Assembly (NCBI GenBank): GCA_036946625.1
Contig: JAQIIU010000001.1
Span: 186,001 to 250,000, forward strand
Source: Methylorubrum populi
GTDB taxonomy: Bacteria; Pseudomonadota; Alphaproteobacteria; Rhizobiales; Beijerinckiaceae
Length of the DNA: 64,000 nucleotides
Direction of reading: 5' to 3'
Every line of letters begins with the position of its first letter. Position 1 is the first letter of the stretch. The position numbers were made by a program, and so were the translations under genes. The notes below the pieces were generated by a model. That model ran no database searches, was not told where the DNA came from, and was given only the letters and a program-made list of their open reading frames with translations. Of the stretch, positions 1-64,000 are shown in pieces.

Positions 1-596
1 ATGAAGAACCGGTCCGGTTCGAGCCCGAGCCGGGCCAGCACGTCGGAGGCCTCGATCTTCGGGCGGAACGCGGCCAGCACCTCCTCCATGTGCGAGCCGA
101 CCTTGAAGATGCGCTGCCCCGGCAGTCCCTCCGCCAGCAGGTAGCGGCGGGCGTGCTCGGTCAGCACGAGGTTCACGTCGCTGAGGTGGTCGATCACCTT
201 GCGGTTGATCTCCTCCGGCACCCGCTGGTCGAAGCAGCGGTTGCCCGCCTCCATGTGGAAGACCGGGATCTTGCGCCGCTTGGCCGGGATCACGGCGAGG
301 CCCGAATTGGTGTCGCCGTAGATCATGACCGCGTCGGGCCGCTCCTGTTCGAGGACGGCGTCGGCGCGCTCGATCACCCGGGCGATCGTCGCGGCCGCGT
401 TCGGCCCGGCCGCTTCGAGGAAGTGGTCGGGCCGGCGGATGCCGAGGTCGTCGAAGAAGACCTGATTCAGCTCGTAGTCGTAGTTCTGGCCCGTGTGGAC
501 GAGCACGTGGTTCGTCAGCCGATCCAGCCGGCGGATCACCAGCGACATCTTGACGAGTTCGGGCCGCGTTCCGACCAGGGTGAGGATCTTGCGCAA
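1..596 (-). CDS. UDP-N-acetylglucosamine 2-epimerase, WecB/FnlC type (3' end cut by window)
   Basis: Cytoplasmic sugar-nucleotide epimerase. The N-terminus reads MRKILTLVGTRPELVKMSL, the canonical opening of non-hydrolysing UDP-GlcNAc 2-epimerases, followed by a YDYELNQVFF block typical of the FnlC/WbvD/CapG branch. About 198 codons are visible of an expected 370 or so; the rest lies before base 1. The start is inferred as TTG at 596-594, preceded by GGGGA, because no ATG precedes the conserved motif after the upstream stop. It begins about 20 bases after the dehydratase gene and closes the order dehydratase, reductase, 2-epimerase, the third step in making UDP-L-FucNAc or UDP-L-QuiNAc. Family assignment is firm; the exact sugar product is inferred. 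Confidence 0.85.
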   Translation of the reverse strand, partial: MRKILTLVGTRPELVKMSLVIRRLDRLTNHVLVHTGQNYDYELNQVFFDDLGIRRPDHFLEAAGPNAAATIARVIERADAVLEQERPDAVMIYGDTNSGLAVIPAKRRKIPVFHMEAGNRCFDQRVPEEINRKVIDHLSDVNLVLTEHARRYLLAEGLPGQRIFKVGSHMEEVLAAFRPKIEASDVLARLGLEPDRFF

Positions 597-616
597 GGGG
601 TTCCCCGGGGCGGATG

Positions 617-1651
617 TTACGACGCGGCCCGCGCCCGCGGGGCGGGCTTCAAGGCCTGCTGGATGTAGTCGAGCCTCAGCAGCAGATCGATGATCTGCTG
701 CTGGTTCATCCGTTGCGTGTTGTGCGAGGTGTAGTCGTCGGCGGCCGAGATCGCCGTCTCGCCGGAGGTGAAGAACTTCGAGTAGTTCAGGTCGCGGTCG
801 TCGGCCGGGATGCGGTAGAAGCCGTCCATGTCCTCGGCCCGGGCCATCTCCTCGCGGGAGACCAGGGACTCGTACAGTTTCTCGCCGTGGCGCGTGCCGA
901 TGATCCGGATCCGGCTCTTCGCCTCGAAGATCGTGCGCAGGGCCTCGGCGAGATCCTGCACCGTGCAGGCGGGCGCCTTCTGCACGAAGATGTCGCCCTG
1001 GCGCCCGCGCTGGTAGGCGAACAGCACGAGATCGACCGAGTCCTCCAGCGACATCAGGAAGCGGGTCATCGCCGGGTCGGTGATGGTGATGTCGCGCCCT
1101 TCCTTGATCTGGTTGACGAAGAGCGGGATCACCGAGCCGCGCGAGGCCATGACGTTGCCGTAGCGCGTGGCGCACAGGATCGTGTCGTCCTTGGCCAGCA
1201 TGCGCGACTTGGCGATCGTCAGCTTCTCCATCATCGCCTTGGACAGGCCCATGGCGTTGATCGGGTAGACCGCCTTGTCGGTCGAGAGCACGACCATCCG
1301 TTCGACGCCGGCGGCGACCGCCGCGTTCAGCGCGTTCTCGGCACCGAGGATGTTCGTGCGCACCGCCTCCATGGGGTAGAACTCGCAGGACGGAACCTGC
1401 TTCAGCGCGGCGGCGTGGAAGATGTAGTCGACGCCCTTCACGGCCTGCGCGATCGAGTTGTACTCGCGCACGTCGCCGATGAAGAAGCGGATGCGCGGAT
1501 CGCGCAGCAGGATGCGCATGTCCTCCTGCTTCTTCTCGTCCCGGCTGAAGACGCGGATCTGGCCGATATCCGTGGCGAGGAAGCGCTGGATGACGGCGTT
1601 GCCGAACGAACCGGTGCCGCCGGTGATGAGGAGTGTCTTGCCGGAGAACAT
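617..1651 (-). CDS. UDP-GlcNAc 4,6-dehydratase/5-epimerase (FnlA/WbvB/CapE-like)
   Basis: Extended short-chain dehydrogenase of 344 residues. The Rossmann motif TGGTGSFG is at residues 10-17. The usual catalytic Tyr of YxxxK is Met134 with Lys138 (MGLSK), as is normal in the FlaA1/CapD/CapE group. The C-terminal YTSHNT motif followed by a helix is characteristic of the FnlA/WbjB/CapE subgroup. It converts UDP-GlcNAc to 4-keto-6-deoxy-L-hexosamine intermediates for capsule, O-antigen or EPS. The start ATG (1651-1649) overlaps the stop of the reductase gene (TGATG), so the genes are translationally coupled. A longer in-frame extension up to 2002 overlaps the reductase and is not credible. Confidence 0.9.
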   Translation of the reverse strand: MFSGKTLLITGGTGSFGNAVIQRFLATDIGQIRVFSRDEKKQEDMRILLRDPRIRFFIGDVREYNSIAQAVKGVDYIFHAAALKQVPSCEFYPMEAVRTNILGAENALNAAVAAGVERMVVLSTDKAVYPINAMGLSKAMMEKLTIAKSRMLAKDDTILCATRYGNVMASRGSVIPLFVNQIKEGRDITITDPAMTRFLMSLEDSVDLVLFAYQRGRQGDIFVQKAPACTVQDLAEALRTIFEAKSRIRIIGTRHGEKLYESLVSREEMARAEDMDGFYRIPADDRDLNYSKFFTSGETAISAADDYTSHNTQRMNQQQIIDLLLRLDYIQQALKPAPRARAAS

Positions 1652-2529
1652 CAGCGGACTCGTGAGAAGGATTCTTCGTCGAAGCGACGCATGCTGCGGA
1701 TCAGGTCCGGCCAGGCGGGCGGCGCGTAGCCGGTGGCCGCCCGGAACCGGTCCGAGTTGAGGGAGCGGTCGATCGCCACCGCATCGTCGGGCTCGATCTC
1801 GGTCGCGACGCCGTAGACTTGCCCGACGAGGCCGAGCAGGTCGAACTTGCTGATCGGGTCGACGCTGACGTGATAGACGCCGCGTAAGGAAGGGGCCGGC
1901 AGCACGTGATCGGCGATCACCCGCACCAGTTCGTCCGTGGTGAGGCCGGAGAAGATCGCCCGCCGGTAGCCGCGCACGCGCCCGCTCTGGGCGAGGAACC
2001 ACTCGACGAGGCCGTTGCGGCTGCCGGCCTCACGGCCGATGATCGAGGTGCGCAGGGTCACGGCGTTGGGGTAATCGACCTCGCCCAGCAGCTTCGAGCG
2101 TCCGTAGAGATCCTCCGCGTCCGGCGCGTCGCTCTCGCGGTAACCGCCCTTGCGGCCGGTGAAGACGCAATCGGTGCTGACATGGACGAGGCGCGCGCCG
2201 ACGAGGTCGGCGAGCCGCGCCAGCCGATGCGGCAGGATGGCGTTGATGGGAAGCGCGACGAGGGGATCCTCGGCGGAGGCGAGCTGCTTGACGATCCCGA
2301 CGCAGTTCAGGACCACGGCGGGCCGCACCTCGCGCAGGAAGCCGGCGAGCGCGTCCGGGTTGTCGGCATCGACGCCGAGCACGAGGTTTCGCGCCAGATC
2401 CGCCGGAAAGATCCGCTTGGCCGCCGCGGATCGCGCCGAGCCGTGGACGTCACCGGGAAACCGGTCGGAGAGGGCGCGGAAGGCGGCGCTTCCCAGCATG
2501 CCGGAAGCGCCCAGGACTGCGATTTTCAA
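1651..2529 (-). CDS. RmlD-like NAD(P)-dependent sugar-nucleotide reductase
   Basis: Short-chain reductase of 292 residues. It has the nucleotide-binding GASGMLG at residues 7-13, the VSTDCVF block near 117-123 and catalytic Tyr142/Lys146 (YGRSK), the dTDP-4-dehydrorhamnose reductase pattern. The start is TTG at 2529-2527 with an AGAGGA ribosome site 8 bases upstream; no in-frame ATG fits. Lying between a FnlA-type dehydratase and a WecB-type epimerase, it most likely reduces the 4-keto-6-deoxy-HexNAc intermediate. An RmlD-like rather than cupin-containing FnlB/CapF enzyme here resembles the WbvB-WbvR-WbvD arrangement that makes UDP-L-RhaNAc then UDP-L-QuiNAc; this product is inference. Confidence 0.82.
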   Translation of the reverse strand: MKIAVLGASGMLGSAAFRALSDRFPGDVHGSARSAAAKRIFPADLARNLVLGVDADNPDALAGFLREVRPAVVLNCVGIVKQLASAEDPLVALPINAILPHRLARLADLVGARLVHVSTDCVFTGRKGGYRESDAPDAEDLYGRSKLLGEVDYPNAVTLRTSIIGREAGSRNGLVEWFLAQSGRVRGYRRAIFSGLTTDELVRVIADHVLPAPSLRGVYHVSVDPISKFDLLGLVGQVYGVATEIEPDDAVAIDRSLNSDRFRAATGYAPPAWPDLIRSMRRFDEESFSRVR

Positions 2530-2559
2530 TGGTTCATCCTCTGCCGGCGGAGGGCCGCT

Positions 2560-3174
2560 TCAAGCGGCGCGGAATGCGCCGGATTCCGGCGCGGCGGCGA
2601 TGGTCATCGAAGGGCGGCTGCGGAAGTCACGAAGCCACGCTGCGAGCAGGCCGTGTCCCGCGTCCCAGCCAAGCTCCGGCGAGCGCCCGTCGAGGTAGTC
2701 GAGGGCGCAGGCGATCGCGAGATGTCCGAGATCGACGGGCGCCCGCATCCAGTCCGGTTCCGCCTCCAGCCGGTCGAGGATGGCCGCGATCGCCGCCTCC
2801 TGCCGGGCGACGACCCGGGCGATCCGCTCGCCTTCGGGGCCGAGCCGCTCGACGAAGCGGCGGATGACCGCCTCGGCCAGTGCGTCCCCGAGCGCCTCGC
2901 GCCGGAGCGTGTCCCAGCGGCCGGCATCGGCCGGCACCAGCCGGTGTCCGGCGAGCTCGTCGAGATAGCGGGCGATGACGGGCGAATCGAACAGGGCCGT
3001 CCCGTCGTCGAGCAGGAGCGTCGGAACCTTGCAGGCCGGATTGTCGCGACGCAGGGCCGTATCGGTCCAAGGGTCGACCCGCACGAGGCCGACGCGCGCT
3101 TCGAGGCCGAGCTCGGCGATTGTCGCCAGGATCTTTCGCGAGAAAGGAGACCGTGGCGCATAGAAAAGACGCAT
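2560..3174 (-). CDS. Glutathione S-transferase family protein
   Basis: Soluble protein of 204 residues. It has an N-terminal thioredoxin-like domain with Ser9-Pro-Phe-Ser12 at the glutathione-activating position, a KVPTL cis-proline loop near 49-53 and a DSPVI glutathione-binding turn, followed by an all-helical C-terminal domain; length is normal for the family. The substrate cannot be told from sequence. It sits just upstream of the polysaccharide genes on the same strand, separated by 30 bases, but no functional link is implied. The ATG start at 3174 gives the usual MRLFYAPRSPFS opening of bacterial GSTs. Confidence 0.85.
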   Translation of the reverse strand: MRLFYAPRSPFSRKILATIAELGLEARVGLVRVDPWTDTALRRDNPACKVPTLLLDDGTALFDSPVIARYLDELAGHRLVPADAGRWDTLRREALGDALAEAVIRRFVERLGPEGERIARVVARQEAAIAAILDRLEAEPDWMRAPVDLGHLAIACALDYLDGRSPELGWDAGHGLLAAWLRDFRSRPSMTIAAAPESGAFRAA

Positions 3175-3714
3175 GGTCGCGTATCCAGCTTCACTTCGTC
3201 GACCACATTTCTACCTGGTTCGGCATGGATTCGATGCATGGCGATGAAGATTTCTAAATGAGAAAGATTTATCAATCTCTTGAGGCTATCTTCTGAGATT
3301 TCCATGCCGCGTTCCTCAGCTCTCGATGGTGTTCGCCGAGGGAATCTCCGGTGCGGCAGCGATTTCGGATTCTCCGGTGGAAGATCGCTTGCAGGATCGC
3401 GTGGTTTCAGGGCGCGGACGGGCGAAACCTTCACGAATCTGCCGCGCCCCGAACGGCTGCGATCGTATAAATCTTAGCGGAATGAGATGGAAGATCAATT
3501 TAAAGCAGAAATATCTTTAGGATTGTCATCTCAACTTAGAGTAATTCGATGCAGATCTGCGACTTGCGCTGAAATTCACCCGATCGCAGGCTTTGTTTCG
3601 CTGTGCGGGCGCTGGATCTGCCCTCGTGAATGATCTAGGGAGGCGCGCAAGGATGCGGGGTGCATAAACCCTCGGAGCTGCAAGGGCGCATCATGCATCG
3701 GGGAATGCTGGGGA
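3175..3714. other. Intergenic, divergent promoters region
   Basis: 540 bases between the diverging GST and glycosyltransferase genes. The stretch is clearly more AT-rich than its surroundings, especially 3230-3300 and 3470-3560, as expected for promoter DNA and possibly for horizontally acquired sequence. No convincing RNA gene, terminator or small coding region was seen. Confidence 0.4.
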
Positions 3715-5970
3715 ATGGATGCGGTGGGCAACCAAGGTGTCGAAAGCCGCGACCGGGCAGTACGACTTGCTTGGCAGGCAGAAGTCGTATCGATTGCAGT
3801 GCAACATCTCGGCATCGATCTCCTTGAGCGTGATGGGTCTCATCACGATCGTGAGGATCTGCATGTATGGCTGTCCCGCACGTTCGATCGCAGCCTGATT
3901 GCCGCTTCGGGACTCTTCGATCCTGATTTTTACCTGTCCGTGAACGCGGATGTCGCGCAGGCGAAGGTCGATCCTCTTGAGCATTACCTGCAATACGGAG
4001 CTGCCGAGGGGCGGCGGCCAAGTGCTGCGTTCGACGGCGCTCTCTACGTCAGCGCCCACGCTGATCTGAGGCAGTCCGACCTCAACCCTCTCGTTCACTA
4101 CCTCAAGTACGGACTCGGGGAGGGCCGCCTGGCGGGCGTGCCCCGCATCCTTCCGACGCCCGTTAGGGCGGCTGCCGGATCCGGCACGGTGGGCGGCCTC
4201 TTCCACCTTCCTGTACATCGGCCGGAACAGAGCCCCTACGTGGCCGTGCTGGAGCAGCATCTCGCTTTGGAGACGCAGGCGCAGGCCCGCGAGGTCGAGG
4301 CGGAGGGTTTGCGAGCCCAGATCCGATTGCGGGACGAGGAAACTCGCGCACAAGCCGAGGAACTCGCTGCGGCCCGATCGGCAGCGCAAGGGCGGAAAAC
4401 GGAAGGCCAAGCTGCTGTGCAGGTGGCGGTGATCCCTCCGGATCCGCCCTTGTCCGATCCCGAACCGGATGCCCTGCTGCCTGGTCTCCCGGTCCGGATC
4501 GACAAGGACGCGCCCCGCCCACCCAGGCGCGCCGACCTGGACGGCGAGTTCTGCCTCGTCAAGGCCTTCGGCTCATCGCAGATCTTCCTGTTGAGCGGCC
4601 GGTATCCGAGCGTCGTCCGGTATCCAATGCCGCCGCCCGATGGAATTCGGGATCTCGGCTTCGAGTCGGACGCTGTGAGCGAGATTCCGGCCCCCTTTCT
4701 CGATACGATTCCCTTCGGAGCGCCGCGCTTGAAAGCGAGGGGCGAGCCGCATATCGTGTTGATCTGTAGCGCATTCGCGTTCGGCCGTGCCGGCCAGACG
4801 ATCGTTCTCGACGCTCTGGCAGGTGGCTCGAGCCGGACGACGCTGGTCTCGCTTCGCGAAGGGCCCGGGCTGGCGGCTTTCGAAGGCCGTTTCGAAGGCC
4901 CGATCGTTCTGCCTGAAACCGAGCCGTTCTACGCGCAGCACGGCCCTAAGGACTGGGCCGCGAACTCGATCGATGGGAATGCCGGTCTCATGAATCGCTT
5001 CGGCGGTATGTTGAGATCGCTTGAGGCTCGTGTCGAGGTTCTCACGGAAAGGCTGAGGGATTCGAACGTATCGGCCGTCGTGGCATGCAGCGGCGATCAC
5101 CCGGACCTACCCCTCGGAGCTGCGTTGGCGCGTCGGCTCGGCGTTCCATTCTGCGCCTATCTGTTCGACGATCCGGTCTTCCAATGGCAGGACGGCCGGT
5201 TCGACAGCCCCCATGCGCGCTTGATGGAGCGGCAGTGGATCACCGAGGCCTCTGCCATCCTGACACCAAACGAGGAGCTTGGTCGGACGGTGCGGATACG
5301 GAACGAAGATCTCGAGATTCGGTATCCGTTGATCGTGCGTAACCCCATTGGGCACAACATTTCGATTCAATCGGAAGCGCGGCCGCCGAAAGCTGTGGGT
5401 GAGCCATGGATCATTGCCTATACCGGCTCGGTATACCACGCTCAAGCTGATGCCTTCCGCAATTTACTTGAAGTCCTTGAACAAATCGACGAGCCGTGGG
5501 AGATCCACATAGCATCGGAGCAGGACGCGGAGCGGATCAGGCGTGAGGGCATCGGCAGTCCTGCTATCCGCCTGCTCGGCAGCCTGACCCGTGAGGAAGC
5601 CGTATCGCTGCAGCGGCGGGCTGACGTCCTCTTCCTTCCGCTTGCCTTCGAAGCGATCCCGGATGTGATCCGTACGTCTGCTCCGCTCAAGACCGGCGAG
5701 TACCTCGCGTCGGGGCGGCCAATCTTGGTGCATGCGCCGCAGGATGCGTGGTTGAGCCGCTTCTTCCGCGAACGCGGTTGCGGGGTTGTGGTCGATCAGC
5801 CGAAGACCGAGCCACTCAAAGCCGCCCTGAGCCGGCTGAGACACGATCAGAACCTGCGCCAGGAGCTGCTCCGAGCGCAGGTGAAGAGCGCGCAGGAGTT
5901 CAGGCTGGACATGGCGCAGCGCGCTTTCCGGGCAGCGATTGCGAACGTGGTAGCAGAGGGCATTCGATGA
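3715..5970 (+). CDS. Glycosyltransferase with N-terminal FDPxxYL repeats
   Basis: Protein of 751 residues. Two tandem copies of a short repeat (FDPDFYLSVNADV...PLEHYLQYGAAEG, then a degenerate copy ending HYLKYGLGEG) lie near residues 65-135; such repeats are common at the N-terminus of large surface-polysaccharide transferases. A coiled-coil segment rich in Glu, Ala and Arg follows (about 180-225). A GT-B type transferase domain fills the C-terminal half, with the donor-site end motif LKTGEYLASGRPILVHA. It probably acts at the cytoplasmic membrane face in EPS, LPS or capsule assembly. The stop overlaps the next start by four bases (ATGA). Acceptor and donor sugars are unknown. Confidence 0.75.
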   Translation: MDAVGNQGVESRDRAVRLAWQAEVVSIAVQHLGIDLLERDGSHHDREDLHVWLSRTFDRSLIAASGLFDPDFYLSVNADVAQAKVDPLEHYLQYGAAEGRRPSAAFDGALYVSAHADLRQSDLNPLVHYLKYGLGEGRLAGVPRILPTPVRAAAGSGTVGGLFHLPVHRPEQSPYVAVLEQHLALETQAQAREVEAEGLRAQIRLRDEETRAQAEELAAARSAAQGRKTEGQAAVQVAVIPPDPPLSDPEPDALLPGLPVRIDKDAPRPPRRADLDGEFCLVKAFGSSQIFLLSGRYPSVVRYPMPPPDGIRDLGFESDAVSEIPAPFLDTIPFGAPRLKARGEPHIVLICSAFAFGRAGQTIVLDALAGGSSRTTLVSLREGPGLAAFEGRFEGPIVLPETEPFYAQHGPKDWAANSIDGNAGLMNRFGGMLRSLEARVEVLTERLRDSNVSAVVACSGDHPDLPLGAALARRLGVPFCAYLFDDPVFQWQDGRFDSPHARLMERQWITEASAILTPNEELGRTVRIRNEDLEIRYPLIVRNPIGHNISIQSEARPPKAVGEPWIIAYTGSVYHAQADAFRNLLEVLEQIDEPWEIHIASEQDAERIRREGIGSPAIRLLGSLTREEAVSLQRRADVLFLPLAFEAIPDVIRTSAPLKTGEYLASGRPILVHAPQDAWLSRFFRERGCGVVVDQPKTEPLKAALSRLRHDQNLRQELLRAQVKSAQEFRLDMAQRAFRAAIANVVAEGIR

Positions 5971-7286
5971 AAGGCCCTTTGGTCGGCGAGGATCATCGCC
6001 CCCCTCGCATCCTGTTTGTCGCCATGCAGTCAAGCCCTCATACGGCCCGCTGGATCGAGATGATCGCCGACCAAGGGTGGGATCTTCACCTCTTTCCGAT
6101 CAATGGTGTCGCACCCTGCGACAGCCTGTGCGGCGTTACCCTGCATCAACCACAGATCGCCGCACCACGCCCCGAGGAGCAGATCGATCTTCCGCCTCCG
6201 CCCTTCGCACGCGATCGGTCGCCGGGGCTGAGGATCCGTCCGTTCCCACTCCGGTTGCAGGACATCGGCGGGATCGAGGGGCTCCGCACGGGGCAGGTCA
6301 GCCTTGGACCTTCGGGGCGGACCGCGCCGGTCAAACAAGGTCCGGCGGCGCTGGCAGCCGTCATCGCCGAATTGAAGCCGGACATCATCCATTCCCTCGA
6401 GTTCCAGCATGCAGGCTATCTGGTGCTGCAGGCCCGCGCCCTGTTCGGCGAGCCTTTCCCGACCTGGATCGCGACGAATTGGGGCAGCGACATTTTTCAT
6501 TTCGGTCACCATGCCGGACACAAGGTTCAAATCCGGCAGATGCTGGAGCAGGTCGATTTCTACTCCTGCGAATGTCATCGCGACATCCTGCTCGCCCGCG
6601 ATTTCGGTTACCGAGGGCCTGTCCTGACCGTTCTGCCCAATACGGGTGGGTTCGACCTGAACCACTTGGAGGGATTACGGTCCGGCATTCCCGCCTCGCA
6701 GCGCAGGCGCATCATGGTGAAGGGCTATCAGCATTTCGCCGGGCGCGCGCTCACGACGTTCGACGCCCTGGAGGGGATTGCTTCCGCCCTGAGGGGGTAC
6801 GAGATCGTGCTCTATTCGATCAGCCACGAGCCGCTCCAGAGGGCTCAGTCCCTGATCGCCCGGGGTATTCTCGACATCCGCATCGTGGGCGCCGCGACGC
6901 ATGACGCGATGCTGCGCTACTTCGGCTCGTCGCGCCTCTACGTGGGTACCAGCATCTCTGATGCAATCAGCACTTCCGTGCTGGAGGCGATGGCGATGGG
7001 CGCATTTCCGATTCAAACGAACACGTCCTGTTGCGACGAGTGGTTCGACGACGGAGTGGGCGGCTTCATCACCACCCCGAACGACGTCGCTCTCATCCAG
7101 AGACGGATCCTGACGGCGCTGCACGACGATGAACTCGTCGACAATGCCCAGCGGATCAACGCGGTGACCGTTCGCGAGCGTCTGGACCGCCGCCGCCTCG
7201 CACCTCGATGCGTGGGCTTCTACGAGCCGGCCATCGCGCAGTCACAGCAGGCGGCCCGTGCGCGCCCTTCAGCCGCTCTCTCGTGA
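5967..7286 (+). CDS. Glycosyltransferase, GT4-like
   Basis: 439 residues. The N-terminal segment PHTARWIEMIADQGWDLHLF is a typical GT-B acceptor domain start; LKPDIIHSLEFQHAGYL near 135 and IATNWGSDIFHFG near 172 are conserved in this group; VLEAMAMGAFPIQTNTSCCDEW in the C-terminal domain is the ExxxxG-like donor-binding region. Its ATG overlaps the stop of the previous transferase by four bases, so the two are translationally coupled. The product likely adds one sugar in the same polysaccharide pathway. Substrates cannot be inferred. Confidence 0.8.
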   Translation: MKGPLVGEDHRPPRILFVAMQSSPHTARWIEMIADQGWDLHLFPINGVAPCDSLCGVTLHQPQIAAPRPEEQIDLPPPPFARDRSPGLRIRPFPLRLQDIGGIEGLRTGQVSLGPSGRTAPVKQGPAALAAVIAELKPDIIHSLEFQHAGYLVLQARALFGEPFPTWIATNWGSDIFHFGHHAGHKVQIRQMLEQVDFYSCECHRDILLARDFGYRGPVLTVLPNTGGFDLNHLEGLRSGIPASQRRRIMVKGYQHFAGRALTTFDALEGIASALRGYEIVLYSISHEPLQRAQSLIARGILDIRIVGAATHDAMLRYFGSSRLYVGTSISDAISTSVLEAMAMGAFPIQTNTSCCDEWFDDGVGGFITTPNDVALIQRRILTALHDDELVDNAQRINAVTVRERLDRRRLAPRCVGFYEPAIAQSQQAARARPSAALS

Positions 7287-7298
7287 CCGTTGTAGGCC

Positions 7299-8480
7299 GT
7301 GATGAAACTGCTCCTTCTCGCCGATATCCCACCCTGCCGGAACTACACGGGTGGGCTCGTACTGGCAGAGCAGTGCCGGTTGCTGCCGCGGGGCTCCGTC
7401 AGCGGCTTCATCGTGCTCAATCCGCTCCTCAAGCCCGAGCTTTTCACGGACCTGGCCCATCTTCCGTTGGAGATCGCGGACAAGCCGAGCGAGCACGGCG
7501 AGTGGGAGCACGGGCTCGACGGTGCCATCGCTGCTGAGCGCCATAAGGCGACGGTGTTGCGCGACGAACTCGTGGCGCGAGCCGTGGCATTCGGACGGCG
7601 TGAGAAGGTGACGGCAGTCTGGGCGATGCTTGAGGGCCAGACGATTGTCCGCATGGCGCTCCCGGTCGCGCAGGCGCTCGGTGTACCGCTCTGCACCCAG
7701 GTTTGGGATCCCCTGTCGTGGTGGCTGCGCGAGCACAAGGTCGATCCGGTGAACGCGGCCGAGGCTACGGTGCAATTCGATGCCACGCTGCGGGCCAGCC
7801 GCGCCTGCGCCACAGCCTCGTGGAACATGGCCGAACACTATAGAAAGACCTATGGCATCCGATCTGTCCCCCTGATCTCAGGCTTTGCCGAGAGCAGCGG
7901 GAGGAGGCCGCCACTCCATCTGCACCGGGCCGACGAGGTGACGATTGGGATGATCGGACAGTTCTACGCAAGTGATGCATGGGAAGCATTGATCTCGGTT
8001 TTGGATCGTGAGAACTGGCGTATTGGCGAGCGCACGGTGCGAATATACTATCTTGGTGCTGCGCTCGCCGCGGATTCGCACTTTCGCAACCTCGTCCATG
8101 GCGGCTGGCTCAGCCCAACGGACGCGATTGATGCGCTGAGCTGCAACGCCGATATCCTGTATTGCCCCTATCCCTTTCGGCGTGACATGGCGGAAGTTGC
8201 GAGGATGAGCTTTCCCTCCAAGCTCGTTATGTACGCTGCCGCCGGCCGTCCTATCCTGTGTCACGCCCCTTATGATTCCTCGCCAGCCTGCTACCTCGAT
8301 CGGAACGGCGCCGGCGCTGTGGTGAACACACTCGACGGCCGTTCTGTTTTCGAAATGATCCGATGGATGGTTGGAGACCTATCGGTCTACGCGCGTTTCG
8401 CTGCGGCCGCGCAACAGGCATTCCGCGCCGACTTCACGCATGCTACAATGGCAAGAAACGTCGAGGCATTCCTATCCTGA
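7299..8480 (+). CDS. Glycosyltransferase, GT-B fold
   Basis: 393 residues, third transferase in the row, beginning 12 bases after the previous stop (GTG at 7299 or ATG at 7302 are both possible). MKLLLLADIPPCRNYTGG opens an N-terminal Rossmann-like domain; the C-terminal half contains FPSKLVMYAAAGRPILCHAPYDSS, equivalent to the donor-site region of GT4 enzymes. Its spacing makes it part of the same operon. Sequence similarity to the first transferase around the final motif suggests related donor binding. The exact linkage is unknown. Confidence 0.72.
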   Translation: MMKLLLLADIPPCRNYTGGLVLAEQCRLLPRGSVSGFIVLNPLLKPELFTDLAHLPLEIADKPSEHGEWEHGLDGAIAAERHKATVLRDELVARAVAFGRREKVTAVWAMLEGQTIVRMALPVAQALGVPLCTQVWDPLSWWLREHKVDPVNAAEATVQFDATLRASRACATASWNMAEHYRKTYGIRSVPLISGFAESSGRRPPLHLHRADEVTIGMIGQFYASDAWEALISVLDRENWRIGERTVRIYYLGAALAADSHFRNLVHGGWLSPTDAIDALSCNADILYCPYPFRRDMAEVARMSFPSKLVMYAAAGRPILCHAPYDSSPACYLDRNGAGAVVNTLDGRSVFEMIRWMVGDLSVYARFAAAAQQAFRADFTHATMARNVEAFLS

Positions 8481-8604
8481 CGGCCGAGGGTTTTTCCGTC
8501 ACGCTGTCGCCGACGGCAATTCTCAAATCCCGTCTCAGGCACTTTCTCGAACCGAGCTGCGACTGCTCCGGCTGGAAGCGCCCTCACCAACCTAGCAGGA
8601 TCTG

Positions 8605-8829
8605 ATGCAGCGATCGCGTGAGGAAGCGGAGGAGTTGATCCGAGCCCTGGAAATGGTCTGGGGCGAGCAGTCCAATTTGGCCAAGACCTATCAGGCTGAG
8701 GCCGCGGACCTTTGGCGCCTCCACGCAGCACACGAGAAGCTGATTGCCGAGTTGCGCAGTGAAGTCAAGAACCTGCGCGCTCTGCTTGAGGCTTCGACCT
8801 CGAAAGATTCGAATACAAGTTTGCCGTAG
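8605..8829 (+). CDS. Small coiled-coil protein
   Basis: 74 residues. Almost the whole chain is predicted helical with heptad-like spacing of Leu/Ala (EELIRALEMVW, EKLIAELRSEVKNLRALLE), ending in a polar tail. No signal peptide or membrane segment is seen. It lies 124 bases after the third glycosyltransferase on the same strand, so it may be co-transcribed. The function is unknown; a scaffold for the glycosyltransferases is only a guess. Third-position GC is consistent with a real gene, but the short length keeps confidence moderate. Confidence 0.5.
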   Translation: MQRSREEAEELIRALEMVWGEQSNLAKTYQAEAADLWRLHAAHEKLIAELRSEVKNLRALLEASTSKDSNTSLP

Positions 8830-8909
8830 GAAAGAGTCGAGGCAAGAACTTCGTGTCGTTCGCAATCGCCGTATGATTTTAGGAGCGGCACCTGTCCAGG
8901 AGAACAGTG

Positions 8910-9314
8910 ATGCAGACGGCACATACGGAGCTCGACGGGCAGCATTTGAGGGCGCCTGGCACAGGTGACGTTTGGCTCGTATTCCACGGTCTGCGCCACC
9001 GGGTCGTCACCCCTTTGGCGCTGCTGGAAAACGATCATGCGACCGAATATGCGGATCTGGAAACGATTGCGGTTGGGCCCGAACTGTCTCCAGAAGCACG
9101 TCTCCTGCGCCCTGCAGGCTTGCCCTACGTATATCTCGTCTTCGGGGCACCCAAGACAATTCGCTGTCTCGTTGCAACACTCGAAACGTTCCTCGAATTC
9201 AGATTCAGCGCGAGTCGAGTCGTCGATGTTCCTCCGATCGTGCTCGACGCTATCCCGGTTGGGCCTGAGCTACAAGGCGCGGCGGATCGGCTCAATCGGG
9301 ATGTGTCATCCTGA
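8910..9314 (+). CDS. Small protein with two VYLV...IP-GP-L repeats
   Basis: 134 residues. An AGGAG site at 8898-8902 favours ATG at 8910 over the adjacent GTG. The chain contains two copies of one pattern: VWLVFHGLRHRVV...LETIAVGPEL (about residues 22-62) and VYLVFGAPKTIRCL...LDAIPVGPEL (about 75-125). This resembles the short repeat VYLV-x-GG-x-(K/R)R-x-I...IPxGPxL that occurs, often in tandem, in assorted bacterial exported or surface proteins and phage proteins. No signal peptide is visible. It follows the glycosyltransferase operon and may be accessory to it; no function can be assigned. Confidence 0.6.
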   Translation: MQTAHTELDGQHLRAPGTGDVWLVFHGLRHRVVTPLALLENDHATEYADLETIAVGPELSPEARLLRPAGLPYVYLVFGAPKTIRCLVATLETFLEFRFSASRVVDVPPIVLDAIPVGPELQGAADRLNRDVSS

Positions 9315-9390
9315 GTTGCGTGCCATCACGGTCTAGGGAGCTTGATACTATAGGTTGAGAAGCCGGCAGTGGCGAAGCTCGTAACGAGTG

Positions 9391-9418
9391 TCGCTCGCTA
9401 CAGCCTCGTTGCGAGCGA
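9391..9418. repeat. Small inverted repeat (8-bp stem)
   Basis: TCGCTCGC at 9391-9398 is perfectly inverted as GCGAGCGA at 9411-9418 with a 12-base loop. It lies downstream of the repeat protein gene and could act in transcription termination, but no T-tract follows, so a Rho-independent terminator is not claimed. Confidence 0.4.
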
Positions 9419-9468
9419 TCGGAGTGCGATCGGTGATCGAGATCCCCCGTGCGACGCGTTGCGTCGCT

Positions 9469-10182
9469 CTCAGAGCCTGTTTGAGAACTCTGTTTCATGC
9501 GGGATTGTTGAGTGCGTTGGCAGCCACGAGGCAGGCGACGCAGGCCAGGCGACCGGTGGCGACATCGAGGCGACCGGCGCGCTCGCGCAGCAAGCCGCCC
9601 CAGTGGCTGAGCCAGCCGAAGGTCCGCTCCACGACCCAGCGTCGCTCCAGCACGACGAAGCCCCTCTGATCCGGGTCCTTCTCGACGACGTGGTGGCGCA
9701 TGCCGTGGAGGTTGCACCACTCCCGGCAGCGCTCGGCCGTGAAGGCGCCATCGATGATGGCCAGCCGTGGTTCTGGTCGACGCCCACAGCGCCGCCGCTG
9801 TCGGCGCGCCAGAGCGCGCATCAGGCTCTCGAACAGCCCCTTCTCGATCCAGCGCCGGAACCAGCCGTAGACCGTGCGCCAGGGCGGAAAGCCAGCCGGC
9901 AGCGCCCGCCACCCTCCGCCCGTCCGCAGGTGCCAGGCGATCCCCGCCAGCGCCCGGCGCACGGGCGTCGCATCCTGACGGCTGGGCGGATCGGCTCGTT
10001 CCAAGAAGCGAGCCACCTCGTCCAAGCCTGCTTGCAGCACCATGTCCTTCAGACGCGCCTCATGACGCGTCCGATGTCGGTCCGTCCACATCTGCTCTCC
10101 ACTCCGCCCCGCCAGGCGGAATGCGTGTTGACACACGAGACAGATGGGGACAGCCGGCGGAGGAGCTCAAACAGGCTCTGAG
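9469..10182 (-). mobile_element. Internally deleted IS5-family insertion sequence
   Basis: Element of about 714 bp bounded by inverted repeats: CTCAGAGCCTGTTTGAG at 9469-9485 matches the reverse complement of CTCAAACAGGCTCTGAG at 10166-10182. Inside is one transposase reading frame on the minus strand. The element is shorter than a usual IS5-family copy (roughly 830-900 bp), consistent with the internal deletion described for its transposase. No unambiguous target-site duplication could be read. The right end overlaps the 3' end of the small gene at 10167-10370. Confidence 0.75.
9495..10136 (-). pseudogene. IS5-family transposase with in-frame internal deletion
   Basis: 213 residues, against about 260-275 for intact relatives. 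The N-terminal DUF4096-like part (WRALPAGFPPWRTVYGWFRRW) and the C-terminal part (FVVLERRWVVERTFGWLSHWGGLL, containing the catalytic Glu block) are intact. Between them, LAIID joins directly to GAFTAERCREW. In intact members the first Asp motif (IIDSQSVK) and the second (ADGAYTG) are separated by around 60 residues; here both collapse onto one Asp, so one catalytic Asp and the KGRKRH region are missing. The reading frame is open but the enzyme should be inactive. It could be mobilised only in trans by an intact relative. Confidence 0.75.
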
Positions 10183-10370
10183 CCGGAGAAGGATCCGAAC
10201 CCTTCAAAAGCGTTGGTTGACGATGGGATCGGCTTTGGATCCTTGTTCACCACTTCGTCTTCGTCGGTGACAGATTGATCGGGCGTACGGTCGGGATTTT
10301 TCGGATAGTTCTGCTCAGAGACAAAGGCGAGCAGCTCGGCATGGCGATCAAGCTGCTTGTCTATGGTCAT
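10167..10370 (-). CDS. Small hydrophilic protein with C-terminus rewritten by IS end
   Basis: 67 residues, opening MTIDKQLDRHAELLAF and rich in Asp, Pro, Asn and Ser afterwards. The ATG at 10370-10368 has a GAGGAAT ribosome site nine bases upstream. The last residues, SEPV and stop, are encoded by the terminal inverted repeat of the adjacent IS element, so the native C-terminus has been replaced. No domain, signal or membrane segment is recognised; function unknown. Confidence 0.5.
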   Translation of the reverse strand: MTIDKQLDRHAELLAFVSEQNYPKNPDRTPDQSVTDEDEVVNKDPKPIPSSTNAFEGFGSFSGSEPV

Positions 10371-10608
10371 CCAAATTCCTCGGAGGATCGACCGCCGATA
10401 CGGTCGAGCTTGGGATAGGCCTTTGTGGCCCGATTTGCAAAGTGTCCTCGCCAATCGGCGAAAGACCATTACGGTTCCAGTCGCGCGCGGCTTGGCCATC
10501 CGGCCACGGCGGGCTCGTGCGGAACAACACGTGTCACGCCTCAAGGCCGGTGTGTTCAGCCGAGGTTGCGGGCGGCCTGTCGATGTGGAGACCTGATCGT
10601 GAGACGAA

Positions 10609-10685
10609 TGGCGCGCCCGAAAGGATTCGAACCTCTGACCCCCAGATTCGTAGTCTGGTGCTCTATCCAGCTGAGCTACGGGCGC
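10609..10685 (-). tRNA. tRNA-Arg (anticodon ACG)
   Basis: On the minus strand the sequence folds as a standard cloverleaf: acceptor GCGCCCG pairs with CGGGCGC, the anticodon stem CCAGA/TCTGG encloses loop CTACGAA with anticodon ACG, and the T-arm contains GGTTCGAATCC. The discriminator is G (10612) and the CCA end is encoded (10611-10609). ACG would be modified by TadA, whose gene lies at 23279 in this window. Confidence 0.95.
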
Positions 10686-10732
10686 CCTTATTTTACCGCC
10701 TCGACGCCTTGAAAGGCGTTTCTCTTCTTGCT

Positions 10733-10809
10733 TGGTCGGAGTGGCAGGATTTGAACCTGCGACCCCCACGTCCCGAACGTGGTGCGCTACCAGACTGCGC
10801 TACACTCCG
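10733..10809 (-). tRNA. tRNA-Pro (anticodon CGG)
   Basis: Minus-strand cloverleaf: acceptor CGGAGTG pairs with CACTCCG, the anticodon stem CCACG/CGTGG encloses loop TTCGGGA with anticodon CGG, and the T-arm contains GGTTCAAATCC. Discriminator A (10736) and encoded CCA (10735-10733) are present. It reads CCG, a frequent proline codon in this GC-rich genome, and is likely co-transcribed with tRNA-Arg 47 bases downstream. Confidence 0.95.
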
Positions 10810-11311
10810 ATGCCGCCCCCGGCGGGCGACGAGCGGGCTTATAGCCGGCACTTCTGGCCGTCGCAAGCGGGTCGTCGCACTTCCCATCGTTTCTTTCGTC
10901 CCGCGTGAGGCGACCTGCCCCGGGCGTGGCCGCGAGATACGGCTCAGGTCACTGTTTCCATGGATGCTTTCCGCACGGGGCTTCGCATCCCGGCTGAGCA
11001 GATCATCTCGAAATTCCCGTCTTTCCCCTCTGCACGGCCCTGGATGGTCGCTGCATCGCGGCGTAGCGGGAGACCGAGGCTCGCCGGGGCCGGCCTGTCC
11101 TCTCGGTGTCCGTCCTCCCCAGCGAGGCCTGTGTGCTGCGACCGTCGATTGCAGCGACATTATTCCATGCGGCGAAACAATTTTTCCAGGCGAAACTCCG
11201 GGCGCTCGCTGTGGTTATGCGCGGATGTGATAGACGGCAGGGAGGTTGCGCGTGGCTTTCGATCCGCGGTCGGGCGCACAGTCACGTAATGATTGGGGGG
11301 ACGGGGTCAAG
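10810..11311. other. Intergenic, no gene seen
   Basis: About 500 bases between the tRNA pair and the LysR gene, whose promoters must lie here on opposite strands. Apparent long reading frames across the tRNAs are antisense artefacts. A comparatively AT-rich patch near 11155-11190 could belong to the LysR promoter. No hairpin terminator or RNA gene was recognised. Confidence 0.35.
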
Positions 11312-12283
11312 ATGTCGCATCCTCAACTCCTGCGCGATATGGCTCTTTTCGTCGAAGTCGCTCGCCGTAAGAGCTTTAGCCAGGCCGCCGCCGCTCTGGG
11401 CATGCCGATTTCTTCCCTGTCGCGTCGAATTACCATGTTCGAGTCGACAGTAGGCCTGCGGCTTCTCGATCGCACCACCCGCAAGCTGGCCCTGACCTCC
11501 TACGGCGAGGCCTATCTCGTCCAGGTCTCCCGCCTCGTCGACGAGGCCCAACGGACCTTCGACGACATGATGGCGGTGGCCAAGGGGCCGAGCGGCTTCC
11601 TCAAGATCGCCGCGCCGCCGGATTTCTGGGTGCTGCGCCATCTCTCGGGCGTGATCACGGAGTTCTCGGCCCTCCACGAGCACATCCACGTCCACGTCGA
11701 TCTGAAGCCCGCCCCCGTCGATCTGGTGGGCGACAACTACGACCTCGCGGTGGCGATCGAGGAACCGCGCGAGACCTCGCTGATCGTGCGCAAGGTGGCG
11801 GAGGTGGAGAACGGCATCTTCGGCTCGCCGGACTATCTCGCCGAGCGCGGCGCGCCGACGATCCCGCTCGATCTCGAGCAGCATCAGGTCATCGTGCCGA
11901 TGCAGGGCACCTGCGCCACGTGGAGCCTCACCCGCGGTGCCGAGAGCGTCGCGATCACCGTAGGTGGGCCGCTCTCCTGCAACTCGCTGAGTCTCGCCCG
12001 GCGCTTTGCCGTGGCGGGGCAGGGGCTGACCCGGGCCAACGTCATCAACGTCGACAACGACGTCTCGACCGGTCGGCTGCAGCGCGTGCTGCCGGATTGG
12101 ACCCTGCCCTCGACGCCGGTCTACTTCGTCACGACCTCGCGGCTCCTGCCCGCCAAGGCCCGCAGCTTCATCGATTTCGCCACGAAGCGGCTCGCGGCCG
12201 TGCTCGCCAACGCCTCCGGCGAGTCGCGCTACGGCAGCGCTCGCTCGGCGCGCGTCGCCGAGCGGGCCGCCCTCTCCCCCTGA
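11312..12283 (+). CDS. LysR-family transcriptional regulator
   Basis: 323 residues from ATG 11312 (upstream in-frame codons lack family similarity). Residues 5-65 form the winged helix-turn-helix (LFVEVARRKSFSQAAAALG, SSLSRRITMFESTVGLRLLDRTTR), followed by the periplasmic-binding-like effector domain. The DNA-binding domain and VITEFSALHEHIHVHVDLKP-type segment match the CrgA/DhcR-like branch. The gene stands alone with no divergent partner, so its targets and ligand cannot be guessed. It converges on rpoH with a gap of about 50 bases. Confidence 0.9.
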   Translation: MSHPQLLRDMALFVEVARRKSFSQAAAALGMPISSLSRRITMFESTVGLRLLDRTTRKLALTSYGEAYLVQVSRLVDEAQRTFDDMMAVAKGPSGFLKIAAPPDFWVLRHLSGVITEFSALHEHIHVHVDLKPAPVDLVGDNYDLAVAIEEPRETSLIVRKVAEVENGIFGSPDYLAERGAPTIPLDLEQHQVIVPMQGTCATWSLTRGAESVAITVGGPLSCNSLSLARRFAVAGQGLTRANVINVDNDVSTGRLQRVLPDWTLPSTPVYFVTTSRLLPAKARSFIDFATKRLAAVLANASGESRYGSARSARVAERAALSP

Positions 12284-12332
12284 ATTGGTTGTCATGGGGG
12301 CTTCACCGGCTCCGGCCGGCGGGCTCGTCATC

Positions 12333-13205
12333 TCACGCGTAGACGCTGCTCGGCGCCTGCGGGAATTTTTCCGCGAGCGCTCGGCGCAGCTTCTCCAGGG
12401 CGCGGTTCTCGATCTGGCGGACGCGTTCCTTCGAGATGCCGAGGCGGTGGCCGAGGGCTTCCAGGGTCGCCTGGTCCTCCGCCAGCCGCCGCTCCCGCAG
12501 GATGCGCAGCTCGCGCTCGGACAGAACCGTGAGCGCCTGCCGCAGCCAGACCAGACGGCGCTCGCCGTCGACCAGGGCCGAGACCGTCTCGTCGGGCAGG
12601 GCCGCACCGTCGACCAGGAAATCCATCCGCTCGGAGGAGGCCTCGCTCTCCTCGCCCACCGGCGCGTTCAGCGACATGTCGGGGCCGGACAGGCGCGCAT
12701 CCATCAGCGCCACGTCCTCGCGGGACACGCCGATCGCGCTGGCGATCCGGCCGTGGATCTCGGAGCCGACCTGCTCCTCGGTCGATTGCATCAGCCGGGC
12801 GCGCAGGCGGCGCAGGTTGAAGAACAGGGCCTTCTGGGCGGAACTGGTTCCCCCACGCACGATCGACCAGTTGCGCAGGATGTAGTCCTGGATCGAGGCG
12901 CGGATCCACCAAGTGGCGTAAGTGGAGAAGCGCACGTCCCGCTCCGGCTCGAAGCGGGCGGCCGCCTCCATCAGGCCGACATGGCCCTCCTGCACGAGGT
13001 CGGCCATCGGCAGGCCGTAATGGCGGAAGCGGCCGGCGAGCGCGATCACGAGGCGCATGTGCGCGGAGATCAGCCGGTGCAGGGCGCGCTCGTCGCGCGC
13101 CTCCTTCCAGGCCACCGCCAGCCCTCGCTCTTCTTCCCTCGCAAGGAACGGCGCCTCCATCGCTGTCCGAATGAACTGACGCCGCATCCCCGCGATCTCT
13201 GCCAT
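12333..13205 (-). CDS. rpoH: RNA polymerase sigma factor, RpoH (sigma-32) type
   Basis: 290 residues from ATG 13205. Region 2 contains AHMRLVIALAGRFRHYGLPMADLVQEGHVGL and FSTYATWWIRASIQDYILRNW; the RpoH box follows as SSAQKALFFNLRR; region 4 ends with LGISKERVRQIENRALEKLR. These are the diagnostic sigma-32 blocks. It directs transcription of heat-shock and general stress genes. Alphaproteobacteria often carry several rpoH paralogues; region 2 here departs from the most common RpoH1 wording (GGTSSAQKA instead of GTTANQKK), so this may be a secondary paralogue. Downstream, the convergent LysR gene ends within about 50 bases. Confidence 0.9.
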   Translation of the reverse strand: MAEIAGMRRQFIRTAMEAPFLAREEERGLAVAWKEARDERALHRLISAHMRLVIALAGRFRHYGLPMADLVQEGHVGLMEAAARFEPERDVRFSTYATWWIRASIQDYILRNWSIVRGGTSSAQKALFFNLRRLRARLMQSTEEQVGSEIHGRIASAIGVSREDVALMDARLSGPDMSLNAPVGEESEASSERMDFLVDGAALPDETVSALVDGERRLVWLRQALTVLSERELRILRERRLAEDQATLEALGHRLGISKERVRQIENRALEKLRRALAEKFPQAPSSVYA

Positions 13206-13404
13206 CCCCGCCTCTCTCTTCAGTTCTTGCGTTCGAGATTGTCGGACCTGATCGCATGGGTATGCGGTTCGGCGAAGCGCGCCGGACCGGACCATGGGAT
13301 CGAGTCATCCGTGGCAGAGGCACAACACATCCGTGCGACGCTTGTTCCCTGCAGGCGCGTGGCGTCGGGGCGAAGATTTTCAAGAGAGGTGCGGAAGGCG
13401 CATG

Positions 13405-13433
13405 AAAAAAGGGCCCGGCGCGGCGCCGGACCC
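13405..13433 (-). terminator. Rho-independent terminator after carD
   Basis: On the minus strand a ten-pair stem (13411-13420 against 13424-13433, one mismatch) with a three-base loop is followed by six U residues (A run at 13405-13410). It lies about 75 bases downstream of the carD stop and upstream of the rpoH promoter, so it should isolate the two genes. Confidence 0.8.
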
Positions 13434-13467
13434 TCTGGCCTCACGTGGGTTCTGGCCTCACGTGGGT
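13434..13467. repeat. Tandem 17-bp duplication
   Basis: TCTGGCCTCACGTGGGT occurs twice in immediate succession (13434-13450 and 13451-13467), between the carD stop and its terminator. CACGTG inside each copy is palindromic. It may be a simple slippage duplication; a paired binding site is possible but unsupported. Confidence 0.6.
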
Positions 13468-13508
13468 AACGCTGCCGCGGCCCGGATTCGGGCCGCCGGG
13501 GCGTGCCC

Positions 13509-14102
13509 TCAGGCCGCCTCTTCCTGCACGTCGCCGCCGCCCTCGGCTTCCGCCTCGGTCTCCGCATCGGCCTTGGCCCGGCGCGGCGACTTGGCGAGGC
13601 TCTGCTCGATCAGCTTGAGCGCCTCGGTCTCGGTGATCCTGTTCACCGAGGAGATCTCGCGCACGACGCGGTCGAGGGCGGCCTCGTAGAGCTGGCGCTC
13701 GCTGTAGGACTGCTCGGGCTGAGCCTCGGAGCGGTAGAGATCGCGCACCACTTCGGTGACCGAGATCAGGTCGCCGGAATTGATCTTGGCCTCGTATTCC
13801 TGGGCGCGGCGCGACCACATCGTCCGCTTGACGCGGGCGCGGCCGGTCAGCACGTCGAGCGCCTTCCTGACGAGTTCGGGTTCGGCCAGCTTGCGCATGC
13901 CGACGCTGTTGGCCTTCGCGGTGGGGACGCGCAGGACCATCTTGTCCTTCTCGAACGAGACGACGAACAGTTCGAGCTTGTAGCCCGCGATCTCCTGCTC
14001 CTCGATCGCGGTGATCCGCCCGACGCCGTGCGCCGGATACACGACCGCCTCGCCGGTCTTGAAGCCTTGGCGGCCTGCCGTCGTCTTCTTGGCTGTGGTC
14101 AT
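13509..14102 (-). CDS. carD: CarD-family transcriptional regulator
   Basis: 197 residues from ATG 14102. The N-terminal Tudor-like RNA-polymerase interaction domain starts at GEAVVYPAHGVGRI (about 17-30); the helical DNA-binding domain follows, with WSRRAQEYEAKINSGDL and DLYRSEAQPEQSYSERQLYEAAL. The tail after residue 165 is Ala/Glu/Lys-rich and low-complexity. CarD proteins bind RNA polymerase beta and stabilise open complexes at many promoters, especially rRNA. A GGAGG ribosome site lies about 11 bases before the start. The gene is monocistronic, ended by the terminator at 13405-13433. Confidence 0.93.
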   Translation of the reverse strand: MTTAKKTTAGRQGFKTGEAVVYPAHGVGRITAIEEQEIAGYKLELFVVSFEKDKMVLRVPTAKANSVGMRKLAEPELVRKALDVLTGRARVKRTMWSRRAQEYEAKINSGDLISVTEVVRDLYRSEAQPEQSYSERQLYEAALDRVVREISSVNRITETEALKLIEQSLAKSPRRAKADAETEAEAEGGGDVQEEAA

Positions 14103-14625
14103 GCGGAATGAGCCTCCACTGTCATCCACGCGGGGGGGCGCATCCACGCCCGCACGCTCGTCACTTTCCGGGGCGGGACACCCGGCGCATGCCCCTGTCC
14201 GGCGGCGCGCTGGGGAGGCGCCGTCCGGTTCCCGGGCTTTCGCGTTGCTCCCACCACACGAAGGAACGCGCCGGGAGCGGAATGCTTCCGGCGGTCGATC
14301 GCAGCCGACCTCTTTTCCAGGAAGGTGGAACCCGCTTGGCAGGCGAGAGGAGGGGCGCATCGGGCGTGAGCGACGGCGAACCCTCATGTAACACGAACGG
14401 GCCGGCGAATCAAAGGATTGCCGGCGCGCGAGCGCGTCTCCGCATGGGAGGATCGTAACCTTTCGCAAGGCGCGGACAGAGCGTCGGCCGATCCGCCCGA
14501 GGATCTTTCGGAGTAGGGCGCGGCCAATCCGGAGGGTTCTTCGTTCCGCCGCCTGGCCTGCGGTGAGAAGCCGCCGCGTCGGCCGGCGCCCCCTCCCCCG
14601 CCCGATCGGCGGACGGCGGAAGAAA
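14103..14625. other. Intergenic upstream of carD
   Basis: 523 bases between the 5' end of carD and the 3' end of fdxA, both on minus. It holds the carD promoter and a long leader if the candidate promoter at 14386-14413 is right. No small coding region with convincing codon use or ribosome site was seen. Confidence 0.35.
14386..14413 (-). promoter_or_regulatory. Candidate sigma-70 promoter for carD
   Basis: On the minus strand TTGATT (14413-14408) and TTACAT (14391-14386) are separated by 16 bases, in one of the few AT-richer spots of this gap. It would give a leader of about 280 bases before the carD start. Pattern match only. Confidence 0.3.
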
Positions 14626-14964
14626 TCAGTCGCCGGAGCCGGGATTGGGCGAGAAATGCGCCTCCAGCTTGCCGCTCACCCCGTCCCACTGCTTGGCGTC
14701 GGCGGGGGCGTCCTTCTTCTGCGTGATGTTGGGCCAGGTCTTGGCGTAGTCGGCGTTGAGCTTGAGCCAGCTTTCGAGGCTGCCCTCGGTGTCGGGCTTG
14801 ATCGCCTCGGCGGGGCATTCGGGCTCGCAGACGCCGCAATCGATGCATTCGTCGGGATGGATGACGAGCATGTTCTCGCCCTCGTAGAAGCAATCCACGG
14901 GGCACACCTCGACGCAGTCCATGTACTTGCACTTGATGCAGTTGTCGGTGACGACGTAGGTCAT
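14626..14964 (-). CDS. fdxA: Seven-iron ferredoxin FdxA
   Basis: 112 residues. Cysteines at 9, 12, 17, 21, 25 and 40, 43, 46, 50 give the paired 3Fe-4S and 4Fe-4S ligand pattern ([17 protein letters not shown] and [12 protein letters not shown]), and the C-terminal WPNIT motif is typical of alphaproteobacterial FdxA. It is a soluble low-potential electron carrier. The ATG at 14964 gives the conserved [14 protein letters not shown] start; longer upstream frames are not conserved in the family. The gene is usually found near carD in Hyphomicrobiales, as here. Confidence 0.95.
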
Positions 14965-15439
14965 GGGCCGTTCGGTCCTTAGATCCGCTTGTCCTCGCGG
15001 GGTCGGGCGTGCCTCTCGGCCCGCCACCCGCTGCCTTTGCCGCGGATGCGATCCCTCTCGCGCGGGCGGTGTCATGCGAGCCTGCTCATGCGAGCCGGGC
15101 GCCGCCGCTCGATTTGGAAGCGCTCTAGCCCCTGGCCGGTGGGCTGACAAGCGTGCCCTTCCCCCTCCTCTGCCATGCGCGCCGCCGGGAGCCTTTCCGG
15201 CAACGCCGGCGCTGGCGCCCGGAGTTCCGTTCCGGGTCCGCGAAGAAAATGGAATGGGTGTGTTCAGTTCTGCGTAGTCTTAGTCGTTGGTTAATTTTAC
15301 TGTCTTCGACAATCGAGCTTGTCCGGGGCGCAACCTTGGCGGCTATCTGTACGTCGAAAGGCGTGTCTGCCGAGCCCGGATCGGGCCGCGAGACCGCCGA
15401 GATCGTACCGAAGCCCGCGTCGTGTTCCGAGGTTGTCCG
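14965..15439. other. Intergenic between fdxA and the exported repeat protein
   Basis: 475 bases holding divergent promoters. The segment 15280-15320 is distinctly AT-rich (around GGTTAATTTTACTG) and is the likely promoter zone for the plus-strand gene. Nothing else recognisable. Confidence 0.35.
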
Positions 15440-16060
15440 ATGTCCGCCCCCCTGATCCGCCGGAGCCTGCCGCTCCTGTCGCTGGCCTCCCTCGCCCTGC
15501 TGTCGGCCGCTCCGGCCCGGGCCGGCGGCTGCGCCAGCGCCGAATGCTACCGCCGCGTCACGACGCCGCCGATCTACGACACCGTCTCGGAGCGGGTGCT
15601 GGTGCAGCCGCCGCGCACCGTCTACCGCACGACGCCGCCGGTCTACGACACGGTGTCCGAGCCGGTGCTGGTCGCCCCCGGCGGGCGGCGCTGGGTGACG
15701 CGCACCGACGCCTACGGTCAGCTCGTCGGTTGCTGGGTGACCACGCCGCCGCGCTACGCCGTGCAGACCCGGCGCGTGCTGGTGCGCCCGCCGGAGACGA
15801 TCCCGCACACCCTGCCGCCGGTCTACGCCACGACGCAGCGCCGGGTGCTGGTGCAGCCCGCCCGGGCCGCCTGGGTGCCGGCCGCCGCCCCGGTCGCGGC
15901 ACCGGGCTTCGCGTCCGGCTTCGGTTTCGGCGACGGTCCCGGCTATGGACCCCTCGGCGTCCCCTCGATCCCCGACGCCATCGGCATCGCCGGGGCTTCC
16001 TCGGCCGACGTGGCGGTGGGCCTCGGGTTCTCCCAGGGCAGCATCTACGACGGCTATTGA
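15440..16060 (+). CDS. Exported protein with TPPVY/RVLVxPP repeats
   Basis: 206 residues. Residues 1-29 form a signal peptide (RRSLPLLSLASLALLSAAPARAGG). The mature part carries four degenerate repeats: TTPPIYDTVSERVLVQPP, TTPPVYDTVSEPVLVAP, TTPPRYAVQTRRVLVRPP and LPPVYATTQRRVLVQP, between about residues 42 and 140, then a Gly/Phe-rich tail. Two Cys near residues 31 and 35 and one near 97 may be oxidised. Similar repeat proteins of unknown function are found in the periplasm or envelope of Hyphomicrobiales. No enzymatic domain is visible. Confidence 0.72.
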   Translation: MSAPLIRRSLPLLSLASLALLSAAPARAGGCASAECYRRVTTPPIYDTVSERVLVQPPRTVYRTTPPVYDTVSEPVLVAPGGRRWVTRTDAYGQLVGCWVTTPPRYAVQTRRVLVRPPETIPHTLPPVYATTQRRVLVQPARAAWVPAAAPVAAPGFASGFGFGDGPGYGPLGVPSIPDAIGIAGASSADVAVGLGFSQGSIYDGY

Positions 16061-16066
16061 GTGTCT

Positions 16067-16133
16067 CTCACAAAACTCCCGCCGCGCTGTCGTCGCCAGA
16101 GCGAGCACGGTCGGTGACCGGGAGTTTTGTGAG
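16067..16133. repeat. Inverted repeat, 15-bp perfect arms
   Basis: CTCACAAAACTCCCG at 16067-16081 is perfectly inverted as CGGGAGTTTTGTGAG at 16119-16133 with a 37-base spacer; pairing continues imperfectly outward for about six bases. It begins directly after the stop of the repeat protein gene. It may serve as a terminator-like structure or be a copy of a mobile palindrome. Confidence 0.6.
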
Positions 16134-16211
16134 GCACTCTGAGGCGCGGCCGGCCTTGATTCGAAGGCCGGCCGCCGTAGCTCCCCTGCCGACAGAGGGC
16201 GGGAGGAGATC

Positions 16212-17198
16212 ATGGCGGCGTTCCGGGCCTGGGTGATCGAGAAGGGCGAGGCCGGCCAGAGCCTCGCCCTGCGCGATGTCGACGAGGCCGACCTGATGGA
16301 GGGCGACGTCACCGTGCGGGTCAGCCATTCCGGCCTGAACTACAAGGACGGGCTCGCCATGACCGGCCGGATGCCGGTGGTGCGCCGCTTCCCCATGATC
16401 CCCGGCATCGATTTCGCCGGCACCGTCGAGACGTCGGGGCATCCCGATTACAAGGCCGGCGACGCGGTGGTGCTCACCGGCTGGGGCGTCGGCGAGACGC
16501 ATCTCGGCGGTCTCGCCGAGCGTGCCCGGGTGCGCGGCGACTGGCTGGTGCCCCTGCCCGAGGGCCTGAGCCCGGCCGAGGCCATGGCGATCGGCACCGC
16601 GGGCTGCACGGCGATGCTGTCGGTGCTGGCCCTGGAGCGGCACGGCCTGGCGCCGGAGGCCGGGCCGGCCCTGGTGACGGGTGCCTCCGGCGGCGTCGGC
16701 TCGGTGGCGGCGGCGCTCCTGAAGCGCGCCGGCTGGCACGTGATCGCCGCGACGGGCCGTGCCGGCGAGGCCGATTACCTGAAGAGCCTCGGCGCCGCCG
16801 AGATCCTGGAACGCGAGGCGCTGGCGGGCGAGCCGCGCCCGCTCGGCAAGGAGCGCTGGGCGGCCGGGATCGACGCGGTCGGCGGGAAGGTGCTCGCCAA
16901 CGCCCTGTCGATGACGAAGGGCGGCGGCGCGATCGCCGCCTGCGGCAATGCCGGCGGCATGGACCTGCCCTCTTCGGTCGCCCCCTTCATCCTGCGCGGC
17001 GTCTCGCTCCTCGGCATCAACAGCGTGACGACGCCGCAGAAGCCCCGCCGCGCGGCCTGGGCCCGGCTCGCCCGCGACCTCGACCGCGATCTCCTCAAGG
17101 CGATGACCGAGACCGTGCCGCTGGCGGAAGCGGGCGGCCTCGCCGAGCGGCTGCTGGCGGGACAGGTGCGGGGTCGAACGGTGGTTGAAATCGGCTGA
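16212..17198 (+). CDS. acuI: Acrylyl-CoA reductase / YhdH-type NADPH quinone oxidoreductase
   Basis: 328 residues, medium-chain dehydrogenase/reductase without catalytic zinc ligands. Features: SGLNYKDGLAMTG near 40-52, PMIPGIDFAGTV near 60, the nucleotide-binding TGASGGVGSVA near 156-166, and SVTTPQKPRRAAWARLA near the C-terminus, which is the hallmark of the AcuI/YhdH family. AcuI reduces acrylyl-CoA to propionyl-CoA with NADPH; YhdH homologues may detoxify acrylyl-CoA. In a methylotroph it would fit propionyl-CoA metabolism. The start ATG 16212 follows a GGAGG site closely. Confidence 0.85.
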   Translation: MAAFRAWVIEKGEAGQSLALRDVDEADLMEGDVTVRVSHSGLNYKDGLAMTGRMPVVRRFPMIPGIDFAGTVETSGHPDYKAGDAVVLTGWGVGETHLGGLAERARVRGDWLVPLPEGLSPAEAMAIGTAGCTAMLSVLALERHGLAPEAGPALVTGASGGVGSVAAALLKRAGWHVIAATGRAGEADYLKSLGAAEILEREALAGEPRPLGKERWAAGIDAVGGKVLANALSMTKGGGAIAACGNAGGMDLPSSVAPFILRGVSLLGINSVTTPQKPRRAAWARLARDLDRDLLKAMTETVPLAEAGGLAERLLAGQVRGRTVVEIG

Positions 17199-17239
17199 GG
17201 CCGTGGAACCGCAGCACGAGCGGAGGTGTTGCGGATCTC

Positions 17240-17701
17240 ATGAGCAGAGCATTCGTCCGTGAGCCCGAGGGTGGCGAGGCCTTCGAGGACCTGCCCGACC
17301 GTCCGATTTCCGCCCACCCCAACTACGTGACGCCGGAGGGACTCGCGCGGATCGAGGCCGAGGTGATGCGCCTGGACGCGGAACTGTCCGGTCTCGCGCC
17401 GCAGGACAAGGCCGGCCATGCCCGCATCGCGCGCGACCTGCGCTACTGGAGCGCGCGGAAGAACTCGGCGGAGACCGTCGAGGCGTTCGAGGGCGACACC
17501 GTGCGCTTCGGCGCGACCGTGACCGTGCTGCGCGAGGACGACACCCGGCAGACCTTCCGCATCGTCGGCGAGGACGAGGCCGACCCGGCCGCCGGCTCGA
17601 TCTCCTACGTCGCGCCGCTGGCCCGCGCGCTGACCGGCAAGGGCGTCGGCGACACCGTCACCGTGAACGACCACGCGTTCGAGATCGCCGCGATCCGCTG
17701 A
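17240..17701 (+). CDS. GreA/GreB-family protein with altered coiled-coil tip
   Basis: 153 residues. An N-terminal helical hairpin (about 35-75) and a C-terminal FKBP-like domain (DTVRFGATVTV... ISYVAPLARALTGKGVGDTV) match GreA/GreB. In true GreA the coiled-coil tip carries Asp and Glu (GDLSENAEY) needed for transcript cleavage; here the aligned segment is ARDLRYWSARKNSAE, keeping the Asp but replacing the following Glu by Tyr. It may bind the RNA polymerase secondary channel with a different effect, as known for Gre-like paralogues. It converges with prs. Confidence 0.8.
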   Translation: MSRAFVREPEGGEAFEDLPDRPISAHPNYVTPEGLARIEAEVMRLDAELSGLAPQDKAGHARIARDLRYWSARKNSAETVEAFEGDTVRFGATVTVLREDDTRQTFRIVGEDEADPAAGSISYVAPLARALTGKGVGDTVTVNDHAFEIAAIR

Positions 17702-17800
17702 ACGGCGGACGTCGGAGGTTTCGAAAGGAGGAGTCCTTGTCATAGGGTCCAGGGCGGAGCCCCGCCAAAGGGACGATCCCCTTGGAAACCCGGATTCGGA

Positions 17801-18745
<945 letters not shown>

Positions 18746-18897
18746 GCCGGGCGTCTCTCGGCTCGCTTTTCAAGTCACTCGCGGGACGCGCGCGAAACGA
18801 TTGCGTCCGAGACCGCACAAGCATCCGGCCGCGCGGCTCATACCAGCGGGGCCGGTCCGTCACAATGGTTTCATGGTCCGGCCCCGCCCCGCCGCGA

Positions 18898-19125
18898 TCA
18901 CGGTTCGAGCAGGCGGTGCAGGTGGACGATGAAGTAGCGGGTCTGGGCGTTGTCGACGGTGGCCTGCGCCTTGGAGCGCCATGCGGTCTGGGCGGAGGCG
19001 TAGTCGGGAAACACGCCGACGATGTCGAGAGCCTTCACGTCGCGGAAGCGCACCCCCGAGACATCCTCGAGTTCGCCGCCGAACACGAGGTGGAGCTTCT
19101 GGTCCGAGTCGATCGTCGTGGTCAC
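18898..19125 (-). CDS. DUF4170 protein
   Basis: 75 residues. LHLVFGGELEDVSGVRFRDVKALDIVGVFPDY and KAQATVDNAQTRYFIVHLHRLLEP match the DUF4170 family, which is confined to alphaproteobacteria and has no known function. No signal peptide or membrane segment. It lies upstream of prs on the same strand with 150 bases between. Confidence 0.85.
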   Translation of the reverse strand: MTTTIDSDQKLHLVFGGELEDVSGVRFRDVKALDIVGVFPDYASAQTAWRSKAQATVDNAQTRYFIVHLHRLLEP

Positions 19126-19366
19126 GCGCCTCTCCTGCCGGATGCCGGGGCCCGCCGCCGGTCAGGCAGGAGCCGTGCCGCTCGGTCGCAGAGGCGGCCG
19201 TGTCGGTCAAGGTGCCCGTCGCGCAGGGAGGGGGTGACGCGGGGGCTGGGCGCAAAGCCGGTTCCGGCCCCGCGCGGTCGGCGCCTGTCCGATCCGCGGA
19301 CGGAAGCTTTGCGGTCGATTTCCAACAGGGTCGATCGCCCGACGCGGTTCGCGGTCAAACAGGCCT

Positions 19367-20965
19367 TCAGAACAGCGAACCTTGCCGCGCGGCGGCCTCC
19401 GGTGCCGTTTCCGCGGCCTTCGGTGCCGGCTCGGGCGCGGCCCGGCGGGAGGGACGCTTCGGGCGTGACGGGGAAGGCGGGACATCTGTCGGGGCGTCGG
19501 CCGCAGCCTCGGGGCGCGAAAAGACCGCGCCGTCGGCGAACTGGAGTCGGAGCCGGGCGGATCTCGCGGCGGCCTCGGCCGAGCGCACCGGCAGGCCGTC
19601 GGCATCGCGCACCAGGGCATAACCGCGGGCGAGCACGGCCTTGTAGCTCAGCGCCCCGAGCAGGCCCGCCTGCGCCCCGAGCCGGTCGCGGCGGCGCTCG
19701 ATGATGCGGGTGATCGCCGCGCGCGGGCGGTGGTCGATGCCGACGAGCCGGGCCCGCGCCTCGGCCAGCGCGATGGCCGGCGAGCGCCGGGTCAGCCGGT
19801 CGGCGAGGCGGTTCAGGCGCTCGCGGGAATCGCGGGCGTTGGCGGCGAGCGCCGGCCGCAACCGCGCGTCGGCGAGGTCGAGGCGCTGCCGCTTGGCCGC
19901 GAGGAAGGCGTCGGCGCCGGGAATCGCCCGCACCAGCGCCCGGAAATCCGCGCGCTCGCGCTCGATCCGCCGCAGCATCGTGCCCGCCTGCCGGGCGCCG
20001 AGGTCGTGGATCTGGGCCGCCAGTTCCGCGCGCACCGGCACCGCCATCTCGGCCGCGCCCGTCGGCGTCGGCGCGCGCCGGTCCGAGGCGAAGTCGATCA
20101 GCGTCGTGTCGGTCTCGTGGCCGACGGCGGAGATCAGCGGGATCTCGGATTCGGCGGCGGCGCGCACCACCGCCTCCTCGTTGAAGGCCCAGAGATCCTC
20201 GATCGAGCCGCCGCCGCGGGCGACGATCAGCACGTCCGGGCGCGGGAGGGGCCCGCCTTCTGCGCGTTGCACCGATGCCGACCGGGGGCCGGCCGGGATC
20301 TTCGGGAGGGCGTTGAAGCCCCGGATCGCCGCGGCGATTTCTTCTGCCGCCCCCTCCCCCTGCACCCGCACCGGCCAGACCAGCACGGGGCGGGGGAAGC
20401 GGTCCTCCAGCCGGTGGAGGATGTCGCGGATCACCGCGCCGGTGGGCGAGGTGACGACGCCGATCACCCGCGGCAGGAACGGGATCGGCCGCTTTCGGCT
20501 CGCCTCGAACAGCCCTTCGGCCGCGAGCTGGCGCTTGCGCTCCTCCAGCAGCGCCATCCAGGCGCCGATGCCGGCGGGCTCCATCGAATCGACGACGATC
20601 TGGTACGAGGACTTGCCGGCGAACGTCGTGATCTTGCCGGTGGCGACGACCTCCAGCCCCTCCTTCGGCTTCTGGCGCAGGCGCCCGAGCACGCCCTTCC
20701 ACACCACCGCGTCGATCTTGGCCGTGCCGTCCTTGAGCGAGAAATAGGCGTGGCCCGAGCCGTGCGGTCCGCGATAGCCGGAGATCTCGCCGCGCAGCCG
20801 CACATGCCCGAAGGCGTCCTCCAGGGTGCGCCTGAGGGCGGCGGCGAGGTCGCCGACCGACCATTCGGGGGCGTTGGCCTGGAGCAGCGCCGCGGGCGCC
20901 GGCTCCCCCGGCGGCGGCACGGCGGCGGCAGAGGTCGCAGGACGTGGCGGGGGCACGAGCGGCAT
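19367..20965 (-). CDS. xseA: Exodeoxyribonuclease VII large subunit
   Basis: 532 residues. An OB-fold domain (residues about 30-130, with [21 protein letters not shown] and [15 protein letters not shown]) precedes the catalytic core with [23 protein letters not shown]-like [14 protein letters not shown] and [15 protein letters not shown] long coiled-coil region follows. The C-terminal 50 residues are Ala/Pro/Arg-rich. With XseB it degrades single-stranded DNA to oligonucleotides in repair. ATG 20965 is used because it leaves about 30 residues before the OB fold. Confidence 0.94.
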
Positions 20966-21118
20966 GGGGCCGGACGCTAGGGAACGGGCCGGACGAGGTA
21001 AAGGCCGACGGGCCGATCGGCTGGGGAACGCGCGGCGGGTGTGGCGCCGGAGCCGCTTCCTCTCTCGTCTCGGACCCTATTCCGCCAGCCTCCTCGCCGG
21101 TGCCGTCGCAGCGTAGAA

Positions 21119-21516
21119 ATCGAGCGCATTCGCATCTTCAAAGGATCTCGGACCGATCCGAGCGTGCGCCTCGACGAGGCGATCCTGCCGGTGCGCGACC
21201 TGCGCGAGGCGGTCACCAGCCGCATCGCGCTCGAACTCGGCAGCCCCTGCGCGCGGCCGGGCACGGCATCGCTCGATGCGCCCTGGCGGGAGTTCGGCAC
21301 GGTGCCGGGCGGGGTCACCGACGCGCTCGAACCGCTCGATCAGGTGCGCATCCTCGGCCACGCCTTCCACCCCTGGTGGAGCGGCTGCCGCGGCCGTTCC
21401 GGCTCGGCGGCCGGGCCTGGGCGAAGGGCGCGCACACCCTGCACGAGACGGCTTTCCGGATGCGCAGGGCGTTGAAGGGCGAGACGAAACCGCCGGCGAT
21501 CAGATCAGACGGGTGA
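21119..21516 (+). pseudogene. Possible frameshifted gene remnant
   Basis: Two adjacent reading frames show coding-like third-position GC and protein-like composition but are out of register. The first covers about 21119-21380 (EIERIRIFKGSRTDPSVRL ... VRILGHAFHPWW); the second covers about 21380-21516 (VERLPRPFRLGGRAWAKG ... FRMRRALKGE) and ends in TGA. A single frameshift near 21376-21390 would join them. No clear start codon precedes the first part except a GTG at 21041. No family was recognised; it may also be chance. Confidence 0.3.
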
Positions 21517-21721
21517 GGAGCAGCGCCGCGGTCAGGGCCGGCGCGGCGGCGGCCGCCATCGCCCAGGGCCAGACCGGAGCGAGGCGGGAGCGCCGGTTGT
21601 CGTTGGCGGCCCGGGGGGCCGTGCGGCGGCGGACCACGTAATGCGACAGCCGAACGATCTCGTGCTCGCGGCGCGGGCGGGGGGGAGAGACGATCGAGTG
21701 GCGACAGATCGGCATGGCCAT
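21500..21721 (-). CDS. Small single-pass membrane protein with AANDN motif
   Basis: 73 residues from ATG 21721. A basic N-terminal half with RRRTAPRAANDNRR is followed by a hydrophobic C-terminal segment (WPWAMAAAAAPALTAALLLTRLI) that would insert as a tail anchor. The AANDN motif is frequent in short proteins of Hyphomicrobiales. No function is known. The start lacks a strong ribosome site, and the gene overlaps the 3' end of the possible remnant on the other strand. Confidence 0.45.
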   Translation of the reverse strand: MAMPICRHSIVSPPRPRREHEIVRLSHYVVRRRTAPRAANDNRRSRLAPVWPWAMAAAAAPALTAALLLTRLI

Positions 21722-21860
21722 CGACAACAGGTGAGCCGGGCCAACCGTTCCGTCCCCGGAGGCGCGGGACATGCGATTTCGCGCGGCGGGCGGAGATCAC
21801 GCCGCGGTTTCTCACGATCCGCCCGAGGGGCCGTGCCTTGAGGCGTCATGCGGCGGGTTC

Positions 21861-21922
21861 TCCCCTGCATCGCTCCCCTGCATCGCCCCCTTGCCTCGCC
21901 CCCTTGCCTCGCCCCCTTGCGT
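21861..21922. repeat. 13-bp tandem repeats upstream of purD
   Basis: Four full 13-base units and a partial fifth: TCCCCTGCATCGC twice, CCCCTTGCCTCGC twice, then CCCCTTGCGTC. They lie 60-120 bases before the purD start. Confidence 0.8.
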
Positions 21923-21983
21923 CTTCGGGGCCGACGCGAAACGCTCTTTCCCCGGCCGGCGTTTTTTGGGAAGGGATCTCGTC

Positions 21984-23279
21984 ATGACCGAGCCCCTCTC
22001 CATCCTGCTCATCGGTTCCGGCGGGCGCGAGCACGCCCTGGCCTGGGCCATCGCCAAGTCGCCCCTCTGCGCGCGGCTGTTCGTCGCCCCGGGCAATCCC
22101 GGCACGGCCCGGCACGGCGAGAACCGGCCGGATCTCCCCGTTTCCGATCACGCGGCCGTCGCCGCCTTCTGCACATCCGAAAAAGTCGGGCTGGTGGTGG
22201 TGGGGCCGGAGGCGCCGCTGGTCGCCGGGCTCGTCGACGACCTGCAGGCCGCCGGCATCCCCGCCTTCGGGCCGACGCGGGCGGCGGCGCAGCTCGAAGG
22301 CTCGAAGGGCTTCACCAAGGATCTGTGCGCCGAGCACGACATCCCCACCGCCGCCTTCGCCCGCTTCACCGAACCGGAGCCGGCGCTGGCCTACCTGCGC
22401 ACGCGGGGTGCGCCGATCGTGGTCAAGGCCGACGGGCTCGCCGCCGGCAAGGGCGTGACGGTGGCCGAGACCTTGCCCGAGGCCGAGGCCGCGGTGCGGG
22501 CGATCCTCGACGGCAGCGCCGGCGGGGCCCTCGTCATCGAGGAATGCCTGTTCGGCGAGGAGGCGAGCTTCTTCGCGCTCTGCGACGGCACCCGGGCGAT
22601 CCCGATCGGCACGGCCCAGGACCACAAGCGCGTCCACGACGGCGACCGCGGCCCCAATACCGGGGGCATGGGCGCCTACTCGCCGGCTTCCATCGTTACC
22701 CCGGACATCGCCGACGCGGTGATGGCCCGGATCATCGCGCCGACGCTCGCGGGCATGGCGGCCAGGGGAACGCCGTTCGCCGGCATCCTCTATGCCGGGC
22801 TGATGCTGACGGACGAGGGCCCGAAGCTGATCGAGTACAACGCCCGCTTCGGCGATCCCGAGGCGCAGGTGCTGATGCCGCGCCTGTCAGGCGATCTCGT
22901 GCCGGCCCTGCTGGCGGCGGCCCGGGGCGACCTGTCCGGTGTCGCGATCGGCTTCGAGGACGCGCGCGCCGCGCTCACCGTGGTGATGGCGGCGCCGGGC
23001 TATCCCGGCGCGGTCACCCGCGGCAGCGAGATCCGCGGGACCGATGCGGCGGAGGATGGGGGCGCCATGGTGTTCCACGCCGGCACCCGCCGGGACGGCG
23101 ACCGGCTGCTCGCCGATGGCGGCCGGGTTCTCGCCGTCACGGCGCTGGGGGGAAGCGTGCGGGAGGCGCGGGCGCGCGCCTACGCGGCGGTGAAGCGGAT
23201 CGACTGGCCGGAAGGGTTTTTCCGCAGCGACATCGGCGGCCGGGAGGTCGCGCGGGAGGCGGCCTCCGGGGGCGATTGA
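21984..23279 (+). CDS. purD: Phosphoribosylamine-glycine ligase
   Basis: 431 residues, ATP-grasp enzyme. [21 protein letters not shown] starts the N domain; [11 protein letters not shown] and [17 protein letters not shown] are ATP-grasp motifs; [22 protein letters not shown] and the ARFGDPEAQ metal-binding block are diagnostic. It makes GAR, step two of purine synthesis, in the cytoplasm. ATG 21984 is chosen because upstream codons are repeat DNA. The stop overlaps the tadA start (TGATG). Confidence 0.96.
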
Positions 23280-23731
23280 TGCCCGGTTTCCTCGACCTCG
23301 CCTTCGCCGCCGCCCGTGAGGCCGCGGCGCTCGGCGAGGTGCCGGTCGGCGCGGTGGTGGTGCGCGGGGGCGCGGTTCTGGCGGTGGCCGGCAACCGGCC
23401 CCGCGCGCTTCACGATCCCACGGCCCATGCCGAGATCCTGGCGATCCGCGCCGCCTGCGCCGCGCTTCGGGACGAGCGGCTGACGGCGTGCGACCTCTAC
23501 GTGACGCTGGAGCCCTGCCCGATGTGCGCGGGCGCGATCGCCTTCGCCCGCATCCGCCGGCTCTACTACGCCGCCTCCGACCCGAAGGGCGGCGGCGTCG
23601 AGCACGGTCCCCGGGTGTTCAACCAGCCGACCTGCCACCACGTGCCGGAAGTCTATTCGGGGTTTCGCGCCCGGGAGGCGGCGGACATGTTGCGGGTGTT
23701 CTTTTCCGGGCGGCGTGCAACCGTGCGGTGA
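23279..23731 (+). CDS. tadA: tRNA-specific adenosine deaminase
   Basis: 150 residues. Zinc-site motifs H50-A-E52 (TAHAEILAI) and C80-P-M-C83 (LEPCPMCAGA) are present with the normal spacing. It deaminates A34 to inosine in tRNA-Arg(ACG), encoded at 10609-10685. It starts at ATG 23279, overlapping the purD stop, so translation is probably coupled. Confidence 0.95.
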   Translation: MPGFLDLAFAAAREAAALGEVPVGAVVVRGGAVLAVAGNRPRALHDPTAHAEILAIRAACAALRDERLTACDLYVTLEPCPMCAGAIAFARIRRLYYAASDPKGGGVEHGPRVFNQPTCHHVPEVYSGFRAREAADMLRVFFSGRRATVR

Positions 23732-23980
23732 GCGTTAGACGCTGGTGCTGATGTAGGATTGGGGCAGTGACGCGTGGACGCTGTTCTTGTGTCATGTTTC
23801 TTCGCAAGCGGGAAGGCAGATCTCGGCGCGAGACGTTGACTGTCTTGATCTGCGATCAAGCGCGCGAGTAGGGGAAAATTCGATCTTTGTTAACGATCCT
23901 GCTTAATCGTGCTGCCGTCGAACGACCCAACTGGCCCGTGCGCGGCGGACTATTTGGCCCTTTACGCGCCGAACCTCACC

Positions 23981-25666
23981 ATGCGCCTGACGCTCAAGGT
24001 CACACTCGTCGCCCTTTTCGGTGGCGTCGCCCTCATCACCGCAGGCCAGGGCGCCATCTCGCTGATGGAACTCTCGTCCATTCGCCAGCACGTGGGCGAG
24101 GTCGCGAAGAACTGGCTTCCTTCCGTCGTGACGGTCAACGAGATGAACGCCGCCGCGAGCCAGATGCGCCTGCGGCAATATCGCATTGTCACCACCTCCA
24201 CCGACCCGGAGAAACTGGCCGCGAACCGGGCCCTCTACGACACGGCGGCGAGCGCGATGGCGGATGCGCGCAGGCGCTACGAGCCCCTGATCTCGTCGTC
24301 CGAGGAGCGGGCGCTCTACGAGCAATTCTCCCGGCTGTGGGCCAGTTACGAACAGGCGAGCCGGCACCTGATCGGTCTGATGGAGCAGGGGCGGCGGCCG
24401 GACGCCATGGCGGAACTCGTCGGACCCGACCTGCTCAAGCTGTACTCCGAGTCCGGCGAGGTTCTGACCCGCGCGGTCGCGCTCAACCGGGAGGGCTCCC
24501 AGCGCGATGCGGACGTCGCCGTGAGCGGCGCCGATGCCGCCTCTCAGATCGCCATCGTCTCGATGGTGCTCGCGATGCTGGCGGCCATCGGGGCGATGGT
24601 CTTCGGCTTCCAGCGGATCTCGCGCCCGATCACCCGCATCACCGGCATGATGGGAGCGCTCGCGGCCGGCGACACCGATGCGCCGGTGCCCTATCGCGAG
24701 CGCCGGGACGAGATCGGCGCGATGGCCGGCGCGGTTCAGGTGTTCAAGGACAACCTGATCCGCACCCGGGCCCTGGAGGAGGAGAGCGCGCTCGCCCGCG
24801 CTTCGGCCGAGGAGCAGCGCAAGGCCGGCATGCGCAGCATGGCCGACGGTTTCGAGACGGCGATCAGCGGAATCATCGGCACGGTGACCGCGGCGGCGAC
24901 CGAGCTGCAGGCCACGGCCCAGAGCATGTCGGGGACCGCCACCGAGACGGCGTCCCAGTCCGTCACCGTCGCCTCCGCGGCCGAGGAGGCCGCCGCCAAC
25001 GTGCAGACCGTCGCCGCCGCGGCCGAGGAACTCGGCACCTCCGTGCAGGAGATCGGCCGTCAGGTGGCGAATTCGTCCGAACTGGCCCAGGCCGCGGTCG
25101 GGGAGGCCGGCGACACCGGGGCGCTGGTGCAGGACCTGTCGAGCGCGGCGGCCAAGATCGGCGACGTGGTGGCGATGATCTCGACGATCGCCGCCCAGAC
25201 CAACCTGCTGGCGCTCAACGCCACGATCGAGGCGGCCCGCGCCGGCGAGGCGGGGCGCGGCTTCGCGGTGGTCGCGGCCGAGGTCAAGCAACTCGCCGAC
25301 CAGACCGCGCGGGCCACCAGCGAGATCGCGCAGCAGATCGGCACGATCCAGGGGGTGACGGGCCAAGCGGTCGCGGCCATCGGCGGCATCGCCGGCCGCA
25401 TCCGCGAGATCAACGGCGTCGCGGCCGCCATCGCCGCCGCGGTGGAGCAGCAGGGGGCCGCGACCCAGGAGATCGTGCGCAACGTCGCCCAGGCGGCGAC
25501 CGGCACGGGCGAGGTGACGACGAACATCTCGGGCGTGGCCGTCGCCGCCGAGGAGACGGGCGCGGCGGCGAGCCAGGTGCTGGGGGCGGCCTCCGAACTG
25601 TCGCGCCAGTCCGAACATCTCTCGGCCGAGGTGGGCCGGTTCCTGGCCACCGTGCGCGCCGCCTGA
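23981..25666 (+). CDS. Methyl-accepting chemotaxis protein (four-helix-bundle sensor)
   Basis: 561 residues from ATG 23981 (an in-frame ATG at 23909 would add 24 unlikely residues before the first membrane helix). TM1 at about 5-27, periplasmic four-helix-bundle sensor to about 185, TM2 about 190-212, HAMP with a P residue (RISRPITRITGMMGALAAGD), then the signalling domain whose hairpin reads [34 protein letters not shown]. No C-terminal pentapeptide for CheR/CheB is present. The signalling half is very similar to the second receptor at 59209-60897; the sensors differ. The ligand is unknown. Confidence 0.9.
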   Translation: MRLTLKVTLVALFGGVALITAGQGAISLMELSSIRQHVGEVAKNWLPSVVTVNEMNAAASQMRLRQYRIVTTSTDPEKLAANRALYDTAASAMADARRRYEPLISSSEERALYEQFSRLWASYEQASRHLIGLMEQGRRPDAMAELVGPDLLKLYSESGEVLTRAVALNREGSQRDADVAVSGADAASQIAIVSMVLAMLAAIGAMVFGFQRISRPITRITGMMGALAAGDTDAPVPYRERRDEIGAMAGAVQVFKDNLIRTRALEEESALARASAEEQRKAGMRSMADGFETAISGIIGTVTAAATELQATAQSMSGTATETASQSVTVASAAEEAAANVQTVAAAAEELGTSVQEIGRQVANSSELAQAAVGEAGDTGALVQDLSSAAAKIGDVVAMISTIAAQTNLLALNATIEAARAGEAGRGFAVVAAEVKQLADQTARATSEIAQQIGTIQGVTGQAVAAIGGIAGRIREINGVAAAIAAAVEQQGAATQEIVRNVAQAATGTGEVTTNISGVAVAAEETGAAASQVLGAASELSRQSEHLSAEVGRFLATVRAA

Positions 25667-25713
25667 ACCGCCTGACGGAAAGCGGGTGCCGGCACCCGCT
25701 TTCGGGGGCCGCG

Positions 25714-26628
25714 TCACCCCGCCAGGAAGCTCCGCAAAGCCCGCAGCGTCGCCTCGGGCGCCTCCTCGGCCATGAAATGGCCGGAGGCGATCCGCCCGCC
25801 CTCCGCCTTCGGCGCAAGGGTCCGACGCCAGACCGCGAGGGCGGGCTCCGGCTTGTCCTTGTCGAGATAGGCCTCGCTCGCGAGCACGAGCACCGGCATG
25901 CCGAGCGTCCGGCCGGCGGCGCGGTCGTCGCGGTCGGCGGCGCGATCCGGCCCGTCGGGGCCGCCCGCCCGGTAATCCTCGCACATCGCGTGGATGCGCT
26001 CGGGCACGGTCCAGGCCTGACGGTAGAGGGTCAGGGCGCGCGGGTCGAAAGCCGAGAGGTCGTGCGCGGCGCTCCACGCGCGCAGCAGCCCCTCGAAATA
26101 GCCGTCCGGGTCGCGGCGGATCGCCTCCTCCGGCTCCGGGGCGGGCCGTGCCAGGAACGGCCAGTGCGGGTTCGCGCCGGGCTTGGCCGCGATGCGGTCC
26201 CACTGCACGTCGGTCGGCACGATGTCGAGGAGCGCGAGGCGCTCGATCCGACCGGGCTCGTCCAGCGCCAGCCGGTAGCCGACCCGCGCGCCGCGGTCGT
26301 GGCCGGCGAGCGCGAAGCGGGCGTGGCCGATCCGCTCCATCACCGCGACGATTTCGGCCCCGAGACGCCGCTTGGCGTAGGCGTTCCCGCCCTGTGAGTC
26401 CGGCGCCGCCGACCAGCCGTAACCCTTCAGGTCGAGGGCGATCACCCGGTGCGTCCGGGCGAGGGTCGGCGCCAGCCGGTGCCACATCGCGTGGGTCTGG
26501 GGAAAGCCGTGCAGCAGGAGGAGCGGCGGTGCCTCCGCCGGCCCCCCGGCCCGGCCGAACCAGCGGCCCGACGGCCCCTCGATCCACAGCGGCTCGAAGC
26601 CCGGAAACAGCGCGTCGCCTTCCGCCAT
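25714..26628 (-). CDS. Alpha/beta hydrolase, fluoroacetate dehalogenase-like
   Basis: 304 residues from ATG 26628. HGFPQTHAMWHRLAPTLA near 40 forms the oxyanion region; nucleophile Asp111 is in GHDRGARVGYR with Arg112 and Arg115; His155-Trp156 (HWPFLA) and Tyr219 (CEDYRAG) follow; the catalytic His is in ASGHFMAEE. These correspond closely in identity and number to the fluoroacetate dehalogenase set (Asp110, Arg111, Arg114, His155, Trp156, Tyr219) described for the Rhodopseudomonas enzyme. Haloacetate dehalogenation is therefore plausible, though related epoxide hydrolases share part of the set. Monocistronic. Confidence 0.8.
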   Translation of the reverse strand: MAEGDALFPGFEPLWIEGPSGRWFGRAGGPAEAPPLLLLHGFPQTHAMWHRLAPTLARTHRVIALDLKGYGWSAAPDSQGGNAYAKRRLGAEIVAVMERIGHARFALAGHDRGARVGYRLALDEPGRIERLALLDIVPTDVQWDRIAAKPGANPHWPFLARPAPEPEEAIRRDPDGYFEGLLRAWSAAHDLSAFDPRALTLYRQAWTVPERIHAMCEDYRAGGPDGPDRAADRDDRAAGRTLGMPVLVLASEAYLDKDKPEPALAVWRRTLAPKAEGGRIASGHFMAEEAPEATLRALRSFLAG

Positions 26629-26988
26629 CCGTCCGTTCTCCCGTCGGCAACCGTTTGCAGGTCCTCTTCCCGGAATGGCTCCCGGTTCGGCGTCGGAACG
26701 CCGGCCGAAAGCAGGATCGGGAGCCGCGGCCCGGCCCCACGGGGGCGGCACGAGGAACAACCCTTCCCGGCCTCGATGGCTCCGGGAGCGGCCCGCATCA
26801 CCTTCGGGCCAATCCGTGCCGCCTCGGATGACCAGACGGCTCGGTGGCCTGTCCCGGCGCCGGACCGGGGCCGAACCGGGCGGCGATGCGCACGCTCCGG
26901 GCGCGGTTCGGACGGACCGATCAAATGATGAGGGCAGACGGAATCTTTACAATTCGCGCGGAAGTTACGTTGGCTCTGCGGTGGTGCC
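26629..26988. other. Intergenic, divergent promoters
   Basis: 360 bases between the diverging hydrolase and GGDEF-EAL genes. A modest AT-rich patch at 26920-26970 is the likely promoter zone of the plus-strand gene. No other structure recognised. Confidence 0.35.
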
Positions 26989-29097
26989 ATGCCCCTGAAC
27001 GACCTCGAAGAATTTGCACGGATCGCCTTCGACTGGCTCTGGGAGACGGATGCCGGGGATCGCTTCCGCTACATCTCCGCGGGAGCCGAGCGGGTCCTGG
27101 GCCGCCCGCCCGAGAGCATGATCGGCATCGAGCGCGCCGCCTTCGCCTGCGGCGAGGACCCGAAGGGTCTCGACGCCTACCGGGAGGCGCTCGCCGCCCG
27201 CCGCCCCTTTCGCGAACTGACCTACGTCTACCGCCATCCCGACGGTGGATCGCGCTGGTTCGAGATCAGCGGACGGCCTCACCTCTCGCCCGAGGGCACC
27301 TTCCTCGGATACCGCGGCGTCGGCAGCGACGTCAGCGAGCAGCACCGCACCCGGCTCGCCCTGGTCGAAGCCCATGCTCAGCTCAGCGAGCAGAACCGCC
27401 GCTTCGATGCGGCCCTGGAGAACATGAGCCAGGGCCTGTGCCTGTTCGACGCGGAGCAGCGCCTGATGGTGTGGAACCGGCGCTACCGGGAGATCTTCGG
27501 CCTGCCCGAGGAGGCGCTCCGCATCGGCATGAGCCAGCGGGCGATCATCGAGACGCTGGTGGCGCTCAAGCGCTACAAGGCGGGCGCGACGGTCGATTCG
27601 GTGAGCGAGGGCACCCGCACCTCGCTTCTCTCGGAAGGGCTGAAGCCGGTGCTGCGCGAACTCGCCGACGGGCGGGTCGTCGCCGTCACCCACCGGCCCA
27701 TGGCCGGGGGCGGCTGGGTGGCGACCTTCGAGGACGTGACCGAGCGGCGGCGCAACGAGGCCCGCATCGTCCACATGGCCCGCCACGACGGGTTGACCGA
27801 TCTGCCCAACCGCACCTGCCTGCGCGAACTCGGGAGCGAACTGATCGAGGCGATGCGGACGGGCGAGGGCGGGCGGCTGGCCGTGCTCTGCCTCGACCTC
27901 GACCGCTTCAAGCCGGTCAACGACAGCTTCGGCCACGCGGTCGGCGATGCCCTGCTGCGGGCGGTGGCCGAGCGGCTGCGGGCGCATGTGCGCGGGCGCG
28001 ACGTGGTGGCCCGGCTCGGCGGCGACGAGTTCGCGGTCCTCTCCCGCATCGAGGACGCGGCCGGGGCGGCCACCCTCGCCGAGCGCCTGATCGGCGTGGT
28101 CGATGCCCCCTACCTCCTCGACGGGATCACCGTCGAGGTCGGCATGAGCGTCGGCATCGCGCTGGTCGACGCCGAGGCGTCCGCCGTCGGGCGCGACATC
28201 GAGCGCCTGCTGAAGGAGGCCGATCTCGCCCTCTACGAGGCGAAGGCCGGGGGGCGCGGCAGCTTCCGCCTGTTCGAGCCGCAGATGGACGAGTCCGTGC
28301 GCGAGCGGCTCGACCTCGAACGCGAGCTGCGCGAGGCGCTGGCGCAAGACCGCTTCGAGCTGCACTACCAGCCGCTGGTGGATCTGGCCGACGACCGCAT
28401 CACCGGCATGGAGGCGCTGGTGCGCTGGCGCCATCCCGAGCGCGGATTGGTGAGCCCGGCGGTGTTCATTCCGCTGGCCGAGGAGACCGGCCTGATCGTG
28501 CCGCTCGGCGAGTGGGTGCTGCGGCAGGCCTGCCGCGATGCCGCCGGCTGGCCGGGCGGGATCAGCGTCGCCGTCAACGTCTCGCCGATCCAACTGCGCC
28601 ATCGCGGCTTCGCCCAGAGCGTGCTCGCGGCGCTGGCCGGCAGCGGCCTCAAGGCGACGCGGCTCGAACTGGAGATCACCGAGAGCGTGCTCCTCGACGA
28701 CACGGAGGCCAATCTCGAGACGCTCCACACCCTGCGCAGGCTCGGCGTGCGGATCTCGATGGACGATTTCGGCACGGGCTACTCCTCGATCAGCTACCTG
28801 CGCCGCTTCCCCTTCGACAAGATCAAGATCGACCGCTCCTTCGTGCGCGACTGCGCCGCGCAGTCCGAGGCCGGCGCGATCATCCGCGCCATCGTCAGCC
28901 TGGGTGCCAGCCTCGGCATCACCACGCTGGTCGAGGGGGTCGAGACCGAGCCGCAGCTCGCCACCGTCCGGGCGGAGGGCGCGCAGGAGGTCCAGGGCTA
29001 CCTGTTCAGCCCGCCCCGGCCCGCCCACGAGATCGCCGCCCTGCTGGGGGGCGGAATGCATTTCGACAAGGCGGAGACCCGGACGATGGCCGCCTGA
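26989..29097 (+). CDS. PAS-PAS-GGDEF-EAL cyclic-di-GMP enzyme
   Basis: 702 residues, no membrane segment. Two PAS-like domains (about 8-130 and 135-250) precede a GGDEF domain with intact RLGGDEF near residue 342-348 and an EAL domain with intact MEALVRW near 473, plus the later DDFGTGYSS loop and KIDRSFV. Both diguanylate cyclase and phosphodiesterase sites therefore look competent; which dominates cannot be read from sequence. It probably links a cytoplasmic signal, perhaps redox or light via PAS, to motility and adhesion. No linked response regulator. Confidence 0.92.
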
Positions 29098-29197
29098 GCC
29101 TCGCCATCCGCTCCGTCGCGGAACACGGGGCTCGATGCCGCCGTTGCCCCTCCGGCCCCGGATCGCGACGCGGGCGCCGATGCGGCGGCGCGGGGAG

Positions 29198-29244
29198 AGC
29201 ACCGTCCCGAAAGGTGGTTGCCGCCTTTCGGAAAAAGGCGATGC
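29198..29244. repeat. Intergenic palindromic repeat family A, copy 1
   Basis: 47-bp element: AGCACCGTCCCGAAAGGTGG start and GGCGATGC end, with weak inverted ends. The second copy, at 49987-50033, has the same length and the same central GTCCCGAAAGGTGGTTGCCG. Confidence 0.75.
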
Positions 29245-29380
29245 GAGAACGATGATGGCGCCCCCACCTCCGGGACATCGGTTTTCGGCGCCGCCGACGG
29301 AACGATTTGGGGAGCTTGGCAATTTTCAAGGCCAGGACAGGCTTCAAGACACCGTCCGGAACGGATGTCAGGAGGATACC

Positions 29381-29557
29381 ATGATCGGTTGGGCCATCAC
29401 CTTTCTCGTCGTCGCCCTGGTCGCCGCGCTGCTCGGCTTCGGGGGCATCGCCGGCACCGCCATGGAGGCGGCCAAGATCGTGTTCTTCGTCGCGATCGCG
29501 CTGTTCCTGATCTCGGCGGTGCTGGGCGCGGTGCGCGGGCGTTCCCCGCGGCTGTGA
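29381..29557 (+). CDS. DUF1328 small membrane protein
   Basis: 58 residues with two hydrophobic helices ([21 protein letters not shown] and [20 protein letters not shown]). The sequence matches the DUF1328/YtjA family of small inner membrane proteins, often induced by stress. AGGAGG at 29370-29375 precedes the ATG with good spacing. A strong terminator follows at 29604. Confidence 0.88.
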
Positions 29558-29603
29558 CGACGCCCCGGACCCGCGAGGTCCGGCGGCAGGGTTCGACGGA
29601 AAG

Positions 29604-29633
29604 GGCGGTCCCTCGGGGCCGCCTTTTCCTTTT
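29604..29633 (+). terminator. Rho-independent terminator after the DUF1328 gene
   Basis: GGCGGTCC (29604-29611) pairs with GGGCCGCC (29616-29623), with one G-U pair and a CTCG tetraloop, followed by TTTTCCTTTT. It ends the DUF1328 transcript before the pseudouridine synthase gene. Confidence 0.85.
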
Positions 29634-29665
29634 CACGCGACCCGCCGCTCTGGTAAGGGGCGCGG

Positions 29666-31465
29666 ATGACCGACATTCCAGACCCCGCCCCGGCCGTGCC
29701 CGCGAACCAGCCCGCCGCGCCCGAGGGCGAGCGCATCGCCAAGGCCATCGCCCGCGCCGGCATCGCCTCCCGCCGCGACGCGGAGGCCCTGATCGAGGCC
29801 GGCCGCGTCACCCTCAACGGCAAGGTCCTGACCTCGCCGGCCCTCAACGTCACCGACTCCGACCGCATCACGGTGGACGGCGAGCCCCTGCCCGCCCGCG
29901 AGCGGACCCGGCTGTGGCTGCTGCACAAGCCGCGCGGCGTCGTCACCACCGCCCGCGACCCGGAAGGCCGCCAGACCGTGTTCGACGGGCTGCCCGACGA
30001 CCTGCCGCGGGTCGTCGCCATCGGCCGGCTCGACATCAACACGGAAGGGCTGCTGCTGCTCACCAACGACGGGGGGCTCGCCAAGGTGATCGCCCATCCC
30101 GATACCGGCTGGCTGCGCCGCTACCGGGTGCGCGCCTTCGGCGACATCACCCAGGCCGATCTCGACCGCCTGAAGAAGGGCGTGACCGTCGACGGCATGG
30201 AATACGGGCCCGTCGAGGCCACCCTCGACCGGGTGCAGGGCGACAATCTCTGGCTGACGCTCGGCCTGCGCGAGGGCAAGAACCGCGAGGTCAAGCGCAT
30301 CCTCGAACATCTCGGCCTCTCCGTGAACCGGCTGATCCGGCTGTCGTTCGGGCCGTTCCAGCTCGGCGATCTCGAAGTGGGGCTCGTGGAGGAGATCCGC
30401 ACCAAGGTGCTGAAGGAGCAACTGGGAAAAAGCCTCGCCGAGCAGGCCGGCGTCGATTTCGAGAGCCCGGTGCGCGAGGCCATCGCTCCGTTCGGCAGTC
30501 CGAAGAAGACGGCCCGTGCCGCCGCGGCCGAGGCGCCCGCGTCGCGGGGCCGCCAGGGCGCGCGCGAGGAGGGGCGCTCGGAAGGACGTTCCGGCGCCCG
30601 GGGCGGGGCGGCCGTCCGTCCGCCGCGCGACCCCGCCCGTCCCGCCGCCTCCCGCGCCGCCGCGCGCCCGGCGCCGCGGGCGCCCTCGCCGACCGTGTGG
30701 CGGGCCGACGACGAGACCCGCCCCCGCGCCGCCAGGGTGCCGCGCCGCGGCACGGACCCGAAGACCGCCCGCGCCGCCGCCGCCGAGCGCGGCCGCGAGC
30801 GGGTCGGCGCGATCCAGGCGGCCGGCGAGCGCCGGGTGCTGGTGGAGCGGCTCCAGCCCTCGCCGGAGACGCCCGCCCCCGAGCCGCACCGCCGCGTCAG
30901 GTTCCGCACGGACGAGGATCGGCCCGAGCGTCGGGAGAGGCCGCGTGAGGAGCGCCCCCGTGAGGACGGGCCGCGCCGTGCCGCGCCGGAGGGCGAGGCC
31001 CGTCCCCGCCGCCGCGAGGCCGGGGAGGCCGCCTCGACCGAGCGGCGCGGGCCGCCCCGCGAGCGCCGGTTCGATGCCGAGGGGCGTCCGCCGCGGGAGC
31101 GGAGCGAGGGCAGGCCCCAGCGCGACCCGCGTGACCGCGGCGAGGGCGCACCCCGCCGCGAGCGCCCTGCCGAGGCGCGTTCCCCCGAGCGCCGCGGCCC
31201 CCCGCGCGACCGTCCCCGCGGCGCCGAGGGCGAGCGGCCGGCCCGTCCGCCGCGGGGCGCCGACGTGCCCGAGCGCGCCGGTGGTTTTCGCAAAGGTCCG
31301 GGCGGCAAGCCCGGCTTCAAGGGCGGCGCCCGCGACGGCGGCCGGGGTGGTTTCGGCAAAGGTGGTTTCGCCGGCGGCAAGCCCGGTGGAGGCCGTCCCG
31401 GCGGCGGCAAGCCGGGCCCGCGCGGGGGCGGGCGCCCGGGCCGTCCGCCGCGCGGCGAGGCCTGA
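29666..31465 (+). CDS. Pseudouridine synthase (RluB/RsuA family) with long basic tail
   Basis: 599 residues. An S4 RNA-binding domain (about 22-80, IAKAIARAGIASRRDAEALI) and the catalytic domain with GRLDINTEGLLLLTND near 119-135 (catalytic Asp at about 122) occupy the first 270 residues and match RluB, which modifies U2605 of 23S rRNA. The remaining 320 residues are almost entirely Arg, Pro, Gly, Ala and Glu with RGGxxGGFGKGGF-like stretches near the end, a disordered RNA-binding tail. Such tails occur in other Hyphomicrobiales but this one is longer than the enzyme itself. rsmD follows after 10 bases. Confidence 0.88.
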   Translation: MTDIPDPAPAVPANQPAAPEGERIAKAIARAGIASRRDAEALIEAGRVTLNGKVLTSPALNVTDSDRITVDGEPLPARERTRLWLLHKPRGVVTTARDPEGRQTVFDGLPDDLPRVVAIGRLDINTEGLLLLTNDGGLAKVIAHPDTGWLRRYRVRAFGDITQADLDRLKKGVTVDGMEYGPVEATLDRVQGDNLWLTLGLREGKNREVKRILEHLGLSVNRLIRLSFGPFQLGDLEVGLVEEIRTKVLKEQLGKSLAEQAGVDFESPVREAIAPFGSPKKTARAAAAEAPASRGRQGAREEGRSEGRSGARGGAAVRPPRDPARPAASRAAARPAPRAPSPTVWRADDETRPRAARVPRRGTDPKTARAAAAERGRERVGAIQAAGERRVLVERLQPSPETPAPEPHRRVRFRTDEDRPERRERPREERPREDGPRRAAPEGEARPRRREAGEAASTERRGPPRERRFDAEGRPPRERSEGRPQRDPRDRGEGAPRRERPAEARSPERRGPPRDRPRGAEGERPARPPRGADVPERAGGFRKGPGGKPGFKGGARDGGRGGFGKGGFAGGKPGGGRPGGGKPGPRGGGRPGRPPRGEA

Positions 31466-31475
31466 GGCCTGACCC

Positions 31476-32051
31476 GTGCGGATCGTCGGGGGGGAATGGC
31501 GCGGGCGCCGGCTCGCCGGGCCGAAGGCGGAAGGCATTCGCCCGACCTCCGACCGCCTGCGCGAGGCCCTGTTCAACGTGCTGGCCCATGCCTACGACGA
31601 CGCGGCCGAGGGCGCGGTGGTGCTCGACCTGTTCGCGGGTACCGGGGCGCTGGGCTTCGAGGCGCTGTCCCGCGGCGCGGTCCGGGCGATCTTCGTGGAC
31701 GAGGGGCGCCAGGCCGGCGCGCTGATCCGCGACGGGATCGCCGTCCTCGGCTGCGGGAGCCGCGCCCGGCTGGTCCCGCGCGACGCGACCCGGCTCGGAC
31801 CGGCGACGGACGGGCCGGCGACGCTCGTCTTCTGCGACCCGCCCTACCGGAAGAACCTCGCCCCCGCCGCGCTCGCCGCCGCGGCGGGCGGCGGCTGGCT
31901 CAACCCCGGCGCGCTGGTCCTGGTCGAGGAGGCCGCCGAGGCCGGCCCGGTCCTGCCGCTGGGGTTTTCCGAGCTGGAGCGGCGCAGCTACGGCGAGACC
32001 GTGGTAACGTTCGGCCGGTTCGAAGTTCAGGGTGGGTCTGCCTCCGTATAG
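31476..32051 (+). CDS. rsmD: 16S rRNA (guanine966-N2)-methyltransferase
   Basis: 191 residues from GTG 31476. MRIVGGEWRGRRLAGPKAEGIRPTSDRLREALFN is the family N-terminus; LDLFAGTGALGFEALSRG binds SAM; the catalytic DPPY motif lies near 122-125. It methylates G966 of 16S rRNA. It lies immediately after the pseudouridine synthase gene, forming a small rRNA-modification operon. Confidence 0.92.
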   Translation: MRIVGGEWRGRRLAGPKAEGIRPTSDRLREALFNVLAHAYDDAAEGAVVLDLFAGTGALGFEALSRGAVRAIFVDEGRQAGALIRDGIAVLGCGSRARLVPRDATRLGPATDGPATLVFCDPPYRKNLAPAALAAAAGGGWLNPGALVLVEEAAEAGPVLPLGFSELERRSYGETVVTFGRFEVQGGSASV

Positions 32052-32052
32052 C

Positions 32053-32220
32053 TTAGCTAGCAGATCGCGCAGAGCGGGCAGGTGTTCCCGATACATGACC
32101 CTTCTGCAAACGCTCGCGCTCTGCATCGATCGCGGCAGCGCCACGCCGAATACTACGCCAGCCAAACCAAGCTGCTACCAGAGCGAACAGGGGCGGGAAA
32201 ATTAGCCAGAGATAATTCAT
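32053..32220 (-). CDS. 55-residue membrane protein
   Basis: ATG 32220 to TAA at 32053-32055. The protein opens with one hydrophobic helix (MNYLWLIFPPLFALVAAWFG), then a basic/charged helix (WRSIRRGAAAIDAERERLQK) and a short Ser/Ala tail: a single-pass inner membrane microprotein with cytoplasmic C-terminus. It starts five bases after the stop of the next gene upstream, so it forms a three-gene operon. Its stop lies one base from the convergent rsmD stop. Function unknown. Confidence 0.55.
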   Translation of the reverse strand: MNYLWLIFPPLFALVAAWFGWRSIRRGAAAIDAERERLQKGHVSGTPARSARSAS

Positions 32221-32225
32221 ATCCG

Positions 32226-32606
32226 TCACCTGAGTCCGTCGAGCATGGTTCTACCCCAGCTATGTAAGCCTGCTGCGACCAAAGCCCAAACGATCATGGT
32301 GATCATGGTCACTTGCCCTTCCGGCGGAGCAGATGCGAGCGGGAAACTCAGACCAACGATTGGAAGCAAAAATCCTCCACCGAAAAGCGCGATGGCGGTG
32401 TTGTTCGCCGCGGATGCTGTGAGTTTGGTCTTCTCATTATGAATCAGAATCTGCCTTTTGAGGAATTCTTGTTCGAGATCGCCGGTTTCGCCGCCGCCTC
32501 CAGGCGGATTCGCTGAGAGTGCTAGGCCAGAAGGAGTCGGATTTGTTTCCCATGGAAGGGGCAGGCCTGTAACCTTGCTGACGGTGGGTTCAGTCATTTC
32601 CCGCAC
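32226..32606 (-). CDS. Hypothetical protein with two C-terminal membrane helices
   Basis: About 126 residues from GTG 32606 (or 123 from ATG 32597). A Pro/Gly-rich N-terminal half is followed by an amphipathic helix (EQEFLKRQILIHNEKTKLT) and two hydrophobic segments (NNTAIALFGGGFLLPIVGLSF and MITMIVWALVAAGLHSWG). It overlaps the upstream zinc-ribbon-like gene and is followed after five bases by the 55-residue membrane protein. No family recognised. Base composition is lower in GC than its surroundings. Confidence 0.6.
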   Translation of the reverse strand: MREMTEPTVSKVTGLPLPWETNPTPSGLALSANPPGGGGETGDLEQEFLKRQILIHNEKTKLTASAANNTAIALFGGGFLLPIVGLSFPLASAPPEGQVTMITMIVWALVAAGLHSWGRTMLDGLR

Positions 32607-32910
32607 TGCCGGTAGGGAGTTCTCCTCTTTTGGATCGAAGATAGTTGTAGATGTGTGTTTCTCTGAACGTGTTTATGTTACCGCAATTTTTGCATTCCAA
32701 TAAAACAAGTGGAACCACGCCAGATAGGGTAAAATCATCAGTTCTTTGTGTTATAAATCCGGGAACTGTTCGCGCATCAAGGACTGCTACTGTAAAATCT
32801 TTTGCCCCGCACAGATGACATGTTTCGGATAATCTCTTGTCCACAAAATATTCTATTGCATCAGAGTGAGTTACTCTCTTATAGTTGTTGGGGTTTTTGT
32901 TATTATCCAT
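32590..32910 (-). CDS. Hypothetical protein with zinc-ribbon cysteines
   Basis: 106 residues. Two CxxC pairs, CHLCGAKDF (about residue 36) and LLECKNCGNI (about 72), could bind one zinc ion; the intervening strands are compatible with a small ribbon fold. Codon use is much less GC-rich than in neighbouring genes (many A/T third positions), suggesting acquisition by transfer. The stop overlaps the next gene on the same strand. No family or function recognised. Confidence 0.65.
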   Translation of the reverse strand: MDNNKNPNNYKRVTHSDAIEYFVDKRLSETCHLCGAKDFTVAVLDARTVPGFITQRTDDFTLSGVVPLVLLECKNCGNINTFRETHIYNYLRSKRGELPTGSAGND

Positions 32911-33186
32911 CGATTTCGCTCCGGGATTTGCTATGACATGACATATTTATCAGCGCTTTTGTATCAATAAAACTTGCGCCCGTAGTCCGAGTGAGGCGAT
33001 TTATGGGGACGCTGTCGATTTGCCGAGGTAGTATTTCAAGTTGCATTGGTCAATGTGTCGCGGGGGACGACAGGTACTATCAGGTAAAGTGGCTGTGCCG
33101 CCGCATCTCATGGTCCGCTTACCTCTTTGCCCGCTGCCGCCCTATCTCGCTCGGGCCACCCCCGTCCGCGAAGGAGGCCCGTGCCC

Positions 33187-34128
33187 ATGCCGACCGTCCT
33201 ACCGCCCGTCCCGCCGCTTTCCCGCCGAACCCTCCTGCAAGGCGCGGCCTCGGTCGCCGGGATCGGCCTCGCCCCGGCCCTGCCGCGCCCGGCCCGGGCC
33301 GCGGACGCCCTGATCGCCCGGCCGATCCCCTCCTCCGGTGAACGCCTGCCGGCCATCGGCATCGGAACCTCGCGCCGCTACGAGGTGACGGTGACGCCCG
33401 AGGCCATGGCCCCCTTGCGCGAGGCGGTGGAGCGCTTCGTGGCGCTCGGCGGCCGGGTGATCGACACCGCCCCGAGCTACGGCACGGCGGAGGACGTGCT
33501 CGGCGTCATCGTGAAGGGTTTACGCGAAAAGATCTTCCTGGCGACCAAGGTCGCCGGGCGCGGCCGGGAGGCGGCCGAGGCCGAGACCGAGCGCTCGTTC
33601 CAGCGCCTGCGCACGGACAGGATCGACCTGATCGCGGTGCACAACCTGATCGACACGGGGGCCAACCTCGCCGTCCTGCGCGGCCTGAAGGAGAAGGGCC
33701 GCATCCGCTACCTCGGCGTCACGGTCTGGCGCGACGAGCAGTTTCCGGAGCTCGAAGCGGTGATGAGGCGGGAAAAGCTCGATGTCGTGCAGGTGAACTA
33801 CGCCCTCGACAGCCGGCGCGCGGCGGAGCGCATCCTGCCGCTGGCGGCCGAGCGCGGCGTGGCGGTGATGGTCAACGTGCCCTTCGGCCGCGACCGCCTG
33901 TTCAAGACCGTGAAGGACAGGCCCCTGCCCGACTTCGCCGCCGAATTCGGCTGCCGGAGCTGGGCGCAGTTCTTCCTCAAATACGTGCTCGCCAACGAGG
34001 CCGTGACCTGCCCGATCCCGGGCATGGCGAAGGTGAGTTACGTCGAGGACAACCTCGCCGCCGCGACCGGGCGGCTGCCGGACGCCGCCGAGCGGCGCAA
34101 GATGGAGGCCTTCATCGATGCGGTCTGA
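33187..34128 (+). CDS. Exported aldo/keto reductase
   Basis: 313 residues. An N-terminal twin-arginine type signal (LSRRTLLQGAASVAGIGLAPALPRPARA, about 11-38) precedes an aldo/keto reductase barrel: GIGTSRRYEV, the GGRVIDTAPSYGTAED active-site region with catalytic Asp and Tyr, KVAGRGREA, and the C-terminal PGMAKVSYVEDNLAA cofactor region. Export through Tat would carry the folded, cofactor-loaded enzyme to the periplasm. Its stop overlaps the start of the next gene by 11 bases. The substrate is unknown. Confidence 0.82.
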   Translation: MPTVLPPVPPLSRRTLLQGAASVAGIGLAPALPRPARAADALIARPIPSSGERLPAIGIGTSRRYEVTVTPEAMAPLREAVERFVALGGRVIDTAPSYGTAEDVLGVIVKGLREKIFLATKVAGRGREAAEAETERSFQRLRTDRIDLIAVHNLIDTGANLAVLRGLKEKGRIRYLGVTVWRDEQFPELEAVMRREKLDVVQVNYALDSRRAAERILPLAAERGVAVMVNVPFGRDRLFKTVKDRPLPDFAAEFGCRSWAQFFLKYVLANEAVTCPIPGMAKVSYVEDNLAAATGRLPDAAERRKMEAFIDAV

Positions 34129-34855
34129 TCTTTTTGGATTTTCTCTGGGTCGACGCGGTGCGCTGGCGCTGCTCGCCGGCACGCTCGTGCTTCCGGCCCT
34201 CCCCGCTCTCGCCCAATCCGAAAACACCAAGAGAATCGGGATCGTCGGGGCCGGCAACATCGGCGGGACGCTCGGCCGCCTCTGGATCGGGGCGGGCTAC
34301 GAGGTGTTCTTCGCCTCCCGCCATCCGGAGGCGCTGAAGCCGCTGGTCGAGGGACTCGGGCCCAAGGCGCGGGCGGGGACGCCGGCGGAGGCCATTGCCT
34401 TCGGCAACGCCGTGCTGATCGCGGTGCCCTACAAGGCCTATCCGGAACTCGGCAAGGAGAATGCCGCCGGCCTGAAGGGCAAGGTGGTGATCGATGCCGG
34501 CAACGCGGTGAAGGCCCGCGACGGCGCGGTCTACGACGAGGTCGCGCGCGACGGCATCGGCGCCGTCTCGGCCAAGTACCTCGCCGGCGCCCGGGTGGTG
34601 CGGGCCTTCAACGCGGCGAACTACCGGGTCTTCCAGAAGAACGCCGGCCGCCCCGCGCCGCGCATGGCGGTGCCGATCGCCGGCAACGATCCGAAGGCGC
34701 TGGAGACCGCCCGCACCCTGGTCTCGGATGCCGGCTTCGACCCCGTGGTCGTCGGCGAACTGAAGGCCGCCGACACCTTCGCCATGGGCTCGCCCGGCTT
34801 CGGGCACGACCTCTCGGCGCCGGAACTCAAGGAGAAGCTCGGGGTCAAGCCTTGA
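34118..34855 (+). CDS. Exported NADPH-dependent F420-reductase-like protein
   Basis: 245 residues. The N-terminus LGRRGALALLAGTLVLPALPALAQ (about 10-33) looks like a Tat or Sec signal peptide. The mature part begins with a Rossmann motif RIGIVGAGNIGGTLGRLW, continues with FASRHPEALKPL and VIDAGNAV and AFNAANYRVF, matching the NADP-dependent F420 oxidoreductase-like/FNO domain family. There is no sign that this organism makes F420, so the partner is uncertain. It overlaps the aldo/keto reductase by 11 bases and its own stop overlaps the transporter start. Confidence 0.75.
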   Translation: MRSDLFGFSLGRRGALALLAGTLVLPALPALAQSENTKRIGIVGAGNIGGTLGRLWIGAGYEVFFASRHPEALKPLVEGLGPKARAGTPAEAIAFGNAVLIAVPYKAYPELGKENAAGLKGKVVIDAGNAVKARDGAVYDEVARDGIGAVSAKYLAGARVVRAFNAANYRVFQKNAGRPAPRMAVPIAGNDPKALETARTLVSDAGFDPVVVGELKAADTFAMGSPGFGHDLSAPELKEKLGVKP

Positions 34856-36204
34856 GCGAGGCCCCGGCCTCGCCGGTCGCGACCCGCCTCGCCCGCCTCG
34901 TCGACGTGAGGCCGGGCGAGGGCCCGGCGCTGGCGTGGTCCTGGGCCTACATCTTCGCCCTGCTGGCGAGCTATTACGTGCTGCGCCCGATCCGCGACCA
35001 GATGGGCGTGGCGGGGGGCCTGGAGAACCTGCCCTGGCTGTTCCTGGCCACCCTCGTCGGCATGCTGGCGCTGAACCTGCCCTTCGCGTGGCTGGTCAAG
35101 CGCCTGCCGCGGGCGCGCTTCGTGCCCCTCACCTACCGCTTCTTCATCCTCAACATCCTGATCTTTGCCGCCCTCATCGCCGTCGCCGAGGGCGAGGCGG
35201 CGGTCTGGGTCGGGCGGGCCTTCTTCGTCTGGCTCTCGATCTTCAACCTGTTCGTGGTCTCGATCTTCTGGGCCACGGTGGTGGACGTGTTCTCGACGGA
35301 CCAGGGCAAGCGCCTGTTCGGCTTCATCGCGGCCGGCGCCACCCTCGGCGCCATCTGCGGCTCGGCGGTGACCGCGACGCTCGCCCGCGACGTGCCGACC
35401 TGGGCGCTGCTGCTGGCCGCCGCCGTGCTCCTGGAGGCGGCGGTCTTCGCCATGCGAGGGCTCGCGCGCCTGATCGGGCGGCTGCACGAAGTGCCGGAGG
35501 AATCCCGCGCGGGCGAGACCATCGGCGGCGACGTGTGGGCGGGCATCCGGCGCACCGTCGCCTCGCCCTACCTCCTCAACATCGCCCTGTTCCTGGCGCT
35601 GTTCTCGATCACCGCGACCTTCCTGTATTTCGAGCAGGCGGGGATCGCCAAGCGCAGCTTCCCCGACCGCGGTGCGCAGACCGCCTTCTTCGCCGGCGTC
35701 GATCTTGCCGTGAACGCGCTCACGCTCGGCATCCAGCTCTTCCTCACCGGCCGCATCACGAAGGTGTTCGGCGTCGGCGTGACGCTCGCGCTGCTGCCGG
35801 CGGCGAGCATCGTCGGCTTCGCCGCACTCGCGCTCTCGCCGACCGTGGCCTCGGTGGTGGTGATCTACGTGCTGCGCCGCGCCGGCAACTTCGCCATCGC
35901 CCGGCCGGTCCGCGAGGTGCTGTTCACGGTGGTGCCGCGCGAGGACCGCTACAAGGCGAAAAGCTTCATCGACACGGTGGTCTACCGCCTCGGCGACCAG
36001 CTCGGCGCGTGGTCCTATACCGGGCTCGCCGCGCTCGGCTTCGGCGGCCACGCGGCGGCCGTGGCGGCCTTGCCGCTCTCGGCGGCGTGGCTCCTCAACG
36101 CGCTCTGGCTCGGCCGGGCGCAGGCGCGGCGGCAAGAGGTGGCACAACAAGAGGCGGCACGAACGGGGGACATCCCGGCGCCGATGCCACCAAGAACGGC
36201 CTGA
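34852..36204 (+). CDS. Npt-like nucleotide (NTP/NDP) transporter of the MFS
   Basis: 450 residues from TTG 34852, overlapping the previous stop (TTGA). About twelve hydrophobic segments are visible. LASYYVLRPIRDQMGVAGG near the first helix and FSTDQGKRLFGFIAAGATLGAICGSAVTA near 145-172 match the ATP/ADP carrier-like family found in obligate intracellular bacteria and, as uncharacterised homologues, in many free-living proteobacteria. The transported solute in free-living species is not established. Overlaps suggest one operon with the two exported oxidoreductases. Confidence 0.7.
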   Translation: MSEAPASPVATRLARLVDVRPGEGPALAWSWAYIFALLASYYVLRPIRDQMGVAGGLENLPWLFLATLVGMLALNLPFAWLVKRLPRARFVPLTYRFFILNILIFAALIAVAEGEAAVWVGRAFFVWLSIFNLFVVSIFWATVVDVFSTDQGKRLFGFIAAGATLGAICGSAVTATLARDVPTWALLLAAAVLLEAAVFAMRGLARLIGRLHEVPEESRAGETIGGDVWAGIRRTVASPYLLNIALFLALFSITATFLYFEQAGIAKRSFPDRGAQTAFFAGVDLAVNALTLGIQLFLTGRITKVFGVGVTLALLPAASIVGFAALALSPTVASVVVIYVLRRAGNFAIARPVREVLFTVVPREDRYKAKSFIDTVVYRLGDQLGAWSYTGLAALGFGGHAAAVAALPLSAAWLLNALWLGRAQARRQEVAQQEAARTGDIPAPMPPRTA

Positions 36205-36420
36205 TCTCGATTGTTGCAAAGGTTGTGTTCAGTCTAACCTGCTTCCGTCGGGCGGACGGGGCATGCCCGGACGGTGGGGACGGGCGGCGATGCGGCATCG
36301 CGGCACGCCTGCGTTTCCGGAAGCGATCGGACATAGAACAGAAACAGTGACCCTGCGGTATCCGCCGGCTCCCTCCGTGCCGCGGCTCCGGCAGGCTCGG
36401 CCGACATCCACCGGAGACCC

Positions 36421-39400
36421 ATGGGACTCGTCCAGTACGCCCTCAAGTTCCGCATCACGACCTACGTCCTCGCCGTGCTGATGATGCTGGGCGGGGTGGG
36501 CGCGATCGTCGTGACCCCGAAGGACGTGCTGCCCGCGGTCGACATCCCGGTCGTCGTCGTGGTCTGGACCTATACGGGCCTGTCCGCGCCGGAGATGGAG
36601 AAGCGGATCACGACCTATTCCGAGTTCGGGATCTCCAACAACGTCAACAGCATCGCCCGGATGGAATCGACGAGCCTCCAGGGCACGTCGGTGATGAAGA
36701 TCTATTTCGACCCCACCGTCAGCATCGATCTCGCCATCGCTCAGGTCGTCTCCTCGACGAACTCGATCCGCGCGCTGATGCCGCCGGGCGTGCAGCCGCC
36801 GGTGATCGTGCGCTTCTCCGCCTCCTCGGTGCCGGTGATCCAGCTCGCGCTGACCTCGGCCAAGGACAGCCTCAACAAGGTCTACGACTACGCGCAGTAC
36901 CGCATCCGCCAGCGCCTGACCCAGGTGCCGGGCTCGACCCTGCCCTCCCCCTTCGGCGGCGCCCCGCGACAGGTGATGGTCGATCTCGACCTGCACGCGC
37001 TCCAGGCACTCGGGCTCACCCCGCTCGAAGTCACCAACGCGGTGACCTCGCAGAACCTGACGATCCCCTCCGGCCTCGCCAAGATCGGCGAGCAGCAATA
37101 CCCGGTGCAGATGAACGCGACACCGGACGCGATCGCGGCCTTGAACGAGATCCCGATCAAGCTGGTCAACGGCCAGCCGGTGCTGGTGCGCGACGTGGCC
37201 TATGTCCGCGACGGCGGCCCGCCGCAGGTCAACGTGGTGCGTGCCGACGGGCAGGCCTCGGTGCTGATGCGGGTGTTGAAGAACGGCACCGCCTCGACGC
37301 TCGACGTCGTCAACAACGTCAAGGCGGCGTTGCCCGACATCCGCGCGGCGGCCCCCGAGGGCATGGAGATCAAGCCGCTCTTCGACCAGTCGGTGTTCGT
37401 GTCGAACGCGATCGAGGGCGTGTGGCACGAGGCCGTCATCGCCGCCTGCCTCACGGGGCTCACCATCCTCCTCTTCCTCGGCTCGTGGCGCTCGACGCTG
37501 ATCGTGCTCGTATCGATTCCCTTGTGCCTCATGACCTCGCTGGCGCTGCTCGCCGCCCTCGGCCACACCATCAACGTGATGACCTTGGGCGGGCTGGCGC
37601 TCGCGGTCGGCATCCTCGTCGACGACGTGACGGTGGCGATCGAGAACACCTACCGCCTGTTCGAGGAGGGCAAGCCGTTCCGCAACGCCGTGGTCGAGGG
37701 CGCGGCCGGCATCGCCAAGCCGGCGCTGATCTCGACGCTCTCGATCTGCGCCGCCTTCGTCTCGGTCTTCGCGCTGACCGACACCCCAAAATACCTGTTC
37801 ACGCCGCAGGCGCTCGCGGTCGTGTTCGCGATGCTGACCTCCTATCTGCTCACCCGCACCCTGGTGCCGGTGCTGATCGACGTGCTGGTGGCCCGCGAAT
37901 ACCTCCGGCACCACGGCGGCGACGGGGAGGCGCCGCGCCGGGGCCGGATCGAGCGGGCGCTCGGCTGGCTGCTCTCTCCGGTGTTCCGGCTGGCCGGCAC
38001 CTTCCGCCGGGGCTTCGAGGCGCGGTTCGAGCGGTTCCATCGCGGCTATGTCGGGCTGCTGCACGCGGTCCTGCGCCATCCCGTCGTCACGGTGACGGTC
38101 GTCGGCCTGCTGTTTGCCGGCACCGGCGGCCTGTTCGTCTTCACGGGGCAGGACTACTTCCCGCAGGTCGAATCGAGCCAGATGACGCTGCACCTGCGCA
38201 CCCGCCCCGGCATGCGCATCGAGACCGCCGAGCAGGTCTTCGCGCAAGTCGAGACCGTGGTGCGGGAAGTGATCCCCGAGAGCGAGATCGACCAGATCCT
38301 CGATAACATCGGCATCCCGTCGAACAACTACAACTTCGCCTTCTCCGACGGGTCGTTCGTCTCCTACAACGACGGGCAGATGCTGATCGATTTGAAGGAC
38401 GAGCACGGCTCCATCGCCGAGTACCAGAGACGCCTGCGCGAGACCCTGCGGGAGCGCTTCCCCGACATGGTCGTCTACTTCCAGCCCTCCGACATCATCA
38501 CGCAGATCCTCAATTTCGGAGTCATCGCGCAGATCGACGTGCAGGTCTCGGGGCGCAACACGGTCAAGGATCTGGAGGTCGCCCGGCGCATCGAGGCGCG
38601 GCTGAAGGAGACCGCCGGCCTCGTCGACGTGCACCTGCACCAGATCGTCGATCAGCCGCAGTTCTTCGTCGATGTGGACCGGCGGCTCGCCTCCGAACTC
38701 GGCCTGACCCAGAACCAAGTGGCGCAAAGCCTCAACGTGTCGCTGTCGGGCTCCTTCCAGGTCAACCCGAACTTCTGGACCGATCCGAAGACCGGCATCC
38801 CCTACCAGCTCTGGGTCCAGACGCCGGAATACCGCAACGACTCGCTCACCGCGCTGCAGAACACCCCGCTCTTCGCCCGCGCCAACGCCGCCAACGGGCC
38901 CGGCGCTCTGACGCTTCTGTCCAGCATCAGCACCATCACCCGCCAGCCGACGCAGACGGTGATCAACCACGTCAACACCCAGCCGACCTTCAACGTCTAC
39001 GCGGCGGTGCAGGATCGCGACCTCGGCGCGGTCGCCCGCGACATCGACCGGATCGTCCAGGAAGAGCAGAAGGCCCTGCCGGCCCCCGACAGGATCAGCG
39101 TGCGCGGGCAGATCGAGAACATGCGCGCCGCCTTCTTCCGGCTGGAGGTCGGCCTCGGCATCGCTCTGATCGCGGTCTACCTGCTGATGGCGGTGAACTA
39201 TCAGAGCTGGGGCGATCCCTTCGTGGTGCTGGCCGCGCTTCCCGTCGCCTTCTGCGGCATCGTCGCCAGCCTGTTCATCACCGGCACCGCCTTCTCGATC
39301 CCCTCGCTGTTCGGGGCGATCATGTCGGTGGGCATCGCGTCGGCCAACTCGATCCTGCTCGTCACCTTCGCGCGTGAACACCGCGAGGCCACGGGCTGCT

Positions 39401-39651
39401 CGGCCCGTGAGGCGGCCATTGCCGCCGGCGAGACCCGGCTGCGGCCGGTGCTGATGACGGCGAGCGCGATGTTCCTGGGGCTGGTGCCCATGGCGCTCGG
39501 CACCGGCGAGGGCGGCGAGCAGAACGCGGCCCTGGCGCGGGCGGTGATGGGCGGCATCGCGCTCGGCACGCCCTCGACGCTGCTGTTCGTGCCCTTCCTC
39601 TACAGCCTGCTGCGGCGGGGCGAGGCCAAGCCGCTCGAGGATTATGTATGA
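36421..39651 (+). CDS. RND-family efflux pump, inner membrane subunit
   Basis: 1076 residues, full length for an HAE-RND permease. Twelve membrane helices in two sets of six with two large periplasmic loops. The proton-relay Asp-Asp pair is in TM4 (GILVDDVTVAIENTYRLFEEG), and TM10-11 show SVGIASANSILLVTFAREH. The N-terminal helix is followed by PAVDIPVVVVVWTYTGLSAPEMEKRIT. It exports hydrophobic or amphiphilic compounds with its adaptor at 39685. The pump gene precedes the adaptor gene, the reverse of the usual order; no outer membrane channel gene is adjacent. Confidence 0.93.
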   Translation: MGLVQYALKFRITTYVLAVLMMLGGVGAIVVTPKDVLPAVDIPVVVVVWTYTGLSAPEMEKRITTYSEFGISNNVNSIARMESTSLQGTSVMKIYFDPTVSIDLAIAQVVSSTNSIRALMPPGVQPPVIVRFSASSVPVIQLALTSAKDSLNKVYDYAQYRIRQRLTQVPGSTLPSPFGGAPRQVMVDLDLHALQALGLTPLEVTNAVTSQNLTIPSGLAKIGEQQYPVQMNATPDAIAALNEIPIKLVNGQPVLVRDVAYVRDGGPPQVNVVRADGQASVLMRVLKNGTASTLDVVNNVKAALPDIRAAAPEGMEIKPLFDQSVFVSNAIEGVWHEAVIAACLTGLTILLFLGSWRSTLIVLVSIPLCLMTSLALLAALGHTINVMTLGGLALAVGILVDDVTVAIENTYRLFEEGKPFRNAVVEGAAGIAKPALISTLSICAAFVSVFALTDTPKYLFTPQALAVVFAMLTSYLLTRTLVPVLIDVLVAREYLRHHGGDGEAPRRGRIERALGWLLSPVFRLAGTFRRGFEARFERFHRGYVGLLHAVLRHPVVTVTVVGLLFAGTGGLFVFTGQDYFPQVESSQMTLHLRTRPGMRIETAEQVFAQVETVVREVIPESEIDQILDNIGIPSNNYNFAFSDGSFVSYNDGQMLIDLKDEHGSIAEYQRRLRETLRERFPDMVVYFQPSDIITQILNFGVIAQIDVQVSGRNTVKDLEVARRIEARLKETAGLVDVHLHQIVDQPQFFVDVDRRLASELGLTQNQVAQSLNVSLSGSFQVNPNFWTDPKTGIPYQLWVQTPEYRNDSLTALQNTPLFARANAANGPGALTLLSSISTITRQPTQTVINHVNTQPTFNVYAAVQDRDLGAVARDIDRIVQEEQKALPAPDRISVRGQIENMRAAFFRLEVGLGIALIAVYLLMAVNYQSWGDPFVVLAALPVAFCGIVASLFITGTAFSIPSLFGAIMSVGIASANSILLVTFAREHREATGCSAREAAIAAGETRLRPVLMTASAMFLGLVPMALGTGEGGEQNAALARAVMGGIALGTPSTLLFVPFLYSLLRRGEAKPLEDYV

Positions 39652-39684
39652 TGCGCGCGGGCATCGAGAGAGAAGGATCGTTTC

Positions 39685-40971
39685 GTGAGCCAGCCTGACC
39701 GGACAGGGGACGACAAGAAAGTCCCGCCGCCGCCGGGCAAAGGCGGCTTCGTGCTGGCCGGGCTGGTCGCCCTCGGCCTGCTCGCCTACGGCGGCTACGG
39801 CCACTGGCAGCGGGCGGCCCGGGCCGAGGCGACGCAGCGCAAGCAGATCGAGTTCGTGCCCAAGGTCCGCACCGAGGAGGCCAAACGCCTCGACGGACCG
39901 GTCGAGCTGACCCTGCCGGGCCAGACCGAACCCTTCGCCACGGCACGGATCTATGCGCGCGCCACCGGCTACGTCGCCGAGCGCCACGTCGATATCGGCT
40001 CGCGGGTGAAGAAGGGCGACGTGCTCCTGCGCATCGCCGCGCCCGACCTCGACCAGCAATTGGCGCAAGCGGAAGCGCAGCTCGGCCAGTTGGAGGCGCA
40101 GCTCCTGCGGGCCGAGGCCATGGTGGACCAGGCGAAGGCCAACGTGAACCTCGCCCAGGTCACCAACGCGCGCACCTCGACGCTCGCCGGCCAGGGCTGG
40201 GCCTCGAAGCAGAACGCCGACACCACCCAGGCCGGCGTGCTCTCGCAGGCCGCCAACCTCGCCTCGGCCGAGGCCGACGTGAAGGTGGCGCAGGCCAACA
40301 TCAAGGCGCAGCAGGCCACCGTCGGCCGCCTCAGGGCCCTGACCGGCTTCGAGATCGTCGCCGCGCCCTTCGACGGCGTGATCACCACCCGCAACGTCGA
40401 TGTCGGCGACCTCGTCCAGGCGGATGCGGGTTCCGGCTCGCCGCTCCTGTCGATGGACCGGGACGACGTGCTGCGCATCTCGGTCAACGTGCCGCAGAAC
40501 GCGGCGGTCGGCGTGCAGCCCGGCATCGCGGCCCGGATCAAGGTGCCGCAGATGCCCGACCGCAGCTTCTCCGGCGCGGTCGAGCGCAGCTCGGTCGCCC
40601 TGCTCGCCTCCTCGCGCACGCTGGTCACGCAGGTCGACGTGCCGAACCCCGACCGGACCCTGCGGCCGGGCCTGTTCGTCTACGTGACGCTGGCGATTCC
40701 CCGCACCGGCGGCGCGACGGTGGCGGTGCCGGCCGAAGCCCTGGTGTTCAACCAGTCCGGCACCCGCGTCGCCGTCGCCCGCGAGGAAGACCGCGTGACC
40801 TGGGCCGAGGTCCACGTCGCCCGCGACAAGGGCACGGTGGTGGAGGTGGACAGGGGGCTCTCGGGCGGCGAGCGCCTCGTGCTGAGCCCACCCGCGGATC
40901 TCAAGGACGGCGGCCGCATCGCCCCGCAGCCGCCGAAATCCGACAAGCCGATGCAGGCCGCGCAGCGGTAG
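39685..40971 (+). CDS. RND efflux periplasmic adaptor (membrane fusion protein)
   Basis: 428 residues from GTG 39685. One N-terminal anchor helix (GGFVLAGLVALGLLAYGGYG, about 20-40), a lipoyl/barrel-sandwich half-motif (ATGYVAERHVDIGSRVKKGDVLLRI, about 92-116), an alpha-hairpin coiled coil (120-210), the second half-motif (FEIVAAPFDGVITTRNVDVGDLV) and beta-barrel regions. This is the standard HlyD/AcrA layout; the adaptor links the pump at 36421 to a TolC-type channel encoded elsewhere. Spacing of 33 bases indicates one operon. Confidence 0.92.
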   Translation: MSQPDRTGDDKKVPPPPGKGGFVLAGLVALGLLAYGGYGHWQRAARAEATQRKQIEFVPKVRTEEAKRLDGPVELTLPGQTEPFATARIYARATGYVAERHVDIGSRVKKGDVLLRIAAPDLDQQLAQAEAQLGQLEAQLLRAEAMVDQAKANVNLAQVTNARTSTLAGQGWASKQNADTTQAGVLSQAANLASAEADVKVAQANIKAQQATVGRLRALTGFEIVAAPFDGVITTRNVDVGDLVQADAGSGSPLLSMDRDDVLRISVNVPQNAAVGVQPGIAARIKVPQMPDRSFSGAVERSSVALLASSRTLVTQVDVPNPDRTLRPGLFVYVTLAIPRTGGATVAVPAEALVFNQSGTRVAVAREEDRVTWAEVHVARDKGTVVEVDRGLSGGERLVLSPPADLKDGGRIAPQPPKSDKPMQAAQR

Positions 40972-41384
40972 AAACTTTCGCGCAGCCGCTCTCCCGCTGT
41001 CATGGCGAGGCTTCGGCCGATCCTGCCGGCGAAGAGGTTCCGGATGGGGCGAGTGCCTGATCCGGCGTCGGAGCGCTCTGGCTGGACGCCGACCGATGGT
41101 CGACTTCCTCTCGTCCGGCGGGCGCCCGCCGCCCACGCCTTCGCGCGGGCAACCGGCGATGCGCCGGGATCGGCGCCGGGTGGTATCAGGAGCCCGGCGC
41201 GCCCCGGCAATGTGTCGGATCGGACGGGAACCCTGCGGGACGCGAATGGCGCCGCTGCCATGGTCCCGCCATGGGCCGTCCCCGGTTCCGTCACGGAAAG
41301 GGTCGGTTTCCGCGAAGACTTCGTCAACCAAGAGCCGCTATTCTGCATCAAGTTTTACGGAACCCGGATCGGGGCCGGGTCTTG
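40972..41384. other. Intergenic, no gene seen
   Basis: 413 bases downstream of the adaptor gene. A GTCATGGCGAGGCTTCGG segment near 40999 faintly resembles the CGTCATCGCGAG palindrome family found at 43018. No convincing coding frame; a very long antisense frame from the pump operon ends here and is rejected. Confidence 0.3.
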
Positions 41385-41669
41385 ATGGACAAGCTCGGCC
41401 GCAACACCGCCGGTCGGCACCAGCAATCGGGAATGTGTTCCGTGAGTTTCACCGTCAGCGCCGGCACCGATTCACGCGTCTGTTCCTGGCAGCACGGCTC
41501 GATGATGAGTGCCCTGGAGCAGGGCCTCTCGCTGATGACGGCAGGGATGAGCGACGTGCGCATCGTCGATTCCGAAGGCCGCAGCCACAGCCCCGCCGCC
41601 CTCTACCAGCGCATGTTCGGACAGCGGCCGGCGGAAGAGGCCGCGCAGCCCCGCGCCCGCGCGGCCTGA
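41385..41669 (+). CDS. Small hypothetical protein
   Basis: 94 residues from ATG 41385; a second possible start at ATG 41433 would give 78 residues and may be the true one, since conserved-looking sequence begins CSVSFTVSAGTDSRVCSWQHG. The middle part ALEQGLSLMTAGMSDVRIVDSEGR reads like a compact alpha/beta fold, and the tail is Ala/Arg-rich. No signal peptide or known domain. The gene stands alone between two gene-free stretches. Confidence 0.5.
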   Translation: MDKLGRNTAGRHQQSGMCSVSFTVSAGTDSRVCSWQHGSMMSALEQGLSLMTAGMSDVRIVDSEGRSHSPAALYQRMFGQRPAEEAAQPRARAA

Positions 41670-42019
41670 TCCGGCGCGCCATCACCGGAGTCGCGACGAT
41701 CAACCCCGGAGCACCTCCGGCTTCGTGGCAGGATCGATACCGGGTGGCGACGAGATCGCACAATCACGGCCCCGAACAGGCCCGGCTCGACGGGATCGCC
41801 GATCCGGACGGACGTCGCGGTGACCGGCCTCGTCCTGCCGGACCAGGGGGCGCCGCATATCGAGCTGCTGTGCTGCCGCGGCGCCTTCGACCGCTCGGCA
41901 CCCCCGCCCGGCCTCACCGATGCGGCGGCGACCCGCCTCGTCCTGGCGATGCGCGGCCGGGCCGCGCTGGACGCCGCCTGTTCAGCTCCCCTCTCCCGCT
42001 TCAGGGGAGCGGGATGCGC
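41670..42019. other. Intergenic, no confident gene
   Basis: 350 bases. A short plus-strand frame starting near 41820 (TGLVLPDQGAPHIELLCC...) looks protein-like for about 50 codons, then runs into antisense of the next gene; it may be a fragment of a lost gene. Nothing else recognised. Confidence 0.25.
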
Positions 42020-42619
42020 CTACCCCCGGATCGCCGCCGCATCCGGCGCCACGACCGCGAACAGGTCGCTCAGCGCCGCGAGGCTCGCGGCCTGGAGCGC
42101 GGCGGCCGGGACGGTGGCGCCGTCCGGCCCCGGCAGGGCGCGGGTGGCGGTGGCGGAGGCCACGACCGTCGGGCGGAAGCCGAGGTTGAAGGCGCCCCGC
42201 GCGGTCGAGTTCACGCACATATGCGTCATGAAGCCCGCCAGGATCACGTCCTTGACGCCGGCCGCTTCCAGCCGCGCCTGAAGGTCGGTGCCGACGAAGG
42301 AACTCGGATAGGTCTTGGTGACGACCGCCTCGCCCTCTCGCGGGGCGACCTCGTCGCTGATCTGGCCGATGGCCGCCGTGAGGTCGTAGGGTGAGCCCGG
42401 CCCGGCGTCGTGGCGCACGTGGAAGACCGGGATGCCCGCGTCCCGCGCCCGCTCCAGCAGGGTCTTGGCCTCGCGGATCGCCGGCTCGACGCCGTCGAGC
42501 CGCATCACGCCCTCGCGGTAGGTGTTCTGCAGGTCGATCAGCACAAGCGCCGAGCCGGCGAGGGCGGCGGGCTCCGGCGGCAGGCCGGACAGGCTGCGCA
42601 GGGTCTTGAGGTCGGTCAT
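42020..42619 (-). CDS. Isochorismatase-like cysteine hydrolase
   Basis: 199 residues from ATG 42619. The catalytic triad of the family is present: Asp29 (VLIDLQN), Lys102 (VTKTYPSSF) and Cys135 (GFMTHMCVNSTARGA). Size and motif order fit hydrolases acting on isochorismate, nicotinamide or other amides. The substrate is unknown; the absence of neighbouring siderophore or NAD genes argues against isochorismatase proper. It stands alone; upstream DNA contains palindromic repeats. Confidence 0.88.
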   Translation of the reverse strand: MTDLKTLRSLSGLPPEPAALAGSALVLIDLQNTYREGVMRLDGVEPAIREAKTLLERARDAGIPVFHVRHDAGPGSPYDLTAAIGQISDEVAPREGEAVVTKTYPSSFVGTDLQARLEAAGVKDVILAGFMTHMCVNSTARGAFNLGFRPTVVASATATRALPGPDGATVPAAALQAASLAALSDLFAVVAPDAAAIRG

Positions 42620-42765
42620 GGCTCTGGCCTTCTCGTGGGACGCGGTTCCGGGCGGGATGTGAGCCGAGCGGGGCTGCCCGCGCAACCTGCCGATCCGTCC
42701 AACGGAATCGGGACGGTCGATCCTGCCTCTCCTCGAACCGGTCCGGTCGATTCCTCCGGCTCCGC

Positions 42766-42808
42766 CGTCATCGCGAGCGTCGGCGAGGCGATCCGGCGGC
42801 GCGACCTG
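42766..42808. repeat. Palindromic repeat family B, partial copy
   Basis: CGTCATCGCGAGCG at 42766-42779 is followed by GGCGAGGCGATCC, the left half of the full element at 43018, then diverges. End point approximate. Confidence 0.6.
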
Positions 42809-43017
42809 TCCGGAGAGGGCAGCCCGCACCGTCATTCTTGTCGCCATCGTCCGGCACGGGCCTCGCACGCCTCCAGCGGCAGGGTCGTCTCGCCGCCTTC
42901 CTCCTGCACCCGGACATGGCTCGGGCGCGGCTGCTTCGGTGGGCAGAGAAAGGCCCTTGAACGAGGGGGTCATCTCATACCGTTTCCGATCGATCGCTTC
43001 GGGTTTCGCCCCCCCTC

Positions 43018-43108
43018 CGTCATCGCGAGCGGCCGCGAAGGGATCCAGGGCGCGACAGGTCCGAAAAGGGCGCGCCCTGGATCGCCACGGCTTCGCCTCG
43101 CGATGACG
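43018..43108. repeat. Palindromic repeat family B, full copy
   Basis: 91-bp inverted repeat: CGTCATCGCGAG at the left end is mirrored by CTCGCGATGACG at the right, and GGATCCAGGGCGCG is mirrored by CGCGCCCTGGATCG inside. The element has the layout of a large REP/BIME-like or MITE-like palindrome. Related starts occur at 42766 and 47051. Confidence 0.8.
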
Positions 43109-43142
43109 CAGGAGAGGCCGAACTCATCAACCGGATATCGTA

Positions 43143-43361
43143 TCACACGCCCTCCGGCCGCTCGCCCTGCGGCGAGCGATGCCCGTGCGCCGGACGGGTC
43201 CGCAGGTAGCCCTTGAAGCGCAGGTACTCGGCGACGATCGCGCAGATCGCCCGGTCCAGCGGCAGGTTCTCGACCGCGCAGTGCTCGTCGAGCGCCGCCA
43301 CGACCTCCGGCGGGAAGGTCGGGATGCCGGCGAGTTTCGGTTCGGTCGAGGTGTCGCTCAC
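43143..43361 (-). CDS. Small hypothetical protein
   Basis: 72 residues from GTG 43361. The core LAGIPTFPPEVVAALDEHCAVENLPLDRAICAIVAEYLRFKGYL looks like two or three helices, with a polar tail. The start overlaps the stop of the gene before it (GTGA), and a GAGGAG site lies about 11 bases upstream. It may be a small DNA-binding or regulatory protein, but no family was recognised. Confidence 0.5.
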   Translation of the reverse strand: MSDTSTEPKLAGIPTFPPEVVAALDEHCAVENLPLDRAICAIVAEYLRFKGYLRTRPAHGHRSPQGERPEGV

Positions 43362-43648
43362 GCTTTCGACGCTCCTCGCTCTCCGGTTGCATGGCCGCCC
43401 CGGCCGGCGGCACGCCCGGCCCGTCCGGGTCGCCGGGGCGGGTCGCGCCCAGGCGCCGCAGCAGCGCCGCGCGGGTCTGCACTGCCGGGGATGCGGCCCG
43501 AAGCGCGCGGGTGTCGGCGAGGAGGCACCGGACATCCCACGAACGATTCCCGCGCCCGCCCTCCCCCCGGGCTCGCCTCGAACAGCCGCGTCGGCGCCCG
43601 TTCGAACAGGCTCACGAGAAGGCCGAGCCGCTCGGTCTCGTCCGCCAT
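43358..43648 (-). CDS. Small hypothetical protein, possibly frameshifted
   Basis: 96 residues from ATG 43648. The first 30 residues (MADETERLGLLVSLFERAPT...) read as genuine protein, but the rest is Gly/Arg/Pro/Ala-rich as if out of frame; another frame at 43380-43470 reads QTRAALLRRLGATRPGDPDGPG. A frameshift is possible. The stop overlaps the start of the following small gene by four bases (GTGA), which supports expression of the pair as an operon. Confidence 0.35.
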   Translation of the reverse strand: MADETERLGLLVSLFERAPTRLFEASPGGGRARESFVGCPVPPRRHPRASGRIPGSADPRGAAAAPGRDPPRRPGRAGRAAGRGGHATGERGASKA

Positions 43649-43780
43649 CGTCGTCTCCGCTTCGGCCGGCGCGGTGCAGGCCCGGAGGTGAATGCCGGGA
43701 GCGCGGCCCGCGGTTCCCGGACTGCGCACACTCGCGACTTCGTGTAAGCTGGGTCGGGAACTCTCGCAGCGCCCGTCGGG

Positions 43781-44992
43781 ATGTCCGTTCGTCCTCCATC
43801 CGTCGAGCCGCTTTTGCCTCCCTCATCGATCCTTCCCCTCGCCTGGCCCCGAGCGGCATCTCGCGGGGAGCCGGGCGATGCGGCGGGGGCGCAGGACAGG
43901 GGGGAGGATCGCCACGGCGGCTTTCCCACCGGGGCGATCGCGCGGCTGCACCGCGCCGGGCTGCTCGCGGCACCGCTGCCCGAACCGCTCGGCGGCCGCG
44001 GCCTGTGCGAGCCCGGCCGGGTGGACACGCTGCGGGCGCTGCTCACGCGGATCGGCCGCGACGACCTCGCGGTGGGTCGGCTCTACGAGGGCCACGTCAA
44101 CGCCCTCGCCCTGGTCCTGCGCTACGCCGACGCCGCCACCGCCGAGCGGCTCGCCCGCGACGCCGGCGAGGGCCACCTGTTCGGCGTCTGGAACACCGAG
44201 CCGGCCGAGGGCGGCCTCGTCCTCGACCCCGCGGGCACGCTCCACGGCGCGAAGAGCCGCGCCTCGGGGGCCGGGTTCGTCACCCGTCCGCTGGTGACGG
44301 CGCGGCTTGCCGACGGGCGCCGCCTGATGCTGGTGATGCGGCTCGAACCCGGCGAGCGGGCCGACCTGTCGGATTGGCGCGCCCACGGCATGCGGGCCTC
44401 CGCCACCGGCACGGTCGACTTCTCCGGGCTCTGCGCCGCGGACGGGGCGGTGATCGGCGCGGCGGGCGATTACGGGCGCCAGCCCTTCTTCTTCGCCGGG
44501 GCGTGGCGCTTCCTGGCGGTCCAGCTCGGCGGCATCGAGGCGGTGGTCGAGACCCACCGCGCCCATCTCGCCGCGATGGGCCGGGGCGACGATCCGCACC
44601 AGCAGGCCCGGTTCGGGCGGGCGATGGTCGCGCTGGAGACGAGCCGCCCGCTCGTCGCCCGCGCGGCCCGGCTCGCCGCGGCGGAGGACGCGGCCCCGGA
44701 GCGGATCATCGCCTACGTCAACCTCGTCCGCGCCGCGGTCGAGGGGGCGGGCCTCGACGTGATCGCGCTGGCCCAGCGCTCGATCGGGCTGGCCGGCTTC
44801 CTCGAAACGCATCCGCTGGAGCGGCAGATGCGCGACCTCGCCACCTATCTGCGCCAGCCCGCCCCGGACGCCGCCCTGACGGGCATGGCGGCGCACGTGC
44901 TGGCGGCGGCCGAGCCGTTGCATGCGCTCTGGCCCGAGGAGGCCGCGTCGCAACCGGATTCCCTGCCGCGGCCGGCGGAGGTGGTCGGATGA
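43781..44992 (+). CDS. Acyl-CoA dehydrogenase-like protein
   Basis: 403 residues. The helical N-domain with HRAGLLAAPLPEPLGGRG, middle beta-domain (HLFGVWNTEPAEGG, GAKSRASGAGF) and helical C-domain (YVNLVRAAVEGAGLDVIALAQRSIGLAGF) follow the acyl-CoA dehydrogenase fold, but sequence is divergent and the usual catalytic Glu is not obvious. In related genomes such proteins sit beside PIG-L deacetylase, NodS-like methyltransferase and glycosyltransferase genes; here only the methyltransferase follows, overlapping by four bases. The substrate is unknown. Confidence 0.7.
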   Translation: MSVRPPSVEPLLPPSSILPLAWPRAASRGEPGDAAGAQDRGEDRHGGFPTGAIARLHRAGLLAAPLPEPLGGRGLCEPGRVDTLRALLTRIGRDDLAVGRLYEGHVNALALVLRYADAATAERLARDAGEGHLFGVWNTEPAEGGLVLDPAGTLHGAKSRASGAGFVTRPLVTARLADGRRLMLVMRLEPGERADLSDWRAHGMRASATGTVDFSGLCAADGAVIGAAGDYGRQPFFFAGAWRFLAVQLGGIEAVVETHRAHLAAMGRGDDPHQQARFGRAMVALETSRPLVARAARLAAAEDAAPERIIAYVNLVRAAVEGAGLDVIALAQRSIGLAGFLETHPLERQMRDLATYLRQPAPDAALTGMAAHVLAAAEPLHALWPEEAASQPDSLPRPAEVVG

Positions 44993-45585
44993 GCGGGCGG
45001 CGGAGAGAGACGCTGCCGGAGCGCTACTTCGCGGAGATCTACGCCGCCGATCCCGATCCGTGGCGCTTCACCTCCAGCGCCTACGAGGCGGAGAAATACG
45101 CCGCCACGCTCGCGGCCCTGCCGCGGGCACAGTATGCGAGCGCTCTGGAGATCGGCTGCTCGATCGGCGTCTTCACCCGGGCGCTCGCCCCCCGCTGCAC
45201 CGCGCTGACCGCCCTCGACATCGCCGAGGCGGCGCTCGCGGCGGCGCGGGACCGCTGCGCGGACCGTCCCCAGGTCGCGTTCGTCCGCGGCGCGGTGCCG
45301 GAGGTCTGGCCCGAGGGCCGGTTCGACCTCGTCGTGTTCGGCGAGATGCTCTATTTCCTCAGCCCTCCGGATCTGGCCCGGCTCGTCGCGCGGGTCGAGG
45401 CGAGCCTGGAGCCCGGCGGCGACTGCGTCCTCGTGCACTGGCTCGGCGAGACCGACTATCCCCTCTCCGGCGACGCGGCGGCGGAGGGCTTCATCGCCGG
45501 CACCGCCCCGTTCGCCCGCGTGCTGCACGGCGCGCGCACCGACGCCTACCGCCTCGACGTGCTGCGGCGGACCGGCGGCCGATGA
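44989..45585 (+). CDS. NodS-like SAM-dependent methyltransferase
   Basis: 198 residues. ERYFAEIYAADPDPWRFTSSAYEAEKY near the start is the signature of the NodS family; ALEIGCSIGVFTRALAPRC (about 48-66) is the SAM-binding motif I; GRFDLVVFGEMLYFLSP is the later core. NodS N-methylates the deacetylated glucosamine of Nod factors; homologues outside rhizobia act on unknown, possibly glycan, substrates. ATGA overlaps join it to both neighbours. Confidence 0.82.
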   Translation: MSGRRRETLPERYFAEIYAADPDPWRFTSSAYEAEKYAATLAALPRAQYASALEIGCSIGVFTRALAPRCTALTALDIAEAALAAARDRCADRPQVAFVRGAVPEVWPEGRFDLVVFGEMLYFLSPPDLARLVARVEASLEPGGDCVLVHWLGETDYPLSGDAAAEGFIAGTAPFARVLHGARTDAYRLDVLRRTGGR

Positions 45586-46277
45586 CGGCGCGTGCGCAAG
45601 AGGCCGTCCCGCGCCACCCGCTCTGGGTGCGCCTGACCCATTGGGTCAATGCCGGCGCGTTCCTGGCGCTTGCGGTCAGCGGCTGCGCGATCCTGCTCGC
45701 GCTGCCGCGCCTGTTCTGGGGCGAGACCGGGGCCAACGACGCGCCGGCCTGGCTCGTCCTGCCGCTGCCGGTGAACCTCGAACAGACCGGCTGGGGCCGC
45801 AGCCTGCACTTCCTCGCCGCCTGGATCTTCGTCCTCAACGGCGCGCTCTACGGGCTCGCCGCGCTGGCGAGCGGGCACCTCCTGCGCCGCCTCGCTCCCG
45901 ACCGCGACCAGCTCCGCCCCCGCCGCATCGCGGGCGACATCCGCGCCCATCTGCGCCTCACCGGCTCGGGCGGGGCCGGAGCGGGCCGCTACAACGTCCT
46001 GCAGAAGCTCGCCTATCTCGCCGTGCTGCTCGTGCTGGGCCCGGTGACGCTGCTCTCGGGCCTCACCATGTCCCCCGGCGTCACGGCGGCCTGCCCCGAA
46101 CTGTTCACCCTGTTCGGCGGCCGGCAATCGGCGCGCACGGTCCATTTCCTGTCGGCCGCCCTGTTCGTCGGCTTCCTCCTCGTCCACATCTGGCAGGTGC
46201 TCGCCAACGGTCCGTTCGACCTGATGCGCGGCATGATCACCGGGCATTCCGCGGCCCCGAAGGAGGAGAGGCGATGA
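45582..46277 (+). CDS. Cytochrome b561-type membrane protein
   Basis: 231 residues with four to five membrane helices. Likely haem-ligand histidines lie in RLTHWVNAGAFLALAVSG (TM1), GRSLHFLAAWIFVLNG (TM2), ARTVHFLSAALFVGFLLVHIWQVL (final helix). This matches the bacterial cytochrome b561/HyaC-like domain that carries electrons between quinones and a periplasmic partner. It precedes, with a four-base overlap, a sulfite-oxidase-fold molybdenum protein, which is the probable partner. Confidence 0.85.
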   Translation: MTARAQEAVPRHPLWVRLTHWVNAGAFLALAVSGCAILLALPRLFWGETGANDAPAWLVLPLPVNLEQTGWGRSLHFLAAWIFVLNGALYGLAALASGHLLRRLAPDRDQLRPRRIAGDIRAHLRLTGSGGAGAGRYNVLQKLAYLAVLLVLGPVTLLSGLTMSPGVTAACPELFTLFGGRQSARTVHFLSAALFVGFLLVHIWQVLANGPFDLMRGMITGHSAAPKEERR

Positions 46278-47017
46278 GCGCCTTCACCCGCCGCCGGCTG
46301 ATCCTCGGCTCCTCCGCCCTCGGCCTCGGCAGCGCGCTCGGGGCTTGCGAACTGATCGAGGGGGGCCCGCGCCGGCCGGGCCTCTACGGCTTGAGCGAGA
46401 CCCTGACGCTCGCCACGCAGCGCTTCCTGCTGCGCGACCAGCCGCTGGTGCGGGAGTTCGGGCCGGAGGCGGTCTCGGCGGTGTTTCCCACCATCAACAC
46501 CACCGATCCGGACGATCCCGCCTACCGCCGCTCGAAGGCGCGGGGGTTTTCGGACTGGCGCCTGCCGGTGAGCGGCCTCGTCGAGCGGCCGGCCGCCTTC
46601 TCCCTCGCCGAACTGAGGGCGATGCCGGCCCGCACGCAGGTGACGCTGCACGCCTGCGAGCAGGGCTGGTCGGCGATCGGCGGCTGGACCGGGGTGCCGC
46701 TCGCGCACGTGCTGGCCAGCGTCGGGCTCAAGCGCGAGGCGCGCTTCGTCGTGATCCGCGCGGTCGATGGCTGGTGGGACACCTACGACCTGTTCGACGC
46801 CCTGCATCCGCAGACGATCCTCGCCTACGGCATGAACGGCGGCGACCTCCCCGTTTCCCACGGCGCCCCGGTGCGCCTGCGGGTGGAGCGCCAGCTCGGC
46901 TACAAGTCGCTGAAATACCTCGCCGGCATCGAGGCGACCGACCGGGTCGACGGGCTCGGCCAGGGCCGCGGCAGCATGGTCTCGGAACTGGGCTTTTCGT
47001 GGTACGCCGGGATCTGA
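46274..47017 (+). CDS. Periplasmic molybdopterin-dependent oxidoreductase (sulfite oxidase fold)
   Basis: 247 residues. The N-terminus FTRRRLILGSSALGLGSALGACEL is a twin-arginine signal, with a possible lipobox (LGAC). VTLHACEQGWSAIGGWTGVPL holds the molybdenum-ligating Cys128 of the YedY/sulfite oxidase fold; GYKSLKYLAGIE near the end is also conserved. It is shorter than YedY (about 330) and lacks a fused haem domain; electrons probably pass to the cytochrome b encoded just upstream. Substrate unknown: sulfite, or methionine sulfoxide as for MsrPQ. Confidence 0.85.
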   Translation: MSAFTRRRLILGSSALGLGSALGACELIEGGPRRPGLYGLSETLTLATQRFLLRDQPLVREFGPEAVSAVFPTINTTDPDDPAYRRSKARGFSDWRLPVSGLVERPAAFSLAELRAMPARTQVTLHACEQGWSAIGGWTGVPLAHVLASVGLKREARFVVIRAVDGWWDTYDLFDALHPQTILAYGMNGGDLPVSHGAPVRLRVERQLGYKSLKYLAGIEATDRVDGLGQGRGSMVSELGFSWYAGI

Positions 47018-47050
47018 ACCCCCCCTCTCCGTGCCGAGCCGTTGTCGGTC

Positions 47051-47072
47051 CGTCATCGCGAGCGTGGCGACC
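47051..47072. repeat. Palindromic repeat family B, fragment
   Basis: CGTCATCGCGAGCGTGGCGACC lies in the 58-base gap between the convergent molybdenum enzyme and ABC ATPase genes. It matches the left end of the full element at 43018. Confidence 0.55.
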
Positions 47073-47075
47073 CAT

Positions 47076-47846
47076 TCACCCGATCACCGGCGTGCACACC
47101 GCCCGGCCCTGCCCCGGCAGCGGCACCACCGCGACCTCGACGCCGTAGAGGAGCCGCAGGGTCTCCGGCGTCACCGTCTCCGCAGGCGGGCCGAGCGCGA
47201 CGAGGCGGCCGCCGTGCAGCAGCGCCACCCGGTCGGCGCAGAGGAAGGCGTGGCCGGGATCGTGGGTGGAGAGCACCACGCTGATGCCGAGGCCGGAGAG
47301 CCGCCGCACCTGGGTCAGCACCCGGGCCTGGTTGCCGAAATCGAGGCTCGCGGTCGGCTCGTCCATCACCAGGAGCCGGGGCTCGCCCGCGAGCGCCCGG
47401 GCGATCAGGACGAGCTGGCGCTCGCCGCCGCTGATCTCGGTGTAGATCCGCTGGGCCAGATGGCCGATGCCCAAGGTGGCGAGCGCCCGCTCGACCGCCG
47501 CCCGGTCGGCCGGCCCGGGGCTCGCGAAGGCGGACAGCCGGCTGGCGCGGCCCATCAGCACCACGTCCCGCACGGCGAACGGGAAGAAGGCCGCGTGCGC
47601 CTGCGGCACGTAGGCGATCCGTTTCGCGATTTCGCGGCGCGGCCAATCGGTCAGGTCGGTGCCGTCGAGGAGGATGCGTCCGCCGAGCGGGCGCAGCAGC
47701 CCGAGCAGGGTCTTGAACAGGGTGGTCTTGCCGCCGCCGTTCGGCCCGAGCAGGCACAGCGCCTCGCCTTCCCCCACGGTCAGGCTGACCCCGGAGCCGA
47801 CCGCGCGGGCACCGTAGCCGAAGGCGAGATCGCGGATCTCGAACAT
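47076..47846 (-). CDS. ABC transporter ATPase (FecE/BtuD type)
   Basis: 256 residues. Walker A LLGPNGGGKTTL (about 33-44), Q-loop YVPQAHAA, signature SGGERQLVLIARAL (about 140), Walker B LLVMDEPTASLDFG and the H-loop STHDPGHA are all intact. It energises the class II importer formed with the permease and binding protein encoded upstream on the same strand; its ATG overlaps the permease stop (TGATG). Imported substrate unknown, probably a metal chelate, cobalamin, haem or molybdate-type oxyanion. Confidence 0.92.
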   Translation of the reverse strand: MFEIRDLAFGYGARAVGSGVSLTVGEGEALCLLGPNGGGKTTLFKTLLGLLRPLGGRILLDGTDLTDWPRREIAKRIAYVPQAHAAFFPFAVRDVVLMGRASRLSAFASPGPADRAAVERALATLGIGHLAQRIYTEISGGERQLVLIARALAGEPRLLVMDEPTASLDFGNQARVLTQVRRLSGLGISVVLSTHDPGHAFLCADRVALLHGGRLVALGPPAETVTPETLRLLYGVEVAVVPLPGQGRAVCTPVIG

Positions 47847-48913
47847 CAGGCCCAGCCCCGTCTGGCCGTCGCCAGCAGCCACAGGAAGAACGGCGCTCCG
47901 ACGAGCGCGGTGAGGATGCCGAGCGGCACCTCGATGGGGGCGGCGGTGCGGGCCAGGAGATCGACCGCGGTGAGATAGCCGGCGCCGAGCAGCATCGAGG
48001 CCGGCAGCAGGCGCCGGAAATCCGGCCCGACCAGGAGGCGGGCGACGTGCGGCACGATCAGCCCGATCCAGCCGATCACCCCCGTCACCGAGACCGCGGC
48101 GGCGGTCACCAGAGTGGCGCCGGTCACCAGCACCGGGCGGACCACCCGCGTCTCGACACCGAGCGCCCGGGCCTCCTCGTCGCCGAGGCTCATCAGGTTG
48201 ACGCGCCAGCGCAGCAGCACCAGCGGCGCGAGGCCGGCGAGCATCGCCGGCAGGATCGCGGCGACGTCGCCGGGCGTCACCGCGGCGAGGCTGCCGAGCA
48301 GCCAGAAGGTGATGGCGGGCAATTGATTGTAGGGGTCGGCGAGCACCTTCAGCAGCGCGATGCCGGCCCCGAGAAGCGCACCGACCGCCACGCCCGCGAG
48401 CACCAGCGTCAGCACCGGATCGTGCCGCCGCACCGCGAGCCCGACGGCGTAGACGGTGCCGACCGCGGCGAGACCGCCGACGAAGGCGAGCCCCTGGATC
48501 GCCGCCACCGGCAGCGAGAGCACGATCCCGAGCACGGCTCCCAGGCTTGCGCCCGCCGAAACGCCCAGGATGTCCGGCGAGACGAGGGGATTGCGAAACA
48601 GCCCCTGATAGGTCGCCCCCGCCGCCGCGAGCCCCGCCCCGACCACGAGCGCGCCGAGCACCCGCGGCAGGCGCACCTGCCAGACGACGGTCGCCGCGGT
48701 CGGATCGGTCGCGACGGGATGGCCGAAGAGCGGGGCGAGCACCTTGGCGGACAAAACCGAAAAGACGTCGGCGAGCGGCACGGGGTAGCGGCCGATGCCG
48801 AGGGAGACCAGCACGAGGAGGAGCAGCGCGGCCGGGCCCAGGGCCGCCAGCCCGAGGGCGCGCAGCCGCCGCGCCGGCCGGGCCGCCCCGGCCGGGCCCG
48901 CCGTCCCGCTCAC
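47846..48913 (-). CDS. ABC transporter permease (FecCD/BtuC type)
   Basis: 355 residues with around ten hydrophobic helices. LPRVLGALVVGAGLAAAGATYQGLFRNPLVSPDILGVSAGASLGAVLGI (N-terminal third) and GVIGWIGLIVPHVARLLVGPDFRRLLPASMLLGAGYL (C-terminal third) are the conserved FecCD blocks. It overlaps both neighbours by a few bases, giving a tight three-gene uptake operon read from the binding protein onward. Confidence 0.92.
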   Translation of the reverse strand: MSGTAGPAGAARPARRLRALGLAALGPAALLLLVLVSLGIGRYPVPLADVFSVLSAKVLAPLFGHPVATDPTAATVVWQVRLPRVLGALVVGAGLAAAGATYQGLFRNPLVSPDILGVSAGASLGAVLGIVLSLPVAAIQGLAFVGGLAAVGTVYAVGLAVRRHDPVLTLVLAGVAVGALLGAGIALLKVLADPYNQLPAITFWLLGSLAAVTPGDVAAILPAMLAGLAPLVLLRWRVNLMSLGDEEARALGVETRVVRPVLVTGATLVTAAAVSVTGVIGWIGLIVPHVARLLVGPDFRRLLPASMLLGAGYLTAVDLLARTAAPIEVPLGILTALVGAPFFLWLLATARRGWA

Positions 48914-49947
48914 CGGGCCGGCCCCGGCCCGGCGGCCTCGCGCAGGAGGCGGTCGAGCTGCTCCGGCTTGAGATCGACCCGGTAGAAGCGCCGGTAGAAG
49001 TCGCGCACCGCGTCACCCAGCGTCTGCGGGAATCGTTCGGGGAAGAACAGCCCGGCGAGCCAGCGCAGGCCGATCAGGCGGTTCACGCCCGGCGGCGCGT
49101 CGACCCAGCCGAAGGGCAGCGTCGGGATGGCGTGGACCCGGCCCTCGCGCACGGCCTTCAGCCCGCTCCAGAGCGGATCGGCCGCGGCCGTTTTCGGGAA
49201 ATCGGGGTCGAGGGCGACGATCACGTCCGGGTTCCAGGCCAGCACCTGCTCGGGCGAGACGGCGGCGAGCCCCCCGGCGCCTTCCGCCGCCGCCACGTTG
49301 CGACCGCCCGCGGCCTCGACGATCTCGGTGTTGATCGAGCCGGAGAGCCCCGTCTCCAGGCCTCGCGGCCCGCGCCCGTAATAGACCCGCGGGCGCTTGT
49401 CCTCCGGCACCGCGGCGACGACCTCGGCCACCGCCTTCAGGATCCTTTCGGACTCGGTCGCGAGCATCTCGGCCTCGGTGTCGGCTCCGATCAGCGCGCC
49501 GAGGGTCCGATAGGTCTGCGGCGTGGCCGCGAAGCGTCCGTCGAGCAGCAGATAGGGGATGCCGGTCTGGGCCTGTACCCGGTCGGCGAGCGAGGCATAG
49601 GTCGCCCCCGTGCTGCCGACATCGACGATGAGGTCGGGCTTGAGGGCGAGCAGCGCCTCGACATTGGCGGTGTTGCCCCGCCCGGTCAGCCGCCCGTAGG
49701 CGGGCAGATCCCGGAGCTCGGGAGCCAGGAAGTCCCGCTCCTCCGGGCTCGGCGCCCGGGGCCAGCCGACCATCTTGCCGGGCGCCAGGGTGTAGAGCAG
49801 CACCGCGGCGGGCGGGCCGGCGGCGAGCACGCGGGTCACCCGCTCCGGCACCTCGACCCGGCGCCCGGCCGCATCGGTGACGGGCCGGGCGGCCGCGAGA
49901 CAGGGATAGAGGCAGGCGAGCGCGAGAAGGCAGCGGAGCAGCGGCAT
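48910..49947 (-). CDS. Periplasmic binding protein of the FecCD-type importer
   Basis: 345 residues from ATG 49947, chosen because a signal peptide (MPLLRCLLALACLYPCLAAA) starts there; ATG 49977 would add a basic extension. DAAGRRVEVPERVTRVLAAGPP opens the family III binding fold; LGRLTG-like AYGRLTGRGNTANVEALLALKPDLIVDVG and RVYYGRGPRGLETGLSGSINTEIVEAAGG follow. This wording differs from classical siderophore binders. Ligand unknown; the nearby molybdenum enzyme makes a molybdate/tungstate role conceivable but unproven. Confidence 0.85.
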   Translation of the reverse strand: MPLLRCLLALACLYPCLAAARPVTDAAGRRVEVPERVTRVLAAGPPAAVLLYTLAPGKMVGWPRAPSPEERDFLAPELRDLPAYGRLTGRGNTANVEALLALKPDLIVDVGSTGATYASLADRVQAQTGIPYLLLDGRFAATPQTYRTLGALIGADTEAEMLATESERILKAVAEVVAAVPEDKRPRVYYGRGPRGLETGLSGSINTEIVEAAGGRNVAAAEGAGGLAAVSPEQVLAWNPDVIVALDPDFPKTAAADPLWSGLKAVREGRVHAIPTLPFGWVDAPPGVNRLIGLRWLAGLFFPERFPQTLGDAVRDFYRRFYRVDLKPEQLDRLLREAAGPGPAR

Positions 49948-49986
49948 CGGGGAAGGGCGTCTCCCGTGATAGCGCATCACCTATAG

Positions 49987-50033
49987 AGCATCGTCCCGAA
50001 AGGTGGTTGCCGGCTCGTCCGAGAAGACGATGC
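49987..50033. repeat. Intergenic palindromic repeat family A, copy 2
   Basis: 47-bp element with inverted ends GCATCGTC and GACGATGC, and the same centre (GTCCCGAAAGGTGGTTGCCG) as the copy at 29198-29244. It lies in the divergent promoter region between the binding protein gene and the hydrolase gene. Confidence 0.78.
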
Positions 50034-50139
50034 GACATCGAGCGCCTTTGCGCCGGAATGGCGCCGCGCCCGAACCGCGCCGGCGTCGCCCGGGTTGGTC
50101 CGGCACCGACATCCCCCGTGCCTATCCTTCGGAGAAAGC

Positions 50140-51003
50140 ATGCCCGATCCGGTCGTCAGCCACCGCCACGTCGCCCTCGGCAGCCTGCGGCTGCACCTGG
50201 CCGAGGCGGGGCCGAGCGACGGGCCGCCCACCCTCCTGCTGCACGGCTTTCCCGAATTCTGGTTCGGCTGGCGGCATCAGATCGGGCCGCTCGCGGAGAG
50301 CGGCCTGCGCCTCCTCGTCCCCGGCCAGCGCGGCTACGGCCTCAGCGACCGGCCGAAGGGGCTTCCCGCCTACCATCTCGACCGGCTCGCCCACGACGTG
50401 ATCGCCCTGGCCGATGCCTGCGGGGCGAAGCGCGTCCGCCTCGTCGGGCACGATTGGGGCGGGCTCGTCGCGTTCTGGACGGCGAGCTTCCACCCCGAGC
50501 GGGTCGAGCGGCTCGCCGTGCTCAACGCCTTCCATCCCGGCGTGTTCGGCGCCTATCTCCGGCACCATCCGGGGCAGGCGCTGCGCAGCGCCTATGCCGG
50601 CTTCTTCCAGCTCCCCCTGCTGCCCGAACGGCTGCTCACCGCCCGCGGCGGCCACCTCCTGCGGGAGCTGATGCGCCGCTCCAGCGCCTCCGACACCTTC
50701 GGCGAGGCCGACCTCGACGTCTACGCGCGGGAATGGCTGCGCCCCGGCGCGGTCACGGCGATGCTCGATTGGTATCGGGCGCTCGCCCGCCTGCCCCGCG
50801 CGCGCCACCCGCCGAAGGTCGCCGCGCCGACGCTGATCCTGTGGGGCGAGCGCGACCGGGCGCTCCAGCCGGGGCTGGCGCAGGCGAGCCTCGCCCTGTG
50901 CGAGCGCAGCCGCCTGCACCGGTTTCCCGAGGCGACCCACTGGGTGCAGCACGACGTGCCCGAGGCGGTCAACGCCGCACTGATCGCGTTCCTGCACGAA
51001 TAG
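50140..51003 (+). CDS. Alpha/beta hydrolase, epoxide hydrolase-like
   Basis: 287 residues from ATG 50140, with GGAGAAAGC immediately upstream. LLLHGFPEFWFGWRHQI gives the HGxP oxyanion motif; nucleophile Asp105 is in VGHDWGGLV; DYWRAL-like LDWYRAL near 208 could supply a lid Tyr; the catalytic His is in THWVQHD near 268. This fits soluble epoxide hydrolases, with haloalkane or haloacetate dehalogenases as alternatives. Monocistronic. Substrate unknown. Confidence 0.85.
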   Translation: MPDPVVSHRHVALGSLRLHLAEAGPSDGPPTLLLHGFPEFWFGWRHQIGPLAESGLRLLVPGQRGYGLSDRPKGLPAYHLDRLAHDVIALADACGAKRVRLVGHDWGGLVAFWTASFHPERVERLAVLNAFHPGVFGAYLRHHPGQALRSAYAGFFQLPLLPERLLTARGGHLLRELMRRSSASDTFGEADLDVYAREWLRPGAVTAMLDWYRALARLPRARHPPKVAAPTLILWGERDRALQPGLAQASLALCERSRLHRFPEATHWVQHDVPEAVNAALIAFLHE

Positions 51004-51380
51004 GAACCGGCGCCGGGCCAGAGGCCCCGGCGCCCGTTCGCATCCGGAAGCTCCCCGCGGTCGTGTCGGCGGCCGCTCATGCCGACGCCGCCACTCTCGC
51101 CGCTGCGCGAGCCGAATTCCATGCCGCCGCGCTGCGCGCCGTCGATGGCCGCGGGCTGAGCGGAGACCGAGGGCTCGTCAGCCACGCGGCGGCAGCCGGC
51201 ACATCGGGCAAATCGTTGAGCCAAACAAGGTCGCCCTCCACGTCGAGCGAGCGGTCGGGGCAAGGACCTCCGCGTTGAAGGCGAAGGTCGCAAGTACAGT
51301 CAAGGCTGGCAAACCGCGCAGGACGCCATAGGTTGGTGCCGTCTAAAACAGCGTCTCCTAATGCGGGGCTATCGACGGCA
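51004..51380. other. Intergenic at the start of the sulfur island
   Basis: 377 bases. The plus strand has a protein-like frame for about 40 codons (HADAATLAAARAEFHAAALRAVDG...) without a start or a recognised family; it may be a gene remnant. The region marks the change from housekeeping-like genes to accessory genes. No tRNA or att-like repeat was found. Confidence 0.3.
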
Positions 51381-51704
51381 ATGGATGCGGTGACGACCAC
51401 CGACCTGCTACGCCTTCAGGACAAGGCAGCCGACGCCGCGCGAATGCTGCGCTTGCTCGCGAACGAGAAGCGTCTCCTCATCCTGTGCCTGCTGGTCGCC
51501 CAGGGCGAGATGGACGTGACGAGCCTCGCCGAGGCCGTGGAGCTCAGCCAATCCGCGCTCTCGCAGCATCTCGCCAAGCTGCGCGAGGACGGGCTGGTCG
51601 CTTTCCGGCGCGAGAGCCAGACGCTCCACTATCGCCTGGAGGATCCTCGCGCCGCACGCCTGCTCGCGACGCTCAAGGACATCTTCTGTCCGGAAGCGGG
51701 CTGA
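51381..51704 (+). CDS. ArsR-family regulator, BigR/SqrR-like persulfide sensor
   Basis: 107 residues from ATG 51381 (a GTG at 51333 is an alternative). A winged helix with recognition helix SQSALSQHLAKLREDGLVAFRR. Cys36 (RLLILCLL) and Cys103 (KDIFCPEAG) sit 67 residues apart at the positions of the two redox cysteines of BigR and SqrR, which form a polysulfide link when exposed to sulfide and release DNA. Downstream YeeE/YedE and TSUP genes are typical targets of BigR. Sulfide or persulfide sensing is strongly suggested but inferred. Confidence 0.85.
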   Translation: MDAVTTTDLLRLQDKAADAARMLRLLANEKRLLILCLLVAQGEMDVTSLAEAVELSQSALSQHLAKLREDGLVAFRRESQTLHYRLEDPRAARLLATLKDIFCPEAG

Positions 51705-51762
51705 TCTTGCCGCAACGGCGCCCGCCAACGCTTCCTTCGGGCCGGAGGCGGGCCGGCGATCC

Positions 51763-52236
51763 TCAGAGCCGTGCCGCCATCAGGGCATGGCTGGTCCGAT
51801 TGTCACGGTCCCCGGCGTCCGGTCCGATGGGGCCGTAATCCCCACGGAGCGCCTTCAGGGCGTTGCGCTCGACCTCGATCTCGCGGGCCGTGCGGAAGCC
51901 GAGCCGCCGCAGGATCGGCAAGGGCGGGCACCAGCCCGGACGGCATGCTGGAGCGGGAATGCCGTCACGGCCAGCGACAGGGCGAGCCAGCGCCGGCCGG
52001 CGGTCATGTGCCGAGGCGGCGAGCGCCAGCGCCGCGGTGTTGGCCTCCAGCGTCCGCTCGATGTCCCACTCAGCGTCGAGCCCGCGCAGCCGGCGGCCGA
52101 TCGCCTGCGGGTGTTCGGCATGCCACTTCACGCTCGCATCGATGTCGGCAGCGATGCGCCGGTTGACGCGCGCATCCGTGCGAAGCGGGATCCGCTCCGC
52201 CGTTCCGGGGATCAACGGCCAGTTCCCTTCTGACAT
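51763..52236 (-). pseudogene. DUF2892-type membrane protein gene with two compensating frameshifts
   Basis: The open frame gives 157 residues starting MSEGNWPLIPGTAERIPLRTD. The first part (IERTLEANTAALALAASAHDRR) and the last part (PGWCPPLPILRRLGFRTAREIE, ALKALRGDYG) match DUF2892-like proteins of sulfur loci. The expected hydrophobic middle (RRWLALSLAVTAFPLQHAV) is found in another frame between about 51940 and 52015. A CCGG duplication near 52000 shifts the frame and a one-base loss near 51945 restores it. The product would lack its membrane segment. It may be a decaying gene or a sequencing artefact. Confidence 0.6.
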
Positions 52237-52240
52237 TAAA

Positions 52241-52273
52241 TTAGCTATAACTAATCAAGAATTATCTAATAAT
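52241..52273. promoter_or_regulatory. AT-rich operator/promoter between divergent sulfur genes
   Basis: A short island of AT-rich DNA in GC-rich surroundings containing TTAGCTATAACTAA (52241-52254, TTAG/CTAA inverted ends) and ATTATCTAATAAT (52261-52273, five-base inverted arms). It lies directly upstream of the minus-strand DUF2892-type gene and about 110 bases before the YeeE gene. BigR-type repressors bind AT-rich palindromes, so this is a candidate site for the regulator at 51381. Inference. Confidence 0.5.
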
Positions 52274-52379
52274 ATCACGATCGAGGCGTGGGCATCCGGT
52301 CCATGACAACCCCGAAGGCGGCGTGAGGATCACGAGTCGCCCACGGGTTCGCCCTTTCCGCGGCCCAGGAGTGATCAGC

Positions 52380-52805
52380 ATGGACGGCTTCACCCCTCTC
52401 AGCGCCATCCTCGGCGGCGTCATGATCGGCGCTTCCGCGGCCCTGTTCCTGCTCCTCAACGGGCGCATCGCCGGCATCAGCGGCATCCTCGGCGGGCTGC
52501 TCGCCCCGCCCTCGCGCGAGACCGGCTGGCGGGTCGCCTTCCTGGCCGGCCTGGTCCTGGCGCCGCTGGTCTACGCCAGCTTGGGAGGAAGCCTGCCGCC
52601 GGTGACGGTCGACGCCTCGATCCCCCTCCTGGTGCTCGCGGGTCTGCTGGTCGGGTTCGGCGCACGCCTCGGGGCCGGCTGCACCAGCGGCCACGGCGTC
52701 TGCGGCATCGGTCGCGGCTCGCCCCGTTCCCTCGTCGCGACAGGCACCTTCATGGCCGTCGCCATCCTGACCGTCTTCGTCACCCGTCACCTGACCGGAG
52801 CCTGA
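52380..52805 (+). CDS. YeeE/YedE family sulfur transporter, N-terminal half protein
   Basis: 141 residues from ATG 52380, four membrane helices. [28 protein letters not shown] and the cysteine motif [21 protein letters not shown] are diagnostic of the YeeE/YedE (DUF395) family, known to import thiosulfate in E. coli (TsuA). Here the protein is split into two half-size subunits; the partner follows after three bases. It likely moves a reduced sulfur species across the inner membrane. Confidence 0.9.
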
Positions 52806-52808
52806 GCC

Positions 52809-53249
52809 ATGGCCAAGACCGCTTCCGCCTTCGCCGTCGGCCTGCTGTTCGGGCTCGGCCTCCTCGTCTCCGGCATGGCCAACCCGGCGAAGGTCCTCGC
52901 TTTCCTCGACGTGACCGGACGCTGGGACCCGAGCCTCGCCCTCGTCATGGTGGGCGCCGTCGCGGTCTCGGCGGCCGGCTACCGTGTCGCGCGGCGCCGC
53001 GGCCGGCCGGTGCTCGCGCCCCGGCTGGAGATCCCGACCCGGCGCGACCTCGACCCGCACCTGATCGCGGGTGCCGCGGTCTTCGGCATCGGCTGGGGCT
53101 TGGTCGGCCTGTGCCCCGGGCCTGCGCTGACCATCCTCACGGTCGTACCGGCCCACGCCGCGACCTTCGTGGCCGCCATGGCCGTCGGCATGCTGCTCTT
53201 CGGCCTCGTGCCCTCGGAGCCGACGGCGGTGCAGGAAGTTGACGCGTGA
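52809..53249 (+). CDS. YeeE/YedE family sulfur transporter, C-terminal half protein
   Basis: 146 residues, about four membrane helices. FAVGLLFGLGLLVSGMANPAKVLAFLD and the motif GWGLVGLCPGPALT with its conserved Cys identify the second half of the YeeE/YedE family. It is read with the first half from one transcript; the stop overlaps the next start (GTGATG). Confidence 0.9.
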   Translation: MAKTASAFAVGLLFGLGLLVSGMANPAKVLAFLDVTGRWDPSLALVMVGAVAVSAAGYRVARRRGRPVLAPRLEIPTRRDLDPHLIAGAAVFGIGWGLVGLCPGPALTILTVVPAHAATFVAAMAVGMLLFGLVPSEPTAVQEVDA

Positions 53250-53632
53250 TGCCCGGCTTGCTGACATCCGGTCTCGCGGCCGGCTCGGGCGGGGTCGTCG
53301 GCGTGATCCTCGGCGGCGGCGGCTCGATCCTGGCGGTCCCGCTCCTGACCTACGTGGTCGGCGTGAGTTCGCCCCACGTGGCCATCGGCACCAGCGCCCC
53401 GGCGGTCTCGGTCAGCGCGGCCGGCAACCTCGTCCCGCAATGGCGGGCCGGGAACGTGAAGTGGCGGTGCGCGGCGGCGTTCTCGCTCGCCGGCGTCCTC
53501 GGTGCGCTCGCCGGCTCGGCCGCGGCCAGGGCCTCCTGGCATCGCCGACGTGACCGCGCCGTCTTCACGTCAAGGCCGATCAGATCCACAGGATCTCCGC
53601 CTGGAGCCCGCTCCGGTCGGTCCGGTTGCTGA
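53249..53632 (+). pseudogene. Truncated TSUP (TauE/SafE) sulfite exporter
   Basis: Residues 1-95 match the start of a TSUP permease (GSGGVVGVILGGGGSILAVPLL, GTSAPAVSVSAAGNLVPQWRAGNVKW, FSLAGVLGALAGSAAAR), with three hydrophobic helices. From about 53533 the sequence turns into Arg/Ser-rich non-membrane translation and runs antisense into the histidine kinase gene. Intact members have about 250 residues and seven or more helices, so more than half is missing. A deletion joined this gene to the two-component locus; the exporter is probably dead. Confidence 0.72.
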
Positions 53633-54896
53633 GCCGGAGCCTCGCTCCGCTTCGGCGCGAGGCGGCCTCCGCGATGGTCAGCCCCAGACCGCTGCCCGTC
53701 GCGCTCCTGTGACGTCCGCGGTAGAACCGCGTCGTGACCAGGGCGATCTCCTCCTCCGGGATTCCCGGGCCCTCGTCACGGGCGTAGAAGCCCGCGCCGT
53801 CCTGCCTGCGCCCCCACTCGACCGTGCCGGCCTGCATGTGCTGCACGGCGTTCTCGTGCAGGTTGCGAACGGCGAGCCGCAAGCTTTCCGGGTCGCCTCG
53901 CATGGTGAAGCCGCGCAGCGCGGGGTCGATGACGGTCGCGACGTCGCCCGGTGCCCGCATGCTCTCGACGGTCTCGGTCACCAGGGCGCCGACATCGATC
54001 TCGGTCAGGGTCGCACCGTGCGCCTCTGCGTCGAGCCGGGCGGCATCGAGGAGTTGGCGCACGAGCCGCGTGGTGCGGTCCACCGCGGCGAGGATCTGGC
54101 GCAGCGCGGCCTGGGCTACGTCCGGGTCCCGGGCGGCCATCGCGACCTGGGCCTGCGTCTTCAGTCCCGCCAGCGGCGTGCGCAACTCGTGGGCGGCGAA
54201 GGCCGTCACCTCCCGCTCGTGCCGGCGGGCCGCCTCGACCTTGAGGAACAGCGCGTTCAACGCGTCGGTCAGCGGGCGCACCTCCGCCGGTGCGCGCCCG
54301 GCGTCGATCGCGCTCATGTCGTCCGCGTCGCGTCGCGCCAGGTCCCGGGCCATCAGACGCAACGGGCGCAGGCCTCGCCCGAGGCTCGCCCAGATCAGCA
54401 TGCCGAGCAGCGGGACGACGAGGAGGGCCGGGGTCACGAGGCCCATGATAAGGTCGGCGACGAGGCGCTCGCGCAAGCCGAGGCGGTCGCCGACCATCAC
54501 GCGCACGCCCTTGTCGGCATCCTCCAGGGTGAAGACCCGCCAGGTCTCGCCGTCGACCTCGCGCTCCGAGAAGCCGGCGGGCGCATCGGTCAAGCGCCGC
54601 TCCGGGGCTCCGCTCGACCGGGCCACCATCCGGCCGTCGAGTGACCAGATCTGGCAGGAGAGCTGCCGCTCGTACCCGCCGGGCGGCGCGAAGGCGACCG
54701 GCGCGCCCGCCGCCCCGGCGTTGCCGACCGTGCCGACGAGGGAGCCGACCATGCGTGCGGCCTCCTGTAGCCGGGTGTCGAGGACCTGCTCCACCTCCCG
54801 CTTCGAGCCCAGGTAGATCCAGGCGACCGCGCTGAGCCAGATCAGGCCGGTCGCGAGGAGGAGGATGGCGAAGAGCCTGACGCGCAGCGAGCTCAT
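53580..54896 (-). CDS. Sensor histidine kinase (QseC/PmrB-like)
   Basis: 438 residues. TM1 about 6-28, periplasmic sensor to about 150, TM2 about 150-172, HAMP, then the H-box FAAHELRTPLAGLKTQ, N-box VRNLHENAVQH, G1 DEGPGIPEEE and G2 GSGLGLTIAEA. All phosphotransfer and ATP sites are intact. It partners the response regulator whose gene overlaps its start by four bases. The signal is unknown; the divergent target operon (dsbD) suggests an envelope redox, metal or stress cue. Confidence 0.92.
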   Translation of the reverse strand: MSSLRVRLFAILLLATGLIWLSAVAWIYLGSKREVEQVLDTRLQEAARMVGSLVGTVGNAGAAGAPVAFAPPGGYERQLSCQIWSLDGRMVARSSGAPERRLTDAPAGFSEREVDGETWRVFTLEDADKGVRVMVGDRLGLRERLVADLIMGLVTPALLVVPLLGMLIWASLGRGLRPLRLMARDLARRDADDMSAIDAGRAPAEVRPLTDALNALFLKVEAARRHEREVTAFAAHELRTPLAGLKTQAQVAMAARDPDVAQAALRQILAAVDRTTRLVRQLLDAARLDAEAHGATLTEIDVGALVTETVESMRAPGDVATVIDPALRGFTMRGDPESLRLAVRNLHENAVQHMQAGTVEWGRRQDGAGFYARDEGPGIPEEEIALVTTRFYRGRHRSATGSGLGLTIAEAASRRSGARLRLSNRTDRSGLQAEILWI

Positions 54897-55555
54897 GCGG
54901 GTGCCCTCATGCGATAGCCGAGGCCGCGCACCGTCTCGATGGCGTGTTTCCCGATCTTGGCGCGCAGGTTGTGCACGTGCACCTCGACCGCGTTGCTCTC
55001 GACCTCCTCCTGCCAGCCGTAGAGGCGCTCCTCCAGCTCGGCCTTCGAGCGCAGCACGTTCGGGCGCTCCATGAGGGCCGCCAGCACCATGAACTCGCGC
55101 CGGGATACGGTGACCGGCGCTCCGTCGACCGTAACGGTCAGGCTGCCGAGGTCGAGCCGGATGCCGCCGTGTTCCAGGCCGGCGGCGGCCCGCCCGGAAA
55201 CGCGCCGCACGACCGCACGGATGCGGGCCGAGAGCTCGTCGAGGTCGAAGGGCTTGCCGAGGTAGTCGTCGGCCCCGCCGTCGAGCCCGGCGATCCGATC
55301 CGCGACGGCGTCCCGGGCCGTCAGCAGGACTACCGGCGTGCGGTCGCCCCTGCGGCGGAGGCCGCGCAGCACGTCGAGCCCCGAGCCGTCGGGCAGCATC
55401 AGGTCGAGCACCACCGCCGCGAACCTGCTCGTGCCGAGCGCGGCGTCGGCATCCGCGCAGGTCGCGACGCAGTCGACGGTCGCCCCGCCCAAGGACAACC
55501 CGGCGCGGAGGCCGTCCGAGAGGATGGGGTCGTCCTCGACGACGAGGATGCGCAT
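54893..55555 (-). CDS. OmpR-family response regulator (QseB/PmrA-like)
   Basis: 220 residues. Receiver domain with acidic EDD (8-10), phosphoacceptor Asp in VVLDLMLPDGSG near residue 52 and Lys near 102 region (GKPFDLDEL), followed by a winged-helix domain (VSRREFMVLAALMERPNVL... NAVEVHVHNLRAKIG). It faces dsbD across 110 bases that include a tandem CTTAAG box, its likely binding site. Confidence 0.93.
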   Translation of the reverse strand: MRILVVEDDPILSDGLRAGLSLGGATVDCVATCADADAALGTSRFAAVVLDLMLPDGSGLDVLRGLRRRGDRTPVVLLTARDAVADRIAGLDGGADDYLGKPFDLDELSARIRAVVRRVSGRAAAGLEHGGIRLDLGSLTVTVDGAPVTVSRREFMVLAALMERPNVLRSKAELEERLYGWQEEVESNAVEVHVHNLRAKIGKHAIETVRGLGYRMRAPA

Positions 55556-55594
55556 GCGTGTCTCCCTTGGCTGCCCGGCATCCTCCGGACTCGG

Positions 55595-55611
55595 CTTAAG
55601 CCTGGCTTAAG
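55595..55611. promoter_or_regulatory. Tandem CTTAAG box for the OmpR-type regulator
   Basis: CTTAAG-CCTGG-CTTAAG at 55595-55611: two identical half-sites spaced 11 bases centre to centre, as in PmrA/QseB-type boxes (CTTAA-N6-CTTAA). It lies between the response regulator start (55555) and the dsbD start (55666), suited to control both. Confidence 0.65.
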
Positions 55612-55665
55612 CTGCGTTTTCGACTTGCGCCGGGCCGATCCGAAAACCGGACCCCGCAGCCGACC

Positions 55666-57456
55666 ATGCCGAACCTTCTCGCCCACCTTATCCTCGCCGC
55701 CCTTGTCTGGGCGGGTGCGTCGCTCTGGTCTCCGGGTCACTGCCAGGAAGCCGCCGCTCGGCGGGTGCCGTTCACGCTGGCCGCGACCCGTCAGCCCGAC
55801 CTCTCACTCCACCTGCGCTGGACCATCCCCGCCGGCACCTACCTCTATCGCGACCGAATCGCGGCCTCCGCGCCGACCGGGCAATCGCTGCCCGTCGCCA
55901 TCGGGCCGGGGGAGACCGAGGACGACCCGAATTTCGGGCCGACCGAGGTCTATCACGGCGCGGCCGAGGCCACGGTGCCGGGCGCGGCCCTGGCCGGCCT
56001 GCGCTCGGTGCGCGTCACCTACCAGGGCTGCGCCGAGAAGGGCATCTGCTACCCGCCGGTCACGCAGACGCTCGATCTCGCGGCGCCGGGCGCGCCGGAG
56101 GCGGCACGGCCTGACGGCGGATCCGGGACAAAGCCGGCCGTTGGCGATGTCGCGGGCGGGCCGCGGGAAGCCGCGCGATCGGGCATCCTGCCATCCGGGC
56201 CGGCCTCGCTGCTCACCGGCAACCTCGCCGGCGTCCTGATGGGCATGTTCGGGCTCGGCGTCCTTCTCGCCTTCACGCCTTGCGTCCTTCCGATGGTGCC
56301 GATCCTGTCCGGCATGCTGGTCCGCACGGGCGGGGGCCTCACGCCGGTACGCGGCTTCGTGCTTTCCGGCAGCTACGTCCTCGCGATGGCCGGGGCCTAT
56401 GCGAGCCTCGGCCTTGCCGCGGCTTGGCTCGGACGCAACCTGCAGGTCGCGCTGCAGACGCCGCTCGCCCTTGGCCTGATGGCCCTGACTCTCGTCGCGC
56501 TCGCCCTCTCCATGTTCGGCCTGTTCGACGTCCAGGCGCCGCGGTGGTGGCGCGACCGTACCGCCGGCTCGGCCGCGGCGGGAGGTGGCTCGGTCCTCGC
56601 CGCCGCGCTGCTCGGCTTCAGCTCGGCGCTGATCGTCGGACCCTGCGTGACGCCGCCTCTCGCCGCCGCGCTCCTCTACGTCGCGCAGACCGGCGACGTC
56701 CTGCGCGGCGCCCTGGCCCTGTTCGCGCTCGGCCTCGGCATGGGGGCGCCCCTCGTCGCGTTCGGCACCTTCGGGGCCGGGGTCCTGCCCCGGTCGGGCC
56801 CATGGCTCGTGCGGGCCAAGCAAGCCTTCGGCTTCGTCTTCCTGGCGCTGGCGGTCTCGCTCGTCGCGCGCCTGCTTCCGGGCGGCCTGACGCTGCTGCT
56901 CTGGGGCGTGCTCGCCATCGGCCTCGGGTGGTCCGTCGCGGCCCTCGCGGGAGCGGGCGGCCGGGCCCGCCTCGGCAAGGCGGCGGGCATCGCGGTCGCC
57001 GCCTACGGCTGCGCGCTCCTCGTCGGGGCCGCAACCGGGGGAAGCGATCCTCTCCGGCCCCTGTCCGGCCTCGTCCCCGGGGCGGCGGCCCCCCTGGCCC
57101 ACCGGACGGCGACGACACCGGGCGGTCTCGACGCGGCACTGCGGGAAGCGCGCGAGCGGGGTGCGCCGGTCCTGGTCGAGTTCGCCGCGGATTGGTGCTC
57201 CGTCTGCAAGACCAACGAGCGGACCGTGTTGGCGGACCCAGAGATCCGGGAGCGGTTGAAGGCCGTCTCCGTCATCCGGGCCGACGTGACCCACGACGCC
57301 GCCGGCACGCGCGCCCTGATGCAGCGCTACGAAGTCGTCGGCCCCCCGACCCTGATCTTCCTTCGCGCCGACGGCAGCGAGGTCCGCGACGCCCGCACCG
57401 AGGGTGAACTCGCGGTCGGCGAGCTCAAGCGCCGTCTCGCCCTCATCGGCGCCTGA
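55666..57456 (+). CDS. dsbD: Thiol:disulfide interchange protein DsbD
   Basis: 596 residues with the full three-part layout. Signal peptide (1-26), periplasmic alpha domain with Cys122 and Cys128 (YQGCAEKGICYPP), eight-helix membrane domain with Cys206 (FTPCVLPM) and Cys327 (VGPCVTPP), and a C-terminal thioredoxin-like domain with Cys511-SV-Cys514 (ADWCSVCK). It carries electrons from cytoplasmic thioredoxin to the periplasm, here probably to the DsbA/DsbG-like protein encoded next. The gene diverges from a two-component system. Confidence 0.95.
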   Translation: MPNLLAHLILAALVWAGASLWSPGHCQEAAARRVPFTLAATRQPDLSLHLRWTIPAGTYLYRDRIAASAPTGQSLPVAIGPGETEDDPNFGPTEVYHGAAEATVPGAALAGLRSVRVTYQGCAEKGICYPPVTQTLDLAAPGAPEAARPDGGSGTKPAVGDVAGGPREAARSGILPSGPASLLTGNLAGVLMGMFGLGVLLAFTPCVLPMVPILSGMLVRTGGGLTPVRGFVLSGSYVLAMAGAYASLGLAAAWLGRNLQVALQTPLALGLMALTLVALALSMFGLFDVQAPRWWRDRTAGSAAAGGGSVLAAALLGFSSALIVGPCVTPPLAAALLYVAQTGDVLRGALALFALGLGMGAPLVAFGTFGAGVLPRSGPWLVRAKQAFGFVFLALAVSLVARLLPGGLTLLLWGVLAIGLGWSVAALAGAGGRARLGKAAGIAVAAYGCALLVGAATGGSDPLRPLSGLVPGAAAPLAHRTATTPGGLDAALREARERGAPVLVEFAADWCSVCKTNERTVLADPEIRERLKAVSVIRADVTHDAAGTRALMQRYEVVGPPTLIFLRADGSEVRDARTEGELAVGELKRRLALIGA

Positions 57457-57491
57457 GCGAGCCTTTCCCACCAGCCACGAGGGGACCCATC

Positions 57492-58127
57492 ATGAACCGC
57501 AGGACCCTGCTCGCCCTACTGTCGGCTGCCGCCCTGGCGCCGGCCCTGCTGTCGCTGGCGCCGCCCGTCGAGGACGCGTTCGCGCAAGGCGTCGATCCGA
57601 ACGCCATCCTCAACGACCCCGAGGCGCCGGTCTCGGGCAACCCGAAGGGCGACCTGACCATCGTCGCCTTCCTCGATTACAACTGCCCCTTCTGCAAGAA
57701 GTCTCACCCGGACCTGGAGCGGCTGGTGAAGTCGGACGGGCGCATCCGCCTCGTCCACAAGGACTGGCCGATCCTGGGCGACGCCTCCGTCTACGGCGCA
57801 CAGCTCGCGCTCGCGGCGAAGTACCAGGGCCGCTACGACGAGGTGCACAAGGCGCTCATGGCCATCCCGGGCCGCAAGATTCCGAAGGAGCGGATGCTGG
57901 AGGCCGTGTCCGCCTCGGGCGTCGACATGGCCCGGTTGGAGGCTGACCGGAGCGCCCATGCGAGCGAGATCGCCGCGCTGCTCCAGCGCAACCTCGACCA
58001 AGCCGATTCCCTCGGCCTGCAAGGCACGCCGGTTTACCTCATCGGCCCGCTGAAGGTGGCCGCCGCCCTCGACTACGACGGCTTCAAGCAGGCTGTCGCC
58101 CAGGCCCGCGCCAAGGGCCGCTCGTGA
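57492..58127 (+). CDS. DsbA-family thioredoxin-like protein
   Basis: 211 residues with signal peptide (1-32). The active site is Cys65-P-F-Cys68 ([15 protein letters not shown]); the cis-proline loop is in [12 protein letters not shown] near 176-187; KDWPILG follows the first strand pair. The family (Com1/DsbG-like) acts as periplasmic oxidase, isomerase or reductant. A partner for the upstream DsbD is likely; the two genes are 35 bases apart. Confidence 0.9.
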
Positions 58128-59008
58128 TGCGGCGAATCGTGATGCGGCGGACCCTGCACTTGCCGGCGCTGATCGCGCTCGCCTCGGCACTCGGCGCCTG
58201 CACGGTCTCGGTGGGGGCGCCGGCCCCGAGCGCGCAGGTCCGGCCGGCCATCGGTCCCGAAGCCCTACGCCGGTACGCGGCCGTCACGGACGAGCCGTTC
58301 CCGGTGGAGGCGGTCGCGCCGCGCGACATCAAGGCCCGCAACGTCCGCCAGATGGTCCACTACCCGACGAAGGAGCCGCCCGGCACCCTCGTGATCGACC
58401 CCTACGGGCGCTTCCTCTACCTCGTCATGGAGGGCGGCAAGGCGATGCGCTACGGGGTCGGCGTCGGCAAGGCCGGACTGGAATTCACCGGCGAGGCGAC
58501 GGTGGCCCGCAAGGCATCCTGGCCGCGCTGGACGCCGACGTCCGACATGATCCGGCGCGACCCCAAGCGCTACGGACCTTGGGCCGGCGGCATGGCGGGC
58601 GGCGACAGGAACCCGCTCGGCGCGCGCGCCCTCTACCTGTTCGAGGACGGCAAGGACACGCTCTACCGCATCCACGGCACCACGGAGCCCTGGAGCATCG
58701 GCGAGGCGGTCTCCTCGGGGTGCATCCGCATGCTGAACCAGGACGTGATCGACCTGCACCGGCGCGTCCCGATCGGTACGCGCGTCGTGGTTCTGGGGCC
58801 CGGGGGCGGCGCCGCGCACGCCGCGCGTCGCGGCCCCACGGAGGTCACCGGGAGCGTAGGCGCACGGCCCGGACGGGCGCAGCCGCCGGGGGACGGCCTC
58901 GATCACGCGACCCTCGCAGGCTTGTCCGCCGATGCGGTGGAGGACCGAGGGCGGATCGGGAGGAGGCGGGCGACGGAAGACGCCTCCGACGACGTGCCGG
59001 GGCGATGA
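58127..59008 (+). CDS. L,D-transpeptidase lipoprotein (YkuD domain)
   Basis: 293 residues from ATG 58127, which overlaps the previous stop (TGATG). A lipobox LGAC places the acylated Cys at 25. The YkuD catalytic motif [20 protein letters not shown] holds His and nucleophile Cys199. It forms 3-3 cross-links or attaches proteins in peptidoglycan. Residues after about 232 are low-complexity and lie in a 326-bp repeat also found at 60924-61249, so the true C-terminus may be altered by that duplication. Confidence 0.9.
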
Positions 59009-59145
59009 GGCGGGCGGGCGGTCATTGGGCGATCACGGCGGCACGATGCCGGAGGGCGGCGCGTTCTGGCCGAGGAGGACCCCGTCGACGGTCCGGCCAT
59101 GGAAGTCGAACGGGTCGTCGTGGTGCGCCTTCCGCGTTTCGGTGA
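58820..59145. repeat. 326-bp direct repeat, left copy
   Basis: Matches 60924-61249 with about eight mismatches, all transitions. The first 217 bases after one mismatch at 58828 are identical; seven of eight differences lie in the last 100 bases. The copy spans the 3' end of the L,D-transpeptidase gene and a fragment of the 3' end of the cytochrome c gene. Confidence 0.92.
59033..59145 (-). pseudogene. Fragment of cytochrome c gene, C-terminal 37 codons
   Basis: Minus-strand translation reads LTETRKAHHDDPFDFHG then RTVDGVLLGQNAPPSGIVPP and stop, matching the C-terminus of the dihaem cytochrome encoded at 61137-62108. It is a 5'-truncated copy created by the 326-bp duplication and has no start. 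Confidence 0.85.
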
Positions 59146-59208
59146 GGAATGTGAACGAGAACAATTAACCAATCTAGGGCAAGCTGCCGATGTTGCCGAG
59201 GTGTCGCC

Positions 59209-60897
59209 ATGCTGCAAAAGTTGACCATCCGCACAAAGCTGTTTGCCTCCTACGGTCTGCTCACTCTTTTCGTGATTGGGATTGGCGTTCTCGGCGTAAG
59301 AAGTGCTTCCGCGATCAATGCTCTTCTGATTGAAAGTCAAGCCAGGGATCTTCGCAAAACACAGACGATTGGCGAGATCAACGATTGGGCCGGACGGATT
59401 ACTATCAGTTTGTTCCGTTATACTTTGAATGGCCGCGACCCACAGATCGTAGAGCAAACTGATGTCGAAATGCAACAGCGGCGTAATGAAATAGATCGGC
59501 TGATCAGATTATACGAAAAATTCCCGAAATCCGATACAGAGGCGCGAGTGTTCGCAAGCTTCAAAAAGAATTGGGTGACTTACATCGCGTCGATCCCGCC
59601 ACTGCTAGAGCTGGCGCGCGAGGGGGACATCGAGCGAGCTCGTAAGATGATCGACTCGATTGTCACCGTGCACCGGAAGCGTGCCCTCGACGATGCCAAG
59701 CAACTCTACACCTTCGCCAAAGACTCCGCCGCCAAGGCCGGAGGCGCGGCGGCTGAGACTTACGAATGGGTGCGCAACCTCGTTGTGGGTGCCTCCGTCC
59801 TCGCCGTATTCGCATCCGTGTTTCTCGGCATCCTTATCGTCTGGAGTATCGGACGTGATTGCGCTGGGATCATCATCCCGATGCAGGCGCTGGCCGCTGG
59901 TGACCTCTCTGCCGAGGTGATGGGGCGGGGGCGCCGGACCGAGTTCGGCACGATCGCCGACGCAGTGCAGGTGTTCAAGGAAGCCATGATCCGCATGCGG
60001 GCGCTGGAGGCGGAGACCGTCCAGGCACGACTCGCGGCCGAAGAGCAGCGCAAGGTCGGCATGCGCGAGATGGCCGATGCCTTCGAGCGCGCGGTCGGTG
60101 GCATCATCGGCATGGTCTCGTCGTCGGCCACGGAGTTGCAGGCCACGGCGCAAACCATGACGGCCACCGCGACCGAAACGGCGAGCCAGTCCACGATCGT
60201 GGCTGTGGCGGCGGAGGAAGCGGCCTCGAACGTCAGCACGGTCGCCGCCGCCGCCGAGGAGCTCGGCGCCTCCGTGCAGGAGATCGGGCGTCAGGTCGCC
60301 GGGTCGGCCGACTTGGCGCAGGCCGCTGTGGCAGAGGCGGACCAGACCGCCACGCTGGTGCACGAACTCACCACGACGGTCGCCAATATCGGCGAAGTGG
60401 TGGCGATGATCTCGGGCATCGCCTCGCAGACCAACTTGCTCGCACTCAACGCCACCATTGAGGCCGCGCGCGCCGGTGAGGCGGGGCGCGGGTTCGCGGT
60501 CGTGGCAGCCGAAGTCAAGGCGCTTGCCGACCAGACCGCGCAGGCGACGGATGAGATCGGCCGCCAGATCGGGCAGGTGCAGGGGGCGACGGGTCATGCC
60601 GTCTCCGCCATCGGCGGCATCGGGGGGCGCATCCGCGAGATTAGCACCCTGGCCGCCTCCATTGCGGCGGCGGTGGAGCAGCAGGGGGCCGCGACGCAGG
60701 AGATCGTGCGCAACGTCGGGCAGGCGGCGACCGGCACCGGCGAGGTCACGAGCAACATCGCGGGCGTGGCAGGAGCGGCGGAGGAGACGGGGACGGCGGC
60801 CGCACAGGTGCTCGCCTCGGCAGGTGAACTCTCCCGCCAATCGGAGCATCTCTCGGCCGAGGTCGCGCGCTTCCTCCAGACAGTGCGCGCCGCCTAA
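59209..60897 (+). CDS. Methyl-accepting chemotaxis protein inside a repeat-flanked cassette
   Basis: 562 residues. TM1 about 10-32, periplasmic four-helix sensor (33-185), TM2 about 190-212, HAMP, and a signalling domain with hairpin [34 protein letters not shown]. The N-terminal half has much lower GC (for example 59210-59580) than the C-terminal half, which closely resembles the receptor at 23981. No C-terminal pentapeptide. It is flanked by 326-bp direct repeats. Ligand unknown. Confidence 0.9.
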
Positions 60898-60923
60898 GCA
60901 GCTCCCATGAAAGCGCGGGGGGT

Positions 60924-61112
60924 GCCGCGCGCCGCGGCCCCACGGAGGTCACCGGGAGCGTAGGCGCACGGCCCGGACGGGCGCAGCCGCCGGGGGACGG
61001 CCTCGATCACGCGACCCTCGCAGGCTTGTCCGCCGATGCGGTGGAGGACCGAGGGCGGATCGGGAGGAGGCGGGCGACGGAAGACGCCTCCGACGACGTG
61101 CCGGGGCGATGA
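60924..61112 (+). pseudogene. Fragment of L,D-transpeptidase gene, C-terminal tail
   Basis: Encodes the same tail as 58820-59008 ([10 protein letters not shown]-like to DDVPGR and TGA) without the catalytic domain or a start codon. It is a by-product of the duplication. Confidence 0.8.
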
Positions 61113-61249
61113 GGCGGGCGGGCGGTCATTGGGCGATCACGGCGGCACGGTGCCGAAGGGCGGTGCGTTCTGGCCGAGGGGGACCCCGTCGACGGTCCGG
61201 CCATAGAAGTCGAACGGGTCGTCGTGGTGCGCCTTCCGCGTCTCGGCGA
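60924..61249. repeat. 326-bp direct repeat, right copy
   Basis: Second copy of 58820-59145 at an offset of 2104 bases. It contains a fragment of the L,D-transpeptidase 3' end (60924-61112) followed by the genuine 3' end of the cytochrome c gene. Confidence 0.92.
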
Positions 61250-62108
61250 CCGAGCCCTCGAAGCGTGGATCCTGCGGCCGTTCGCGGCTGTCGATGAAGG
61301 CCGCGACGGACCAAGCCTCCTCGTCCGACAGGGTGTTGCCCTGGCCGAGCGGCATGTTCGCCTTGATGAAACCGGCGGCGTTGGCGACCGAGCTCATGCC
61401 GGCTCCCCAGTTGTAGGACCGCGCCCCCCAGAGTGGCGGGGACACGGTATGTCCATCCGTGGTCGCCTGGCCTTCCCCGCCCGCACCGTGGCACAGGGCG
61501 CATTTGGTGGCATAGACGTCCCGCCCGTGCGCGATGTCGAGCGAGGCGGGCCGCGCCAGCTTGGGGTACCCCCGGCCTGGCGGGCTCAGGCCGGTCCGCG
61601 CTCCCCGTGCCAGGAAGAAGGCGTAGCTCTCCAGCGCGACCAACACCGGATCGCCGAGCGGCGGGGCCTTGCCGTTCATGCTGTAGCGGAAGCAGTCCTG
61701 CAGCCGCTCCGCGAAGGTGTTCACGTGCCGGTTCTTGGCGCGATAGGCCGGATAGTTCTCGTAAGCGGCCCAGAGCGGCGCCGAGCCGGGGAGCCTGCCG
61801 CCGTCGAGGTGGCAGTTCGAGCAGCGCAAGTCGTTGCCGACGAACCCGCGGGCGTGCGTCCCGGTGTCCTGGAAGATGTCCCTGCCCATCCGGACCATCG
61901 TCCCGAACGGGTCGTCCGGGATGGCGCTCTCCGGTGGGGGCTGGAAGTGCTCCGCAGCGGTTCCGGCTGGGTCGGGTCGGCGCGTCTGTTCCGCTTGGCC
62001 ACCGCTCGTCCCCTCGGCCCTGGGAGGCCTTTGCCCGACGAGCACGATGAGGCCGAGCGAGGCCGCTCCGACGGCCCACACCCACGCTCCCGGAACACGC
62101 TTGCTCAT
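61137..62108 (-). CDS. Dihaem cytochrome c, TsdA-like thiosulfate dehydrogenase
   Basis: 323 residues from ATG 62108. N-terminal membrane or signal helix (9-25). Two haem sites: Cys96-SN-Cys99-His100 and Cys203-AL-Cys206-His207. Cys139 in LQDCFRYSMNGK aligns with the unusual Cys axial ligand of haem 1 in TsdA; SPPLWGARSYNWGAGM and FIKANMPLGQGNTLSDEEAW match the TsdA C-terminal domain. TsdA oxidises thiosulfate to tetrathionate or the reverse. Adjacent DsrE and YeeE genes support a sulfur role. The stop end lies in the right repeat copy. Confidence 0.85.
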   Translation of the reverse strand: MSKRVPGAWVWAVGAASLGLIVLVGQRPPRAEGTSGGQAEQTRRPDPAGTAAEHFQPPPESAIPDDPFGTMVRMGRDIFQDTGTHARGFVGNDLRCSNCHLDGGRLPGSAPLWAAYENYPAYRAKNRHVNTFAERLQDCFRYSMNGKAPPLGDPVLVALESYAFFLARGARTGLSPPGRGYPKLARPASLDIAHGRDVYATKCALCHGAGGEGQATTDGHTVSPPLWGARSYNWGAGMSSVANAAGFIKANMPLGQGNTLSDEEAWSVAAFIDSRERPQDPRFEGSVAETRKAHHDDPFDFYGRTVDGVPLGQNAPPFGTVPP

Positions 62109-62395
62109 CGCGGACCTCCGCTTTGCGTCGCCGGGACGGGCAGGCTCGCATAGTAGGCGGCGACGGCGGCGACCTCGTCGGCGGTGAGCTTGGCCTTGTC
62201 GATCCAGCCGGGTGTGGGGCCGGCCGTGACCTGAACGTCGATGCCGCGGGCCTTGCCGAAGGTCTCCGCCGCCTCCTTGATGGCCGGCAGCGGGCCCCTG
62301 GGCCCGTAGACCAGGACCCTGGCCGGGGCGGCGTGGGCCGCGCCGACGAGGACGAGCGTCAGGATCGTGGCGAGAATCCGGGCGGTGCGGGGCAT
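62105..62395 (-). CDS. Chimaeric protein: solute-binding N-terminus fused to cytochrome c C-terminus
   Basis: 96 residues with signal peptide (1-22). Residues 25-68 (VLVYGPRGPLPAIKEAAETF, TAGPTPGWIDKA) match the start of a type-2 periplasmic solute-binding protein; residues 69-88 (KLTADEVAAVAAYYASLPVP) match the terminal helix of small class I cytochromes c. No CxxCH motif remains. The pattern indicates a deletion that joined two genes in frame at about codon 68. It overlaps the dihaem cytochrome start by four bases. Probably without either original function. Confidence 0.65.
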   Translation of the reverse strand: MPRTARILATILTLVLVGAAHAAPARVLVYGPRGPLPAIKEAAETFGKARGIDVQVTAGPTPGWIDKAKLTADEVAAVAAYYASLPVPATQSGGPR

Positions 62396-62397
62396 GG

Positions 62398-63387
62398 CTA
62401 GTTCCGGTCCGGGGTGCCGTCGGCGTGGTAGGGCTCGAAGCCGTAGCGCGAGAAGATCGCGCGCGCTTCCGCGCCACGCAGGAAGTCCAGCCAGACACGC
62501 GCTTCCGCGGGATGGGCCGCATCCTTCACGGCGGCGCCGGCGTAGGCTCCGGTCTCGTTCTGGTCGGCGGGGATGTCGACGCGCTCCGTCGGCAGGTTCG
62601 CCTCGGCCTGGAACATGGCCTCCGAGCGCCAGGTGACGCCGGCGTCCGCACGACCCTGCATCAGCCACACCGGGGTCTGCCGGTGATGCATCCGCGTGAG
62701 GGCGGTCGTGCCCTCGGCCACCTTCGTCTCGTAGACGGTCCTGACGAGCGCCTCGCCGCCGGCCTTCCGGAGGGCGGACTTGATCTGCCGCGCGACGCCT
62801 TCGAATTCGGGGTTCGGCATCGCCAGCCTCAGTCCCGGCCGTGCCAGGTCGGCGAGCCCGGTGACCTTCGCGGGATTGCCCTTGGGCATCATGATCGCCA
62901 ACTGGTTCGTCACGTAGGGAACCGCAGGCCCGACCAGGTCGCCCTCGCGGACGAGCCGCTCGACCGCCCCGAGCCCGGCGAGGTAGGCGTCCGGCTTCGC
63001 GGTCCAGGTCATGTTGCCCACCGTGACGCGCCCGCCGGCCCGCATCTGCCTGACGAGCAGGCCCGGCGGGATGGTCTCGTAGTAGATCCGGCCGGCGAGT
63101 TCCGGGTGCCGCGCCTCGAAGGCCGCGACCAGCGGGGCCATCGCGAAGAAGGAGTTGCCGCCGACGTAGAGGATCAGGCGGGCGTTCGTCAGGTCGCCGT
63201 GGAAGTCCGCGAGGTTGTCCGCCTCGTGGACCGTGAACTCCAGGCCCTTGTCGTGCGCCGGGGCGTTGGCGCCACCCTGCCAGGGCGGGAAGGTACGGTC
63301 GGCGTCGCGCCGCGGATCCGCGCCGGCCGGAGGGGCGGCGAGCAGGGCGAGGCAGGACAGGACGGGGGGAAGCGAGAGGCGAGGCAT
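62398..63387 (-). CDS. Periplasmic type-2 solute-binding protein, orphan
   Basis: 329 residues with signal peptide (1-23). ILYVGGNSFFAMAPLVAAFEARHPEL near residue 70 and GNPAKVTGLADLARPGLRLAMPNPEFEGVARQ match ModA/TupA-like binding folds; the C-terminal FLRGAEARAIFSRYGFEP is typical of this superfamily. No permease or ATPase gene is near, so it may act as a sensor or chaperone or use a distant transporter. Oxyanion binding (molybdate, tungstate or sulfur compound) is a guess from the fold. Confidence 0.8.
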   Translation of the reverse strand: MPRLSLPPVLSCLALLAAPPAGADPRRDADRTFPPWQGGANAPAHDKGLEFTVHEADNLADFHGDLTNARLILYVGGNSFFAMAPLVAAFEARHPELAGRIYYETIPPGLLVRQMRAGGRVTVGNMTWTAKPDAYLAGLGAVERLVREGDLVGPAVPYVTNQLAIMMPKGNPAKVTGLADLARPGLRLAMPNPEFEGVARQIKSALRKAGGEALVRTVYETKVAEGTTALTRMHHRQTPVWLMQGRADAGVTWRSEAMFQAEANLPTERVDIPADQNETGAYAGAAVKDAAHPAEARVWLDFLRGAEARAIFSRYGFEPYHADGTPDRN

Positions 63388-63396
63388 CCGGCGCTC

Positions 63397-63864
63397 CTAC
63401 GGGTGGATGTAGGTGAAACCCATGCCCTGGAGCCGTGCCAACTCGGCGACGCCGCTCGGCACGATGTCGTCCTCCTTGACGCCGTAGAGTCCGTGCCAGT
63501 CGATCTTCCGCTCCGTCAGGGTGTTGTTGCAGATCAGGAAGCGCACCCCCATGCCCTTGAGGGCGTCGATGCGCCCGGCGAGGTCCCGGTCGTCCTTCGC
63601 CATCTGGAACAGGACGAGACCGTCGCCGTGGTCGACCACGCGGATCTCGACCTTGTCCTTGCCAAGCGCCTCGACGTGGTTGCGGATGTTGCCGAGCAAC
63701 CGCTTGAAATAAGCGTCGTTGTCCGGCGGCGCGCCGTCGTTGTGGTAGACCACCTTCTGCGGCGTGTAGTAGCCGGACGGGGCCTCGCCGGCCGCGAAGG
63801 CGGCCCCGACGCACATTCCCAGGATGAGCAGGACGGCCGGGCCAAGGCGGGACAGGATCGTCAT
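63397..63864 (-). CDS. Exported DsrE-family protein
   Basis: 155 residues with signal peptide (1-25). KVVYHNDGAPPDNDAYFKRLLGNIRNHVEALGKDKVEIRVVDHGDGL and ALKGMGVRFLICNNTL follow the DsrE/DsrF fold; Cys112 sits at the position of the sulfur-carrying Cys in DsrE/TusD relatives. Periplasmic members of this family are found with thiosulfate oxidation genes. It would carry persulfide sulfur or bind a sulfur compound near the TsdA-like cytochrome. Confidence 0.85.
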   Translation of the reverse strand: MTILSRLGPAVLLILGMCVGAAFAAGEAPSGYYTPQKVVYHNDGAPPDNDAYFKRLLGNIRNHVEALGKDKVEIRVVDHGDGLVLFQMAKDDRDLAGRIDALKGMGVRFLICNNTLTERKIDWHGLYGVKEDDIVPSGVAELARLQGMGFTYIHP

Positions 63865-63933
63865 GACGGTCTCCGGTTGCTGATCTCGGACTGGTCGGAA
63901 GCGCCTGCTTGGAGGTGCCCGGCCCGGGGCTGG

Positions 63934-64000
63934 TCAGACGCGAAGGTAGCTCCACCCGGCCTCCTGCAGCGCGACGAGCCGGACGGCGCCGGCGCGGACC
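63934..64000 (-). CDS. 3' end of an unidentified gene (cut by window)
   Basis: The minus-strand frame ending at TGA 63936-63934 reads VRAGAVRLVALQEAGWSYLRV. The ending resembles those of rhodanese-like or exported domain proteins, but 22 residues do not allow an assignment. Confidence 0.3.
   Translation of the reverse strand, partial: VRAGAVRLVALQEAGWSYLRV

Follow-up and report, generated by a model that had tools for sequence, protein, structure and literature searches.

Direct duplication of the target around an inserted fragment has been described following conjugation in Escherichia coli. In excerpts of that report (PMC3240628), 56 of 60 recombinants were positive for a duplication-diagnostic PCR product, and the 14 of these 56 that were sequenced carried duplications of 109-950 bp, which the authors ascribe to linear DNA that recircularised and then integrated by a single crossover. 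The locus described here shares with these recombinants the direct target duplication around an insert, with 326 bp duplicated. It differs in that the E. coli events involved a laboratory plasmid and a selected marker, whereas here a natural insert of one gene lies between repeats whose divergence is mosaic. Homology-facilitated illegitimate recombination in transformable bacteria is similar in its one-sided homology, in end joining on the opposite side and in its short non-mobile insert. According to the same excerpts (PMC3240628), however, that process generally yields an insertion plus a deletion, as opposed to the duplication seen here. Merodiploid formation by interchromatid integration of transforming DNA, as set out in excerpts of PMC3784515, occurs when one fragment bridges sister chromosomes and leads to a duplication; most of these duplications span 107-936 kb between pre-existing repeats, unlike the present case, and the same source also describes a 3.3-kb duplication lacking flanking repeats.

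The window analysed is a stretch of 64,000 nucleotides (contig positions 186001-250000) from the Methylorubrum populi genome, which comprises 4.79 Mb in 3 contigs. Two direct repeats enclose a chemoreceptor gene in this window (Table 1). Their alignment spans 326 columns with eight differences and no gaps (97.5% identity), the copies lying 2104 bp apart from start to start. All eight differences are transitions; the transpeptidase part has one, at 58828, and the cytochrome part has the other seven, at 59046-59143. The BLAST E-value for the pair, approximately 1e-158, excludes chance. The original prediction had described two copies of approximately 97.5% identity, each with a transpeptidase-cytochrome c junction, whose layouts differ by a 1.78-kb receptor piece; the alignment agrees, a recount of the transitions and of their distribution gave the same result, and the unique insert measures 1778 bp. 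A search of the genome places the 326-bp segment at these two positions and found no third copy. Furthermore, no other direct repeat reaches 100 bp and 85% identity within 20 kb across the 124 kb of contig scanned, and the same scan applied to relatives (16 stretches, 10.9-80 kb each) returned none. Both neighbouring genes keep both of their ends, so that junction, insert and recombined segment are legible base by base. A scan of 58.9-61.2 kb for promoters and terminators returned none of either.

Table 1 Features of the chemoreceptor locus and its flanking repeats, in window positions
Feature	Position	Strand
L,D-transpeptidase (YkuD) gene, intact ORF, 3' end inside repeat copy 1	58124..59008	+
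Repeat copy 1: live transpeptidase 3' end, intergenic region and cytochrome c 3'-end remnant	58820..59145	
217-bp stretch without any difference between the copies, 2104 bp apart	58829..59045	
Cytochrome c 3'-end remnant, differs from the live gene end at 7/113 sites	59033..59145	-
Unique insert of 1778 bp (receptor gene with 63 bp before and 26 bp after it), in which no gene of a mobile element was seen	59146..60923	
Chemoreceptor, 562 aa: 4HB_MCP_1 sensor (aa 4-182) and MCPsignal domain (aa 369-526)	59209..60897	+
Repeat copy 2: transpeptidase 3'-end remnant, intergenic region and live cytochrome c 3' end	60924..61249	
Transpeptidase 3'-end remnant, differs from the live gene end at 1/189 sites	60924..61112	+
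Cytochrome c gene (323 aa), intact ORF, 3' end inside copy 2	61137..62108	-
Left edge of conserved sox block continuing past the window (SoxC, SoxB, SoxA, SoxX, SoxY)	63934..64000	-

The insert carries the receptor gene alone. Its gene-like size and the presence of repeats at both ends could bring to mind a transposon, an integron cassette, another site-specific element or an assembly artefact. The repeats, however, belong to host genes. No recombinase was seen by Pfam in the eight genes of 55.7-63.9 kb (receptor included), and inverted repeats reaching 20 bp are absent from 57-63 kb; transposon and integron cassette were rejected on these grounds. A tRNA-targeted element was likewise discarded, as 50-64 kb contains no tRNA. 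As for an artefact, the copies differ at eight sites and their outer flanks are unlike, making a simple assembly duplication unlikely. We therefore regard this whole group of explanations as extremely improbable.

The empty site is supplied by a relative, G110, in which homology runs from the transpeptidase gene through the whole segment into the cytochrome gene. G110 thus has one unbroken copy of the junction, as seen in the listed matches to the 110 other genomes of the genus; the survey scored two places per genome, and other genomes may carry the junction too. The best sensor match in G110 is 33%, and the uninterrupted junction that the original prediction proposed to look for is hence present in a genome with no close receptor. 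With target copies bounding the insert here and a single target in an uninserted relative (one relative, G110), the structure is real and is best explained as an insertion-duplication of a known kind. In a further relative, G025, the transpeptidase and cytochrome genes lie approximately 8 kb apart, which suggests that the joined junction may itself be derived.

Other differences occur on the cytochrome side. The G110 cytochrome gene matches only up to window position 61781, and G110 holds approximately 2 kb (L054, about 2237-4233) with pentapeptide-repeat-like and thioredoxin-like frames (by eye) ahead of a solute-binding gene. In the window, a frame of 96 aa at 62105-62395 (-) starts with a resemblance to a solute-binding protein (PF13531, below cut-off) and ends in a cytochrome-like tail by eye. 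At this place G025 holds approximately 4.6 kb extra, with approximately 4 bases common to both sides at the joint. This comparison suggests a deletion by which two genes were fused.

We consider it probable that the insertion-duplication arose by recombination anchored in the transpeptidase-cytochrome junction. Starting from the two genes converging on a single junction, as in G110, a short non-mobile fragment with the chemoreceptor, probably already joined to the cytochrome 3' end of another strain, would have entered and recombined with the junction via homology on one side. The other side would have been closed by end joining, either following recircularisation (in which case the left part was converted at some point after a single crossover) or directly onto the sister chromosome. 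The outcome would be the receptor with 89 bp of flank between two junction copies, both neighbours remaining intact. We infer both the donor structure and the order of these steps. None of the 3 receptors of this subfamily in 111 genus genomes revealed the supposed donor arrangement, a receptor attached to a cytochrome tail, the two other known receptors not being adjacent to the junction. The 63-bp and 26-bp insert flanks gave no clear match to the flanks of these two receptors, and any microhomology at the joint is therefore not readable. Ku was not found in the M. populi genome (only B. subtilis was positive in 14 control genomes). Ku-dependent end joining was therefore rejected, and end joining would need another route.

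The distribution of differences between the copies is uneven, with 1/189 in the transpeptidase part, 0/24 in the intergenic region and 7/113 in the cytochrome part. Fisher's test gives p = 0.003 for 1/213 versus 7/113, a post hoc value on eight sites in all, for which the split at the gene boundary is natural yet was picked after the data were seen. The earlier statement that the copies are young is not supported in that form, as it relied on an average that pools these two very unlike parts. Relative to G110, differences are more frequent in the transpeptidase part (28-29 of 189 sites) than in the cytochrome part (11-14 of 113); the contrast between the copies thus runs opposite to the expected rates. 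Using G110 and G025 as outgroups, copy 1 was found to have changed at 59046, 59101, 59138 and 59143, and copy 2 (the live gene) at 59052, 59060 and 59076. With G110 as sole outgroup, four cytochrome changes fall on copy 1 and one on copy 2, leaving two without assignment. The difference at 58828, polarised by G110, is a change in copy 1 at a third codon position of the live transpeptidase gene. The 4:3 split obtained once G025 is added indicates that the cytochrome excess is not simply decay of a dead remnant, and decay as the sole cause was dropped. The seven differences occupy codon positions 2, 2, 3, 2, 1, 3 and 1, while 6 of the 11 differences between copy 2 and G110 are at position 3. This spread does not resemble a comparison of two live alleles, and drift following the duplication is the more favoured reading. 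A single young duplication would not readily account for the cytochrome contrast; the contrast could be explained if the two cytochrome parts descend from alleles of separate origin, or if the duplication is old and its left part was converted recently.

This contrast bears directly on a strict circle model, in which a 2.1-kb circle bearing receptor and junction integrated by a single crossover, leaving two equally old and unconverted copies. While the footprint, the insert content and the published precedent agree with such a circle, differences between donor and recipient would be expected along the whole repeat, and the post hoc comparison above shows that they are not distributed in this way. 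A donor diverged by approximately 6% should also differ in the transpeptidase part, yet beyond the cytochrome part the copies differ at only 1 of 213 sites. If the circle came from a near-identical strain, the cytochrome excess must have arisen later in both copies. We consider the strict model improbable, although a circle would be rescued if the left part was converted later. What stands of the origin first proposed, a circle or a captured receptor, is recombination with target duplication, which fits both the empty site in G110 and the duplications of 109-950 bp in E. coli (excerpts of PMC3240628); the unconverted circle of a single age is not supported, the differences failing to extend along the whole repeat, transpeptidase tail included. 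Repair synthesis with template switching could yield the same layout without a donor junction or Ku, if a fork that had copied the junction then moved to a receptor template and resumed 326 bp upstream. The copies would then have been identical at the start, so that 1/213 versus 7/113 requires conversion in this case too. In addition, no second copy of the receptor was found in the M. populi genome that could have served as template (the next sensor match listed is 26%, and the upstream flank occurs once), and we judge template switching to be very improbable.

Set against recombination anchored in the junction is the gene order in Methylobacterium sp. Leaf123 (G059), left flank - receptor - sox, from which the receptor could be resident. 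To the left of the Leaf123 receptor, following approximately 1.6 kb, lies the same flank as in window 10-51 kb, with homology to window position 50994; the edge of the same sox block (window 63934) lies approximately 148 bp from the receptor. If this order was ancestral, a transpeptidase/cytochrome module shared with a G110-like lineage would have been assembled around the receptor by one or two recombination events, from pieces overlapping by 326 bp. The flank is indeed unjoined to the module in the stretches fetched from G110, G107 and the second G075 sox locus. Identity to G110 per kb is 90-95% for the left module and 89-92% for the right part, as compared with 86-88% for the flank (47-51 kb), whether measured against G110 or Leaf123; these figures suggest transfer of module and sox genes between lineages. 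The sensor identity of 63% to Leaf123 is comparable to that of two other M. populi receptors, whose best Leaf123 sensor matches are 75% and 64%; the receptor therefore need not be foreign. However, the overlap of two module pieces by 326 bp would be a coincidence, the receptor flanks have no clear match to those of Leaf123, and an intact junction existed, as G110 demonstrates. Over the sox block G110 is slightly nearer than Leaf123 without a sharp switch, so that a recombination point is not visible. We regard a resident receptor as rather unlikely. The capture of an arbitrary newcomer, as the original prediction could be read, may nevertheless not apply, since the two nearest relatives of the receptor also lie by sox, one of them between the same left flank and sox.

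The left flank has a recurrent edge. Homology to Leaf123, G110, G075 and G107 stops at approximately 50990-51144 of the window, marking the border of a variable region. G075 holds two copies of the sox-edge block (L105 and L127), 86% and 77% identical to that of the window, the second approximately 12 kb from the same flank.

The receptor is a methyl-accepting chemotaxis protein of the 4HB class, with the 4HB_MCP_1 sensor (PF12729, E 9.4e-26) and MCPsignal domain (PF00015, E 2.9e-28) that typify the class, both above the Pfam cut-offs. The sensor differs from those of other 4HB-type proteins in that it belongs to a rare subfamily, all three found members of which adjoin sox clusters. While the receptor has 21 matches in its own genome, itself counted, a sensor of at least 63% identity is present in 3 of 111 genus genomes: M. 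populi itself, M. goesingense DSM 21331 (G019, 67%) and Leaf123 (63%). The next among the matches listed reaches 38% over a partial sensor (G058). Of 397 family genomes drawn, M. populi and Leaf123 alone exceeded 38%, and 9 of the 397 gave E-values up to 1e-20; M. goesingense is absent from these hits and was presumably not drawn. A search for the same receptor elsewhere, as originally proposed, has thus yielded close sensors in two genus genomes and no second copy in its own.

The first 420 bp of the receptor gene have a GC3 of approximately 0.57, as opposed to values of 0.76-0.89 for the two related genes. That the sensor half is low in GC was dropped as proof of foreign origin, as a paralog in the same genome (L037) has a milder form of the same gradient. 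Plasmid or phage carriage also found no support: tblastn with the sensor against plasmids gave 1 record at 25%, megablast of 58-62.2 kb against plasmids gave 22 records with none covering at least 80% of the query, and a viral-contig scan gave 5 pattern stretches and no relatives. The window holds a second chemoreceptor gene at 23981-25663 (+), within a stretch of approximately 2 kb where Leaf123 has 0.8 kb, and only short repeats surround it.

To the right of 63934, the neighbouring block encodes SoxC, SoxB, SoxA, SoxY and SoxX, all above NCBIfam cut-offs. In M. goesingense, the receptor adjoins a homologue of the gene at 74.5-75.6 kb in the window frame (YeeE-like by eye), at the opposite cluster end; the link to sox depends on a 208-bp overlap at 98% between two contigs, which is good but not proof. 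All 3 subfamily members therefore adjoin a sox thiosulfate-oxidation cluster, at three positions and in one case via this contig overlap. Common descent with local rearrangement is possible as the background to this shared neighbourhood, three members being few. A search by title and abstract start, in which subscription journals lay mostly outside the scope, found no paper on the locus or on a sox-linked chemoreceptor. We find the recurring neighbourhood mildly interesting.

Recombination across the 217 identical bases would allow present-day loss of the receptor, and its precise loss is a reasonable prediction. A broader and doubtful proposal is that the subfamily repeatedly re-enters or moves within Methylobacterium sox loci and guides cells to thiosulfate or a related compound, in which case the 326-bp repeats would be the scar of one such move and the gene would be precisely losable. 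From sensor type and neighbourhood, the putative function of the receptor would be to direct taxis to a sulfur compound that the sox cluster processes. The sox linkage thus offers a specific ligand hypothesis, in which the putative ligand of the receptor would be a sulfur compound.
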